From positions 4,898,001 to 4,962,000 of the forward strand of contig NZ_CP080332.1 of assembly GCF_019456655.1 (NCBI RefSeq): a DNA stretch of 64,000 nucleotides, read 5' to 3'. Positions 1-64,000 of this stretch are shown one piece after another. Under the pieces are notes generated by a model, which saw only the letters and a program-made list of their open reading frames with translations, was not told the DNA's origin and searched no databases. The position numbers were made by a program, and so were the translations under genes. This DNA comes from Mycolicibacterium diernhoferi (GTDB lineage Bacteria > Actinomycetota > Actinomycetes > Mycobacteriales > Mycobacteriaceae). Position 1 is the stretch's first letter. Each line of letters opens with the position of its first letter.

Positions 1-11
1 CGACGATCTAG
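1..11 (+). other. 3' end of an upstream coding sequence (possibly kdpC)
   Basis: A TAG stop at 9-11 lies directly before the kdpD GTG start at 12. In M. smegmatis-type genomes kdpFABCDE are co-directional, so the last codons of kdpC are the likely content. Only 11 bases are visible, so this rests on context alone. Confidence 0.3.
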
Positions 12-2573
12 GTGGATGATGAGCAGGTGACCGACCGACCGAAACGCGGTGAGCTGCGCATCTACCTGGGTGCGGCTCCCGGCGTCGGCAAGACCTTCGC
101 GATGCTCGGCGAAGCGCACCGTCGACTCGAGCGCGGCACCGATCTGGTGGCGGCCGTGGTCGAGACCCACGGCCGCAAGAAGACCGCCGAGCTTCTCGAG
201 GGCATCGAGATCATTGCGCCGCGCTACATCGAATACCGCGGCTCCAAGTTCCCCGAACTCGATGTGGCCGCTGTACTCGAGCGCCGCCCACAGGTGGTGC
301 TCGTCGACGAACTGGCGCACACCAACACCCCGGGCAGCGCGAATCCCAAACGCTGGCAGGACATCGAAGAACTCCTCGAGGCCGGGATCACGGTCGTCAC
401 CACCGTCAACGTCCAGCACCTGGAGAGCCTCAACGATGTCGTCGCCCAGATCACCGGCGTCGAGCAGCAGGAGAAGGTGCCCGATGAGGTGGTGCGCGCC
501 GCCGATCAGATAGAACTGGTCGACATCACCCCGGAAGCGTTGCAGCGCAGGCTGTCCCACGGCAACGTTTACACCTCCGAACGGATCGACGCGGCCCTGT
601 CGAACTACTTCCGGCGCGGCAACCTGACCGCACTGCGCGAACTGGCGCTGCTGTGGCTGGCCGATCAGGTCGACGCCGCGCTGGCAAAGTACCGCTCGGA
701 CAACAACATCACCGCCACCTGGGAGGCCCGCGAGCGGGTGGTGGTCGCGGTCACCGGGGACAGGGAATCCGAGACGCTGGTGCGCCGTGCCTCCCGCATC
801 GCATCCAAGTCCAGCGCCGAGCTGATGGTCGTGCACGTGGTGCGCGGCGACGGCCTGTCCGGGGTGTCGGCGCCCATGATGGGTGTCATCCGTGACCTGG
901 CCGTCAGCCTGGGCGCCACATTGCACACCGTCGTCGGCGATGACGTACCGGCCGCGCTGCTGGACTTCGCCCGCCAGATGAACGCCACCCAGCTCGTCGT
1001 CGGTACCTCGCGGCGGTCACGCTGGGCGCGGATCTTCGAGGAGGGCATCGGCGCCACGGTGGTGCAGAACTCCGGCAGCATCGACGTGCACATGGTCACC
1101 CATGGCGGATCCCGCCGGACCACTGCACCCGGCTCACACCGATGGCAGCGCAATGCCCTGTCCTGGACCTCCGCCGTACTGGTCCCCGCCGCACTGACCG
1201 CCATGGCCGTCCTGGTGCTCGACCCGTACCTGGGGCTCAGCGGGGAGAGCGCCCTGTTCTTCATCGGCGTACTGGCCGTCGCGCTGCTCGGCGGGGCGGC
1301 CCCGGCGGCACTGTCGGCGGTACTGTCCGGGCTGCTGATCAACTACTTCCTGGCCGAACCTCGGCACACCTTCACCATCTCCGAACCCGACAGCGCCATC
1401 ACCATCGCGGTGCTGCTGGTGGTGGCGGTCGCGGTGGCCGCGCTGGTGGACGGGGCCGCCAAGCGGGCCCGGGAGGCCCGGCGCGCCTCCCAGGAAGCCG
1501 AACTGCTGGCCCACTTCGCCGGTTCGGTGCTGCGCGGGGCCGACCCGGTGGCCCTGCTCGAACGGGTCCGGGAGGTGTACTCGCAACGTTCGGTGAGCCT
1601 GTTGCGGGAGAGCGCCGAGGGAACCACTGCCGTCGCCTGCGCGGGCAACGATCCGTGCCTGGACCTCGGCGACGCCGACACCGCCGTCGAGGCCGGTGAC
1701 GACGAGTTCTGGCTGGTGCTGGGCGGACGCAGGCTCTCCGCCCGCGACCGGCGGGTGCTCGGTGCGGTGGCCAAACAGGCCGCCGGCCTGGTCCGCCAGC
1801 GCGAGCTGATCGAGGAGGCCGGGCGGGCCGAGGCCATCGCCCGCGCCGACGAACTGCGCCGCTCGCTGCTCTCGGCGGTGAGCCACGATCTGCGCACCCC
1901 GCTGGCCGCGGCCAAGGCCGCGGTCTCCAGCCTGCGCAGCGACGACATCGGATTCTCGGCGGAGGACACCGCCGAGCTGCTGGCCACCGTCGAGGAATCG
2001 GTGGATCAGCTGACCGCGTTGGTGGGCAACCTGCTGGACTCCTCGAGGTTGGCCGCCGGTGTGGTCAAACCCGCGATGCGCCGGGTCTACGTGGAAGAGG
2101 CCGTCGCGCGCGCGCTGATGGGTATCAGCCGGGGCACCAACACCTTCGGCAGTAGCGGAGTGGACAGGGTGAAGGTGGAGGTCGGTGACGCGGTGGCGCT
2201 CGCCGATGCCGGTCTCCTGGAACGCGTCCTGGTCAACGTCATCGACAATGCGCTGCGCTACGCCCCCGACAGTGTGGTGCGGGTCAACGCCGGCCAGATC
2301 GGGTCACGGGTGCTGATCACCATCGTCGACGAGGGTCCGGGGATCGCCCGCGGCGCCGAGGACCAGCTGTTCGCCGCGTTCCAGCGGCTGGGCGACCAGG
2401 ACAACTCCACCGGAGTGGGCCTGGGACTGTCGGTGGCCCACGGTTTCGTCGACGCGATGGGCGGCACCATCGCGGCCACCGACACCCCCGGTGGCGGGCT
2501 CACCGTGGTGATCGACCTGGCCGCACCGGAGGCGGGCCCGGGCGAGCGAAGCGACGGGGATGGATCACGATGA
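12..2573 (+). CDS. kdpD: KdpD osmosensitive K+ channel sensor histidine kinase
   Basis: Membrane sensor kinase that phosphorylates KdpE in response to K+ limitation or osmotic stress. The 853 residues show the full family order: N-terminal KdpD domain with Walker A GAAPGVGKT (residues 20-28) and the DELAHTNTPGS motif, a USP-like domain (about 245-365), four membrane segments of the DUF4118 type (about 385-480), a GAF region, then HisKA with the phospho-acceptor in SAVSHDLRTPL (His625) and a HATPase domain with NVIDNALRY (about 742-750), DEGPGI and GVGLGLS. Length matches the M. tuberculosis protein (about 860). The GTG at 12 is the first usable start; a GTG at 27 is an alternative. The stop overlaps the kdpE start by four bases (ATGA), indicating translational coupling. 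Confidence 0.96.
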   Translation: MDDEQVTDRPKRGELRIYLGAAPGVGKTFAMLGEAHRRLERGTDLVAAVVETHGRKKTAELLEGIEIIAPRYIEYRGSKFPELDVAAVLERRPQVVLVDELAHTNTPGSANPKRWQDIEELLEAGITVVTTVNVQHLESLNDVVAQITGVEQQEKVPDEVVRAADQIELVDITPEALQRRLSHGNVYTSERIDAALSNYFRRGNLTALRELALLWLADQVDAALAKYRSDNNITATWEARERVVVAVTGDRESETLVRRASRIASKSSAELMVVHVVRGDGLSGVSAPMMGVIRDLAVSLGATLHTVVGDDVPAALLDFARQMNATQLVVGTSRRSRWARIFEEGIGATVVQNSGSIDVHMVTHGGSRRTTAPGSHRWQRNALSWTSAVLVPAALTAMAVLVLDPYLGLSGESALFFIGVLAVALLGGAAPAALSAVLSGLLINYFLAEPRHTFTISEPDSAITIAVLLVVAVAVAALVDGAAKRAREARRASQEAELLAHFAGSVLRGADPVALLERVREVYSQRSVSLLRESAEGTTAVACAGNDPCLDLGDADTAVEAGDDEFWLVLGGRRLSARDRRVLGAVAKQAAGLVRQRELIEEAGRAEAIARADELRRSLLSAVSHDLRTPLAAAKAAVSSLRSDDIGFSAEDTAELLATVEESVDQLTALVGNLLDSSRLAAGVVKPAMRRVYVEEAVARALMGISRGTNTFGSSGVDRVKVEVGDAVALADAGLLERVLVNVIDNALRYAPDSVVRVNAGQIGSRVLITIVDEGPGIARGAEDQLFAAFQRLGDQDNSTGVGLGLSVAHGFVDAMGGTIAATDTPGGGLTVVIDLAAPEAGPGERSDGDGSR

Positions 2574-3250
2574 CCCGGGTTCTGGTGATCGACGACGAAC
2601 CGCAGATCCTGCGGGCGCTGCGGATCAACCTGTCGGTGCGCGGCTATGAGGTGAGCACCGCCGCCACCGGCGCCGATGCCCTGCGGGTGGCCGCCGATCA
2701 CCGCCCCGATGTCGTCATCCTGGACCTCGGTCTACCCGACATGTCCGGCATCGACGTGTTGGCCGGGCTGCGCGGATGGCTGACCGCCCCGGTGATCGTG
2801 CTGTCGGCGCGCACCGACTCCTCGGACAAGGTGGAGGCGCTGGACGCCGGCGCCGACGACTATGTCACCAAACCGTTCGGCATGGACGAGTTCCTGGCCC
2901 GGCTGCGGGCCGCGGTCCGGCGCGCCAGCAGCTCGACCGAGGAGGACCAGCCTGTCGTCGAAACATCCTCCTTCACAGTCGATCTGGCCGCCAAGAAGGT
3001 CACCAAGAGCGGTACCGAGGTGCACCTGACGCCCACCGAGTGGGGAATGCTGGAGATGCTGGTGCGCCACCGCGGCAAATTGGTCGGGCGCGAGGAACTG
3101 CTCAAAGAGGTGTGGGGGCCGTCGTACGCCAAGGAGACGCACTATCTGCGCGTCTACCTCGCGCAGTTGCGGCGCAAGCTCGAAGTCGACCCGTCCCATC
3201 CCAAGCACCTGATCACCGAGGCAGGGATGGGCTACCGCTTCCAGGAGTGA
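2570..3250 (+). CDS. kdpE: KdpE response regulator
   Basis: OmpR/PhoB-type DNA-binding regulator of 226 residues, partner of KdpD and expected activator of the kdp K+-ATPase operon. The receiver domain shows the acidic pair D8/D9, the phospho-acceptor D52 in VILDLGLPDM, and K101 in DYVTKPF. A winged helix (about 130-226) has the family ending in which LRVYLAQLRRKLE precedes GMGYRFQE. It overlaps kdpD by four bases and is followed after 23 bases by the kinase-less KdpD paralogue, so all three are probably one transcript. Confidence 0.96.
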   Translation: MTRVLVIDDEPQILRALRINLSVRGYEVSTAATGADALRVAADHRPDVVILDLGLPDMSGIDVLAGLRGWLTAPVIVLSARTDSSDKVEALDAGADDYVTKPFGMDEFLARLRAAVRRASSSTEEDQPVVETSSFTVDLAAKKVTKSGTEVHLTPTEWGMLEMLVRHRGKLVGREELLKEVWGPSYAKETHYLRVYLAQLRRKLEVDPSHPKHLITEAGMGYRFQE

Positions 3251-3273
3251 CCGGCCCGGGGGATGATGGGCGG

Positions 3274-5049
3274 GTGAGCATCCTCGGCCGTAAACGCGCA
3301 GACCTGCGCATCTACCTGGGCGCTGCTCCCGGTGTCGGTAAGACCTACTCGATGCTCGCCGAAGCGCACCGCCGGTTGGAACGCGGCACCGACGTGATCG
3401 CCGCGGTGATCGACACGCACGGGCGCCCGCGGACGGCCCAGCAGGTCGCGGGCATCGAGGTGATCCCCCCGAAGATCATCGAGCACGAAGGCCGCCGGCA
3501 TCTGGAACTCGACGTCGCGGCGGTGCTCGCCCGGCGTCCGCAGGTGGTCCTGGTCGACGACCTGGCGCACGACAACGCCCCGGGCAGCCGTCATGCGCAC
3601 CGCTGGCAGGACGTCGAGGAGTTCCTCGACGCCGGGATCACGGTGATCTCCACTGTCAACGTGCAGCATCTGGAGAGCCTGCACGACGTCGTCAGCCACA
3701 TCACCGGCATCACCGAGACCGAGCGCATCCCGGATGAGATCGTGCGGGCCGCCGATCAGATCGAGCTGGTCGACATCACACCGGAAGCCTTGCGCCGCAG
3801 GCTCGCTCACGGCAACGTGTACCCGCGCGAGCGCGCCGACGCGGCACTGGAGGACTACTTCCGGCCCGGGAACCTGACCGCACTGCGGCAACTGGCGTTG
3901 CTGTGGCTGGCCGATCAGGTCGATGCCGCGCTGGCCAAGTACCGCACCGACAAGAACATCACCGACACCTGGGAAGCCCGCGAGCGGGTGGTGGTCGGGG
4001 TGTCCGGGGGCCCTGAATCCGAGACCCTGGTGCGCCGTGCATCGCGGATCGCGTCGCGTTCCGGTGCGGAATTGAAGGTGGTGCATGTCATTCAGGGCGA
4101 CGGCCTGACCGCCATCTCACCGCAGGAGCGCAAGGCCGTCCGTGATCTCGCGGCCAGTCTGGGCGCCACCATGCACACCGTGGTCGGCGGGGACGTCGCG
4201 AGCACGCTGCTGGAGTTCGCCCGCAGCACCAATGCCACCCAGTTGGTGCTGGGCACCTCACGCCGGTCGCGGTGGGCGCGGATGTTCGACGAGGGCGTCG
4301 GCGCCGAAGTCATTCAGCGGTCCGGCCGGGTCGACGTGCACATGGTGCCGCACCCCGAATCGCACACCGGCATCTCGTGGTCGCGGCTGGGCCCGCGCCG
4401 CAGACGCGTCCTGTCCTGGCTTGTGGCGCTGGCGATTCCGGTACTCATCTGCGGGTTCGCGATGTGGCTGCCGGCGGGAGCGTTGGGTATCGGTGGCCAC
4501 AGCGCGTTGTTCTTCACCGGGGTGCTGCTGGCGGCGCTGGTCGGCAGGGTGGGCCCGGCCATGCTCTGCGCGGCGCTGTCGGGGCTGCTGCTCAGCTACT
4601 TCCTGGTCAATCCGGTACACAGCTTCACCATCTACGACCCGGACAGCGTCGTCACGATCCTGCTGCTCCTGCTGGTCGCGGTCGGGGTCGCCGCAGTGGT
4701 GAGCCGGGCCGCCGATCGGGTGGCCGAGGCACGGCGGGCCTCGCAGGAAGCCGAACTGCTCGCGGCCTTCGCCGATTCCGCATTGCGCGACGCCGACCTG
4801 AACGTGCTGCTGGAGCGCGTCCGGGAGGCATATTCACAACGGGCGGTGAGCATCCTGACCGCCGGTGGCGACCTGGTGGCCTCCGTCGGGCAGGACCCCT
4901 GCACCGACGTCGATGCGGCCGACACCGCCATCGACGTCGTCGACCACGACTACTGGCTGCTCCTGGCGGGCCGCACCCTGACCACCCGGGACCGGCGGGT
5001 GCTCAGTGCCGTGGCCGAACAGGCCGTGAACATGCTCAGCAGGCGCTGA
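3274..5049 (+). CDS. KdpD-like sensor protein lacking the histidine kinase domains
   Basis: 591-residue paralogue of the kdpD product two genes upstream. It carries the KdpD N-terminal domain with Walker A GAAPGVGKT (16-24), a USP-like domain (about 240-360), four DUF4118-type membrane segments and a GAF region, then stops with AVAEQAVNMLSRR, exactly where KdpD continues into HisKA. The DELAHTNTPGS motif of KdpD reads DDLAHDNAPGS here. No kinase remnant is seen in 5050-5155. The GTG at 3274 is chosen because similarity to KdpD begins just after it and the upstream frame runs into kdpE. It may modulate KdpD (N-terminal ATP or nucleotide sensing, mixed dimers) or sense K+ separately. Identity as a KdpD paralogue is clear; its role is inferred. 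Confidence 0.88.
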   Translation: MSILGRKRADLRIYLGAAPGVGKTYSMLAEAHRRLERGTDVIAAVIDTHGRPRTAQQVAGIEVIPPKIIEHEGRRHLELDVAAVLARRPQVVLVDDLAHDNAPGSRHAHRWQDVEEFLDAGITVISTVNVQHLESLHDVVSHITGITETERIPDEIVRAADQIELVDITPEALRRRLAHGNVYPRERADAALEDYFRPGNLTALRQLALLWLADQVDAALAKYRTDKNITDTWEARERVVVGVSGGPESETLVRRASRIASRSGAELKVVHVIQGDGLTAISPQERKAVRDLAASLGATMHTVVGGDVASTLLEFARSTNATQLVLGTSRRSRWARMFDEGVGAEVIQRSGRVDVHMVPHPESHTGISWSRLGPRRRRVLSWLVALAIPVLICGFAMWLPAGALGIGGHSALFFTGVLLAALVGRVGPAMLCAALSGLLLSYFLVNPVHSFTIYDPDSVVTILLLLLVAVGVAAVVSRAADRVAEARRASQEAELLAAFADSALRDADLNVLLERVREAYSQRAVSILTAGGDLVASVGQDPCTDVDAADTAIDVVDHDYWLLLAGRTLTTRDRRVLSAVAEQAVNMLSRR

Positions 5050-5128
5050 CCCCGCCGGGGCGGGTCGGTCGACGTGCCGTTCGGCGCATACCGGCTACCG
5101 CTGGACCGACGTATTCGGGGCTGCAACG

Positions 5129-5155
5129 GTCACGCAACGTGACGCGCATTACGGT
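5129..5155 (+). promoter_or_regulatory. Candidate prpE operator and -10 element
   Basis: A perfect inverted repeat GTCACG-CAA-CGTGAC (5129-5143) sits just upstream of TACGGT (5150-5155), which fits the mycobacterial -10 pattern TANNNT. The ATG at 5162 lies six bases after it, implying a leaderless mRNA. The dyad would cover roughly -33 to -19. The cognate regulator is unknown. Confidence 0.45.
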
Positions 5156-5161
5156 ATGTCC

Positions 5162-7030
5162 ATGTCCGGCTATCGCGAACTGTTCGACGCCAGTATCACC
5201 GACCCGTCGGCCTTCTGGGCCGACGCCGCCAAGTGCGTCACCTGGACCCGGGAACCGCAGCAGATACTCGATGACAGCAACCCGCCGTTCTACCGGTGGT
5301 TCCCCGACGGCGAGCTCAATACCTGCGCAAACGCCCTGGACCGGCACATCTCCGAGCGGGGCGATCAGGCCGCGCTGATCTACGACTCCCCCGTCACCGC
5401 GACCAAGCGCACCTTCACCTACCGCGAACTGCTGGACCAGACGGCCCGCTTCGCCGGTGTACTGGCCGGCCTCGGGGTCACCAAGGGCGACCGGGTCGTC
5501 ATCTACATGCCGATGGTGCCCGAGGCCGTGATCGCCATGCTGGCCTGCGCGCGTCTCGGCGCGGTGCACTCGGTGGTGTTCGGCGGGTTCGCCGGGCACG
5601 AGCTGGCGACCCGCATCGATGACGCCCGGCCGAAGGTCGTGGTCTCGGCGTCCTGCGGTATCGAGACGTCCCGGATCGTGGAGTACAAGCCGATGCTCGA
5701 CACCGCGTTGCGGCTGGCCGAGCACACCACGCCGAGGTGCGTGATCCTGCAGCGCGAGCAGCATCCGTGTGACCTGGTCGAGGGCCGCGACGTGGACTGG
5801 GTGCAGGCGATGGCCGACGCGCAGCCCGTCGACCCGGTGCCGGTGGCCGCCACCGACCCGCTCTACGTGCTCTACACTTCGGGCACCACCGGCAAACCCA
5901 AGGGCATCGTCCGCGACAACGGCGGGCACGCGGTGGCGCTGCTGTGGACGATGCGCCACATCTACGACATGGCGCCCGGCGAGGTTTTCTGGGCCGCCTC
6001 CGATGTCGGCTGGGTGGTCGGGCACTCCTACATCGTCTACGCGCCGCTGCTGTACGGGGCCACCACGGTGATCTACGAGGGCAAGCCGGTCGGCACCCCC
6101 GACGCCGGGGCGTTCTGGCGGGTGGCGGCCGAACACAAGGTGAAAGCACTGTTCACCGCGCCGACCGCGATCCGGGCGATCAAGAAGGAAGACCCGGACG
6201 CCGCACTGCTGGCCGACTACGACCTCTCCGATCTGAAGTACCTGTTCCAGGCCGGGGAGCGCCTCGATCCGGCGACCTACGAGTGGGCCGCCGAGAAGCT
6301 CGGCATCCCGATCATCGACCACTGGTGGCAGACCGAGACCGGCTGGGCCATCGCCGCCGACCCGATGGGCGTCGAGGCGCTGCCGGTGAAGCCGGGTTCG
6401 GCGACCGTCCCGATGCCCGGGTACGACGTGCGCATCCTCACCGCCGACGGATCGGAATGCGAAGCGGGCGAAGAGGGTTCGGTCTGCATCAAGCTGCCGC
6501 TGCCGCCGGGCACGCTGCCCACCCTGTGGGGCGAGGACGACCGCTACGTGTCCTCCTACCTGCGGGCCTTCGACGGCTACTACCTGACCGGCGACGGCGG
6601 CTACATCGACGAGGACGGCTATCTGTTCATCGTCGGGCGCACCGACGACGTCATCAACGTGGCCGGGCACCGGATGTCCACCGGATCCATCGAGGCCGTG
6701 CTGGCCGGGCACCCCGCGGTGGCCGAGTGCGCGGTGATCGGGGTGGCCGACGAACTGAAGGGCCAGATACCCCGCGGCCTGGTGGTGCTCAAGTCCGGCG
6801 CCTCGGCCGACGGGCTGACCACCGAACTGATCGACGCCGTGCGCAATGACATCGGCGCGGTGGCGAGCTTCAAGAAGGTGGACATCGTCGGCGCCCTGCC
6901 GAAGACGCGCTCGGGCAAGATCCTGCGCAAGACCATGCGCGGTATCGCCGACGGCAAGGATGAGCCGGTGCCCTCGACGATCGAGGACCCCTCGGTGCTC
7001 GAGGATCTCAAGAAGGTCCTCAAGGGCTGA
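5162..7030 (+). CDS. prpE: Propionyl-CoA synthetase / acetyl-CoA synthetase-like
   Basis: ANL-superfamily acyl-CoA synthetase of 622 residues that adenylates a short-chain acid, probably propionate, and transfers it to CoA. It has an N-terminal ACAS segment, P-loop YTSGTTGKPKG (from Tyr238), the WWQTETGW motif, a YLTGDGGYIDEDGY hinge region, and the catalytic lysine K586 in RSGKILRK. The closest family pattern is PrpE/ACSS3 rather than AcsA, shown by the DNGGHAVAL and ASDVGWVVGHSYIVYAPLL blocks. ATG 5162 is preferred over ATG 5156 because a TACGGT -10 ends six bases before it. Monocistronic, closed by the hairpin at 7081-7119. Substrate preference is inferred. Confidence 0.9.
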   Translation: MSGYRELFDASITDPSAFWADAAKCVTWTREPQQILDDSNPPFYRWFPDGELNTCANALDRHISERGDQAALIYDSPVTATKRTFTYRELLDQTARFAGVLAGLGVTKGDRVVIYMPMVPEAVIAMLACARLGAVHSVVFGGFAGHELATRIDDARPKVVVSASCGIETSRIVEYKPMLDTALRLAEHTTPRCVILQREQHPCDLVEGRDVDWVQAMADAQPVDPVPVAATDPLYVLYTSGTTGKPKGIVRDNGGHAVALLWTMRHIYDMAPGEVFWAASDVGWVVGHSYIVYAPLLYGATTVIYEGKPVGTPDAGAFWRVAAEHKVKALFTAPTAIRAIKKEDPDAALLADYDLSDLKYLFQAGERLDPATYEWAAEKLGIPIIDHWWQTETGWAIAADPMGVEALPVKPGSATVPMPGYDVRILTADGSECEAGEEGSVCIKLPLPPGTLPTLWGEDDRYVSSYLRAFDGYYLTGDGGYIDEDGYLFIVGRTDDVINVAGHRMSTGSIEAVLAGHPAVAECAVIGVADELKGQIPRGLVVLKSGASADGLTTELIDAVRNDIGAVASFKKVDIVGALPKTRSGKILRKTMRGIADGKDEPVPSTIEDPSVLEDLKKVLKG

Positions 7031-7080
7031 CCCACCCGTGGATTGATCCCCCGGCCGCTGCGCTCCTGCCCGCCGAACAC

Positions 7081-7119
7081 GAAAGGCCCTTGGGGATCGC
7101 CGATCCCCAAGGGCCTTTC
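7081..7119. terminator. Bidirectional hairpin between prpE and the acidic-tail protein gene
   Basis: Perfect 18-bp inverted repeat (7081-7098 pairs with 7102-7119) with a three-base loop GCC. The arms carry GGCCC and GGGGATC blocks and the outer ends are A- and T-rich. It lies between two convergent stops, so it should terminate both transcripts. Confidence 0.85.
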
Positions 7120-7149
7120 AGTGTTCTGGCGGTGCTGTGTCAGCGGTGT

Positions 7150-8706
7150 CTAGTCGCTGTCACCGGAGCTGTCGCCGCCGGTGCTGCCGCTGTCCGAGGA
7201 GCCCGCACCCGCGGTGCTGTCAGCGGAGTCGCTGCCGGACGTGGCGCTCCGTGTCTTACCGGGCTTGGCGGCACCGTCATCGCTGTCGGCATCGCCGGAA
7301 TCGGTGTCGGCATCGCTGCCGGCTCCGTTGCCGGCGGTCTTGTCGCCACGAATCTTGCGGGGCTCGGTCTTGGCGTCGTCGAAGTCACCGTCCTCGCCGG
7401 CGAAGGCATCGTCGGCAGTGTCATCGTCGGCGGTGTCCTCGTCGGCGGTGTCCCCGGCGGTGTCCTCGTCGACCGCGCCGGTGTCGCCGTCCTCGGTCGC
7501 AGGAGCCTCGACCACGACGTCCTCGGCCGGAACCTCGGCGGCGGTGTCCTCGGCCGGAACCTCGGCCACGACATCGGCGTCGTCGGCGGTCGACTCGTCC
7601 TCGTCACCGACCACGGCGAGCGTGACGGCGTTGTTGTCGGAACCGAAGCTGGTCGACGTCACCGACGGCACCGTGACCTCATCGGCGGCGAGCGCCAAGG
7701 GAGCCACGGCCGGGGCCGGCGGGGCGAGCGCGGCGGCGATGGCCTTGGGGATCTGGACCAGGAAGAAGTCCAGGGTGCCGCGCTCGCTGAGCAGGCCCGG
7801 GAAGACCTGCGGCGGCCACTGCGGGTCGACGGTGAACTCGGGCACATAGCCGTTGATGAACGCGTTGGCGATCTTGGCCGGCGCGTTGAGCAGCGCGCTC
7901 GCCACACCTGCGAGATCTCCGGACGCCAAAGCCCCCCGCGTGGCGTCCAAGATCTCGGTGGTCTGGATGATCGCGGTGACCAGCGGGCCGAGCAGCGCGC
8001 GACCGAGGTTGCCGACGGTGTTGCGGTTGAGCACGGAGTCGAACACCCGCGCGAGCGCATGGGCGCCGATGGCGTCGGCGAAGTCGCCGGGGATCGCGAA
8101 CGCGTCGAGCAGGGTCGCCCGCCCGTCGCCCAGGACATCCACCAGGAACCAGGTGTTGATCTCACCGTAGGCCTCCAGGAACCTGCCCTGGGAGACGAAG
8201 GTCAGCGACTTCTGCAGCACACCCGGCAAGTGCGCGAGCGCGGCCAGGTTGGCGCCGACCAGGTCCTGGACTGCGGCGAGGAGGCGGCCGCCGTACTCGA
8301 ACGGTGCCCGCACGACCTCACCGGCGATCACCAGCGGGTTGGACAGCGTGGAGCGGACGAACGCCGCGAACTCGGCGTGCAGCGCCGGATTGCCGAGCCC
8401 GCGCAGCACCTGGCCGGAGGCCTGGATGACGTCGCCGCCCAGGCCGGCGGTCAGGCCGACGGTCTTGGAGATGGTCGCAGCCAGCACCTCGAGCGGGTTC
8501 TCGAACGCCGACAGCTCGACGGCCGCCGCCGAGCGGATGTCGGTCAGGGTGGGCATGGCGGGGGTCGCCACCACGGGGTTGACGGCCAGTGCGCCGGCAC
8601 TCGCCACGGCGACGCCGGCGACCATGAACTTCACGCGATGCGATGCCGCGGCGCCGCGCGACGGAACGTCGCGCACCGGCGAGTCGGCGCTGACTGCTAG
8701 ATGCAC
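7150..8706 (-). CDS. Exported protein with acidic low-complexity tail (GjpA/porin-like mycobacterial family)
   Basis: 518-residue protein with an N-terminal export signal (hydrophobic KFMVAGVAVASAGALAV stretch followed by ATPAMP). A hydrophobic, helix-rich central domain (to about residue 335) contains NAPAKIANAFINGY and VFPGLLSERG, which resemble mycobacterial proteins annotated as GjpA-type outer-membrane porins. The last ~165 residues are almost entirely D, E, T, A, S and G, with alternating EVPAED and DTADED units. GTG 8706 is chosen because AGGAG lies seven bases upstream; ATG 8721 in the same frame has no Shine-Dalgarno. Its promoter region faces the MarR gene and holds an IdeR-like box. 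The family name is a weak call; secretion and the acidic tail are visible. Confidence 0.75.
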   Translation of the reverse strand: MHLAVSADSPVRDVPSRGAAASHRVKFMVAGVAVASAGALAVNPVVATPAMPTLTDIRSAAAVELSAFENPLEVLAATISKTVGLTAGLGGDVIQASGQVLRGLGNPALHAEFAAFVRSTLSNPLVIAGEVVRAPFEYGGRLLAAVQDLVGANLAALAHLPGVLQKSLTFVSQGRFLEAYGEINTWFLVDVLGDGRATLLDAFAIPGDFADAIGAHALARVFDSVLNRNTVGNLGRALLGPLVTAIIQTTEILDATRGALASGDLAGVASALLNAPAKIANAFINGYVPEFTVDPQWPPQVFPGLLSERGTLDFFLVQIPKAIAAALAPPAPAVAPLALAADEVTVPSVTSTSFGSDNNAVTLAVVGDEDESTADDADVVAEVPAEDTAAEVPAEDVVVEAPATEDGDTGAVDEDTAGDTADEDTADDDTADDAFAGEDGDFDDAKTEPRKIRGDKTAGNGAGSDADTDSGDADSDDGAAKPGKTRSATSGSDSADSTAGAGSSDSGSTGGDSSGDSD

Positions 8707-8751
8707 AGCTTTACTCCTCATTTTGCGGGGGTGCCTGATGGCATCCGCAAC

Positions 8752-8770
8752 TTAAGTGAGGCTGGCCTAC
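8752..8770. promoter_or_regulatory. Candidate iron (IdeR-type) box
   Basis: The 19 bases starting TTAAGTGAGGCTGGCC match 14 of 19 positions of the IdeR consensus (TTAGGTTAGGCTAACCTAA, from memory). It is about 46 bases upstream of the GTG of the acidic-tailed exported protein. Binding is inferred from the match alone. Confidence 0.4.
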
Positions 8771-8794
8771 ATTAATAGAGATACGGCACTCACT

Positions 8795-8809
8795 ATTAGG
8801 TCAACTAAT
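8795..8809. promoter_or_regulatory. Palindrome between divergent MarR and exported-protein genes
   Basis: ATTAG-GTCAA-CTAAT is a perfect dyad with five-base arms in an AT-rich patch of an otherwise GC-rich 287-base intergenic region (8707-8993). Position and symmetry suit a MarR-family operator, possibly for the adjacent regulator. No other coding signal was seen in this intergenic region. Confidence 0.4.
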
Positions 8810-8993
8810 TAAGACCCGTTGGGTGCGACGTCCCGACGACGCTACCCGCGTCCGCGTATCCGAGGGGCGCTCCCCTGCGCCGCCCACCGGCCCTCGGCTC
8901 GCTCTCAGCGATTTCACAGCGGTGAGTACCTACGCTGTCGCTCGAGCCGGCCCCACCGACCGCAGGAGGAGCCACGTCAGACGGAGCCGAATC

Positions 8994-9485
8994 GTGCACC
9001 AGCCCCAACTGAGCGCCGGGCGCACGATTCCGGACGCGGCGGAGAAACTGCACTGGCAGCTCTTCAGGATCATGTCGACCATGCGCCGCCAGGAGTACGA
9101 CCGGACCGCCGGGGGCACGCTCACCCTCACCCAGTGTTCGCTGCTCTACCTGCTGAACGACCGAGGCCCGTTGCGCATGAGCGATCTCGCCGCCGCAGAG
9201 CAGGTCGCACCGCCGACCATGTCCAAGGCGGTGCGCAGACTCGTGGAACTGGGCATGGTCCGGCGGACCCGGGATCTATCTGACCACCGCACCATCTGGG
9301 TGACGATCACCCCCAGAGGCGTTGCCGCCCAGCAGGATGCCGTCGCCAACATGTATGAGGTGATCACCTCGTCGCTGAGCCCGGTCGAGATCGAGGCCCT
9401 GCACACCGCGTTGGCGCCACTCGAGCAGCTCGCCGACAGCGTCATCGCGATGCCGACGCCGACCGATCCCGAATTCGACTATTGA
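8994..9485 (+). CDS. MarR-family transcriptional regulator
   Basis: Winged-helix regulator, 163 residues from GTG 8994, which has GGAG seven bases upstream. The frame stays open to 8823 but that extra N-terminus is arginine/proline-rich and unlike a protein. The body shows MarR features: LTLTQCSLLYLL, a recognition region APPTMSKAVRRLVELGMVRR, and a wing with RDLSDHRTIWVTIT. C-terminal helices for dimerisation follow. It is divergent from the exported protein gene and precedes, on opposite strands, the P450 gene. Ligand and targets are unknown; the dyad at 8795-8809 is a candidate site. Confidence 0.88.
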   Translation: MHQPQLSAGRTIPDAAEKLHWQLFRIMSTMRRQEYDRTAGGTLTLTQCSLLYLLNDRGPLRMSDLAAAEQVAPPTMSKAVRRLVELGMVRRTRDLSDHRTIWVTITPRGVAAQQDAVANMYEVITSSLSPVEIEALHTALAPLEQLADSVIAMPTPTDPEFDY

Positions 9486-9491
9486 CCGGCG

Positions 9492-10673
9492 TCAGAATGT
9501 GATGCGCAGTTTCTCCCAGCCGCGCACCGTCGAGGTCGGCGCCAACTGCGCTGTGTCGTAGTCGATCTCCCACTCCGGGAACCGGTTGAGCAGCTCGTCG
9601 AGGGCGACACGGCCCTCCATCCGGGCCAGGTTCGCGCCCAGACAGTAGTGCAGCCCCTTGCCGAAGGTGAGGTGGCTGATGGTGTCACGGTGCAGGTTGA
9701 AGCTATCCGGGTCGGTGTAGCGGCGTGGGTCGCGGTTGGCCGCACCGAACAGCAGCAGCATCGCGTCACCGGCCGGCACCGTCTGCCCGTATGCCTGGAA
9801 ATCCCTTGCCATCCACCGGGCGACGTGCGGTCCGGTGGGTTCGAAGCGCAGCGTCTCGTCGATCGCGCGGTTCAGCAGCGACCGATCCCGGCAGACATCA
9901 CGGCGCTGATCGGGGTGCTCGGCGAGCACCTTGGCCAGCCAGCCGATCAGCCGTCCGGTGGTCTCGTTCCCGGCGCCGGCGACCACCTGGGTGTAGTGCA
10001 GCACCTCCTTGCGGGTGAGCTTGCGCAGCACGCCGTCCTGATCTTCGAACTCGACGTTGAGCAGTGCGGTCATCAGGTCGTCGGACGGGTTCTGTGCACG
10101 CCATTCCACGTAGTCGGCGTAGATCCGGCCGTCGGCGATCTTGTCCGCATCGCGCACCTTCATCGGCGCCCCGGGTTTGGTGCGCAGGTTGGCGTCGTTG
10201 GCATCGCGGACCCCGACCTGCTCGGATTCCGGTATGCCCAAGAGCATCCCGATCACGCGCATCGGCATCATGGCGGCCAGCTCGGCGATGATGTCGAACC
10301 CGCCGGAGCCGATCTGCGGATCCAGGCAGCGCACGCAGAACTCCCGGATCTGGTCCTCGATCTCGGCCATCCGGCGCGGGGTGAACACCCGCGACATCAG
10401 CCCGCGCAGCATCGTGTGCACCGGCGGATCCTCGAACATCATCACCCCGTCGGGCATGTCGAAATCCGACTGGATCAGCTCCAGGATGTCACTTCGGCTG
10501 TTGGAGAAGCTCTCCCAGTCCGACAGCGCCCGTTCGACGTCGGCGTGCCGGGACAGCGCCCAGAACCGGTACTTCTCGTTGTAGTAGAGCGGCGCCTCGT
10601 CGCGCAGCGCGGCGTAGGTGGGGTACGGATCGTGCACGATGCCGACGTCGTACGGGTCGTAGTAGACCGTCAT
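9492..10673 (-). CDS. Cytochrome P450
   Basis: 393-residue class I-type bacterial P450 monooxygenase. Visible motifs are the I-helix oxygen-activation site AGAGNETT (Asn replaces the common acidic or His residue), the K-helix ETLRFEP and the haem-binding loop FGKGLHYCLGANLAR with the thiolate ligand Cys344. The ATG start overlaps the stop of the upstream SDR gene by four bases, so they are co-transcribed and probably act in one pathway, for example successive oxidation of an alcohol or terpenoid/steroid. No ferredoxin or reductase is adjacent. Substrate is not predictable from sequence. Confidence 0.95.
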   Translation of the reverse strand: MTVYYDPYDVGIVHDPYPTYAALRDEAPLYYNEKYRFWALSRHADVERALSDWESFSNSRSDILELIQSDFDMPDGVMMFEDPPVHTMLRGLMSRVFTPRRMAEIEDQIREFCVRCLDPQIGSGGFDIIAELAAMMPMRVIGMLLGIPESEQVGVRDANDANLRTKPGAPMKVRDADKIADGRIYADYVEWRAQNPSDDLMTALLNVEFEDQDGVLRKLTRKEVLHYTQVVAGAGNETTGRLIGWLAKVLAEHPDQRRDVCRDRSLLNRAIDETLRFEPTGPHVARWMARDFQAYGQTVPAGDAMLLLFGAANRDPRRYTDPDSFNLHRDTISHLTFGKGLHYCLGANLARMEGRVALDELLNRFPEWEIDYDTAQLAPTSTVRGWEKLRITF

Positions 10674-11506
10674 TTCAGGCAGCTCCCGGCATCGACGGGC
10701 AGGGTCACCCCGGTGATGTAGCGCGCCTCATCCGAGGCCAGGAACAGCACCGCGTTGCTGATGTCCTCCGGATTCACCCAGGGGATCGGCAGCACGTGGA
10801 AGGTCCGGCAGATCGGCTCCAGGTCGGCTGGGCCGGGGTTCTCCAGATCCGGCCGGAACATCCGATAGGTCTTCTCGTTCATCAACATCGGGCTGTTGAC
10901 GTGGGTGGGATGCACCGAGTTGACCCGGATGTTGTGCTGGCCCAGCTCGACGGCGAAGGTGCGCATCAACCCGACCACCCCGTGTTTGGCGGCCACATAG
11001 TGACCGGTGTGCGGGTAGGCCTTGGTGCCGGCCACCGAACTGGTCAGGATGATCGATCCGCCGCGACCGCCCGCCAACAGGTGCGGAACCGCGGCCTTCA
11101 CCGATTTCCAGACGCCGCTGAGGTTGACGTCGATCATCTCCTGCCAGAGGTCCTCGGCCATCCGGTCCAGCCGGACCCCGGTGGTGCCGATACCGGCGTT
11201 GGCGGCGACGATGTCGAGCCGGCCCAGCTGTTCGACGCCGCTGTCGAGGACGTCCGTGAGCGCCGCGTGATCACGCACGTCGACCTCGGCGGTGACGATC
11301 CGGCGGCCCAGGTTCTTCACCAGCTCGGCGGTCTCGGCCAGATCCTCGGTGGTGGCGCCGAGTGCGGGTGATTTCTCGAACGTCGCGCAGATGTCCACGG
11401 CGATGATGTCGGCTCCCTCGGCAGCCAGCCGCACCGCATGGCTGCGGCCCTGCCCGCGGGCCGCCCCGGTGATGAATGCGACCTTGCCCTCGACCCGTCC
11501 AGTCAT
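10670..11506 (-). CDS. Mycofactocin-coupled SDR family oxidoreductase
   Basis: 278-residue short-chain dehydrogenase. The nucleotide-binding motif TGAARGQGRSHA (13-24), NAG (103-105) and catalytic Ser157, Tyr170 and Lys174 are present. The GARGQGRSHA form, the long loop before LGRRIV and the HYVAAKHGVVGLMR block mark the SDR subfamily whose members keep NAD(H) bound and depend on mycofactocin for recycling. It heads a two-gene operon with the P450 and is divergent from a TetR regulator. Likely substrate is an alcohol/aldehyde related to the P450 product. Subfamily assignment is from motif recall; the mft genes themselves are not in this window. Confidence 0.9.
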   Translation of the reverse strand: MTGRVEGKVAFITGAARGQGRSHAVRLAAEGADIIAVDICATFEKSPALGATTEDLAETAELVKNLGRRIVTAEVDVRDHAALTDVLDSGVEQLGRLDIVAANAGIGTTGVRLDRMAEDLWQEMIDVNLSGVWKSVKAAVPHLLAGGRGGSIILTSSVAGTKAYPHTGHYVAAKHGVVGLMRTFAVELGQHNIRVNSVHPTHVNSPMLMNEKTYRMFRPDLENPGPADLEPICRTFHVLPIPWVNPEDISNAVLFLASDEARYITGVTLPVDAGSCLK

Positions 11507-11544
11507 GCCACCGTCCTAGGAGTTCCTGGGCAGTCGCCCAACAT

Positions 11545-11565
11545 CTAGACTGCGGCCATGTCTAG
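11545..11565. promoter_or_regulatory. TetR-type operator overlapping -10 and start codon
   Basis: CTAGAC (11545-11550) and GTCTAG (11560-11565) form a perfect inverted repeat with nine bases between. The left arm overlaps a -10 candidate TAGACT (11546-11551) that is six bases from the ATG at 11558, and the right arm overlaps that start codon. A repressor bound here would block its own leaderless transcript and lies 39 bases from the divergent SDR start. Confidence 0.55.
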
Positions 11566-12154
11566 CAGCCCTGCGACAAGACGGTCAAGGGAAGGCGATT
11601 CCGACGCTCGGCGCGCGCTGATTCGGGCGACCGCCCAGATCATGCTGGAGGAGGGATACGCCGCGGCGACCTCGCGCCGGGTGGCCGCGCTGGCCGGGGT
11701 GAAACCTGCGCTGGTGCACTACTACTTCCCCAGCATGGACGAGCTGTACCTCGCCGTGTTGCGGGCCGGCGCCGAGATCAATCTGGACCGTCAGCGTCAG
11801 ACGCTCGGGCAGGACACACCCCTGCACGCGCTGTGGGAGCTCAACAGCGCGACCGGCGCCCAGCTGTGGATGGAGTTCATGGCGCTGGCCAACCACCGCA
11901 AGGCCATCGCCGGCGAGATCGCCGCCTACGCGCAGCGGTTCCGCGATCTGGAGGAGGCCACACTGAGCGCGGCACTGCGCGCCCACGGAGTGGACACCGA
12001 GGCGTTCCCGCCGGTGGTGATGTCCATGATCGTGGCCAGCCTGGCTCGCATCATGGTGCTGGAACAGGGCCTGGGCATCTCCCGCGGCCACCGGGAGGCC
12101 AAGGCGTTCATCGACCGCCATCTCGACCGGTTCGAATTGCCCGGGCCGGCCTGA
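11558..12154 (+). CDS. TetR-family transcriptional regulator
   Basis: 198-residue regulator with an N-terminal helix-turn-helix (about 18-64): ARRALIRATAQIMLEEGY, then TSRRVAALAGVKPALVHYYF. The C-terminal ligand domain is not assignable to a ligand class. It is transcribed divergently from the SDR-P450 operon, and its start lies inside an inverted repeat, so autorepression and control of the neighbouring oxidation operon are likely. A TAGACT -10 six bases before the ATG suggests a leaderless mRNA. The 271 bases after it (12155-12425) hold no gene that I can see. Confidence 0.9.
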   Translation: MSSSPATRRSREGDSDARRALIRATAQIMLEEGYAAATSRRVAALAGVKPALVHYYFPSMDELYLAVLRAGAEINLDRQRQTLGQDTPLHALWELNSATGAQLWMEFMALANHRKAIAGEIAAYAQRFRDLEEATLSAALRAHGVDTEAFPPVVMSMIVASLARIMVLEQGLGISRGHREAKAFIDRHLDRFELPGPA

Positions 12155-12425
12155 TCCAGGCCGCAAGGGACGCGATCCACGGGCAGGACCAGATCTCATC
12201 GGCGGGTAGCACTAGCTCTCCCCAACCCATGGAACTAGTTCGATAGCAACTGTTCGACCCCGGATTGTCGGCGTAGTATCCACTGCCTTTCACGGCCTTC
12301 CAGATCAGCCTACCTGCCCAGCAAATGCCTCAAACTCTTGTTTCAGCAGGTAATTTGGTGCGATATTGTGGCCAGGGAATCGCCGCCATCGGCGGCAAGT
12401 GCGAAACACAACCGGGGGGTTGATT

Positions 12426-15400
12426 ATGTTTTCAGCAAACTGTAGTCGGGGGTTGTTGCGACCCATCACCGGGCCCGCACCGTATGCCGCACACATCGGC
12501 CGCGTGGGAGCATTGGCGGTCGCCCTCGGCATCGGCGGCGTGATCGTCGGCGCACCTGGCGCGGCTTGGGCGGAGGAGACCACATCGACGCCCTCGTCAT
12601 CCTCCTCGGACTCGAGGGACTCATCGGAATCGACGTCGCCCGCGCCGAAGTCGACGTCGAACGAACCCGCCGCGACCGGCCCGACGGGCCCGTCCCCCGA
12701 TGACGGATCCGGAGATGATCCGGATATCGCGAGTGCGCTGCCGGCCGGTGCCACCGACGATGACCCGCCGACGCGCACCCCCGCCGACGATGTGGTCGAA
12801 CCCGACCGGGAGCAGTCGCAAGTCGTCGGCGCTGATGTCGCGCCTGAGCGGTCCCCCGAATCGCCGACCGCCCCCACCCGGTGGGTGGCCCCGGCCGGGA
12901 AGAACAGCGACGCCAGACGGGCCGTGTCACCGACGGCTCCGACACGGACAGCGGCACCGGCCGACTCGGACTCAGTCCCCGGCCGCTTCGCGTCCCGACC
13001 GGCGGTCGCCCCGGCATCCGGAACCCGAATCGCTTCTCCCAGAGTGCAATTACCCTCGAACGAGGTCCCGGTAGCAGCGGACCAGACCACCGAATGGAGC
13101 AACCGAACCGCAGCGGCCGTCTTCGCTGCACCGACCGGGTCCACGCCGGGCGCGTCCGAGGAGTTCCGGCTGGTGGGCAACGGTCACCCGCCGGTTCACG
13201 ACCCGGGCCCGATCGGGCTGGACTCGTCGGCGATGTGGGCTGTACTCGGGTCCGCTGCCCGCCGGCACTTCAGCGAGCAGGTCACCGGTCACGCACAGCT
13301 CGCCGGCCTGGCCCAGACGCTGCAAGGGGAACCGCTCGGGCAGGTCGACGAGCAGGGGCCCGCAGCGCTGATCGAGCAGCCGACGACGTCGATCTTCTTC
13401 GAATCCAGCCCGACCGTCGGTGAGGCCGCGGGAACCGTGCTGATTCCCATCGTCCGCACGGGCGACCTGACCCGGGAGTCCACGATCGAATACGGAATCA
13501 CCTCCGATACCGCAACCGCCGGCGTGGATTACATCGGCCAGGGCGGAACTATCACCATGGGAGTGAATGTCGACCGCGTCTTCATCAGTGTCCAGATCGT
13601 CAACGACACTCTGGCGGAGTCGACCGAGACCTTCGTGGTGTCGATCATCAACGTGGACAGCGGCTCGCGGTTGCTCTATCCGCGGACCGCACGCGTCGAC
13701 ATCCTGGATGACGAAACTCCGGTGGTCGATCCGCCGTCGCCGCCGCTCACCTCGAATTACAACGTCACCCAACAGGTGGTGGCATCGGGGCTGGGACAAC
13801 CGCTGGCGATGGAGTTCTCGTCCCACGATCCGTCATTGATCTACGTCGCGGAGAAGGGCGGCATCATCAAGGTCGTCGACACCGATACCGGCGTTCAGAC
13901 CGTCTTCGTGGATATCAGCGCGAAGGTGAACAACATTCAGGACCGCGGCCTGATGGACATCGTGCTGCACCCGAATTTCGGTAAACCAGGCCTGCCGGGG
14001 AACAGTTACCTCTACGCCTTCTATGTCGTCGATCCCGCCGGTACCGCGGGCCAGGCCAACGCGAATGCGCGCCCCGACGGTGGCGGAAACCGCTTTGCCT
14101 ATCTGGTTCGCTTCACCGCCGATGCGGCGACCAACTACACCACCGCCGTACCGAACAGCGAGGTCATCCTGCTCGGCGGCGCCCCGGCCGCTCCGGGTGG
14201 CACCGGGTTGACCCCGCGCACCCTGCAAGACATCAGCGGAGCCGGAGTCGTCGACAGCACAAGCAATTTCAGCCAGGCCGAATCCGGATTCAACGCCCAG
14301 ACGGGTCAGTACGTCGACAACTACATCAAGGTCGATTCGCTCAGCCATGCCGGCGGATCGATGGCGTTCGGTCCGGACGGTGCGCTCTATGTGTCGATCG
14401 GCGACGGCACGTCGTTCAATGCGACGGATCCGCGCAGTGTCAGTGTGCAGAACATCAACAGTCTCTCCGGGAAGATCCTGCGCATCGACCCGTTGACCGG
14501 ACTGGGGTTGTCCGACAACCCCTTCGTCAAGCCCGGCGATGACCTCAACGCCAACCACGCCAAGGTCTACCAGTTGGGCCTGCGCAACCCGTTCTCGATC
14601 GGGTTCGCCGAGGATGGGCGGTTGTTCATGGCGAACACCGGCTGGTTCAGTTGGGAGGAGATCGAGAGCGGCCACGCGGGAGCCAATTTCGGTTGGCCGT
14701 ACTTCGAGGGCGGCGACAACGGTGTCCTGCTCAAAACCCCCGGCTACGACGCGCTTCCCGCGGACGCCGCGCGCAATGCTCCCAGCGCCGCCGCCTTCTA
14801 CGCCGCGGTCGCGAACGGCACCATCAAGATCACTCCGGCCTATCGCGCTTTCTCGCACGATCCCGGCGCGCCGGGATTCCAGGCCGGGGCGATCGTGGGT
14901 GTCGACGCGGCCTACACCGGGTCACGGTATCCGGCCGAGTTCCGCAACGACATCTTCTTCACCGATGTCAACGCGGGCACCGTGTTCGTCGCCGATGCCA
15001 ACAACCGCAGCGATGTGAAATTCTTGTACCGCAGCACAACTGTCCCCATCGCCTTCAAACAGGGCCCGGACGGATACATGTATGTCGCGAACATGGCCGG
15101 CACCATCACCCGGTTGCTCATCGAGTCGAAGAACCCGCCGCCATCGGACTCGCTGCTGTCACCGAAGGGCAGTGCGACCGTCGCCAACAACGTGTTCACC
15201 CTGACCAGATCCACCTACCAAGCCGGCGCCGCGATGTCGACCCAACGCATCGACATGCGCCACGACTTCACCCTCGCCTTCGACATCAACCTGGGCACCA
15301 ACGACTCCGGCGGCGACGGCGCAGCCCTGGTGTTCCACAATGATCCACGCGGCGTCAACGCCATCGGCACCACCGGCAGCGGCCTGGGCGTCGGCGGAAT

Positions 15401-16904
15401 CCAAAACGGACTCGCCATCGAATTCGACACCTACAACAGCACCACCGCACACCTGAACACCTCCCGCATGCCCGGCGCCGACATCGCCGCCGACCACACC
15501 GGCTTCCTCGACACCGACGGCACCTACGCCAGCACCCCCACCGCACTGCCCAACCTCGAAAACGGCGCCTGGCGCACCGTCGTCGTCACCTGGAACGCCA
15601 CCACCCAAACCATGAGCTACACCATCAACGGCCAACCCACCGCAACACCACTGACCGCCAACATCATCAACACGTTCCTCGGCGACTCCAACTACGCCCA
15701 CATCGGATTCACCGCCGGCACCGGCGGCAGAAGCAACACCCAAAGCATCCGCAACTTCACCCTCGCCGCCACCTACGAAGGACAAGCACCCGCCGCCAAC
15801 CCGCCGTTCGCGGGTTCGGATACGGCGACGACGCAAGCCGGTAAGGCGGTGACCATCAATGTGCTGGCGAACGACAGCGATCCCGACAATGACCCGCTGA
15901 CGCTCATCGAGGTGACGAACCCGGTGAACGGCACGGCGACGCGAAACATCGACAACACCATCACCTACACGCCCAGGGCCGGCTTCTTCGGATTCGACGG
16001 ATTCTCCTACACGATCTCCGACGGAACGATGCAGAGGTCCGCACAGGTCAGCGTCACGGTCACGCCGCAGGCCGGGGTGGTGCTGTCACCGAAGGGCAGT
16101 GCGACCGTCGCCAACAACGTGTTCACCCTGACCAAATCCACCTACCAAGCCGGCGCCGCGATGTCGACCCAACGCATCGACATGCGCCACGACTTCACCC
16201 TCGCCTTCGACATCAACCTGGGCACCAACGACTCCGGCGGCGACGGCGCAGCCCTGGTGTTCCACAACGATCCACGCGGCGTCAACGCCATCGGCACCAC
16301 CGGCAGCGGCCTGGGCGTCGGCGGAATCCAAAACGGACTCGCCATCGAATTCGACACCTACAACAGCACCACCGCACACCTGAACACCTCCCGCATGCCC
16401 GGCGCCGACATCGCCGCCGACCACACCGGCTTCCTCGACACCGACGGCACCTACGCCAGCACCCCCACCGCACTGCCCAACCTCGAAAACGGCGCCTGGC
16501 GCACCGTCGTCGTCACCTGGAACGCCACCACCCAAACCATGAGCTACACCATCAACGGCCAACCCACCGCAACACCACTGACCGCCAACATCATCAACAC
16601 GTTCCTCGGCGACTCCAACTACGCCCACATCGGATTCACCGCCGGCACCGGCGGCAGAAGCAACACCCAAAGCATCCGCAACTTCACCCTCGCCGCCACC
16701 TACGAAGGACAAGCACCCACTTCCGGCCCGGGTGTGGGTGCCTCCGTTGCTCCGGCGCGGGCGCTGAAAGTCAGCGCAATGCAAAGCGCATCGGAGCGCA
16801 GCAGTTCCAGGTCCTACCGCGATCTGGTTCCGGGCTATTGGTTCACGGCATCCGACGACGAGTTTCTGCAGGGGGTGTGGGACTCGTTCGCCGAGCGGGG
16901 CTAG
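12426..16904 (+). CDS. Exported multidomain protein: Calx-beta, PQQ-sugar-dehydrogenase-like, two lectin domains
   Basis: 1,492 residues from ATG 12426, which is preceded by a G-run. A long signal peptide ends AGAAWA-like at about residue 49. A Ser/Asp/Pro/Thr-rich disordered part follows (50-310), then a Calx-beta domain (about 321-434), a six-bladed propeller of the soluble PQQ-glucose/sorbosone dehydrogenase family (about 443-900; DGALYVSIGDG, YQLGLRNPFSIGF, GANFGWPYFEGG), an L-type-lectin-like domain (about 910-1122; GGDGAALVFHNDPRG, GLAIEFDTYN), a Big_9/cadherin-like domain (about 1125-1217; VLANDSDPDNDPLT) and a second, almost identical lectin domain (1219-1431). The two lectin segments are 638-bp direct repeats. 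Every Gln in them is CAA, unlike the propeller, where CAG dominates. Probably a surface glycan-binding or -oxidising protein; enzymatic activity is unproven. Its last four bases overlap the convergent SIP gene. Confidence 0.85.
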   Translation: MFSANCSRGLLRPITGPAPYAAHIGRVGALAVALGIGGVIVGAPGAAWAEETTSTPSSSSSDSRDSSESTSPAPKSTSNEPAATGPTGPSPDDGSGDDPDIASALPAGATDDDPPTRTPADDVVEPDREQSQVVGADVAPERSPESPTAPTRWVAPAGKNSDARRAVSPTAPTRTAAPADSDSVPGRFASRPAVAPASGTRIASPRVQLPSNEVPVAADQTTEWSNRTAAAVFAAPTGSTPGASEEFRLVGNGHPPVHDPGPIGLDSSAMWAVLGSAARRHFSEQVTGHAQLAGLAQTLQGEPLGQVDEQGPAALIEQPTTSIFFESSPTVGEAAGTVLIPIVRTGDLTRESTIEYGITSDTATAGVDYIGQGGTITMGVNVDRVFISVQIVNDTLAESTETFVVSIINVDSGSRLLYPRTARVDILDDETPVVDPPSPPLTSNYNVTQQVVASGLGQPLAMEFSSHDPSLIYVAEKGGIIKVVDTDTGVQTVFVDISAKVNNIQDRGLMDIVLHPNFGKPGLPGNSYLYAFYVVDPAGTAGQANANARPDGGGNRFAYLVRFTADAATNYTTAVPNSEVILLGGAPAAPGGTGLTPRTLQDISGAGVVDSTSNFSQAESGFNAQTGQYVDNYIKVDSLSHAGGSMAFGPDGALYVSIGDGTSFNATDPRSVSVQNINSLSGKILRIDPLTGLGLSDNPFVKPGDDLNANHAKVYQLGLRNPFSIGFAEDGRLFMANTGWFSWEEIESGHAGANFGWPYFEGGDNGVLLKTPGYDALPADAARNAPSAAAFYAAVANGTIKITPAYRAFSHDPGAPGFQAGAIVGVDAAYTGSRYPAEFRNDIFFTDVNAGTVFVADANNRSDVKFLYRSTTVPIAFKQGPDGYMYVANMAGTITRLLIESKNPPPSDSLLSPKGSATVANNVFTLTRSTYQAGAAMSTQRIDMRHDFTLAFDINLGTNDSGGDGAALVFHNDPRGVNAIGTTGSGLGVGGIQNGLAIEFDTYNSTTAHLNTSRMPGADIAADHTGFLDTDGTYASTPTALPNLENGAWRTVVVTWNATTQTMSYTINGQPTATPLTANIINTFLGDSNYAHIGFTAGTGGRSNTQSIRNFTLAATYEGQAPAANPPFAGSDTATTQAGKAVTINVLANDSDPDNDPLTLIEVTNPVNGTATRNIDNTITYTPRAGFFGFDGFSYTISDGTMQRSAQVSVTVTPQAGVVLSPKGSATVANNVFTLTKSTYQAGAAMSTQRIDMRHDFTLAFDINLGTNDSGGDGAALVFHNDPRGVNAIGTTGSGLGVGGIQNGLAIEFDTYNSTTAHLNTSRMPGADIAADHTGFLDTDGTYASTPTALPNLENGAWRTVVVTWNATTQTMSYTINGQPTATPLTANIINTFLGDSNYAHIGFTAGTGGRSNTQSIRNFTLAATYEGQAPTSGPGVGASVAPARALKVSAMQSASERSSSRSYRDLVPGYWFTASDDEFLQGVWDSFAERG
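15154..15791 (+). repeat. Lectin-domain direct repeat, copy 1 (638 bp)
   Basis: Matches 16081-16718 at a constant offset of 927 bases. Reading both copies I find two differences: G15208/A16135 (Arg to Lys) and T15341/C16268 (silent). Homology stops abruptly at both ends, at the domain limits. Confidence 0.95.
16081..16718 (+). repeat. Lectin-domain direct repeat, copy 2 (638 bp)
   Basis: Second copy of the unit at 15154-15791, separated from it by the Ig-like Big_9 segment. Near-identity at silent sites means very recent duplication or continuing gene conversion. Deletion between copies would remove exactly 309 codons and stay in frame. Confidence 0.95.
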
Positions 16905-17698
16905 AGGCCCGCTCGTTCCAGGGCCTCGTCGAACTCCTCATCGGCCAGCCGGTGGCTCTTTCCTCCGGCGACCGCGCGGGTCCAGACGGCGGCGACCTCC
17001 TCGGACACCAGTGCGAACTTGTCGTCCCAGGCTTCGGAATCCAGTCGCCAGTAGCCGGTGACGTCGAGCTGATCGATCGCCCAGCCGGCACCCCGCAGGT
17101 ACTTGCGGACGGCTCGTGATTCGGCGGCCTCCCCGGCGAACCAGCAGTACCCGCGACCGGGCGGCAACTCCAGCTCACGAACCAGATGCGCAAGATTGCT
17201 TGCCGCATAGCCGTTTCCGGTCCCGACGCTGGCCACGACGGTGAGGTCCGGGTGGGTCGGCAGATAGTCGAGGTCCTCATCCTCGGCCACCTCGACGATC
17301 GCGGTCACCGGCACGCCGCCGGGCAGCTTCTCGATGATGCGGGCGGCGGCGGGCAGCCCCGACAGATCCGCCACCAGCAGTTGCCAGTCGGTGCCCGGGC
17401 CAGGGAGATACCAGGAACGCGCGTGGTCGAGCCCGACGCGATCGCCGGGGCCGGCGCCGGCCGCCCACGTGGTGGCGACGCCGGGACCGTGGCGCACCAC
17501 GTCGATGTCGATCAGGTCACCGTCACAGTGGCGCACGGTGTAGTTTCGGCCCTGCCCGCCCGGGAAGTACACCCCCACCGCGGAGTCACCCGCCTGCCGC
17601 ACGTCGAGCGCCCCGGGGTCGTCCACCCGCAGCGTGATTCTGCGCAACCGCGCGTTCAGATCCTGGACCCGCACCACGGACGCCGACGACTTGTGCAC
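16901..17698 (-). CDS. Siderophore-interacting protein (FAD-binding ferric-siderophore reductase family)
   Basis: 265-residue cytoplasmic flavoprotein of the ViuB/SIP family, expected to release iron from imported ferric siderophores using reduced cofactor. The FAD-binding signature RNYTVR is followed by the family block HGPGVATTWAAGAGPGD. The C-terminal NAD(P)H domain contains ADLSGLPAA, GTGNGYAA and YCWFAGEAAESRAVRKYL. The GTG start at 17698 gives full family length. Its 3' end overlaps the multidomain protein gene tail-to-tail by four bases. No clear IdeR box is seen in the 360-base upstream region. Confidence 0.9.
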   Translation of the reverse strand: MHKSSASVVRVQDLNARLRRITLRVDDPGALDVRQAGDSAVGVYFPGGQGRNYTVRHCDGDLIDIDVVRHGPGVATTWAAGAGPGDRVGLDHARSWYLPGPGTDWQLLVADLSGLPAAARIIEKLPGGVPVTAIVEVAEDEDLDYLPTHPDLTVVASVGTGNGYAASNLAHLVRELELPPGRGYCWFAGEAAESRAVRKYLRGAGWAIDQLDVTGYWRLDSEAWDDKFALVSEEVAAVWTRAVAGGKSHRLADEEFDEALERAGL

Positions 17699-18058
17699 CC
17701 CGCCACGCTAGCCAGGGCGCTCGCGAGGACACCGCCTGACCGCCTCCGGGGCCGAGTTCACCGCACCGCTTTCGATAACCGCAGCAGCGGCAATACAGGC
17801 GTATGGAGCAAACCCGACCGAGTTAGCACCCGGCCGGCAGGGAACCCGCTGACCGGCGCAGCAAAGTAAGGTATGCGCCCCATCGTGGTTGCTGGACTGC
17901 CGTGTCGCGATTTTTGAACAACGGCTCAAAGTGGCGGAGACTGACCCGACGGGACAGTTGCGCTGTTCCGTATGCCCTGCTGACCTGCTAACTTCGCTAA
18001 TTGTGTGCACCCCACCGGGGGGGACGCCGATTATCGGACGACTCAGGAGTGAAACACC
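17699..18058. other. Intergenic region between divergent SIP and MPT63-like genes
   Basis: 360 bases with no supportable gene. It should contain promoters for both flanking genes. I see a poly-C/G run (CACCGGGGGGG) at about 18014 and an AGGAG Shine-Dalgarno at 18045-18049, but no convincing dyad or iron box. Confidence 0.6.
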
Positions 18059-18982
18059 GTGAATACCACCAAGATCGCGGCCGCGTTTGCGGCCGCGGCC
18101 ATTGCCGCCGCGGGGGCGATCACCGCGGCCACCGCACCGACGGCGATTGCCGAACAACAGATCGCCGTGAACACCACCGAGCTCGGCAGCCAGGCCAAGC
18201 TCATCGACGGCGACGTCGTCCAGGGCTGGACGGTGACGGGGCTGCAGGTCAGCACCGACACCATCCCCCACGCGGTGCAGGGCACCCTGTGGGAGGCCAC
18301 CGCCACCGATGAGGCCCTGCAGGGCAACGCCACCCCGATCGTGTCCAACTTCAACGCGCGGGCCGCCGACGGCCAGACCTACCGCGCGCTGTTCGGTGTC
18401 GCGACCCCCCAGGGCGTGAATCCGTCCACCCTGGCGCAGGGGCAGCAGACCAGCGGCAAGATCTACTTCGATGTCACCGGTGCCGCGCCGGACAGCGTCG
18501 TCTACGCCACCAACGCCAACGATCTGATCGTCTGGCTCACCCCGCCGCCCGCACCGAGCACCGGATCGGCGGTCGGCGAAACCCGCAGCTACCAGGAGCC
18601 GGCCGCCGAGACAGCGGAGACCACGACCACCGAAGCTCCCGAGACGCCGGCCGCCCCCGCCGGGGCCGAGGCGACCGCCCCGGAACCGACCGCGGTGCCC
18701 GCCGGTAGCCAGGGCACTCCGCTGCCCGAGGGTGCCCCCGAGACGGCCCCGGTCCCGGCCGGAAGCCAGGGCACCCCGCTGCCCGAGGGCGAGCCCGGCA
18801 CGACCCCGGCCGGCATCCAGGAGGCTCCGGCCGCGGCGGCCGCTCCGGCCGAAGGCACCGCCCACGGACCGGAGGCGGCCCCGGCTGCGGAGGCCGCACC
18901 GGCCGAGGCCGGTAGCCAGGGCACCCCGCTGCCCGAGGGCGCGGCACCGACCACCACCCCGGTCGTCGCGCCGCCGGCGTAA
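18059..18982 (+). CDS. MPT63-like (DUF1942) secreted protein with proline-rich repeat tail
   Basis: 307 residues from GTG 18059, with AGGAG nine bases upstream. A Sec signal peptide (ends TAIAE, about residue 33) precedes a domain like the secreted antigen MPT63: KLIDGDVVQGWTV, GTLWEATAT, SNFNARAADGQTYR, GKIYFDVTG. MPT63 itself ends after this domain. Here about 145 extra residues rich in Ala, Pro, Glu and Thr follow, with three exact copies of AGSQGTPLPEG starting at residues 215, 234 and 284. Function of MPT63 proteins is unknown (Ig-like fold). The tail could be a wall-spanning spacer or an O-mannosylation target. Closed by a strong hairpin. Confidence 0.88.
   Translation: MNTTKIAAAFAAAAIAAAGAITAATAPTAIAEQQIAVNTTELGSQAKLIDGDVVQGWTVTGLQVSTDTIPHAVQGTLWEATATDEALQGNATPIVSNFNARAADGQTYRALFGVATPQGVNPSTLAQGQQTSGKIYFDVTGAAPDSVVYATNANDLIVWLTPPPAPSTGSAVGETRSYQEPAAETAETTTTEAPETPAAPAGAEATAPEPTAVPAGSQGTPLPEGAPETAPVPAGSQGTPLPEGEPGTTPAGIQEAPAAAAAPAEGTAHGPEAAPAAEAAPAEAGSQGTPLPEGAAPTTTPVVAPPA
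18701..18940 (+). repeat. Three copies of an 11-codon repeat in the MPT63-like tail
   Basis: Units at 18701-18733, 18758-18790 and 18908-18940 each encode AGSQGTPLPEG, separated by 24 and 117 bases of Ala/Pro/Glu-rich code. Confidence 0.85.
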
Positions 18983-19007
18983 GCACCGGTACCCGCGTCA
19001 TACGAAC

Positions 19008-19044
19008 ATCGGCGCCCCGGTCCGCGACGGACCGGGGCGCCGAT
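19008..19044. terminator. Bidirectional hairpin downstream of the MPT63-like gene
   Basis: Perfect 17-bp stem (19008-19024 with 19028-19044) around a CGA loop, followed by TTT on the plus strand. It lies between two convergent stops (18982 and 19060). Confidence 0.85.
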
Positions 19045-19059
19045 TTCGGCTCTGAGGCG

Positions 19060-19710
19060 TCAGGAGTGGGTGGACCACCAGGTGTACAGGTGGTCCAGCG
19101 TCGGCCCCGCCGGGCGACCCTGCACCACGGCGATCATCTGCTCGTCGATGTTGGTCCACGCCAGCATCGGGTTGTCGTTCTGGATGCCGCAGACCAGGGT
19201 TCCGGCGACCTCGTGCGGGGTGGCATTGCGCCGCCACGGACCCGGTGACTGGATCCGGCCGGGACAGTCGACCACGGTGGTTGTGGACGCCAGGTCCTCG
19301 ATGGCCGCATTGAGCGCATCGGATCCGGTCAGCAACGAATAGGTCGCCGACATCGGTCCGCCCGGATCCTTGTTGACGGTGCAGGCGATGGTCGACATCG
19401 CACCGGCCAATCTGGCCACCGGTTCACACGCCCCGGCCGGATAGCCCTTCGGGATCGCCTTCATCAGCCGGGAATTCGGATTGTCGGCATCCGACTCGGC
19501 GGAAGTGGTTTCCGCCGTTGCTGTTTCGGCCGCCTGCTGCTGCGCGGGTTCGTCCGGCGAGGACGGCCGCAACACCAGATACGTCGCCCCGGCGCCGATC
19601 GCCACCACGGCGGCGGCGATCCCGACGATGAGGCCGACGTTGGGCCCCCGCTTCGCCGGGGGACGCGGGACGACGGGCGGCGGGCCCCCACCCTGATTCC
19701 AGGTACTCAC
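19060..19710 (-). CDS. Single-pass membrane protein with extracytoplasmic domain (hypothetical)
   Basis: 216 residues from GTG 19710, which has AGGAGGGAG upstream. A short Gly/Pro-rich cytoplasmic N-terminus (NQGGGPPPVVPRPPAKRGP) precedes one membrane helix (VGLIVGIAAAVVAIGAGATYLVL), a Thr/Ala/Glu linker and an extracytoplasmic domain with four cysteines (GACEP, ACTVN, VDCPG, LVCGI) that could form two disulfides. The layout is common among mycobacterial hypothetical membrane proteins and resembles sensor domains of some Ser/Thr kinases, but no kinase is present. Function unknown. Starts only 32 bases after the ppx2 stop. Confidence 0.8.
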   Translation of the reverse strand: MSTWNQGGGPPPVVPRPPAKRGPNVGLIVGIAAAVVAIGAGATYLVLRPSSPDEPAQQQAAETATAETTSAESDADNPNSRLMKAIPKGYPAGACEPVARLAGAMSTIACTVNKDPGGPMSATYSLLTGSDALNAAIEDLASTTTVVDCPGRIQSPGPWRRNATPHEVAGTLVCGIQNDNPMLAWTNIDEQMIAVVQGRPAGPTLDHLYTWWSTHS

Positions 19711-19741
19711 GCCACTCCCTCCTGAGGTGTCCCGCTCTACG

Positions 19742-20695
19742 CTAGGTGATGGACAGTGCAATACCGTCCAGGATGTCGTGCTCACTGACCACGAGTTCGT
19801 CCAGGCCGGCCCGCTGCGCCATCACCCGGGCAAGTTCCTCCACGATGATCGCCCCACCCGGGATGACGTCCGCACGCCCCTCGTGCATGGGCCCGAGCGC
19901 CGAGCGCTCCGGTCCGGTCATCGAGATCAACTCCGCGCACACCGGCAGCAGATCGCTGAAGGCAGTACGGGACAGGTGAATCGCGGCCGGATCGTAGACC
20001 GGCAGCCGGTGCGCCAGCGCGGCCAGCGTGGTGAAGGTGCCCGCCACCCCGACCCAGGTGTGCGCACCGTCCACCGGCACCGCCTGCAGCGCTTCGGCCA
20101 ACCGCTCACGCACGACCGCACGGGCGGCGGCGATCTCGGTCTCGGTCGGAGGGTCCGAATGCAGGCAGCGCTCCTTGAGCCGCACACATCCGATGTCGGC
20201 GGAGAAGGAGGCGGTCACCCCGGGGTGCCCCGGCCCGCCGCCGAGCACCAACTCGGTGGATCCCCCGCCGAGATCGACCACCACGAAAGGCGCTGCGGCA
20301 GAATCCAGTTCGCCGACGGCTCCACGGAAGGACAGTTCGGCTTCCTCGGTACCGGTGATCACCTCGGCCACCGCGCCTGCCGACACCGTGCCCAGCAGCC
20401 GGGCTGTCATCGCGAAGAACTCGTCGCGGTTGCCGGCGTCACGGGCCGCCGAGGTGGCCACCATGCGCACCTTGTCCACCCCGTGTCCGTGCATCAGGTC
20501 GACGTAATCGGACAGCGCAGCCTCGGTGCGCGCCAACGCTTCCGGCGCGAACTCACCGGTCGCGTCCACGCCCTGGCCGAGCCGCACGATGCGCATCTCG
20601 CGGTGCACGTCGCGCAGTCCGTCCGGGGTGGGTTCGGCGATGAGCAACCGGATGGAATTGGTACCGCAGTCGATGGCGCCGACGGTCACGTCCAC
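19742..20695 (-). CDS. ppx2: Ppx/GppA-family exopolyphosphatase
   Basis: 317-residue ASKHA-fold phosphatase acting on inorganic polyphosphate and possibly pppGpp. It shows GAIDCGTNSIRLLIAE at the N-terminus, the RMVATSAARDAGN block, EAELSFRGA and phosphate loop VVDLGGGSTELVLG, and lacks the C-terminal HD-like domain of E. coli Ppx. Length and position downstream of eno-ftsB-DUF501 match M. tuberculosis Rv1026 (PPX2). The GTG start overlaps the DUF501 stop by 10 bases, so it is the last or penultimate gene of that operon. Confidence 0.92.
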   Translation of the reverse strand: MDVTVGAIDCGTNSIRLLIAEPTPDGLRDVHREMRIVRLGQGVDATGEFAPEALARTEAALSDYVDLMHGHGVDKVRMVATSAARDAGNRDEFFAMTARLLGTVSAGAVAEVITGTEEAELSFRGAVGELDSAAAPFVVVDLGGGSTELVLGGGPGHPGVTASFSADIGCVRLKERCLHSDPPTETEIAAARAVVRERLAEALQAVPVDGAHTWVGVAGTFTTLAALAHRLPVYDPAAIHLSRTAFSDLLPVCAELISMTGPERSALGPMHEGRADVIPGGAIIVEELARVMAQRAGLDELVVSEHDILDGIALSIT

Positions 20696-21177
20696 ACCTC
20701 GGGGTCCAGGATGCCGACCATCCCGGGCTCGGCCGCCAACACCGCGAGTGCCTCGTCACCGAACGGGTTCACCCCCGGCCCCTTGGCCAGCGAGTGCGCG
20801 ATCACCACGTGCAGGCATTTCACCCGGTCCGGCATGCCGCCACCGGTGAAGGTGGTGCCCAGCGGTTCGATGGCGTCCCGCTCGGCCAGGAAGGACTCAT
20901 GGGCGCGCAGATAGGCGGCGGCCAGTTCCGGATCCTGCGCCAGCCGTTCGGTCATCTCCCGCATCAGTCCCGAGGACTCCAGCCGGCTCGCCGCGGCGGT
21001 CAGCGCCGGGTGGGTCAGGTAGTACAGCGTCGGGAACGGGGTGCCGTCTGGCAGCTTCGGCGCGGTCTTCACCACGGCGGGCTCGCCGTTGGGGCACCGG
21101 TACGCGATCTCCAGGACGCCGCGCGGTTCACGCCCGAGTTGGCGGGCGACGGCGTCCAGGTCCTCCGGCTCAACCAC
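20686..21177 (-). CDS. DUF501 family protein
   Basis: 163 residues of unknown function, conserved across actinobacteria between ftsB and ppx. Visible features are VARQLGREPRG near the start, YRCPNGEPAVVKTAPKL, PFPTLYYLTHP, and GTTFTGGGMPDRVKCLH near the C-terminus; the single conserved Cys/His region could bind a metal, but that is a guess. GTG 21177 gives the length of the M. tuberculosis homologue and overlaps the ftsB stop by eight bases. Longer starts would add a low-complexity arginine/proline leader that is really the antisense-free overlap with the ftsB tail. Confidence 0.85.
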   Translation of the reverse strand: MVEPEDLDAVARQLGREPRGVLEIAYRCPNGEPAVVKTAPKLPDGTPFPTLYYLTHPALTAAASRLESSGLMREMTERLAQDPELAAAYLRAHESFLAERDAIEPLGTTFTGGGMPDRVKCLHVVIAHSLAKGPGVNPFGDEALAVLAAEPGMVGILDPEVWT

Positions 21178-21874
21178 CGGCGGGCGGGGTCGGCGGGGCG
21201 GGCGGGGGCGGAGCATCCGGCGCGGGCGGGATGACAGGAGAACGCGGGTGCGGGGCATCGGCGATGGTGTGCCACAACGAGGTGTACCACGGGTCGGTGG
21301 AGACGGCCGTGGGTGCTTGCGGACCGGCCTCCGGTTCGGCGGCGGCCCCCGGCGGCAGCTGCACCTGATACGGGATGTCGCCGGGCATCACGAAGCCCAG
21401 CCGTTCCCGGGCCTGGGCGGCGATGAACACCGGGTCGGCCAGCTTGATCTTCTGCTGCTCCAGATCGGCGATCTGCGAACGCAGTTGTGCTTCAACCATT
21501 TTCAACTGATTCATCTCGGTTCGCTGGGCGAAGTAGGTGCGCACCGGGCCGGCGATGGTCAACGTCAGGACGCACACCACCGCGGCCAGGATCGCCGCCC
21601 GCCGGGCCGCCGACCCGAACCGCTGATCGGCGTGCTGTTCGCTCGCTTCGGTGACCGACCTGCGGATCGCCGCGGCGACGGTGTCCGGTCCGGAATCCTC
21701 GGCGCCGGTCTCGGCCGCCTTGGCGGACTCGCGGGCCTGTTTACCCTCTCGGCTCTCGATCGCCCGGGGCTCGCGGCGCGTCGACGCACCCCGCGGACGG
21801 CCCGCCGCGCCCGCCTTGCCCGGCCTGGGGGCAGGGCCGCGGCGGCGCGGATCGGGCCGTTTCGCGTCGGGCAT
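21170..21874 (-). CDS. ftsB: FtsB/DivIC-type septum formation initiator
   Basis: 234-residue bitopic division protein. A charged, Arg/Ala-rich cytoplasmic region (1-90) is followed by one membrane helix (AAILAAVVCVLTLTIAG), a coiled coil (FAQRTEMNQLKMVEAQLRS... to about 150) and the family ARERLGFVMPGD motif. A Pro-rich C-terminal tail (about 205-234) is longer than in E. coli FtsB. It should bridge FtsQ and FtsL in the divisome. It lies immediately downstream of eno (nine-base gap), as in other mycobacteria (Rv1024). Confidence 0.9.
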   Translation of the reverse strand: MPDAKRPDPRRRGPAPRPGKAGAAGRPRGASTRREPRAIESREGKQARESAKAAETGAEDSGPDTVAAAIRRSVTEASEQHADQRFGSAARRAAILAAVVCVLTLTIAGPVRTYFAQRTEMNQLKMVEAQLRSQIADLEQQKIKLADPVFIAAQARERLGFVMPGDIPYQVQLPPGAAAEPEAGPQAPTAVSTDPWYTSLWHTIADAPHPRSPVIPPAPDAPPPPAPPTPPAGG

Positions 21875-21883
21875 GAAACGAAA

Positions 21884-23182
<1,299 letters not shown>

Positions 23183-23267
23183 CTAGAAACACGACGATGA
23201 GATGACGGGTCTGACGCTCGACCAAGAGCCTAAGGGTTGGCCAACGCGGGGGTGCGTTCAGCGTGAG

Positions 23268-24095
23268 CTACCGCGGGCGTCCCTCGGCGTAGGCAGTGGC
23301 CCAGTCCCGGACGTTGCGTGCGTACTGATTGGACAGGTTGTAGGCGCGTAAAGCTTGCATCCAGCCCTTCGGCGTGGACAGGTCCTTGCCCCGCCAGCAT
23401 AGATAGCCCGCCGCCGACAGCGCGGCGTCGTCGAAGTTGTCCGGGCTGATCTCGCCGTCGTTGTTGGCGTCCACCCCGTACAGCCGCCAGGTCTCCGGGA
23501 TGAACTGCATGGGGCCCATCGCCCGGTCCAGCTGCGCGTCACCGTCCAGTTCGCCGTTGTCGGTGTCGAGGATCTCCATGTTGCCGCGGGTGCCGTCGAG
23601 CTGCACGCCGCGGATCAGCGGTGTGATGTCGCCGTTGGCGGCGATGGCGGAGCCGTGATAGGTGCCGTGGTGGCTCTCGATCATCCCGATACCGGCCAGC
23701 GTCGTCCAGGCCAGGTTGCACTTCGGGTTGACGACCTGGGCCACCCGGGCGGCGTAGGCATAGGCCTCCAGCGCCTTGGCCGGGATCCCGACCACCGGGG
23801 ACAGGTCGGCGGCCCACTCGCTGAGCGCATCGGCGGGCCGGCCGGTGGCGTTGGTGTCGATCTCGGGGACCGGGGCGCCCGCCGGAGGCGGCACCCCTTC
23901 GGGGATCGGATTGCCGGTCTGCCAGGAACAGCTGGACGCCAGCAGGAGCAGCGTGGCGACCACGACGGCGGTCACTCGCAGCCAGCGGGCCCGCATCGGA
24001 TGCGGTTCGGTGGGCGTCGCCGACTGCACCGGGGGCGCCGAGGCTACTGCGGGAACGGTCGACGCCGGGGACGACACACTCCCTACGTCGGACAA
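23268..24095 (-). CDS. lpqU: LpqU-type lytic transglycosylase lipoprotein
   Basis: 275 residues from TTG 24095 (GAGGGAG upstream); ATG 23996 is a realistic alternative that would put the signal peptide at the N-terminus. Hydrophobic TAVVVATLLLLAS is followed by Cys56, an imperfect lipobox (ASSC). The transglycosylase domain has the catalytic Glu140 in AGIGMIESHHGTYHGS, then RAMGPMQFIPETWRLYG and the C-terminal ALRAYNLSNQYARNV block, typical of the MltB-like (SLT_2) family. Expected to cleave peptidoglycan glycan strands in the periplasm. Conserved neighbour of eno in mycobacteria (Rv1022). Confidence 0.9.
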   Translation of the reverse strand: MSDVGSVSSPASTVPAVASAPPVQSATPTEPHPMRARWLRVTAVVVATLLLLASSCSWQTGNPIPEGVPPPAGAPVPEIDTNATGRPADALSEWAADLSPVVGIPAKALEAYAYAARVAQVVNPKCNLAWTTLAGIGMIESHHGTYHGSAIAANGDITPLIRGVQLDGTRGNMEILDTDNGELDGDAQLDRAMGPMQFIPETWRLYGVDANNDGEISPDNFDDAALSAAGYLCWRGKDLSTPKGWMQALRAYNLSNQYARNVRDWATAYAEGRPR

Positions 24096-24205
24096 GGCAC
24101 TCCCTCAAAACCCCGCGCTTCTGATATCGAAGCGGCCGTTCAACCCCGCTCAAGAGTAACGGGGCGACGGGGGCCCGCACCGGATCGTGGCCCGCGATCC
24201 CCCGA

Positions 24206-24229
24206 TTAAGGCAGGTATGCCTATCCAAC
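24206..24229. promoter_or_regulatory. Candidate iron box upstream of efeO
   Basis: AGGCA-GGTA-TGCCT is a perfect dyad inside TTAAGGCAGGTATGCCTAT. Two registers (24206-24224 and 24211-24229) each match 11 of 19 IdeR consensus positions, including AGGT..G.CTA.CC. It lies 45-68 bases upstream of the efeO start. IdeR or FurA control is plausible for an iron-uptake gene but unproven. Confidence 0.4.
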
Positions 24230-24273
24230 CTTGATCGAACGGGTACTGTGCACCCAGCCACCTAGGAGGTTCG

Positions 24274-25209
24274 ATGAAACGGCATTTCGCCTGGCAGATC
24301 CCGGTTGTCGCAGCAGCACTCGCTCTCAGCGGATGTTCGGGCAGTGGCTCCGACGGCGAGTCGGACACCGCAACCGCCACGACGACCTCGGGCGCGTCGG
24401 CCACCACCTCGGCGGCCGCGGCGGCCAACCCGCTGACCGAGAAGGCGGCCGTCGAATACAAGGCCTACGCCACCGCCCAGATCGACCGCCTCGTCGCCGA
24501 CGTCAAGGTGTTCACCGACGCCGTCCGGGCCGGCGATCTGCAGGCCGCCCAGGACGCCTACGCACCGTCACGCGCGCCGTGGGAACGCATCGAACCGCTC
24601 GCCGGGCTGGTCGAGGAGATCGACGGCAAGATCGACGCCCGCGTCGACGATTTCGCCGGCGTCGACGACCCGGCATTCACCGGCTGGCACCGCCTGGAGT
24701 ACCTGCTGTTCGAGAAGAACACCACCGAGGGCGGCGCGCAGTTCGCCGATCAGCTCGACGCCGACGTCGCCGCGCTCAAGGAACAGTTCCCCGCGGTCGA
24801 GGTGAAGCCGGTCGACGTGTCGACCGGTGCGGCCGAACTGATCGAAGAGGTCTCCGAGGGCAAGATCACCGGTGAAGAGGACCGCTACGCCAAGACCGAC
24901 CTGTGGGACTTCGACGCGAACCTGCAGGGTGCCCGTGATGCGGTCAACAAGCTGAGCCCCGCGTTGGTGGAGGCCGATCCGGCGCTCCTGGGCAAGATCG
25001 AGGCCGGCATCAACTCGGTGTTCGAGACCCTGGGCCCGCTGCGCCGCGGCGACGGCTGGGTGCTGTTCTGCACCGAGAACGACCCGTACCCGTCCGCGCG
25101 CTGCCCGCAGGTGACCGTCACACCCCAGGTGATCGACACCCTCAAGGCCCAGCTGGCGGGGCTGTCGGAGAACCTGTCGCAGGTCTCGGGAGTACTGAAG
25201 CTGCAGTGA
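24274..25209 (+). CDS. efeO: EfeO-type iron uptake lipoprotein (imelysin/M75 domain)
   Basis: 311-residue lipoprotein: signal peptide with lipobox LSGC (Cys21), a Ser/Thr/Ala linker to about residue 52, then an EfeO imelysin-like domain with the conserved GxHxxE motif (His139 and Glu142 in GWHRLEYLLFEKNT). EfeO homologues with this domain bind ferrous/ferric iron outside the membrane and work with the DyP peroxidase EfeB. AGGAGG is well placed before ATG 24274. efeB follows after ten bases. No EfeU permease gene is adjacent, so the usual EfeUOB transporter is incomplete at this locus. Confidence 0.93.
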   Translation: MKRHFAWQIPVVAAALALSGCSGSGSDGESDTATATTTSGASATTSAAAAANPLTEKAAVEYKAYATAQIDRLVADVKVFTDAVRAGDLQAAQDAYAPSRAPWERIEPLAGLVEEIDGKIDARVDDFAGVDDPAFTGWHRLEYLLFEKNTTEGGAQFADQLDADVAALKEQFPAVEVKPVDVSTGAAELIEEVSEGKITGEEDRYAKTDLWDFDANLQGARDAVNKLSPALVEADPALLGKIEAGINSVFETLGPLRRGDGWVLFCTENDPYPSARCPQVTVTPQVIDTLKAQLAGLSENLSQVSGVLKLQ

Positions 25210-25219
25210 GCCAGCCGCA

Positions 25220-26458
25220 ATGAGCCGTGGCATTTCCCGGCGCGGATTCGTCGCCGGGGCGTTGAGCGCCGGGGCAGCAGTCGGAGCGGGAGCGGTGGCG
25301 GGCTGCAGCCCCGAGCCGCAGGTTCCACAGCCGACCGAACGATTCATCGACTTCGAGGGTGCGCACCAGCCCGGGATCACCGCGCTGCCGATCCCCGAAC
25401 AGGGCCTGGTCGCGTCGTTCAACGTGCACGCCAGGAACCGCGCCGAACTCGCCTCGACGCTGCGCGAACTCACCGACGAGATCCGCGGGCTGATGGCCGG
25501 CAAACCGCCGGAGACCCGCGACCCGGCCTACCCGCCGGTGGACTCCGGGATCCTCGGCGAGAAGCCACCTGCGGACAACCTGTCCATCGTGGTCGGCGTC
25601 GGCGCCTCCCTGTTCGACGACCGGTTCGGGCTGGCCGACCGTAAGCCGCGCGAACTGATCACCATGCCGTTCCTGGCCAACGACCGCCTCGACCCCAAGC
25701 TGTCGCACGGAGACATCTCGGTCATCTTCGAGGCCGGCCACAACGACACCATGCAGTTCGCGCTGCGCCAGTTGATGCGGCGCACCCGCAGCGACCTGGT
25801 GCTGCGCTGGATGATCGACGGGTACGCCCGCGGCATCGGGGCGGGCGCCGTGTCGGAGGCGGCCACCCCGCGAAACCTGCTGGGGTTCAAGGACGGGACC
25901 TCCAACCTCGACGTCTCCGACGACGCCCTGCTCGACCGGCACGTCTGGGTGGGGCCCGATGACGACGAGCCGGACTGGACGGTGGGCGGGACGTATCAGG
26001 CCGTGCGCATCATCCGGAACTTCGTCGAGTTCTGGGACCGCACCCAGCTCGTCGAGCAGGAGGCACTGATCGGCCGCGCGAAGGTCAGCGGCGCCCCGCT
26101 CGGCATGGCCGGCGAGTTCGACGAACCGGATTTCGCCGCCGACCCCGACGGTCAGCGGATCAAACTCAACGCCCACATCCGGCTGGCCAACCCGCGCACC
26201 CCGGAGTCCGAACAGAACCGCATCCTGCGCCGCGGGTTCAACTACTCCCGCGGGTTCGACGGCGCCGGACGACTGGACCAGGGCCTGGCCTTCATCTCCT
26301 ACCAGCGCAGTCTGCAGAAGGGCTTCCTGGCGGTGCAGGCCCGGCTCAAGGGTGAGCCGCTCGAGGAGTACATCATGCCGGTCGGCGGCGGGTTCTTCTT
26401 CGTGCTGCCCGGGGTGATGGGCCATGACCGGTTCCTCGGCGATGAGCTCGTGGACTGA
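25220..26458 (+). CDS. efeB: EfeB, Tat-exported DyP-type haem peroxidase
   Basis: 412-residue dye-decolourising peroxidase. The twin-arginine signal SRRGFVAGALS (6-16) runs to a possible lipobox Cys29. The DyP signature GFKDGTSN has the distal catalytic Asp225. NAHIRLANPRT carries the expected proximal haem His, and FNYSRGF and LAFISYQRSLQKGF follow. In EfeUOB systems it oxidises Fe(II) or handles haem outside the membrane. Operonic with efeO. A palindrome begins four bases after the stop, so transcription of the next operon is separately controlled. Confidence 0.95.
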   Translation: MSRGISRRGFVAGALSAGAAVGAGAVAGCSPEPQVPQPTERFIDFEGAHQPGITALPIPEQGLVASFNVHARNRAELASTLRELTDEIRGLMAGKPPETRDPAYPPVDSGILGEKPPADNLSIVVGVGASLFDDRFGLADRKPRELITMPFLANDRLDPKLSHGDISVIFEAGHNDTMQFALRQLMRRTRSDLVLRWMIDGYARGIGAGAVSEAATPRNLLGFKDGTSNLDVSDDALLDRHVWVGPDDDEPDWTVGGTYQAVRIIRNFVEFWDRTQLVEQEALIGRAKVSGAPLGMAGEFDEPDFAADPDGQRIKLNAHIRLANPRTPESEQNRILRRGFNYSRGFDGAGRLDQGLAFISYQRSLQKGFLAVQARLKGEPLEEYIMPVGGGFFFVLPGVMGHDRFLGDELVD

Positions 26459-26461
26459 TCG

Positions 26462-26496
26462 GTCTACTAGGACCGGTAGTAGACACCCGGTAGAGT
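26462..26496 (+). promoter_or_regulatory. Palindromic operator and leaderless promoter of the metal/haem operon
   Basis: GTCTACTA (26462-26469) and TAGTAGAC (26477-26484) are perfect eight-base inverted arms around GGACCGG. TAGAGT (26491-26496) is a good -10, seven bases before the GTG at 26504. The dyad would cover about -42 to -20, ideal for repression. The half-sites TACTA/TAGTA resemble BlaI/CopY-family operators (TACTAC...GTAGTA), with a spacer one base longer. Confidence 0.6.
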
Positions 26497-26503
26497 CCGG
26501 TTG

Positions 26504-27049
26504 GTGACCTCGCCGACCACACGCGCGCGCGGCCTGCGCGCTGCGCTGGTCGGCGTCAGCGCGGCGGCGGGCACCACCGGCGCGCACGCGGCGGCCTCGG
26601 GCTCCTTCCCGCACGGCGCCGCCCTGATGGCCGCACTCCTGGTGTGCGCCACCGCCGGTGCGGCGGCGGCCGGCATCCGGCTGCACAACCGGCACGCCCA
26701 GCGACTCGGTCTCATCGCCGCCCTGGGCGCCGCCCAACTGCTCGGGCACCTGACCCTGGCGATGACCGGCGGCCACCACGGGTCACCGGGCCTGGACATG
26801 AGCCCGTCGATGCTCGCGGCGCACGCCGCCGCGGCGGTGGTGCTCGGAGTCGCCATCGGCGCCGTCGAACACCTGTACCTGGTCTGCTCCTCGGTGCTGC
26901 GCTGGCTGCGACTGTTCGCCACGCGCACCCCCCGCCCGGCGCCCAAACGGATCCGGCGGCACACCAACAACGTTGTCGCACAGTCACTTCTGTGGCACAC
27001 CGGGCTGGGCATGCGCGCCCCGCCGATGGGTGAGCGCGCGACCGCTTAG
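26504..27049 (+). CDS. Small polytopic membrane protein (hypothetical)
   Basis: 181 residues from GTG 26504, the base where a leaderless transcript from TAGAGT would begin. About four membrane segments rich in Ala, Gly and Leu are visible. His residues cluster beside them (GAHAAASGSFPHG, LHNRHAQ, MTGGHHGSPGLDMSPSM), a His/Met pattern often seen in copper-handling membrane proteins. The C-terminal cytoplasmic tail is Arg-rich. It heads the PepSY-PCuAC-DyP run. No confident family name. A role in copper or haem-iron passage is inferred from residues and neighbours. Confidence 0.8.
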   Translation: MTSPTTRARGLRAALVGVSAAAGTTGAHAAASGSFPHGAALMAALLVCATAGAAAAGIRLHNRHAQRLGLIAALGAAQLLGHLTLAMTGGHHGSPGLDMSPSMLAAHAAAAVVLGVAIGAVEHLYLVCSSVLRWLRLFATRTPRPAPKRIRRHTNNVVAQSLLWHTGLGMRAPPMGERATA

Positions 27050-27155
27050 CGGTCGTCTGCTCTCACGATGCCGCGGCCCGCCGGTCGCGGCCGTCCGCAC
27101 GTCCGCGTCCTGCGGCGTCGCGTCCATCTGCCACATCTCAAGCCGAAGGCTGTCC

Positions 27156-28526
27156 ATGTCCCTTCCCGATGACACCATCGCACCTCCACCCACCGATCCC
27201 CATCCCCCGCGGCGCAATTGGCGTCCGTTCGTGATGCGCCTGCACTTCTATGCCGGCGTGCTGATCGCACCGTTCATCCTGATCGCCGCGGTCACCGGCG
27301 GCCTGTACGCGCTGGCGCCGAGCATCGAACGCGTCGTCTACGGCGACATCCTGACCGTGCCGGCGGCCGAGCGGCCGCTGTCCCTCGGCGACCAGATCAC
27401 CGCCGCGCAGAACGCGTTCCCGCAGCTGAGCATGACCGGGCTGCGACCGCCGGCGGCACCCACCGAGTCCACCCGGGTGTACTTCGCCGACCCGGCGCTC
27501 GACGACGAGCTGCAACGCGCGGTGTTCGTCGACCCGTACACCGGCCGGGTGCTGGGTGACGAGACCAGCTGGCTGGGTTACCTGCCGGTGAGCACCTGGC
27601 TCGACGGTTTCCACCGGCACCTGAACCTCGGCGAGCCGGGCCGGATCTACAGCGAACTCGCCGCATCCTGGCTGTGGGTGGTGGCCCTCGGCGGCGTGGC
27701 GTTGTGGCTGAGCAGGACGGCCGCCCGGCGTGGCCGCGGCCGCCCGGGCAGCCGGGCCCGCACCTTGAACCGGCACGGCGCCACCGGGGTTTGGCTGCTG
27801 GCCGGCCTGCTGTTCCTGTCGGCCACCGGCATCACCTGGTCGACCTACGCCGGGGCACACGTCAGCGATCTGCGGGCGGCGATGCAGTGGCAGCGTCCCC
27901 AACTCGACACCGACCCGCACTCCGGTCACACCGGTCACGCTGCGCCACCGGCTTCGGGCGCATCGGGGGTCATCGACTTCGAGGCCGTGCTGCGGGCCGC
28001 GGCGACGGCCGGGGTGCAGGCGCCGCTGGAGGTGACGCTGCCCGCCGGGCCCGGCCAGGGTGTCACGGTGGCCGAGATCGACAAGGCCTACCGGCTGACC
28101 ACCAACGCCGCATCGGTCGATCCGGTCACAAACTCGGTGACCGGTGAGATCGACTACTGGCGTGACTATTCGGGCGTCGCCAAGCTCGCCGACTGGGGCA
28201 TCCGGGGGCACATGGGCCTGCTGTTCGGGCTGCTCAACCAGCTGCTGCTGCTCGGTGTCGCCGTCGCACTGATCGGGGTGATCATCGGTGGCTACCGGAT
28301 GTGGTGGCAGCGCCGCCCCACCCGCGGATCGGCGTGGGCGGTGGGTCGCCCACCCATACGCGGTGGGTTGAGACGGTTGCCCCCGGCCGCGATCGGTGCG
28401 CTGGTGCTCGCCGCGGTGGCGGTGGGCTGGTTCCTGCCGCTGCTGGGGATCTCGCTGGCCGCCTTCGTGGTCCTGGACCTCGCGATCGCCGCGGCCAAGC
28501 GACGCAAGGAGCGCACCGATGCGTAG
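27156..28526 (+). CDS. PepSY-associated transmembrane protein
   Basis: 456 residues from ATG 27156. Cytoplasmic start (WRPFVMRLHFYAGVLIAPF, the PepSY_TM signature), then paired membrane helices enclosing an extracytoplasmic PepSY-like region, FHRHLNLGEPGRIYSEL, WLWVVALGGVALWL, LLFLSATGITWSTYAGAHV, a His-containing loop (DPHSGHTGHAAPP), GIRGHMGLLFGLLNQ and GGYRMWWQRRP. The family is often found with metal-reducing or siderophore/iron and copper genes, and conserved membrane His residues suggest haem or metal binding. The stop overlaps the PCuAC start by eight bases. Confidence 0.9.
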   Translation: MSLPDDTIAPPPTDPHPPRRNWRPFVMRLHFYAGVLIAPFILIAAVTGGLYALAPSIERVVYGDILTVPAAERPLSLGDQITAAQNAFPQLSMTGLRPPAAPTESTRVYFADPALDDELQRAVFVDPYTGRVLGDETSWLGYLPVSTWLDGFHRHLNLGEPGRIYSELAASWLWVVALGGVALWLSRTAARRGRGRPGSRARTLNRHGATGVWLLAGLLFLSATGITWSTYAGAHVSDLRAAMQWQRPQLDTDPHSGHTGHAAPPASGASGVIDFEAVLRAAATAGVQAPLEVTLPAGPGQGVTVAEIDKAYRLTTNAASVDPVTNSVTGEIDYWRDYSGVAKLADWGIRGHMGLLFGLLNQLLLLGVAVALIGVIIGGYRMWWQRRPTRGSAWAVGRPPIRGGLRRLPPAAIGALVLAAVAVGWFLPLLGISLAAFVVLDLAIAAAKRRKERTDA

Positions 28527-28986
28527 AGTGCTGATACTCCTTGCCGTGCTGGTACTTTCGGCGTGCGGCTCCCCCGCCGACCAGCAAATGGCCGAGTCGG
28601 TGTCCATCCACGACCAGTGGGCCTCGGCCGGTGACGGGCAGATGGCCGCGGTGTTCGGCACGCTGGTCAACGACGGCCCGCGCGAGGCCCGCATCGTGTC
28701 CGGCAGCTCCCCGGCGGCCGGCATGGTCGAGGTGCACGAGGTGGCCGGGGCGACCGGCGCGAAGACGATGCGCCCCAAGGCCGGTGGGCTGGTGCTGCCG
28801 GCCGGCGGCAGCCACGACCTGGTGCCCGGCGGGGACCATCTGATGCTGATGGATCTCACGGCGCCGCTGTCCGCGGGGGCCGACATCGAGTTGACGCTCC
28901 AGTTCGAGGACGGCTCCACGCTGCCGGTCACCGTGCAGGTGCGCGACTTCGCCGGGGCCGGCGAGAACTATCAGCCCCATGGTTGA
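28519..28986 (+). CDS. PCuAC-type periplasmic copper chaperone lipoprotein
   Basis: 155-residue lipoprotein with lipobox LSAC (Cys16). The copper site fits the PCuAC motif (H-X10-M-X21/22-H-X-M) with His73, Met84, His107 and Met109. Met69 and the preceding VEVHEV block also match. PCuAC (DUF461) proteins deliver Cu(I), classically to cytochrome oxidase. Overlaps the PepSY gene by eight bases upstream and the DyP gene by eight bases downstream, so the three are translationally coupled. Confidence 0.9.
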   Translation: MRRVLILLAVLVLSACGSPADQQMAESVSIHDQWASAGDGQMAAVFGTLVNDGPREARIVSGSSPAAGMVEVHEVAGATGAKTMRPKAGGLVLPAGGSHDLVPGGDHLMLMDLTAPLSAGADIELTLQFEDGSTLPVTVQVRDFAGAGENYQPHG

Positions 28987-30169
28987 CGTGAACCGGCGGC
29001 GCCTCCTGACCGGGGGCGCCGCCGCGCTGGCCGCCGGGGCGGCCGTCACCCAGTGTGGTGCCGCCCAGTCCGCGACCCCGGCCGGTTTCGGCCACACGGT
29101 CGAACCGTATTACGGGGAGCATCAGGGCGGGATCGCCACACCCGCACAGGCCCACGCCCTGTTCGTGGCACTCGACCTGGTCCCGGAGGGCGGCCGCGGC
29201 GCCCGGGAGACGCTCGCCGCGGTGCTCAAGCTGTGGTCGGCCGATGCGGCCCGGCTCACCCAGGGCCGCCCGGCACTGGCCGACACCGAACCCGAACTGG
29301 CACACCGTCCGGCCCGGCTGACCGTGAGTGTCGGGCTCGGGCCGGCGCTGTTCGAGCGGATCGGGCTCGCGCACCGGCGCCCGCCCACGGCGATCGATAT
29401 GCCCGCGTTCCGCACCGACCGGCTGGACCGGCGCTTCTGCGGGGGCGATGTGCTGCTGCAGATCTGCGCCGACGACCCGATGGTCGTGGCGCACACCGCC
29501 CGGGTGTTGCTCAAGAACGTGCGGGCGATGACCGTACAACGCTGGCGGCAGAGCGGTTTCCGCACCGCGCACGGAGCCGACGGGTCCGGGGCGACGATGC
29601 GCAACCTGATGGGTCAGGTGGACGGCACCTCGAATCTGCGCACCGCGGCCGAGTTCGACCGCTTCGTCTGGGATGACGGGGCCGGGCAGCCGTGGTTCGC
29701 CGGCGGCACCATCCTGGTGGTGCGCAGGATCCGCGCCGAGATGGACACCTGGGACGAACTCGACCGGGCGAGCAAGGAATTCGCGATGGGCCGGCGCCTG
29801 GACACCGGTGCGCCGTTGACCGGGACCCGTGAATCCGACCCGCCGGATCTGCAGGCGCAGGTCAACGGGATACCGGTCATCCCGCCGAATTCGCATATCG
29901 CGCTGGCCCGTCCGGTGCACGAGGGCGAGCGGTTCCTGCGCCGGCCGTACAACTACGACGATCCGCCGGCGGCCGGGGCGACCACCGACAGTGGGTTGAT
30001 CTTCGCGAGCTACCAGCGTGACCCGGCCCGCCAGTTCGTCCCGGTGCAGCAGCGGCTGGCCGGAGCCGATGCGATGAACCCGTGGATCACCACCGTCGGG
30101 TCGGCGACGTTCGCGATGCTGCCCGGCGTCGCCGAGGGCGGCTGGCTGGGGCAGGGACTGTTCGGCTAG
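28979..30169 (+). CDS. Second Tat-exported DyP-type peroxidase
   Basis: 396 residues with twin-arginine signal NRRRLLTGG (5-13) and an export region ending near QCGAAQSA. The DyP signature reads GQVDGTSN with the catalytic Asp215. NSHIALARPVHEG keeps the proximal His but replaces the Arg two residues on with Ala (HIRLA in EfeB, HIALA here). RRPYNYDD and LIFASYQRDPARQFVPVQ complete the fold. It is clearly diverged from EfeB 2.5 kb upstream, so this is not a recent duplicate. Co-translated with the copper chaperone, suggesting an extracytoplasmic haem peroxidase or metal oxidase role. Confidence 0.92.
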   Translation: MVDVNRRRLLTGGAAALAAGAAVTQCGAAQSATPAGFGHTVEPYYGEHQGGIATPAQAHALFVALDLVPEGGRGARETLAAVLKLWSADAARLTQGRPALADTEPELAHRPARLTVSVGLGPALFERIGLAHRRPPTAIDMPAFRTDRLDRRFCGGDVLLQICADDPMVVAHTARVLLKNVRAMTVQRWRQSGFRTAHGADGSGATMRNLMGQVDGTSNLRTAAEFDRFVWDDGAGQPWFAGGTILVVRRIRAEMDTWDELDRASKEFAMGRRLDTGAPLTGTRESDPPDLQAQVNGIPVIPPNSHIALARPVHEGERFLRRPYNYDDPPAAGATTDSGLIFASYQRDPARQFVPVQQRLAGADAMNPWITTVGSATFAMLPGVAEGGWLGQGLFG

Positions 30170-30364
30170 ACGGGCGGTCCCGGCCATCATCAATAGCGTT
30201 GCAGGACATCGTCTCGGAGGTCGCGACATGGGGCGGAGCACGCACTCGGTGGCATCGAGTCGCGTGCATGCTGTCGACACCGGGCCACACTGGACGCGGC
30301 CAATGACTTGACGCATACCGCATCTAGCCACCCGAACTGCCACCGATGTCCTGGGAGATGACAC
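30170..30364. other. Intergenic, no gene seen
   Basis: First part of the 381-base gap between the DyP gene and the 13E12 gene. I find no supportable coding sequence or hairpin. The rest of the gap holds the promoter/LexA box and an about 150-base leader. Confidence 0.5.
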
Positions 30365-30408
30365 TTGCGCGGCGGTTTGAACCCGCGTAGTATCGAACAC
30401 ACGTTCGA
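30365..30408 (+). promoter_or_regulatory. Promoter with overlapping LexA (SOS) box
   Basis: TTGCGC (30365-30370), 17 bases, then TAGTAT (30388-30393) make a good SigA-type promoter. TCGAACACACGTTCGA (30393-30408) is a perfect mycobacterial SOS box (TCGAAC-N4-GTTCGA) that covers the expected transcription start. LexA should repress the 13E12 gene until DNA damage. Confidence 0.8.
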
Positions 30409-30550
30409 ATGCGACGTGGCTCCCATCGCTCCACGGTGAGCTTCAGACCGCGACTCCGGTCGCCGAGAGGTTCTTCTGTCCCGCGGGACTGGTCGAACCG
30501 CCTTGCCTGATCGTGCCGTTGTGCACCTTCTGTGAAAGTCGGTATCCGTC

Positions 30551-31858
30551 ATGGACGCCACCCATCTCGAAACGTTCATCGGTGCGTTGATCGACGACCT
30601 TGCTGTTGGACCTCCGGATGAAGACGGCGAACGCAGACTGTTTCATCTGCTGGACTGTCCCCGCCGGGTCTTCGATGAGCAGCCCCTGCTCGCGGTGCTG
30701 GTGGCCGCAGTCACCGCCCGCAATCTCCTTGATCATGTGATCGCCCAGGCGACCGCGGCCACCGAGCGACTCGGGATCCCGGCCCGCAAGCACCTGCACT
30801 CGGGAGCCGATCTGCTGACCAGTTGCGGCGTCTCTCCAGGCGCGGCACACCGGGCGGCGCGGGTCGGCCGGGCTGCGCACACCCTGCCGGCCCTGACCCA
30901 GGCCCAGCGCCTCGGCGGGGTCGGCATCGAATTCGCCGACGCCGTCGGACGCGGCGTCACCCACATCAACGCCAGAGTGCCCTTGTCCGAAGAAGACCGG
31001 TCCAAGGTCGTCACCAAACTGATGATCCAGACCACCCCGGCGCAGGTGGCCGAGAAGGCCCGCGAGATCGCCATCGACAGAGCCGGGGTACAACCCGAAG
31101 ACGATCAGTCGGTGCCGGTCGCGGAAAACGCCGACCTCAACGAGATGACGCTCGTCGTCAACGACGAAGGACGCGTTGCAGCCACCCTGGACCTCGATGC
31201 ACTCACCGGCGAAGAACTGCTCACCGCATTGGACCCGCTGTGCCGGCCCGTCCCGCTGCCGGACGGCTCACCGGACCCGCGCCCTGTCGGTCAGCGTCGC
31301 GCGGACGCCCTCGGTCAAGTCGTGCGAACCTACCTGTCGAACTCGCGGCGCCCGACCTCCGGGGGCGTGCTCCCGCACGTCACCCTTATCCGGCCCCAGC
31401 CAACAGGGTTCGTCGACACCCTCGGATTCACCGGCCCCATCACCGCCACCACCGCCGACCTGATCACCTGCGACAGCACTGTCGGGGTAGTGACTGTCGA
31501 TGACGCGGGAGCGCCACTGAATGTGGGGCGCAGCGAGCGACTGTTCCCACCCACAATTCGTCAAGGGTTGGCAGCACGCGACCGTGGTTGCGCACACCCG
31601 GGCTGCGGGCGACCGGTGTCCTGGTGCGACGCCCACCACATCACCCCATGGAGCAGCGGCGGCACCACCTGCCTGGACAACGGTGTGCTGCTGTGTCGAC
31701 GCCACCACACCGCGATCCACCACGGCGGCTGGCAGGTCTACCTCGGCCCCGACCGCCACCCCTGGTTCATCCCGCCCCACAAACCCAATGAAGCAGAACC
31801 GGCGCACCTGCGCTCCCACGCACGACGCACCATGACCGACCTACCCACCGCCGCGTAA
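30551..31858 (+). CDS. 13E12-family HNH endonuclease (DUF222)
   Basis: 435-residue member of the multicopy mycobacterial 13E12/REP13E12 family. The N-terminal DUF222 helical domain (about 1-330) is followed by an HNH nuclease with zinc-type cysteines: CAHPGCGRPVSWCDAHH, ITPWSSGGTTCLDNGVLLC and RRHHTAIHHGGW. Likely a homing-type or damage-induced DNA endonuclease; biochemical role is not established. A perfect LexA box lies on its promoter. The gene sits between efeOB-type genes and mazG, where M. tuberculosis has neither, fitting a mobile origin. Confidence 0.92.
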   Translation: MDATHLETFIGALIDDLAVGPPDEDGERRLFHLLDCPRRVFDEQPLLAVLVAAVTARNLLDHVIAQATAATERLGIPARKHLHSGADLLTSCGVSPGAAHRAARVGRAAHTLPALTQAQRLGGVGIEFADAVGRGVTHINARVPLSEEDRSKVVTKLMIQTTPAQVAEKAREIAIDRAGVQPEDDQSVPVAENADLNEMTLVVNDEGRVAATLDLDALTGEELLTALDPLCRPVPLPDGSPDPRPVGQRRADALGQVVRTYLSNSRRPTSGGVLPHVTLIRPQPTGFVDTLGFTGPITATTADLITCDSTVGVVTVDDAGAPLNVGRSERLFPPTIRQGLAARDRGCAHPGCGRPVSWCDAHHITPWSSGGTTCLDNGVLLCRRHHTAIHHGGWQVYLGPDRHPWFIPPHKPNEAEPAHLRSHARRTMTDLPTAA

Positions 31859-31962
31859 CCAAACCCTCCGCGCACCTTGACAACTACACAGAGAACGCCG
31901 AACCAGCGGCGGGAACCGGCACACACGAACGAGCCGGACCCGCCACGACGCCTTGCGTCCGA

Positions 31963-32882
31963 CTAGCCTGGCCAGTGCGCGCGCCACTCGTCGGCGCTGA
32001 TGGCCTCCGGCGGCGTATCCCCGATCGGGCCGCCGCCGCGGGCGGCCGCGACCGCCTTCTCGGCCGCGCGGATCGTGTCCATGAACTCCAATGTCGCTGT
32101 TCGCAGCACATTCTCGATATCGGAGTCCACCGTGATGCGCACCTCGCGCAGGCTGTCCGGCACCAGGTCGTCGGGCAGCCCCGCGGCCGCGGCACGCTCG
32201 AGCACCTTCTGGGTCAGCGCGAGCGCGGGCTGACCGGTGGCCACATCGTCCATACAGGAGGCCCGCACCTTCTCCAGCGATTTGCGCTCCTCCCACTGGG
32301 CGAGCTGCTCTTCCAGCGAGATCGACTGGCCGGCAAGCACACCGGCGGCCCGGTTGCCCAGTTTGCGCACCAGTGCGTCGGCGACATCGTCGATATCGAA
32401 CGGGTGCACGGGCGCGTCCTCGGCGATGCGGGCATGGAACAGCACCTGCAGCAACACATCTCCGAGTTCCTCACGCAGCTCCGCAGCGTCACCGCCGCGC
32501 ACCGCGTCGAACAGCTCGTAGGTCTCCTCCAGCAGATACCGCCGCAGCGAATCGTGGGTCTGCTCGCTCTCCCACGGGCCGTCGGTGCGCAGCTTGTCCA
32601 TGATCGCCACCGCGTCGACGAGTCGTTCACCGGGCTGCGGGCCGGGCGCGGCGATCAGCGTCGCCCCGGCGCCCAGCCGGGCCCGCACCGCGGGGTGCTC
32701 CGGGTCCGAGGACAGCAGCACGGCGGCCGCGTCGTCATCACCGGGCAGATACGGCCGAGCCGACGGCAGCGACCACGGCACCTTGATCGGCATCTCCTCG
32801 GTGTACCGCACGTCACCGGCGAGCAGACCGACCGCCTCCACCGGAACCAGCGAGGGCCGGCGCGGGTCGACGAGAACGACTG

Positions 32883-32886
<4 letters not shown>
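31963..32886 (-). CDS. mazG: MazG nucleoside triphosphate pyrophosphohydrolase
   Basis: 307-residue house-cleaning enzyme that hydrolyses (aberrant) NTPs to NMP and PPi. The MazG catalytic helices show [10 protein letters not shown] (EExxE) and [17 protein letters not shown] (ExxD). The N-terminal ~90 residues form the extra domain typical of mycobacterial MazG (Rv1021), beginning [15 protein letters not shown]. Its ATG overlaps the mfd stop by four bases, so both are translated from one mRNA. Confidence 0.95.
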
Positions 32887-36509
<3,623 letters not shown>

Positions 36510-36623
36510 GATGCCCCCCATCTTAGGTGGCGGCCCGGGGTGACCTGCCTCGCGCCGGAACGAGCGGGAAAATCGGCGCCGGGGACAAGCGCGGGGCCCG
36601 CGACGCCGCGCCCCCGTCCTGAA

Positions 36624-37256
36624 TCAGTCCTCCAGTTCGGGATTGGCTTCCAGGTGTGTCAGCCCGTTCCAGACCACATTGACCACGTGCGCGGCCACCA
36701 CCTCCTTGGGCGGCTCACGCACGTCGAGCCACCACTGGGCCGTCATCGACACCGACCCGACCAGCGCCTGGGCGTAGAGCGGGGCCAGATCCGGGTCCAG
36801 CCCACGCCGGGAGAAATCCCCGGCCAGAATGGAGGCCACCTGGTTGACGGCGTCGTTGAGCAGGGACGCATAGGTGCCCGAGGTGATCCCGGCCGGCGAG
36901 TCCCGGATGAGGATGCGGAACCCGTCGGTGCGTTCCTCGACATAGGTCAGCAGCGCCATCGCCACCCGCTCGATGCGCACCCGGGACCGGTTCTCGGTCA
37001 GCGAGGCGGTGATCCGGTCCAGCAGCACCGACATCTCCCGGTCGACGACGACCGCGTACAGCCCCTCCTTGCCACCGAAGTGCTCATAGACCACCGGTTT
37101 GGAGACATTCGCGCGCTGCGCGATCTCCTCGATGGAGGTGGCATCGAACCCGCGCTCGGCGAAAAGCGACTTGGCGACCTCGATGAGCTGCTGGCGGCGT
37201 TCGCTACCGGTCATGCGGGCGCGCGGCGCACGACTCTCTTTATCGGGTGCTGCCAC
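36624..37256 (-). CDS. TetR-family regulator (Rv1019-like)
   Basis: 210-residue regulator with a helix-turn-helix (about 18-62): SERRQQLIEVAKSLFAERGF, TSIEEIAQRANVSKPVVYEHF, GGKEGLYAVVVDREM. The start is set at GTG 37256, seven bases after a TAGGCT -10 on this strand. Longer frames would run into the tRNA-Gln gene on the other strand and are rejected. In M. tuberculosis the equivalent gene precedes mfd and mazG in the same order, and an autoregulatory role has been suggested. Ligand unknown. Confidence 0.92.
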   Translation of the reverse strand: MAAPDKESRAPRARMTGSERRQQLIEVAKSLFAERGFDATSIEEIAQRANVSKPVVYEHFGGKEGLYAVVVDREMSVLLDRITASLTENRSRVRIERVAMALLTYVEERTDGFRILIRDSPAGITSGTYASLLNDAVNQVASILAGDFSRRGLDPDLAPLYAQALVGSVSMTAQWWLDVREPPKEVVAAHVVNVVWNGLTHLEANPELED

Positions 37257-37263
37257 GATGAGG

Positions 37264-37269
37264 AGCCTA
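37264..37269 (-). promoter_or_regulatory. -10 element of tetR (leaderless)
   Basis: TAGGCT on the minus strand lies seven bases before the GTG at 37256, which would place the transcription start on the start codon. Confidence 0.5.
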
Positions 37270-37300
37270 ACGGGTTCGACTAGAGTCTCGGGTTGATCGG

Positions 37301-37372
37301 TCCGTCGTGGTGTAATCGGCAGCACCTCTGATTTTGGTTCAGATAGTTCAGGTTCGAGTCCTGGCGACGGAG
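37301..37372 (+). tRNA. tRNA-Gln (anticodon TTG)
   Basis: The acceptor stem TCCGTCG (37301-37307) pairs fully with CGACGGA (37365-37371), and G37372 is the discriminator base; CCA is not encoded. The anticodon stem TCTGA/TCAGA encloses the loop TTTTGGT with anticodon TTG at 37334-37336. The T-arm contains GGTTCGAGTCC. Position between tetR and glmU matches M. tuberculosis. Confidence 0.97.
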
Positions 37373-37467
37373 CTCAACAGCTGCTCAACCGCGCGAGTGA
37401 CCCCACACCGACAGCGTCGACGGCGTGTCCTCGTACAGGCACTCCTCGTTCGCGGAGGAGGAGAATC

Positions 37468-38913
37468 GTGTCCACCACCGACATCGCCGTGATCGTCCTG
37501 GCCGCCGGGGCCGGCACCCGGATGCGGTCGGCCACCCCCAAGGTGCTGCACCCCCTCGGCGGGCGCAGCATGCTGGCCCACGCCCTGCACACCGCCACCG
37601 CGGTGGAACCCCGGCACATCGTCGTCGTCGTCGGCCACGGCCGTGAGCTGGTCAGCCCCGAGGTGGTCCGGATCGCCGACCGCGCGGGCAGCGACATCAC
37701 CACGGTGGTCCAGGAGGAACAGCTCGGTACCGGGCACGCCGTCAAAATCGGGCTGAGCGGTCTGCCGGCCGACTTCGCGGGCACCGTGCTGGTCACCTCC
37801 GGTGATATCCCGCTGCTGGAGTCGACGACGTTGGCGGCGCTGGTCGACACCCATGACGGCGCCGGGGTGACCGTGCTGACCACGACCCTGGCCGACCCGA
37901 CCGGCTACGGCCGCATCGTCCGGGACGCCCACGGTGCGGTGGCAGCCATCGTCGAACACGCCGACGCCGACGAAGCACACCGCGCCATTCGTGAGATCAA
38001 CGCCGGTGTCTACGCATTCGACGCGGTCGCCCTGCGGTCCGCGGTGACCCGGCTGCAGAACCACAACGCCCAAGGTGAGCTCTATCTCACCGACGCGGTG
38101 GCCATCCTGCGCGCCGACGGGCACGCGGTACTCGCCCAGCACCTCGACGACGCCGTGCAGGTCTCCGGCGTCAACGACCGCGTCCAGCTCGCCGCGCTGG
38201 GCGCGGAACTGAACCGCCGCACCATCGTCGCCCACCAGCTCGCCGGGGTGACGGTCACCGACCCGGGCACCACCTGGATCGACGTCGACGTCGAGATCGG
38301 GCCCGACACCGTCATCGCGCCGGGCACCCAACTGCTCGGCTCGACGTCGATCGGCACCGGCTGCACCGTCGGTCCGGACACCACGCTGACCGACGTCGAG
38401 GTCGGTGACGGCGCATCCGTCATCCGCACGCACGGTGAGGCGACCGTCATCGGCGCGGGCGCCACCGTCGGACCGTTCACCTATCTGCGGCCGGGCACCC
38501 GACTCGGGGCGGACGGCAAGCTCGGCGCGTTCGTCGAGACCAAGAACTCGGTGATCGGCGCGGGCACCAAGGTGCCCCATCTGACCTATGTCGGGGACGC
38601 CGACATCGGCGAGCACAGCAACATCGGCGCCTCCAGCGTGTTCGTCAACTACGACGGGGAGACCAAGCGGCGCACCACGATCGGCTCCCACGTCAGGACC
38701 GGTTCGGACACCATGTTCGTGGCGCCGGTCACCGTCGGGGACGGCGCGTACACCGGCGCGGGCACCGTGCTGCGCGAAGACGTTCCGCCCGGCGCGCTGG
38801 CCGTTTCGGACAACACTCAACGCACCATCGAGGGCTGGGTACTTCGCAAGCGCCCAGCAAGTGCGTCCGCCGACGCCGCCCGCCGCGCCGGGGCACCCGA
38901 ACCCGATGCCTGA
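37468..38913 (+). CDS. glmU: GlmU bifunctional UDP-GlcNAc pyrophosphorylase / GlcN-1-P acetyltransferase
   Basis: 481-residue cytoplasmic enzyme making UDP-GlcNAc for peptidoglycan and arabinogalactan linker. The N-terminal uridyltransferase domain has [19 protein letters not shown] and QLGTGHAV. The C-terminal left-handed beta-helix domain has repeated hexapeptides and the acetyltransfer region [19 protein letters not shown], followed by [11 protein letters not shown] and [13 protein letters not shown] 37468 follows a GGAGGAGGAG Shine-Dalgarno. The short Ala/Arg-rich C-terminal tail is usual in mycobacteria. First gene of a plus-strand run with prs. Confidence 0.98.
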
Positions 38914-39003
38914 TGTTGGCAATCTGGTAACCCAGGGACGCCGGGCAGTTACTGGCCCGTACGATTGGCCCGTATCGATCCCCGAACGGCGAAGGCACAA
39001 GAG

Positions 39004-39984
39004 ATGGCCCACGAATGGACCGACAACCGCAAAAATCTGATGCTCTTCTCCGGCCGGGCGCACCCCGAGCTGGCCGAGCAGGTGGCCAAAGAACTCGATG
39101 TGCCGGTGACCGCGCAGACCGCGCGTGACTTCGCCAACGGTGAGATCTTCGTCCGCTTCGACGAGTCCGTTCGCGGCTGCGATGCGTTCGTGCTGCAGAG
39201 CCATCCCGCGCCGCTGAACCAGTGGCTCGTGGAACAACTCATCATGATCGACGCGCTCAAGCGCGGCAGCGCCAAGCGCATCACCGCGATCCTGCCGTTC
39301 TACCCGTATGCCCGGCAGGACAAGAAGCACCGCGGCCGCGAGCCCATCTCCGCGCGCCTGGTCGCCGACCTGTACAAGACCGCCGGCGCCGACCGCATCG
39401 TCACCGTGGACCTGCACACCGACCAGATCCAGGGCTTCTTCGACGGGCCGGTGGACCACATGCGCGCACAGTCGCTGCTGTGCGGCTACATCGCCGACAA
39501 GTACCGCGAATCGGACATGGTCGTCGTCTCCCCCGACTCGGGCCGTGTCCGGGTCGCCGAGAAGTGGGCCGACTCCCTCGGTGGCGTCCCGCTGGCCTTC
39601 ATCCACAAGACCCGCGACCCGCTGGTGCCCAACCAGGTGGTGTCCAACCGCGTGGTCGGCGATGTGAAGGGCAAGACCTGCATCCTCACCGACGACATGA
39701 TCGACACCGGCGGCACCATCGCCGGCGCGGTCAAGCTGCTCAAGCAGGACGGCGCCGGTGACGTCATCATCGCCGCCACCCACGGCGTGCTGTCCGACCC
39801 GGCCGCTCAGCGGCTGGCCGACTCGGGTGCGCGCGAGGTCATCGTCACCAACACCCTGCCGATCACCGAGGACAAGAAGTTCCCACAGTTGACGGTGCTG
39901 TCCATCGCGCCGCTGCTGGCCAGCACGATCCGCGCCGTCTTCGACAACGGCTCGGTCACCGGACTGTTCGACGGATCCGCCTAG
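39004..39984 (+). CDS. prs: Ribose-phosphate pyrophosphokinase
   Basis: Makes PRPP from ribose-5-phosphate and ATP for nucleotide, His/Trp and arabinan (decaprenylphosphoryl-arabinose) synthesis. 326 residues from ATG 39004, exactly the mycobacterial length. Motifs: NGEIFVRFDESVRG, PFYPYARQDKKHRGREPISA, VDLHTDQIQGFFDGPVDH and the PRPP-binding loop ILTDDMIDTGGTI. The next gene starts directly after the stop. Confidence 0.97.
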   Translation: MAHEWTDNRKNLMLFSGRAHPELAEQVAKELDVPVTAQTARDFANGEIFVRFDESVRGCDAFVLQSHPAPLNQWLVEQLIMIDALKRGSAKRITAILPFYPYARQDKKHRGREPISARLVADLYKTAGADRIVTVDLHTDQIQGFFDGPVDHMRAQSLLCGYIADKYRESDMVVVSPDSGRVRVAEKWADSLGGVPLAFIHKTRDPLVPNQVVSNRVVGDVKGKTCILTDDMIDTGGTIAGAVKLLKQDGAGDVIIAATHGVLSDPAAQRLADSGAREVIVTNTLPITEDKKFPQLTVLSIAPLLASTIRAVFDNGSVTGLFDGSA

Positions 39985-40326
39985 ATGGCGGCCCGCATTT
40001 TCCACAACCCGAAGTGCTCGACCTCGCGCAAGACCCTGGATCTGTTGCGCGAGAACGGCATCGAGCCGGAGATCGTGCTGTACCTGAAGACCCCGCCCAC
40101 CCGGGATGAGCTGGTCGCGATGATCACCGACGCCGGCATCGATGTGCGCACCGCCGTGCGCAAACGCGAATCGCTTTATGGCGAACTGGGTTTGGCGGAT
40201 GCCACCGACGACGAACTGCTCGACGCCATGGCGGAACACCCGATCCTGATCGAGCGGCCGTTCGTGGTCACCGACAAGGGCACCCGGTTGGCGCGCCCGA
40301 TCGAGAACGTCAACGAAATCTTGTGA
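39985..40326 (+). CDS. ArsC/Spx-family (YffB-like) reductase
   Basis: 113-residue thioredoxin-fold protein of the glutaredoxin-coupled arsenate reductase family. The catalytic Cys is in FHNPKCSTSRKTLDLL (Cys11 from the start), and the family RPFVVTDKGTRLARP arginine region is present. It begins at the base after the prs stop and overlaps lpqT by four bases, so it is embedded in a housekeeping operon rather than an ars locus. Arsenate reduction is the family activity; its physiological substrate here is uncertain. Confidence 0.88.
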   Translation: MAARIFHNPKCSTSRKTLDLLRENGIEPEIVLYLKTPPTRDELVAMITDAGIDVRTAVRKRESLYGELGLADATDDELLDAMAEHPILIERPFVVTDKGTRLARPIENVNEIL

Positions 40327-40997
40327 GCAGGGCGCTGCTGGCGGTTCCGCTGCTGACGGCGGCGCTGCTGTCCGGTTGCGGCGCCGCCACCCCGGATTAC
40401 CAGTCGTTGCTGGCGACCGCCCCGGCGCGGCCGACGGCGGCGTCCGCGCAGGAGTCCGTGTCGCTGTCGGCGTACCTGGAGAGCGTCGGGGTCGAGGGCC
40501 GACCGGTGGCCCCGGAGAAACTCGCCGATCTGACCGTGACCGTGCCCCGGCCCGAGGGTTGGCGCGACTACACCAACATCAATCTGGCGCCCGGCACCCG
40601 GGTGATCGCCGACGGCGAGACCTACCCGACCGCCATGCTGATGGTGTTCACCCTGGACGGTGACTTCGACGTCGCCGAGGCGCTCAAGCACGCCGACGTC
40701 GACGCCGAGATGTCGCAGAACTTCAAGAAGCTCAACGGTTCTCGCGAGGACTTCAAGGGATTCCCGTCCTCGATGATCGAGGGCACCTATGACCTGAACG
40801 GGCAACGCATGCAGGCCTACAACCGCATCGTGTTCGCCACCGGCTCGAAGCCCAAGACGCCGGACAGCACGCCGCAGCGCTACCTGGTGCAGCTGACCGT
40901 CACCAGCTTCGCCGACGACGCCGAGTCCAAGGGCCCGGCCATCGAGAAGATCATCTCGGGGTTCGACGTCGCAGGTAAACAACGAGCCCCGAAGTAG
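40323..40997 (+). CDS. lpqT: LpqT (LpqN/LpqT-family) lipoprotein
   Basis: 224-residue lipoprotein with signal peptide and lipobox LSGC (Cys19). The mature part has the LpqN/LpqT fold: SVSLSAYLESVGVEG, DLTVTVPRPEGWRDYTNINL, a beta-rich MLMVFTLDGDFDVAEALKHA and FKGFPSSMIEGTYD. Family members are cell-envelope proteins of unclear role. Position downstream of prs matches Rv1016c. The GTG start overlaps the ArsC-like stop by four bases. Confidence 0.92.
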   Translation: MSRALLAVPLLTAALLSGCGAATPDYQSLLATAPARPTAASAQESVSLSAYLESVGVEGRPVAPEKLADLTVTVPRPEGWRDYTNINLAPGTRVIADGETYPTAMLMVFTLDGDFDVAEALKHADVDAEMSQNFKKLNGSREDFKGFPSSMIEGTYDLNGQRMQAYNRIVFATGSKPKTPDSTPQRYLVQLTVTSFADDAESKGPAIEKIISGFDVAGKQRAPK

Positions 40998-41056
40998 GTC
41001 CGGGCACGTTTCCCGTCCCGGGGGTGCGGCTCGACGATCCGGCTACTGGTGCTGAC

Positions 41057-41923
41057 ATGCCTTCCTGGACCGCCGCGGATCTGCCGTCCTTCGCCGGCCG
41101 TCGTGTCATCGTGACCGGCGCCAACAGCGGGCTGGGCCTGCACACCGCCCGCGAACTCGACCGGGCCGGCGCGTCGGTGGTGCTCGCCGTCCGCAACCTC
41201 GACAAGGGGCAGGACGCGGCCACGACCATGACCGGCGATGTGCAGGTCCGCAGGCTCGACCTGCAGGATCTGGCCTCGGTGCGCGCCTTTGCCGAGGAGA
41301 CCGACTCCGTCGACGTCCTGATCAACAACGCCGGCATCATGGCGGTGCCCTACGCCCAGACCGTCGACGGCTTCGAGAGCCAGATCGGCACCAATCACCT
41401 CGGGCATTTCGCGCTGACCAATCTGCTGCTGCCCAAGATCACCGATCGGGTGGTGACGGTGCCCTCGATGATGCACCTGCTCGGCACCATCAGCTGCGCG
41501 GATCTGAACTGGAAGGCCCGGCCCTACTCGGCGTGGCTGGCCTACGGCCAGTCCAAGCTGGCCAACCTGCTGTTCACCAGCGAGTTGCAGCGCCGGCTCC
41601 GCGCGGCCGGATCGCCGGTGCGCGCGGTCGCCGCCCACCCTGGGTATTCGGCCACCAACCTGCAGGGCCAGACCGGCAACGCCACCGGCGACGTGTTCTG
41701 GAAGGCCGCGAACCGGGTCGCCACCGACGCCGCGTTCGGCGCCCGCCAGACCCTGTACGCGGCGTCCGCGGACGTGCCCGGGGACAGTTTCATCGGACCC
41801 CGGTTCGGCCAGCTCGGCCCCACCGGCCCCAGCCCGCGCAGCCCGCTGGCCCGCAACACCAGGACCGCATCCCGACTGTGGGAGCTGTCCGCCCAGCTCA
41901 CCGGCACCGAATTTCGGATCTGA
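41057..41923 (+). CDS. SDR family oxidoreductase (retinol-dehydrogenase-like)
   Basis: 288-residue short-chain dehydrogenase from ATG 41057. NAD(P) motif TGANSGLGLHTA, NNAG, and catalytic YGQSK are present. The usual VSS triplet before the catalytic Ser reads VPS (VVTVPSMMHLLGTI), so the likely catalytic Ser is retained but its neighbour is changed. The C-terminal half follows the retinol dehydrogenase/WWOX-like subgroup (AHPGYSATNLQGQ). Substrate unknown. It lies between lpqT and rplY; M. tuberculosis lacks it there. Confidence 0.9.
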   Translation: MPSWTAADLPSFAGRRVIVTGANSGLGLHTARELDRAGASVVLAVRNLDKGQDAATTMTGDVQVRRLDLQDLASVRAFAEETDSVDVLINNAGIMAVPYAQTVDGFESQIGTNHLGHFALTNLLLPKITDRVVTVPSMMHLLGTISCADLNWKARPYSAWLAYGQSKLANLLFTSELQRRLRAAGSPVRAVAAHPGYSATNLQGQTGNATGDVFWKAANRVATDAAFGARQTLYAASADVPGDSFIGPRFGQLGPTGPSPRSPLARNTRTASRLWELSAQLTGTEFRI

Positions 41924-42044
41924 GGTCCCCCTGGGTTAGCCTGGTGGGCATCACGGCGAGGGTGGCTCGACCACCGTTATCGACGGGAACCTGTTTGTTC
42001 TTCCCTGGCCGTGCGTTTCCCATACCGGCACAGGAGTAGAGAAC

Positions 42045-42695
42045 ATGGCCAAGACCTCGGCCCCCAACAAGCTCACCGCGACCGTGCGTACCCGCACGGG
42101 CAAGGGCGCCTCGCGCCAGGCCCGCCGCGACGGCCTCATCCCCACCGTGCTCTACGGCCACGGCACCGAGCCGCAGCATCTGGAGCTCAACGCGCGCGAT
42201 TTCGCCGCCGTGATGCGCCACGCGGGCACCAACGCCATCCTGACGCTGGACATCGAGGGCAAAGAGACGTTCGCGCTGACCAAGGCGCTGGACATCCACC
42301 CGGTGCGCCGCAACATCCAGCACGTCGACCTGCTCGTCGTGGTGCGTGGCGAGAAGGTGCACGTGGACGTCAACGTCGTCGTCGAAGGCGAGGCCGCCCC
42401 CGGCACCCTGGTCACCCAGGAAGCCAACACGATCTCCATCGAGGCCGAGGCGATGTCCATCCCCGAGGAGCTGACGGTGTCGGTCGAGGGCCTCACCGCG
42501 GGCACCCAGATCACCGCCGGCGAGGTCGAGCTGCCCAAGGGCGCCAGCCTGGTCGTCGACGCCGAGACCCTGGTGGTCAACGTCGTCGCCGCGCCGACCG
42601 CTGAGGACCTGGAGAGCGAAGGCGCCGGCGAGACCGCCGAAGCCGCCGCGCCGGCCGAAGCGCCCGCCGAGGACGAAGCCGAAGCCGCCGAGTAA
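42045..42695 (+). CDS. rplY: 50S ribosomal protein L25 (CTC form)
   Basis: 216 residues: an L25 domain ([29 protein letters not shown]) that binds 5S rRNA, plus the C-terminal TL5/CTC beta domain, and a low-complexity [16 protein letters not shown] tail. AGGAG precedes the ATG. A TTAGCCT -10-like element at 41936-41942 would give a leader of about 95 bases. pth follows after nine bases. Confidence 0.97.
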
Positions 42696-42704
42696 CAAGT
42701 CACC

Positions 42705-43280
42705 GTGGCCGAACCGTTGTTGGTGGTCGGCCTGGGCAATCCCGGGCCGAACTACGCCAAGACCAGGCACAACCTCGGTTTCATGGTCGCCGACATCCTG
42801 GCCGAGCGCATCGGCTCAGGGTTCAAGGTGCACAAGAAGTCCGGAGCGGAAGTCACCACGGGCCGACTGGGAGGTCGGTCCGTGGTGCTCGCCAAGCCCC
42901 GGGTCTACATGAACGAGTCGGGCCGCCAGGTCGGCCCGCTGGCGAAGTTCTATTCGGTGGCCCCCGCCGACGTCGTGGTTCTGCACGACGAGCTCGACAT
43001 CGAGTTCGGCCGGATCCGGCTGAAGCTCGGCGGCGGCGAAGGCGGGCACAACGGGCTGCGCTCGGTGGCAGCCGCGTTGGGCACCAAGGATTTTCAGCGC
43101 GTCCGCATCGGAGTCGGCCGCCCGCCCGGGCGCAAGGACCCGGCCGCCTACGTGTTGGAACCGTTCAATTCGATCGAACGGCCCGAGGTGCCGACCATCT
43201 GCGAGCAGGCCGCCGACGCGACCGAGTTGCTCCTGCAGCTCGGTGTCGAGGCCGCGCAGAACACCGTGCACGCCTGGTAG
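42705..43280 (+). CDS. pth: Peptidyl-tRNA hydrolase
   Basis: 191-residue enzyme that recycles peptidyl-tRNA dropped from ribosomes. It shows [19 protein letters not shown] with the catalytic His22, [21 protein letters not shown] (catalytic Asp) and [16 protein letters not shown] start, nine bases downstream of rplY, as in other mycobacteria. Confidence 0.97.
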
Positions 43281-43282
43281 CT

Positions 43283-43945
43283 TCAGGCCGTCTCCGGCTG
43301 CCGGTCCGGCCGGAACTGTCCGCGGATCAACCACACCCCCAGCGCGATCACCGCGCCCACCTCGAACGCGACGATGCCGCGCTCGACCAGTCCCAGCGGG
43401 ATGATGCGCCACCAGGACAGGTCGGTCACCATGCCGACCGCGATGGCGCCGAACAACACCCCCAGCCAGCCCAGCGAACCGTAGGCCAGCCAGACCGCGG
43501 GCCGGGCGCCGCGGTGTCTGCGCGCGATCGTCAGGACCGCGGCCGGGAGCGATACGAACGCCAGCAGGGTGGCGATGCGGTGCACGGATCCGCTTGTGCT
43601 GGGCCCGATCTCCCAGTTGCGCTTCGGGAAGGCCGCCACCCCCAGCAGCCCGATCACCCACAGCGCCATCAGGATCGAGCCGACCGACAGCGGCTGCACC
43701 AGCCCGGCACTGATCAGGCCGAGCAACAGCAGCGTCGACCCCAGCGCGAGCGCCAGCACCCCGGTCAGGAAGGCCCACCCGCCGTCGGTGTAGACGTACT
43801 CGGAGATGGTGGCGCGGCGCAGGGTTCGGCCGGGCCGATGGGATTGGCCGCCCAGGATCGCGTCCAGGGTCAGGATGGCGACCACCGAGATGACAGCACC
43901 GAGCACGCCGAGCCAGCCGAACAGCGCGTGCGAAAACCGGTCCAT
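43283..43945 (-). CDS. DUF998-family membrane protein
   Basis: 220 residues with about six membrane segments (for example LGVLGAVISVVAILTLDAIL, FLTGVLALALGSTLLLLGLI and LAFVSLPAAVLTI). HRIATLLAF and WLAYGSLGWLGVLFGAIAVG match the DUF998 pattern. Function unknown. Convergent with pth, two bases apart, and divergent from nothing nearby. Confidence 0.82.
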   Translation of the reverse strand: MDRFSHALFGWLGVLGAVISVVAILTLDAILGGQSHRPGRTLRRATISEYVYTDGGWAFLTGVLALALGSTLLLLGLISAGLVQPLSVGSILMALWVIGLLGVAAFPKRNWEIGPSTSGSVHRIATLLAFVSLPAAVLTIARRHRGARPAVWLAYGSLGWLGVLFGAIAVGMVTDLSWWRIIPLGLVERGIVAFEVGAVIALGVWLIRGQFRPDRQPETA

Positions 43946-44015
43946 CCGACCAGCGTACGGACCTCAACAACGCTACCGACCCGGTCGACGGTCCGCGCGC
44001 TCGCGGCAGACCGGG

Positions 44016-44252
44016 TCACCAGGACAGGATGATGCCCGACCTGTTGTTGCCGCGCGGGATGGACTCGGCCACGTTGGGAGCTCGGGTCCCCGGCACCGCC
44101 TTGATCGACACGCTGCCGTTGGTCTGGCACCGCGTGACGCTGCCGGCGTCCTTGCAGGTCGGCACGGCGGCGGCGACCGGAGCCGAAATGAGTGCAGCCG
44201 CAACACCACTCGTCACCAGGATCAATATCGGGTACTTCGCACGATGGGTCAT
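44016..44252 (-). CDS. Small secreted protein (hypothetical)
   Basis: 78 residues from ATG 44252. A Sec signal (KYPILILVTSGVAAALISAPVAAA, split here at 20: KYPILILVTSGVAAALISAP then VAAA) is followed by a short mature peptide with two cysteines (VPTCKDAGSVTRCQTNGSV) that could form one disulfide. It ends GNNRSGIILSW. It resembles small mycobacterial exported proteins of unknown function. The upstream secreted gene ends 23 bases before, so the two are likely co-transcribed. Confidence 0.7.
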   Translation of the reverse strand: MTHRAKYPILILVTSGVAAALISAPVAAAVPTCKDAGSVTRCQTNGSVSIKAVPGTRAPNVAESIPRGNNRSGIILSW

Positions 44253-44275
44253 GGCACCTTCCACTGCGGGGATTC

Positions 44276-44725
44276 TCACGGGCACGACGACGCCAGTACC
44301 CGGGCGGCCGGGTCGAGATTCACGCCGGCCCGCACCGCATTTGAAAACGCATCGCCTCGGGCTTCTTCCACTGTTGCGCCGGCCCCGCCTGCGACGATGC
44401 CGCTGCCGTCGTCGGCGCCCACCGTCACCACGCAGAAGATGTCGTTGGTGACCTCGTCACTGCTGCACTGTTCGGCACCGGCCTGTTGGCAGACCGACAC
44501 CACAGCAGCCGCGGCCGCCTCGTTGGTGGGTCCGGTGGCGGTGTATCCCGCCAGTAGTCCGCCCGATAAGCCGGAGCCCACAGCTCGCGAGACGACAGTG
44601 TCCTCGACGACGCCGCCGGGGCCGCCGGCCACCGCCGGACTGGCCCCGTACAGCGTGGCGGTGACACCCAGTGCCGACGCGGCGGCCAACAACACGCCTG
44701 CCGAAACTCCGCGGATCACAACCAC
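44276..44725 (-). CDS. Secreted protein, DUF4189-like (hypothetical)
   Basis: 149 residues from GTG 44725, just after GGAGGAGG; GTG 44719 is an alternative. The signal peptide (GVSAGVLLAAASALGV) ends near ASPAVA. The mature protein is Gly/Ala/Val-rich with NEAAAAAVVSVCQQAG, FCVVTVGADDGSGIVAGGAG and VEEARGDAFSNAV, ending in SSCP. Four cysteines could form two disulfides. The Cys and aromatic-poor pattern resembles mycobacterial DUF4189-type exported proteins. Function unknown. Confidence 0.7.
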   Translation of the reverse strand: MVVIRGVSAGVLLAAASALGVTATLYGASPAVAGGPGGVVEDTVVSRAVGSGLSGGLLAGYTATGPTNEAAAAAVVSVCQQAGAEQCSSDEVTNDIFCVVTVGADDGSGIVAGGAGATVEEARGDAFSNAVRAGVNLDPAARVLASSCP

Positions 44726-44840
44726 ACTGCCTCCTCCGAGAGAACGATCTCCGGAGCATAGGACGAGATGGCGGCGTGATGAGCCACTCAGAACAGATGT
44801 CCCCCGAAAAGGGGACCGCCCAGCAGAGGCGGGGAGCAGG

Positions 44841-46478
44841 TCAGCCGGTGACCAGCGCGACCGAATTGGCCCGGCGCAGCTTGCCCGACGGGGTCTTCGG
44901 GATGGTGCCCGGCCCCAGCACGACCACATTGCGCGGACGCACGTCCACCTCGGTCACCACTTCGTGGGCGACCTGGTGCTCGATGCGACGCACCGCGGTG
45001 GGATCCTGGTACTGGTTGGATTCCACTGCGACGGCGAAGGTTTCGCGGGAGTGACCGGCATCCAGGCGAACCGCGACGGCGCAGCCCGGACGGACACCCT
45101 CGACGCGGCCGGCGGCACGCTCGATATCGGTCGGGTAGATGTTGCGGCCGGCCATGATGATGACGTCCTTCACCCGGCCGCAGACGACGATGTTGCCCTC
45201 GTCGGTGATGTAACCCAGGTCGCCGGTGTCATACCAGCCGTTCTCGTCCTGGGTCGGCAGGAAGCCGGCCATGGTGATGTAGCCGGGGGTGACCGATTCG
45301 CCGCGCAGCTGGATGACACCGACGCCGCGGGTCGGCAGCACCGCGCCGTCCTCGTCGACGATGCGGGCCTCCAGGTCCTGCAGCAGCGGGCCCAGCGAGG
45401 CCAGCCGGCGGGTGTTGCCCTTGCTGGCGGGCACGGCCCGGCGCAGCGCGGCCAGCAGGTCGGCGTCGACCTCGTCGACCACCAGACCGGCGTTGCACGG
45501 CGAGAACGACACCGCCAGGCAGGTCTCGGCCATGCCGTAGGCGGGCAGGATCGCCGAGGACGGCAGCCCGAACGGCTTACCGGCGTCGAGCAGATCCTCC
45601 ACGTCGGCCGGCTCGACCGGCTCGGCGCCCGACAGCGCGAAGCGCAGCGTGGACAGGTCGAACTCGCCCGGCTTGGCCTGGCGGCGCAGCCGCTTGGCGA
45701 ACAGCGCGTATGCGAAGTTCGGGGCCGCGGTCATGGTGCCCTTGTACTTGTCGATCAGCCGCGCCCACAGCAGGGTGTCGCGCAGGAAGTCCATCGGCGT
45801 GACCTTGACCAGTTCGGCGCCGAAGTACATCGGGATGGTGAGGAAGCCGACCATGCCCATGTCATGGAAACAGGGCAGCCAGCTGACCATGACGTCGGTG
45901 TCGACGTCGTACTGCGCGCCGACGAACATGGCCTCGGCGTTCGAGTAGATGTTGCGGTGGGTGATCTGCACCGCCTTCGGGGATCCGGTGGATCCCGACG
46001 TCAGCTGCATCAGCGCCAGATCGTCCTCGCCGGTCTCGACCGGGTCGATCGGATCGGAGGCCAGCAGATCGGCCACCGTGAGGACCTTGATGCCCTTCTG
46101 CTCCAGCACCGGGATGGCCACGATGAAGGGTTCGGAGACGATGACGGCCTTGAGTTCGATCATGCCGATGACGGTCATGGTGTCCTCGGCCCATACCGCG
46201 AGGTCGGTGCGCGGGGTCGGCTGATGCAGCATCGTCAGGCTGCCGCCGCGCATCCACACGCCCTGGGCGGTCGGGGCGATCTCGACCGGGAAGCCGGCCA
46301 GCACGCCGACCGAGTCGCCCGGACCGATGCCTGCCGCGGCGAGTCCGCCGGCCACCCGACGAGCCCGCTCGTGGACTTCGAGCCAGGTGTGGCGGACGGG
46401 CTCGTAGGGTTCGCCGGTGACCATGCCCCGCGCGCTCTCATGGGCGCTGCGGTACATCTTGTCGGTAAATCGGCTCAC
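44841..46478 (-). CDS. pks16: Fatty-acyl-AMP/CoA ligase (Rv1013/pks16-like)
   Basis: 545-residue ANL enzyme. GTG 46478 follows AGGAGG and gives the length of the M. tuberculosis pks16 product; the frame upstream is non-coding. Motifs: P-loop [13 protein letters not shown], the [14 protein letters not shown] block seen in fatty-acyl-AMP ligases, [24 protein letters not shown] and the C-terminal lysine in KTPSGKLRR. The AMP-ligase-type HDMG motif suggests transfer of the acyl group to a carrier protein or CoA. Despite the pks name no polyketide synthase domain is present. Upstream region 46479-46738 contains no gene. Confidence 0.92.
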
Positions 46479-46738
46479 GGCAACCTCCTGGGTGTCTGGG
46501 GCCGGGTCGGCTGCGACGCCGACCCCAGGTTCATTGCGCGTTTCCCTATATTCCGCCTGCTGGTGCCCTCTCCAGGAGAGGCGCGCACACACAATTGGGA
46601 AGCATTTGTGTCTCGAAACGGTGGTCACCGACCGGTTACCCGGCCAGTTTCCACCGTCGACCATCTTAAGAGACCCTTAAGTAACTGCCAAACGCTTGGG
46701 CCGATTGAGGCATGTGTCACAACGCAGTGCTGGCCGGC

Positions 46739-47701
46739 TCAGCGCATCGGGTCGGGCACCACTCGGGCCCCGTGCACCGGGCCGCTGGCCACCCGCACCG
46801 TGCGGCACACCCCGGCCCCGCTCAACGCCGTCCCGACGTCCACAGCGTCCGCCGCCGACGCGCAGAGGAAGGCACAGGTGGGGCCCGAACCGGACACGAT
46901 CCCGGCCAGCGCACCGGCCTCTTCCCCGGCGCGCAGGGTGCGGCGCAGATCGGACCGCAGGCTCAGCGCGGCCGGCTGCAGATCGTTGCCGAGCAGCGGC
47001 GCGAGCTCCTGCGGGTCACCCGAGGCCAACGCGGCCAGCACGGGTTCGACGTCCGTCAGGCGTGGCGGCAGCCCGCGGTCGGGGCTCTCCCGCAGCCGGT
47101 CGATCTCACCGAACACCGCGGGTGTGGACAGGCCCTGCTGTGCGAAGGCCAACACCCAGTGGAAGGTGCTGCGGGCCAGCACGGTCGCCAGCTCCTCGCC
47201 GCGCCCGCTGCCCAGAGCGGTACCGCCGTGCAGGGCGAACGGCACGTCGCTGCCGAGCTTCGCCGCCAGGGCGTGCAGATCGCGGCGCGGCACGCCCAAC
47301 TCCCAGAGGTGGTTCATGGCGACCAGCACCGCCGCGGCGTCCCCGCTGCCGCCGGCCATGCCCCCGGCCACCGGGATGGACTTCGAGATCGAGATGGCCA
47401 CGTCGGGTGCCCGGCCGACGTGATCGGCCAGCAGTTCGGCGGCCCGCCAGGCCAGGTTGCGCTCATCGGTGGGCAGGAACTCCGACCCCTCGCCGGACAT
47501 CTCCAGCGACAGCACGTCGGCGGTGCGCACGGTGACGTCGTCGAACAGCGAGACGGCATGGAAGACGGTGCAGAGTTCGTGATAACCGTCGGCGCGCAGG
47601 TCCCCGACCGCCAGATAGAGGTTGACCTTCCCAGGAACGCGCACCGTCACCGAACCGGTGGGCACCCACTCGGTTGCGGTATCACCGCCGGATGCAGACA
47701 C
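46739..47701 (-). CDS. ispE: 4-diphosphocytidyl-2-C-methyl-D-erythritol kinase
   Basis: 320-residue GHMP kinase of the MEP isoprenoid pathway. [21 protein letters not shown] is the substrate-binding start ([14 protein letters not shown]), the ATP loop is [15 protein letters not shown], and [13 protein letters not shown] is GHMP motif 3. GTG start. Third gene of the rpfB-rsmA-ispE minus-strand series; a 213-base gap to rsmA suggests it may have its own promoter. Confidence 0.96.
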
Positions 47702-47914
47702 CGGACGACACTACCGCCACGCCGGAGATGTCGACCAGTCGAGCTCCGACCAATGAGCGTTGAGATACCCCTCGTCAGATCCCGCCGCCGGAAACCCACG
47801 CTAATGTTTGCCGCCACGATGTGTCAAGAATCACACCGATGTAAAACGTGCGGGTTTTCCAGCGGCGACATGATTCGCCACCGGATCAGGCCGGATAACC
47901 GGGTTTGCTTAGGC

Positions 47915-50936
<3,022 letters not shown>

Positions 50937-50946
50937 CGCAACACCA

Positions 50947-50952
50947 TAAGGT
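50947..50952 (+). promoter_or_regulatory. -10 element of metG
   Basis: TAAGGT fits TANNNT and is eight bases from ATG 50961, so metG mRNA is probably leaderless. It sits in the 24-base divergent gap with tatD. Confidence 0.5.
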
Positions 50953-50960
50953 GAGACCAA

Positions 50961-53868
<2,908 letters not shown>

Positions 53869-53916
53869 CCGCCGTGGGCCCCGATCCAGTGATCTGGGCC
53901 ACAATTGCGGGTGCGG

Positions 53917-53943
53917 TGTCACACTCCGGCCGGTGCCGGTGTC
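53917..53943 (+). promoter_or_regulatory. ECF41-type promoter
   Basis: TGTCACA (53917-53923), 16 bases, then TGTC (53940-53943). The published ECF41 consensus, as I recall it, is TGTCACA-N16-CGTC, so this differs at one base. It stands 34 bases before the oxidoreductase gene that is coupled to an ECF41 sigma factor, which fits autoregulation. Confidence 0.75.
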
Positions 53944-53977
53944 TTGAGGGCATAGCGATCTCAGACAGGAGAGCACC

Positions 53978-55141
53978 ATGACCGAGAAGACCCACGTCAT
54001 CGTCATCGGCGGCGGCTACGCCGGCGTGCTGGCCGCCAACCACCTGCTGCAGCGGGGGGACCTCGAAGTCACCCTGGTCAACGCCCGGCCGGAGTTCGTC
54101 GAACGCATCCGGCTGCACCAGCTCGCGATCGGGACTGACGACGCCGTGGCCGACTACGCCGAACTGCTCGGGGAGCGGGTTCGGCTGGTGGTCGACAAGG
54201 CCACCCGCATCGACACCGCCGCCCGCCGCCTCGAGCTGGCCTCCGGAACCGCCCTGGACTACGACTACCTGATCTACGCGGTCGGCAGCACCAGCGGCGC
54301 GGCACCCGAATCCGCTTACCGCCTCGGCGAATTGGAGGATGCCCGCCGCCTCGCCGCACGCCTGCAGGACGTCCCGGTGTCGGCACCCGTGGTGGTGGTC
54401 GGCGGTGGGCTGACCGGCATCGAAGCGGCTTCGGAGTTCGCCTCCGAGTCCGCCGGGACACGGCCGGTGACCCTCGTCACGGGCCCGATCCTCGGACCGT
54501 CGCTGAGCGGGCCGGGCCGCAAGTCGGTCGCCAGACAACTCGCCGAACTGGGTGTGACCGTCATCGAAGGCCCGACCGTGACCGGCGTCGACGCCCACGC
54601 GGTCACCCTGTCCGACGGGCGCACGCTGGCCGCCGAGGTGACCGTGTGGACGGCCGGATTCGGGGTGCCCAAGCTGGCCGCCGACAGCGGTCTGCGCACC
54701 GACGAGCTGGGCCGGCTGCTCACCGACGAGACACTGACCAGCATCGACGATGCCCGGGTGATCGCCGCCGGCGATGCGGCCGCACCGTCGGGGCTGCCGC
54801 TGCGGATGAGCTGCCAGGCCGCCCTGCCGCTGGGCGCCCAGGCCGCCAACACCGTGCTGGCACGGCTGGCCGGAACCGACCCCGCCCCGGTCAACCAGGC
54901 CTTCACCGGGCAGTGCATCAGCATCGGCCGGGACGGCGGCACCATCCAGCTCGCCCGCACCGATGACACTCCGATCCCGCTGTACATCGGCGGCCGCACC
55001 GCGGCGCTGATCAAGGAACAGGTGTGCAAGGGCACGCTGTCGTTCCTGCGCAAGGAGGCCCGCAGGCCCGGCGCCTACTTCTGGCTCAAGGGCGGCAAGC
55101 GGGCCCGGCGCCTGGCCGGCACCGAGGCCGTCCGGGCATGA
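53978..55141 (+). CDS. FAD-dependent NADH-dehydrogenase/AIF-like oxidoreductase
   Basis: 387-residue two-dinucleotide-fold flavoprotein related to type II NADH dehydrogenases. FAD fold VIVIGGGYAGVLAANHLL (8-25), second fold VVVVGGGLTGIEAASEF, and the FAD ribityl region DARVIAAGDAAAP are present. No membrane-anchoring C-terminal helix is obvious. AGGAGAG precedes ATG 53978. It overlaps the ECF41 sigma gene by four bases and is preceded by a matching ECF41 promoter. ECF41 sigma factors are typically linked to such oxidoreductases (COMAND genes). Electron acceptor unknown. Confidence 0.92.
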   Translation: MTEKTHVIVIGGGYAGVLAANHLLQRGDLEVTLVNARPEFVERIRLHQLAIGTDDAVADYAELLGERVRLVVDKATRIDTAARRLELASGTALDYDYLIYAVGSTSGAAPESAYRLGELEDARRLAARLQDVPVSAPVVVVGGGLTGIEAASEFASESAGTRPVTLVTGPILGPSLSGPGRKSVARQLAELGVTVIEGPTVTGVDAHAVTLSDGRTLAAEVTVWTAGFGVPKLAADSGLRTDELGRLLTDETLTSIDDARVIAAGDAAAPSGLPLRMSCQAALPLGAQAANTVLARLAGTDPAPVNQAFTGQCISIGRDGGTIQLARTDDTPIPLYIGGRTAALIKEQVCKGTLSFLRKEARRPGAYFWLKGGKRARRLAGTEAVRA

Positions 55142-56022
55142 CCGAGCACACCGACCGGTTCACCGCCCTGCGGCCGCTGCTGTTCACCATCGCCTACGAA
55201 ATCCTGGGCTCGGCAACCGAATCCGACGATGTCCTGCAGGAAAGCTATCTGCGTTGGGCAGAGGTGGATCTGGACACGGTGCGCGACACCAAGTCCTATC
55301 TGGCCCAGCTGGTGACCAGGCAGGCCCTCAACGCGTTGCGCGCGGCGGCGCGGCGGCGGGAGGAGTACGTCGGCCCCTGGCTGCCCGAACCGCTGCTGGT
55401 GGACGCGCAGGACGCCGGCTCGGACGTGATCCTGGCCGAGTCGGTGTCGATGGCGATGATGGTGGTGCTGGAGACGCTGAGCCCCGATGAACGCGCAGTG
55501 TTCGTGCTGCGCGAGGTGTTCGGGTTCGGGCACGACGAAATCGCCGCGGCGGTCGGCAAGTCCACCGCCGCGGTCCGCCAGTTGGCCCACCGCGCCCGCG
55601 AGCACGTGCACGCCCGGCGCAAGCGGTTCGAACCGGTGGACACCGCAGTCACCGAGGCGCTCACCGCCCAGTTCTTCATGACCGCCGCCACCGGCGACGT
55701 CGACGCGCTCATCGCCATGCTGGCCCCGGATGTGGTGTGGACCGCCGACAGCGACGGCCGGGTCAGTGCCGCGCGACGCCCGGTGCACGGCGCGGACCGG
55801 GTGGCCCGGCTCATCCTCGGGCTGTTCCGGATGTCCGGCGAGGACGGGCGCGTCGAACTGGCCAGCTACAACAATGCGCCCGCGCTCAAGCTCTACCTCG
55901 GCGACAGTTTCGAGGGCATCATCACCGTCGAGATCACCGACGGCCGGATCTCGCACTTCTACGCGATGCGCAACCCGGAGAAACTCGTCACCGCGACCAT
56001 CCCCCGCGCGATCAGCCGCTAG
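55138..56022 (+). CDS. ECF41-type RNA polymerase sigma factor with SnoaL-like C-terminal domain
   Basis: 294 residues. Sigma region 2 (LFTIAYEILGSATESDDVLQE), a linker with the ECF41 hallmark WLPEPL, sigma region 4 (LETLSPDERAVFVLREVFGF, AAVGKSTAAVRQLAHRAR), then a fused SnoaL_2/NTF2-like domain ending with the group signature NPEKL. This C-terminal domain replaces an anti-sigma factor: it both inhibits and is needed for activity in studied members. SigJ of M. tuberculosis is a relative. Overlaps the oxidoreductase by four bases. The signal is unknown. Confidence 0.94.
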   Translation: MTEHTDRFTALRPLLFTIAYEILGSATESDDVLQESYLRWAEVDLDTVRDTKSYLAQLVTRQALNALRAAARRREEYVGPWLPEPLLVDAQDAGSDVILAESVSMAMMVVLETLSPDERAVFVLREVFGFGHDEIAAAVGKSTAAVRQLAHRAREHVHARRKRFEPVDTAVTEALTAQFFMTAATGDVDALIAMLAPDVVWTADSDGRVSAARRPVHGADRVARLILGLFRMSGEDGRVELASYNNAPALKLYLGDSFEGIITVEITDGRISHFYAMRNPEKLVTATIPRAISR

Positions 56023-56041
56023 CTTCTGACACGCTAGGTCG

Positions 56042-57268
56042 GTGCGAATCGACCGACTCGGCCCACTCGGGGACGCCCCCGGGGTGTTGCGCTGGGTCGC
56101 CGACGCCGCACGCCGCCACGGCGTGGCGGGCCCGGCCGCGTTGATCGGTGACTGGTTCGGGTCCAAGGCCGTCATCGCCCCGTCGCTGGACGCGGTGTCG
56201 GGCACCGACGTGTTCGACGTGCCGCCCGGGGAATCGGCCGCTGTCGGCGGCGGCTGGTTCGGCTACCTGTCCTACCCGGACGGCCGCGGCGCGCCCCGCA
56301 TCCCGGAGGCGGCGGGCGGTTGGTCCGATGCGGTGCTGCGACAGGACGCCGACGGCCTGTGGTGGCACGAAAGCCTGTCCGGGGCAGCCCTTCCCGACTG
56401 GCTGTCCGGCGTCGGCGAAGCCCGGCCCGGGCGGTACTCGATGGACTGGACCGCACCCGACCGGGACGCCCATCTGGCCGGGGTGGCCGCCTGCCTGGAG
56501 GCGATCGCGGCCGGTGAGGTGTACCAGGCGTGCGTGTGCACCCAGTTCCGCGGCCGGATCACCGGTGACCCACTGGACTTCTTCGTCGACGCGGTGGCCC
56601 GGACCGCCCCGGCCCGGGCCGCCTACATCGCCGGTCGCTGGGGTGCGGTGGCCTCGCTGTCCCCGGAGTTGTTCCTGCGCAGGCGCGGCGAGTCGGTCAT
56701 CTCCAGCCCGATCAAAGGCACGCTGCCCCTGCATGAGTCGCCGGCGCGGTTGCGCGCCTCGGTCAAGGACGTCGCCGAGAACATCATGATCGTCGACCTG
56801 GTGCGCAACGATCTGGGCCGCCTCGCGGTCACCGGGTCGGTCACCGTGCCGGAACTGTTGCGGGTGCGCCCGGCGCCGGGCGTCTGGCATCTGGTGTCGA
56901 CGGTCGCGGCCCGCATCCCGGTGCAGGTGCCGATGGCCGAGGTGCTCGACGCCACCTTCCCACCGGCCTCGGTGACCGGCACCCCGAAGGGCCGCGCGCG
57001 CGAGCTGCTGCTGGACTGGGAACCGCAACGGCGTGGAATCTACTGCGGCACCGTCGGTCTGGCCTCGCCCAGCGCCGGTACCGAATTGAACGTGGCGATC
57101 CGGACCGTCGAGTTCGACGCGCACGGAGCGGCGGTGCTCGGGGTGGGCGGCGGCATCACCGCCGACTCCGATCCGCTCGCCGAGTGGCAGGAGTGCCTAC
57201 ACAAGGCGGCACCCACCGTGCAGCTAGCCTCTGGCGCGCAGGACGGCGTCGTAAAGCTCGCGCTTTGA
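56042..57268 (+). CDS. pabB: Aminodeoxychorismate synthase component I
   Basis: 408-residue chorismate-binding enzyme that, with PabA glutamine amidotransferase, makes 4-amino-4-deoxychorismate for folate. The C-terminal chorismate domain shows EVYQACVCTQF, SPELFLRRRGESVISSPIKGT, ENIMIVDLVRNDLG, PGVWHLVSTV and PASVTGTPKGRA. The N-terminal ~140 residues are a shortened TrpE/PabB N-domain with GGGWFGYLSYP. GTG start. Its last 45 bases overlap the convergent rsmI gene. Confidence 0.94.
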   Translation: MRIDRLGPLGDAPGVLRWVADAARRHGVAGPAALIGDWFGSKAVIAPSLDAVSGTDVFDVPPGESAAVGGGWFGYLSYPDGRGAPRIPEAAGGWSDAVLRQDADGLWWHESLSGAALPDWLSGVGEARPGRYSMDWTAPDRDAHLAGVAACLEAIAAGEVYQACVCTQFRGRITGDPLDFFVDAVARTAPARAAYIAGRWGAVASLSPELFLRRRGESVISSPIKGTLPLHESPARLRASVKDVAENIMIVDLVRNDLGRLAVTGSVTVPELLRVRPAPGVWHLVSTVAARIPVQVPMAEVLDATFPPASVTGTPKGRARELLLDWEPQRRGIYCGTVGLASPSAGTELNVAIRTVEFDAHGAAVLGVGGGITADSDPLAEWQECLHKAAPTVQLASGAQDGVVKLAL

Positions 57269-58096
57269 CGGTGCCCCCGGATTGGCGGCGATCACCTGCG
57301 CGCACGCGTCCTTGACCCGGGCCCCGTCGGCGGACAGCTCCAGCACCTGCGCCACCAGGGTCGCCACGTCCGCCTGCGGTACCGCCCCGGCCAGCACCAC
57401 GGTGATCTCGCCGAGCACCCCGTCGGCCGCCCAGTCGGCCAGCTCCCCGAGGGTGCCCCGCTTGATCTCCTCGTGCGTCTTGGTCAGCTCGCGGCAGACC
57501 ACCACCGCGCGCTGCGGGCCGAGCACCTCGACGGCGTCGCGCAGAGTGTCGGCGAGCCGGCGCGGCGACTCGAAGAACACGCAGGTCCGTTGCTCCCGTG
57601 CCAGCTCGCTCAGCCAGCCGCGCCGCGCGGACTGCTTGCGCGGCGCGAAACCCTCGAAGCAGAACCGGTCGGTGGCCAACCCCGACACCGCCAGCGCCGT
57701 CGTCACCGCCGACGGGCCGGGCAGACAGCTCACCGTCAGGCCGGCCTGCACGCACGCGGTCACCAGCCGGTAGCCCGGATCGTTGATCAGCGGCATGCCC
57801 GCGTCGCTGATCAACAGCACGGTGGCGCCGGCGCGGATCTCGTCGAGCAGATACGGCACCCGGGAGGCTTCGTTCTGGTCGAACAGGCTCAGCACCCGGC
57901 CGGCGGGCGTGACGTCCAGCGCCGCGGCCAGCGTGCGGGCCCGGCGGGTGTCCTCGGCCGCGACGATGTCCGCCGTCGCCAACGCCTCGACGAGCCGCTT
58001 CGAGGCGTCCCCGGGCTGGCCCAGAGGGGTGGCTCCCAGGAGCAGTCGGCCGTCTTGTTTCGGCGGGCCGGAGCGCAGCGACTCGGGGTCTGACAC
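57224..58096 (-). CDS. rsmI: 16S rRNA (cytidine-1402-2'-O)-methyltransferase
   Basis: 290-residue tetrapyrrole-methylase-fold enzyme methylating C1402 in the decoding centre. LLGATPLGQPGDASKR, EDTRRARTLAAAL, LISDAGMPLINDPGYRLV and LPGPSAVTTALAVSGL match the family. The N-terminal variant GATPLGQP (usually GTPIGN) is usual in actinobacteria. GTG 58096 is six bases after a TAGGCT -10. Overlaps pabB tail-to-tail by 45 bases and is divergent from pmt by 24 bases. Confidence 0.95.
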   Translation of the reverse strand: MSDPESLRSGPPKQDGRLLLGATPLGQPGDASKRLVEALATADIVAAEDTRRARTLAAALDVTPAGRVLSLFDQNEASRVPYLLDEIRAGATVLLISDAGMPLINDPGYRLVTACVQAGLTVSCLPGPSAVTTALAVSGLATDRFCFEGFAPRKQSARRGWLSELAREQRTCVFFESPRRLADTLRDAVEVLGPQRAVVVCRELTKTHEEIKRGTLGELADWAADGVLGEITVVLAGAVPQADVATLVAQVLELSADGARVKDACAQVIAANPGAPSKRELYDAVLRARG

Positions 58097-58102
58097 AGGG
58101 AA

Positions 58103-58112
58103 AGCCTACGAT
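58103..58112. promoter_or_regulatory. Overlapping divergent -10 elements of rsmI and pmt
   Basis: Minus-strand TAGGCT (58108-58103) serves rsmI GTG 58096, and plus-strand TACGAT (58107-58112) serves pmt ATG 58121. They share two base pairs, so polymerase cannot occupy both at once. Both mRNAs would be leaderless. Confidence 0.5.
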
Positions 58113-58120
58113 CGTCGGTG

Positions 58121-59659
58121 ATGACCGCTCCCGACACCGTGCTTCCGGAGCGCGCCGCACCCGTGATCAGCCCGGGACCGCTCGTGCCGGTGCCGGACTT
58201 CGGGCCCGTCGACCGGCTGCAGGGCTGGGTCATGACGGCCATCATCGGCGCGCTGGCTGCGCTGACCCGTTTTCTGAACCTGGGCTCGCCGACCGACGCC
58301 GGCACCCCGATCTTCGACGAGAAGCATTACGCGCCGCAGGCCTGGCAGATGCTGGGCAACGGCGGTCTGGAGGACAACCCCGGATACGGGCTGGTGGTGC
58401 ACCCGCCGCTGGCCAAGGGGTTGATGGCCGTCGGCGAAGCGATCTTCGGCTACAACGGGCTGGGCTGGCGGTTCTCCGGGGCGGTGTGCGGGGTCGTCAT
58501 CGTCATCCTGGTGGCCCGGATCGTGCGGCGGATCTCCCGCTCGACGCTGGTCGGGGCGATCGCCGGGCTGCTGCTCATCGCCGACGGAGTCAGCTTCGTC
58601 TCGGCGCGGACCGCGCTGCTCGACGTCTATCTGGTGGTGTTCGTCGTCGCCGCGTTCGGCGCGCTGATCGTGGACCGCGATCAGGTCCGCGAGCGCATGC
58701 ACGTCGCCCTGATGGAGGGCCGCATCGCCGAGACACCCTGGGGGCCGCGGCTCGGGGTGCGCTGGTGGCGGTTCGGCGCCGGCGTGCTGCTCGGTCTGGC
58801 GTGCGCCACCAAGTGGTCGGGTCTGTACTTCATCGCGTTCTTCGGGGTGATGACGCTGGCCTTCGACATCGCGGCGCGGCGTCAGTACCGGGTGCCGCGG
58901 CCATGGCTGGGCGCCCTGCGCCGGGACGCCGTGCCGTCGGTGTACGCCTTGGTGCTCATCCCGTTCGCGGTGTATCTGGCCTCCTATGCGCGCTGGTTCG
59001 CCTCCGAGACCGGGGTGTACCGGCATGAGGTGGGCCGCAGCATCGGTGAGGGCGGGCTGTTGCCGGACGCCATCCGCTCGCTCTGGTACTACACGTCCTC
59101 GGTGTACAAGTTCCATTCCGGGCTGACCAATGCCGCGGGCAACCACCACCCGTGGGAGTCCAAGCCGTGGACCTGGCCGATGTCGCTGCGGCCGGTGCTG
59201 TACGCGATCGACCAGCAGAACGTCGCGGGCTGCGGCGCGGAGTCGTGCGTGAAGGCGGTGATGCTGGTCGGCACACCGACCATGTGGTTCATCGCGGTGC
59301 CAGTGCTGGTTTGGGCGTGCTGGCGGACCTTCGTGCGTCGCGACTGGCGGTATGCCGCAGTGCTGGTGGGGTATTCGGCGGGTTTCCTGCCCTGGTTCAT
59401 CGACATCGACCGGCAGATGTACTTCTTCTACGCCACCGCGATGGCGCCGTTCCTGGTGATGCTGATAGCGCTGATCCTCGGCGACATCCTGTACCAGCCG
59501 CGGCAGAATGCCGAGCGCCGGACGCTGGGCCTGATCGCGGTGAGCTGTTATGTGGCGCTGGTGATCACCAACTTCGCCTGGCTGTACCCGATCCTGACCG
59601 GGCTGCCGATCTCGCAGAGCACCTGGCAGATGCAGATCTGGCTGCCGTCCTGGCGGTAG
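58121..59659 (+). CDS. pmt: Protein O-mannosyltransferase
   Basis: 512-residue polytopic GT39 enzyme that transfers mannose from a polyprenyl phosphate to Sec-exported proteins. The first extracytoplasmic loop has the catalytic pair in GTPIFDEKHYAPQAW. About ten membrane helices follow, with WKPWTWP-like (ESKPWTWPMSLRPVLY) and FLPWFIDIDRQMYFFY loop motifs. ATG 58121 is preferred over GTG 58118 from the -10 spacing. Ortholog of Rv1002c. Ala/Pro/Thr-rich exported proteins in this window, such as the MPT63-like tail, are plausible substrates. Confidence 0.95.
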   Translation: MTAPDTVLPERAAPVISPGPLVPVPDFGPVDRLQGWVMTAIIGALAALTRFLNLGSPTDAGTPIFDEKHYAPQAWQMLGNGGLEDNPGYGLVVHPPLAKGLMAVGEAIFGYNGLGWRFSGAVCGVVIVILVARIVRRISRSTLVGAIAGLLLIADGVSFVSARTALLDVYLVVFVVAAFGALIVDRDQVRERMHVALMEGRIAETPWGPRLGVRWWRFGAGVLLGLACATKWSGLYFIAFFGVMTLAFDIAARRQYRVPRPWLGALRRDAVPSVYALVLIPFAVYLASYARWFASETGVYRHEVGRSIGEGGLLPDAIRSLWYYTSSVYKFHSGLTNAAGNHHPWESKPWTWPMSLRPVLYAIDQQNVAGCGAESCVKAVMLVGTPTMWFIAVPVLVWACWRTFVRRDWRYAAVLVGYSAGFLPWFIDIDRQMYFFYATAMAPFLVMLIALILGDILYQPRQNAERRTLGLIAVSCYVALVITNFAWLYPILTGLPISQSTWQMQIWLPSWR

Positions 59660-59735
59660 GTGCCCGCCGTTTTCTATACCAGGGCGGCGATGGAGCGGGA
59701 TCCGCGACCCGGACGTAGAAACCGGCGACCGGAAA

Positions 59736-60935
59736 CTACACCGGGTCCCGGGCCGCCGGGCAGCTCATACACCGCGGGCCGCCGCGGCCGGTGCCCAACT
59801 CCGAGGCCGCGATGGTCAGCACCTCGATGCCCGAGTCCGCCAGCCGCGCATTGGTCTGCGAGTTGCGCTCATAGGCGACGACGACGCCCGGGGCCAGCGC
59901 CAGGGTGTTGTTCCCGTCGTCCCACTGCTCGCGTTCGGCGGTGACCGGGTCCAGGCCGGTGTCGATGACGCGCAGCCGGTCGATGCCCATCGCGTCGGCG
60001 GCGGCCCGCACGAACGGTGCCTCGTCATCGATGCGCACCCCACCGGCGGACCGGCGGATGGTGAACGCGGACAACGAGTCGACGATGTTCGGGTACATCA
60101 CCACCGCGTCGACGTCGACCATGGTGCACACGGTGTCCAGGTGCATCTGGGCGCGCTCCTGCGCGATCGGCACCGCCAGCACGGTGTGCGCCAGTTCATC
60201 GTCGAACAGGCTGCGCGCCAACGCCTCCGCGCCGGCCGGCGTGGTGCGCTCCCCCACCCCGACCGCGACCACACCCGGGGCCAGCAGCAGCACGTCGCCG
60301 CCCTCCACCGGCGCCGACCGCGACTCGTAGGCCCGTCGCACCCCGAGGAACCGTGGATGGTGCGCGTAGATCAGATCGGTCAGCGAGGTCTCGCGCACCC
60401 GGGCAGGCAGGGACAGCGACGGGATCGCCACCCGCGGGCCGATCCAGAACGAGGAGTCGCGGGTGAACATCAGATTCGGCAGCGGGTCGATGACGAAGTC
60501 ACCGCCGTGGTGCATGCGCCGCACCAGCGAGAGCTCATCGGCCGCGAACGGCAACTCGGTGAACGTCATCCCCGCCATCAACACGTGCGCCAGGCCGGCT
60601 GGCTCCAGCGTGCGCAGGTAGGCCGAAAGCTCTTGGGCCAGCGGCACTCCCAGTCGACGCGCATCGACGGCCGCGGAGATGCCGTGCATCCGTGCGGCGC
60701 CGGAGGCCAGCGCCTGCGCCAGCAGATCCCCGAGCAGCAGCACCTCGACCCCGCGCGAACGCAGCAGCCCGGCGAACGCGTCGTGCTCCTCCTGCGCCCG
60801 GCCCACCCAGGGCAGCCCGTCGAACAACAGCGCGTCGTTGTTGCGCGGCGTCAGCCGTTGCAGTTCGGCGCCGGGCCGGTGCAGGATCGCCACGCGCAGC
60901 GTGCCGACCTCGGAGTCGGAGCCCAGAGCAACCAT
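59736..60935 (-). CDS. arcA: Arginine deiminase
   Basis: 399-residue enzyme hydrolysing arginine to citrulline and ammonia. Family motifs: [55 protein letters not shown] and the catalytic Cys389 in [13 protein letters not shown]. No arcB/arcC or arginine antiporter gene is adjacent. ATG 60935 is seven bases after a TACCGT -10, and a SoxR-like box abuts that promoter. Convergent with pmt. Confidence 0.96.
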
Positions 60936-60942
60936 CCTGGCA

Positions 60943-60966
60943 ACGGTATCTCAACTATGGTTGAGG
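60943..60966. promoter_or_regulatory. SoxR-type operator between divergent arcA and soxR promoters
   Basis: CTCAAC-TATG-GTTGAG dyad (18-bp box 60949-60966) agrees with the SoxR consensus CCTCAAGTTAACTTGAGG at 12 of 18 positions. It directly abuts arcA's TACCGT -10 (minus strand, 60948-60943) and contains a soxR -10 candidate TATGGT (60956-60961), eight bases before ATG 60970. Confidence 0.65.
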
Positions 60967-60969
60967 TGA

Positions 60970-61401
60970 ATGGAGACGCACGATCTGACACCGGGTGAGA
61001 TGTCACTCCGAAGTGGAGTGGCGGTATCGGCGCTGCACTTCTACGAGCGCGAGGGCCTGATCAGCTGCCGGCGCACCTCCGGCAACCAGCGCCGCTACCC
61101 GCGCGAGACGCTGCGCCGGGTCGCGTTCATCCGGATGTCGCAGCGTCTCGGCATCCCGCTGGCCCGGATCCGCGACGCCCTGGCGACGCTGCCGCAGGAC
61201 CGGGTGCCCACCAGCAAGGACTGGGCCCGTCTCTCGGCGGGCTGGCGTCAGGACCTCGACGACCGGATCCTGCACCTGCAGCGACTGCGCGACAATCTCA
61301 CCGGCTGCATCGGCTGCGGCTGCCTGAGCCTGAAGGCCTGCCAGCTGGCCAATCCCAGCGACGTCCTCGCCGATCACGGACCCGGTGCGGCCAACCTGTA
61401 G
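60970..61401 (+). CDS. soxR: SoxR redox-sensing MerR-family regulator
   Basis: 143 residues. MerR winged helix (MSLRSGVAVSALHFYEREGL, SGNQRRYPRETLRRVAFI), dimerisation helix and a C-terminal [2Fe-2S] cluster site CIGCGCLSLKAC with Cys113, 116, 118 and 124. SoxR responds to redox-cycling compounds or superoxide. No soxS exists in actinobacteria, where SoxR directly controls a few oxidoreductase genes. An operator-like dyad overlies its own promoter and abuts that of arcA. The downstream AlkB-like gene has its own -10. Confidence 0.95.
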   Translation: METHDLTPGEMSLRSGVAVSALHFYEREGLISCRRTSGNQRRYPRETLRRVAFIRMSQRLGIPLARIRDALATLPQDRVPTSKDWARLSAGWRQDLDDRILHLQRLRDNLTGCIGCGCLSLKACQLANPSDVLADHGPGAANL

Positions 61402-61420
61402 AAATCGAACGCCTGTGCGA

Positions 61421-61426
61421 TACCCT
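61421..61426 (+). promoter_or_regulatory. -10 element of the AlkB-like gene
   Basis: TACCCT fits TANNNT and is six bases from GTG 61433, implying a leaderless mRNA starting on the start codon. Confidence 0.4.
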
Positions 61427-61432
61427 GGTGTG

Positions 61433-62071
61433 GTGTCTCTGGCCGTTCAAGGGTCGCTCTTCGACCTCGAAGAACGTCGTGACCTGGGCGCAGGCGCCTG
61501 GATCGACGTACGCGCCGGCTGGCTGAACGGCTGGCTGGACGGACAGGCGACGCTGTTCGACGAGCTCATGACCGCCATCCCGTGGCGCGCCGAGCGTCGG
61601 CAGATGTACGAGCGGGTACTCGACGTCCCCCGCCTGGTCAGCCACCACGACCTCACGGCGGGCCCGGCGCCGCACCCGGCGCTCGCCCGGCTGCGCCGAC
61701 GGCTCAACGACATCTACGCCGGCGAACTCGGTGAACCGTTCACCAGCGCCGGACTGTGCCTGTACCGCGACGGCGCCGACAGCGTGGCCTGGCACGGCGA
61801 CACCATCGGGCGCAGCAGCACCGAGGACACCATGGTCGCGATCGTCAGCCTCGGCGCGCGCCGCACGTTCGCGATGCGCCCGCGTACCGGCGGAGGTTCG
61901 CCGGAGCCGCCCGGCCGGCGACATCGGTCCCTGCGGCTACCGCAGGGGCACGGGGACCTGCTGGTGATGGGCGGATCCTGTCAGCGCACCTGGGAGCACG
62001 CCGTCCCGAAGACGGCCCGCCCGACCGGTCCGCGGATCAGCATCCAGTTCCGGCCGCGCGACGTGCGTTAG
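61433..62071 (+). CDS. AlkB-like 2-oxoglutarate/Fe(II) dioxygenase
   Basis: 212 residues from GTG 61433. Family features are the iron ligands in WHGDTIG (H-x-D) and EHAVPKT (second His), the 2-oxoglutarate-binding arginines in GPRISIQFRPR, and LYRDGADSVAWHGD. Closest to ALKBH2/3-type proteins that directly reverse N-alkylation of DNA or RNA bases, though actinobacterial members are little studied. Its 3' end overlaps the convergent lipoprotein gene by four bases. Promoter placement suggests independent expression from soxR. Confidence 0.9.
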   Translation: MSLAVQGSLFDLEERRDLGAGAWIDVRAGWLNGWLDGQATLFDELMTAIPWRAERRQMYERVLDVPRLVSHHDLTAGPAPHPALARLRRRLNDIYAGELGEPFTSAGLCLYRDGADSVAWHGDTIGRSSTEDTMVAIVSLGARRTFAMRPRTGGGSPEPPGRRHRSLRLPQGHGDLLVMGGSCQRTWEHAVPKTARPTGPRISIQFRPRDVR

Positions 62072-62724
62072 CCGCGCACCGCGGCGACCGCCGCGGTGAG
62101 CAGGTCGCGCGCCCGCTGAGTGTCCACCGGCGCCACCGGAGTGTTCGGCACCACCAGCGGGTTGGCCGTCACGATCACCAGATACGAGCCGAAACTCGCG
62201 ACGTAGTTGAACAATTCACCGCTGTGCGGCTTCCCGTCGACCACGGTCTGCACCACCCGGTGGGTCCCCAGCGTGCGCACACCGTCGATCTGCGGGGATT
62301 CCACCACCTCGACCAGACCACGCACCCCGGGCCCGCCGAAGCCGACCTTCTGACAGTCCGGTCCGGGATCGTTGGCCGGGACCGGCTCGGAGGTCTCCAC
62401 CGCGATCGCGATGAAGCGGTTGCCCTTGCCCTCGGCGGTGGTGGCCGCCATGTTGCCCTGCGCTCCGGCCGGGATGGCAAGTCCGGCGGCGAATTTCGCG
62501 CAGCCGGCGGGCTCGACCTTGACCCCGGGCGGCACTGTCTGGGGCGCAAGCAGTTTCGGGTCGATGCCGGTGGGTCCGGTGGTGGTCACCTGGAACTCGT
62601 CGCCGAACGTCGGCTTCACCTCGAAGACACCGGTGATCCCGGCGTCGGCGTCCGGTTCGGCTGCCGTGCACGCGGTCAGCGCGGCAACGCAGGCGGTGAG
62701 GGCGAGCACCCGTGGGACAGACAT
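62068..62724 (-). CDS. Lipoprotein, DUF5642-like (hypothetical)
   Basis: 218 residues from ATG 62724. Signal peptide with lipobox LTAC (ACVAALTACTAAEPD), then a beta-rich domain (GVFEVKPTFGDEFQV, VKVEPAGCAKFAAGL, NRFIAIAVETSEPVP, GLVEVVESPQIDG) of a mycobacterial lipoprotein family of unknown role. Two further cysteines (GCAKF, PDCQK) may be disulfide-linked. Ten bases downstream of a second lipoprotein of similar design, so a two-gene operon. Confidence 0.8.
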   Translation of the reverse strand: MSVPRVLALTACVAALTACTAAEPDADAGITGVFEVKPTFGDEFQVTTTGPTGIDPKLLAPQTVPPGVKVEPAGCAKFAAGLAIPAGAQGNMAATTAEGKGNRFIAIAVETSEPVPANDPGPDCQKVGFGGPGVRGLVEVVESPQIDGVRTLGTHRVVQTVVDGKPHSGELFNYVASFGSYLVIVTANPLVVPNTPVAPVDTQRARDLLTAAVAAVRG

Positions 62725-62734
62725 CGCCGCCAAT

Positions 62735-63403
62735 CTACCGGCCTGCCCCACGAATCTCGGTGACGGTCTGCGCCAGTAGGCGCGCGGCGACGTCGGGCCC
62801 GAGCGCCGGCAGCGCCGACCCGGGATCGGTCACCACCGTCACCGACGCGACGTATCCCGAGTCCAGATAGGCGCTGACGGTGTCGGCGTGCGAGCGGGTC
62901 TCGGTGCCGCCCTCCACCACCGTGGTGGCCACGGTGCTCATCGCGACCGTCGGCGTGTCGTCGATCGCCGGTGGCGGCACCGCGCTCACCTCGGCGGTGG
63001 TGCGCCCACCCGTCAGCGTCCACGCCTCGCAGCCCTCGGGCAGCGCCGCGTGCGTCCCGGGCCCGGTCACCGTGGCGTAGACGATGCCCCCCGGCCCCGA
63101 GGCCGACCAGCCGCGCACCGCGGCGCCCGGGCCCGGGTCGGCCAGCACGCCGCACTGCTCGGGCACGGCGGTCCAGTCCGGTTTCATACCCCAGAACGAC
63201 GCCGGGGCAGCATGATCCGCGAGGTCGCCCACCTCGTAGCCGGGCGGCAGCTCGCTGCGCACCCGCGCCACCGCGGCCGGGTCGATCACCGCGGAGCCCG
63301 CCGCGACCGAGCTGCCCGCCGTGGCCGGCGGTGCATCCGGTTCCGTCCCGGCGCATCCGACGACGGTCAGGACGGCCCCCAGGACGATCACGTAGCCGCG
63401 CAT
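62735..63403 (-). CDS. Lipoprotein, DUF5642-like paralogue (hypothetical)
   Basis: 222 residues from ATG 63403. Signal peptide RGYVIVLGAVLTVVGC gives lipobox VVGC; the lipidated Cys is followed by a Thr/Ala/Ser linker. The mature domain has ARVRSELPPGYEVGDL, MKPDWTAVPEQCGVLADP and LPEGCEAWTLTGGRTTAEV. It ends DVAARLLAQTVTEIRGAGR, comparable to RDLLTAAVAAVRG in the adjacent lipoprotein. Likely distant paralogues. The frame upstream of 63403 is Arg-rich and non-coding in character. Function unknown. Confidence 0.8.
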   Translation of the reverse strand: MRGYVIVLGAVLTVVGCAGTEPDAPPATAGSSVAAGSAVIDPAAVARVRSELPPGYEVGDLADHAAPASFWGMKPDWTAVPEQCGVLADPGPGAAVRGWSASGPGGIVYATVTGPGTHAALPEGCEAWTLTGGRTTAEVSAVPPPAIDDTPTVAMSTVATTVVEGGTETRSHADTVSAYLDSGYVASVTVVTDPGSALPALGPDVAARLLAQTVTEIRGAGR

Positions 63404-63506
63404 AGCCTGTGGTACCACACGCGGGCTCGCAGAAGCCCGGACAACCCGCCGGGCCCGGCACCGACCGGTAACCTCGCGCACAAGATCGCCCACGACAGGA
63501 GACGTG

Positions 63507-64000
63507 ATGAACAAGCAGACGACGGTGCGCGGTGTGGCCGCGGCGGCCGCGGCGCTCAGCCTTGCCCTGGCCGGCTGCGGCTCGGACACCAAGACCGAAG
63601 CCGACGGCAGCGCCGAGGAGACCACCACCACCTCCGAGACCTCGGCCGCGGCGGAAACCAGCGCCGCCGCCGAGCCCGCCGGTGAGAACTACACCATCGC
63701 CGAATACATCAAGGACAACAACATCACCGAGGCTCAGGTCAAGCGCGGTGACCCGGACGCCCCCACGGTGAATCTGCCGATGCCGCCGGGATGGGTGGAC
63801 GCCGGCCCGGGGACCCCGGCCTGGGCGTTCAGCCAGATCGTGTTCACCGACCCGTCGATGCCGCCGCCGCCCCCGACCATCACCGCCATCATGTCCAAGC
63901 TCACCGGTGACGTCGACGGCGCCAAGATCCTGGAGTTCGCGCCCGGCGAACTGCAGAACCTGCCCGAGTACGACGGCGGCAACGAGGGCCAGCCCGGCAA
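63507..64000 (+). CDS. LpqN-like lipoprotein, 3' end beyond the window
   Basis: Partial, 164 codons visible. ATG 63507 is preceded by AGGAG (63497-63501). Signal peptide AAAALSLALAGCGSD has lipobox LAGC, then an acidic Thr/Glu/Ala linker, then the LpqN/LpqT domain (YTIAEYIKDNNITEAQVKRG, TVNLPMPPGWVDAG, MPPPPPTITAIMSKLTGDVD). Distantly related to lpqT at 40323-40997. LpqN-family proteins are envelope lipoproteins. Divergent from the lipoprotein pair. Confidence 0.88.
   Translation, partial: MNKQTTVRGVAAAAAALSLALAGCGSDTKTEADGSAEETTTTSETSAAAETSAAAEPAGENYTIAEYIKDNNITEAQVKRGDPDAPTVNLPMPPGWVDAGPGTPAWAFSQIVFTDPSMPPPPPTITAIMSKLTGDVDGAKILEFAPGELQNLPEYDGGNEGQPG

Follow-up and report, generated by a model that had tools for sequence, protein, structure and literature searches.

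The window, a 64,000-nucleotide stretch of the Mycolicibacterium diernhoferi genome, encodes a large modular protein, predicted to be exported, in which a Calx-beta domain and a six-bladed GSDH-type propeller precede twin L-type lectins. The Calx-beta and propeller core is, on the sequences sampled, a family in four phyla and thus wider than first thought, and its propeller has lost the residues with which sGDH clamps PQQ. Our best reading, held tentatively and with slightly less than even confidence, is that the protein is an exported, glycan-targeted, enzyme-like extracellular propeller and not a quinoprotein of the sGDH type.

Gene, domain architecture and export signal

The gene is a single open reading frame that opens with an ATG at 12426 and closes with a stop codon at 16902-16904 (Table 1). 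Six Gs (12414-12419) lie six bases upstream of the ATG; an alternative call begins at a TTG at 12366, and residues are numbered here from the ATG. The genome is a single contig of 6.0 Mb with a completeness of 100, on which the window spans G000:C1:4898001-4962000. In order, the protein comprises an export signal, a low-complexity linker of about 260 aa, Calx-beta, propeller, lectin, Big_9 and lectin. As 1,492 open codons carry strong domains, an open reading frame artefact was ruled out, and the architecture is confirmed as real and not due to chance.

Table 1. Features of the gene in window coordinates, with the evidence for each
Feature	Position	Strand	Evidence or remark
Whole gene, stop included	12426..16904	+	1,492 aa
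Export signal, residues 17-57, motif HIGRVGALAVALGIGG...PGAAWA	12474..12596	+	Shared motif; hydrophobic core and A-x-A site
Low-complexity linker, residues 58-317	12597..13376	+	A/P/S/T/D-rich; no Pfam match; putatively disordered, from composition only (residues 49-318)
Calx-beta, residues 321-429	13386..13712	+	Pfam PF03160, 2.8e-17
Six-bladed GSDH-type propeller, residues 445-907 (bounds set by us)	13758..15146	+	Pfam GSDH and model
His641, position of sGDH catalytic His144	14346..14348	+	46/46 members
Asp660, position of sGDH Asp163	14403..14405	+	46/46 members
Arg720-Asn721, positions of sGDH Arg228-Asn229	14583..14588	+	46/46 members
Asn849 at sGDH Lys377 position	14970..14972	+	Basic in 0/46 members
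Val873 and Ile875 at sGDH Arg406 and Arg408 positions	15042..15050	+	Basic in 1/46 and 0/46
L-type lectin cassette 1	15154..15791	+	Pfam residues 914-1110
Big_9 Ig-like spacer, residues 1125-1211	15798..16058	+	Pfam PF17963, 2.2e-21
L-type lectin cassette 2	16081..16718	+	2 mismatches to cassette 1
C-terminal tail	16719..16901	+	No Pfam match

In the Pfam scan, Calx-beta scored 63.2 bits against a cut-off of 27, and GSDH (PF07995) matched at 4.9e-29 with its best stretch at residues 634-765. Lectin_L-type (PF18483) matched two stretches (5e-81, best 914-1110), both above its cut-off of 78.3 bits at 145.9 and 144.2 bits, while PF03388, a related model, matches best over the second lectin (residues 1223-1421). 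An AF2 model of Calx-beta plus propeller (mean pLDDT 90.7, pTM 0.87) was matched by structure search to Calx CBD1 and to the propellers of sGDH and Asd, and the six-bladed GSDH propeller is confirmed by Pfam, model and fold matches together. The modelled Calx-beta domain fits 3e9t_B (TM 0.92 on the target, 1.2 A, 111 columns), and several acidic positions in it, candidates for the calcium ligands, line up with Calx CBD1-type chains. An AlphaFold model of the lectin (pLDDT 84.7) found L-type lectins as its structural matches. Pfam and the predicted folds bear out the domain assignments and order given in a preliminary description of this DNA made from the sequence alone; its export signal and twin lectins were likewise correct.

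We infer a signal-peptide role for residues 17-57 from their hydrophobic core and A-x-A site. When this 41-aa region was searched against its own genome, 16 places were found at E <= 1 (own copy counted) and 15 at E <= 0.01, the matches sitting on open reading frames of 606-2,447 aa; across the genus it was found at E <= 0.01 in 168 of 297 genomes, with up to at least 25 matches per genome. Besides the window protein, the genome has 15 proteins with the motif; Pfam analysis of 14 (the fifteenth, L033, was scanned apart) identified GH5 cellulase, M4 metallopeptidase, phosphodiesterase and alpha/beta hydrolase domains as well as RCC1, lactonase-like propellers and a beta-helix, with Big_9 in eight of the 14; L143 gave no Pfam match, and L147 is a weak motif match (E 0.3). 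On these long modular proteins the motif reads IGRVGALAVALGxG...A and is followed by an S/T/P/D/E-rich linker (window 12474-12596; L033, L134-L147). It looks like a class signal, not known to us under any name, and the window protein belongs to this group of exported modular proteins.

The two lectin cassettes form a sharp-edged repeat with 2 mismatches in 638 bases. As they are the only PF18483 matches in the genome, a donor lectin elsewhere in it was ruled out, and assembly duplication was set aside as their source since the genome is a single contig and Mycolicibacterium sp. CR10 also has repeated lectin-Big_9 units. CR10 (L034) has two such units and, behind them, a third lectin that is cut off by the contig end; copies 1 and 2 are 84.5% identical there, and copies 1 and 3 93.9% identical over 279 bases. 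Lectin sequence stands at contig edges in genomes G159 and G160, and in G170 no more than 160 bases separate the lectin piece from a contig start, as would be expected if near-identical copies break assembly. We infer that the twin lectins probably reflect ongoing duplication or conversion. The lectin was found in five of the 297 genus genomes, and G033 and G266, which carry the core, gave no lectin match. Under the site names that we take to apply, the Asp-Gly of the sugar loop and the Glu/Asp of the metal-site motif EFDT are invariant in 16 of 16 rows, and the Asn ligand position is Ser or a shifted Asn in both window copies. Third-position skew on the coding strand is extreme in both lectin copies (GC -0.77; AT +0.76 and +0.83); in the propeller of the same gene it is -0.30 and -0.32, and the A/T skew of one CR10 lectin is opposite (-0.96).

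Spread and partner modules of the Calx-beta and propeller core

Public genome contigs were scanned once with short query peptides, including FMANTGWF and NFGWPYFE, yielding 70 loci that are a sample and not an exhaustive set, and in which motifs inside the fetch peptides are conserved by construction. Fifty-four of the loci (L034-L087), from Mycobacteriaceae, Alphaproteobacteria (including Bradyrhizobium), Planctomycetota and Cyanobacteriota, were counted as family, and the 16 with low identity or no Calx-beta (L088-L103) were set apart, among them L092, a lectin match without GSDH. BLAST detected Calx-beta in 52 of the 54 family loci, none being seen in the short pieces L084 and L085. Alignment A1, of 46 rows, excludes nine partial or near-duplicate loci (L046, L049, L064, L071, L076, L078, L084, L085 and L087); these nine and L034-L036 are the 12 of the 54 that lie outside the Pfam scan.

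In a midpoint-rooted tree of 52 rows, the 46 family rows group together (98/95), and a clade of 13 rows (100/100) unites all five mycobacterial rows, which form a clade of their own (100/100), with alphaproteobacterial ones; the Bradyrhizobium rows sit among cyanobacteria. Within the genus, the core was present in 7 of 297 genomes sampled. A conserved neighbourhood was considered and rejected: flanking P450, SDR, TetR and siderophore-interacting genes match at only 28-34% and in 4 of 10 loci, which, as loci overlap, represent 3 of 7 places, with several contigs ending inside the gene and so missing one flank. Given the nesting in the tree, the seven carriers and the lack of shared flanking genes, transfer into mycobacteria would be the simplest reading. 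Plasmid records searched by tblastn yielded 211 matching entries, all below 60% identity and each covering less than 80% of the query.

The preliminary description had not recognised this combination in any described mycobacterial protein. The combination is less unusual than this suggests. The lectin-bearing order also occurs in two members of the same genus, in one frame in CR10 and interrupted by frame breaks in M. hodleri S5.20, and the Calx-beta and propeller portion belongs to the four-phylum family. No description of the architecture was found among open-licence PMC papers on Calx-beta with sorbosone or with PQQ-dependent proteins, although one may be in print elsewhere; the passages of PMC10574481, which falls under the latter, do not describe it.

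We found a carbohydrate-binding-type module in 33 of the 45 Pfam-scanned family proteins, window protein included, the kinds being L-type lectin, C-type lectin, malectin, CBM60, CBM6/CBM35, NPCBM and PA14. PA14, which is not always sugar-binding, stands alone in 13 of the 33, and without those the count is 20 of 45. In four of the 45 the partner is DUF4082, and eight (L032, L037, L041, L042, L044, L050, L067 and L115) have neither; Pfam detects Calx-beta in all except L082 (44 of 45), where BLAST does. Among outgroup GSDH proteins, a small control of 10 of the 16 set-apart loci with L102 covered over the first 473 of its 1,524 aa, sugar-binding-type modules occur in two, F5/8 type C in L091 and CBM6 in L101, and Calx-beta in none. 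With one label per row, though some rows hold two modules (e.g. L051, L054, L079), the L-type lectin state changes six times on the tree, and at least four of these changes are forced by well-supported branches. The lectin lies behind the propeller in mycobacteria, and elsewhere between Calx-beta and propeller or ahead of both.

Three further arrangements were observed. Planctomycetes bacterium CA13 (L083:7215-12965) has DUF4347 and, ahead of the propeller, four L-type lectins with a Calx-beta domain between each and the next, three in all. A 2,609-aa open reading frame of G266 (L115:7594-15420, minus strand) combines PKD and five Big_7 stretches with a pair of GSDH propellers, the second of which has Calx-beta in front of it. 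In G252 (3.3 Mb), a lectin in a separate frame overlaps the end of the Calx-beta-propeller reading frame (L032:7422-10804, minus strand).

Propeller pocket and cofactor clamp

Acinetobacter sGDH and E. coli Asd served as the references for reading the columns of A1. Like these enzymes, the family has a six-bladed propeller and keeps the positions of sGDH His144, Asp163 (Glu in Asd), Arg228, Asn229 and Gly247 in all 46 rows; unlike them, it is joined to Calx-beta and glycan-binding-type domains, has Gln76, Pro248 and Asp252 (sGDH numbering) changed to Asp, Trp and Glu in all 46 rows, and lacks the PQQ clamp. The clamp residues Lys377, Arg406 and Arg408 correspond to N849, V873 and I875 in the window protein, and the last is Val or Ile in 44 members; even with two columns of misalignment allowed, a basic residue lies near the three positions in only 9, 3 and 1 of the 46. 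Ten other GSDH rows were compared, and L008, a 416-aa paralog from the window genome, is the only one with basic residues at every clamp position; L033 (1,165 aa), also from this genome, does not have the full set. Clamp loss is thus common to most outgroup rows and not peculiar to the family, and since His, Arg and Asn are also kept in most of them, pocket retention and clamp loss prove the chemistry neither way. Vertebrate HHIP, an animal signalling inhibitor and no enzyme, keeps the catalytic-position His and the GD motif; its propeller has fold similarity only to that of the window protein (22% identity), and the matched HHIP chains lack Calx-beta and L-type lectin. As retention of His/Arg/Asn is shared with the outgroup and, for His, with this non-enzyme, it does not show catalysis. 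Asp506, Asp536, Asp551, Asn555, Arg556, Asp637, Arg670 and Trp740 are specific to the family, each being kept in 46 of 46 members and in no more than one of 11 comparison rows; defined by alignment columns, they may line the pocket, and Trp740 falls inside a fetch pattern, which makes its invariance partly a matter of construction.

The NCBIfam PQQ dehydrogenase model scored 74.9 bits, far below its cut-off of 434.55. PqqC (TIGR02111) was absent from all six mycobacterial carriers tested, the window genome (G000) among them (of the seven, all but G170), and was above cut-off in 5 of 16 carriers (three Bradyrhizobium, two Calothrix-type), with one further match below cut-off; these positives among non-mycobacterial carriers serve as a control for the profile search. 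As E. coli has Asd without making PQQ, external PQQ is possible, and the absence of PqqC bears on supply only and does not exclude PQQ use. Taken together, our data argue against sGDH-type PQQ binding and weaken the PQQ reading; the pocket may serve either other chemistry or ligand binding alone, both being compatible with the data. The label of PQQ-type sugar dehydrogenase in the preliminary description is thus unsupported, with the clamp gone and PqqC not found; the doubt it voiced about PQQ in mycobacteria was justified. L008 (G000:C1:5184628), a paralog with an intact basic clamp in a genome without a PqqC match, is a candidate user of external PQQ.

Proposed function and alternatives

We propose that the N-terminal signal would send the protein out of the cell and that the long low-complexity linker would let it project from, or leave, the surface. 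Calx-beta, whose fold is well matched and which stands directly before the propeller, may form a calcium-stiffened neck. Having lost the clamp, the fixed propeller pocket would act on, or recognise, a carbohydrate-like ligand without holding PQQ in the sGDH manner, and the two lectins, of confirmed fold and spaced by Big_9, would hold the protein on a glycan surface, a targeting that resembles the carbohydrate-binding modules of polysaccharide enzymes. Constant pocket residues with heads exchanged across phyla are what one would expect if a single core chemistry or ligand were retained while the heads chose the surface, although part of the invariance stems from the fetch patterns FMANTGWF and NFGWPYFE. 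A bolder version, which we consider rather doubtful, is an uncharacterised class of extracellular propeller enzymes, spanning four phyla, in which the catalytic half-site of sGDH persists but another cofactor or chemistry has taken the place of PQQ; behind a calcium-binding neck, its exchangeable lectin, malectin, CBM or PA14 heads would aim it at different polysaccharides.

The protein could quite possibly be a calcium-dependent adhesin instead, the propeller being a pseudo-enzyme used as a rigid platform or as a glycan- or protein-binding head, with the lectins making contact and no catalysis taking place. BapP, a biofilm adhesin of Pseudoalteromonas tunicata in which a propeller is combined with Calx-beta and BIg_9 repeats, keeps this alternative strong; it shares a signal with the window protein as well, but its propeller is five-bladed and N-terminal, before 12 repeats, and no L-type lectin is mentioned in the available passages (PMC12153261). 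The L-type lectins of SraP (Staphylococcus aureus), YwfG and Methanocaldococcus jannaschii, judged by entry titles, have no GSDH propeller or Calx-beta, and unlike them the window protein has two near-identical lectin copies. What an adhesin binds should tend to drift; here, however, the heads change while all 46 members agree at many polar residues that lie outside the fetch patterns.

A working PQQ sugar dehydrogenase, with external PQQ held by other residues somewhat as in fungal AA12, appears improbable to us, even though the top structural matches are PQQ enzymes and Arg 507, 556, 562 and 670, invariant in all 46 members, could hold the cofactor. The PqqC survey bears on it in both directions, absence being no bar to PQQ use as in E. 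coli, while just 5 of 16 carriers, and none of the six mycobacterial ones, give a match over the cut-off. The AA12 pyranose dehydrogenase CcPDH, 15% identical to the window propeller, offers a precedent in that it has no Lys377 contact and uses other residues, its own contacts being Arg273, His539, His560 and Arg621, as given in the passages available of PMC6881789. The same passages call Arg430 and Arg621 conserved with sGDH and Asd; these probably correspond to sGDH Arg228 and Arg406, and the second, retained in AA12, is lost in 45 of 46 members here. There is a very slight chance that the propeller is instead a lactonase that depends on a metal, or a comparable hydrolase from the wider superfamily of propellers; lactonases and others appear only lower in the list of propeller fold matches. 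The reading that we favour remains that of a glycan-targeted, enzyme-like propeller outside the cell.

The preliminary description was right in outline; its dehydrogenase label is in doubt, and the parts themselves are known, the arrangement being a variant. The GSDH fold alone invites the label of PQQ-dependent sugar dehydrogenase, which several distant homologues bear. If clamp loss means no PQQ, a family sampled in four phyla would be mislabelled, and its constant pocket would point to a candidate extracellular activity on glycans. For mycobacteria, the finding places a rarely held protein within a large exported modular class sharing one signal motif, and the recurrence of this protein's neck and propeller under different heads in three other phyla hints at an unexplored extracellular action on sugars.
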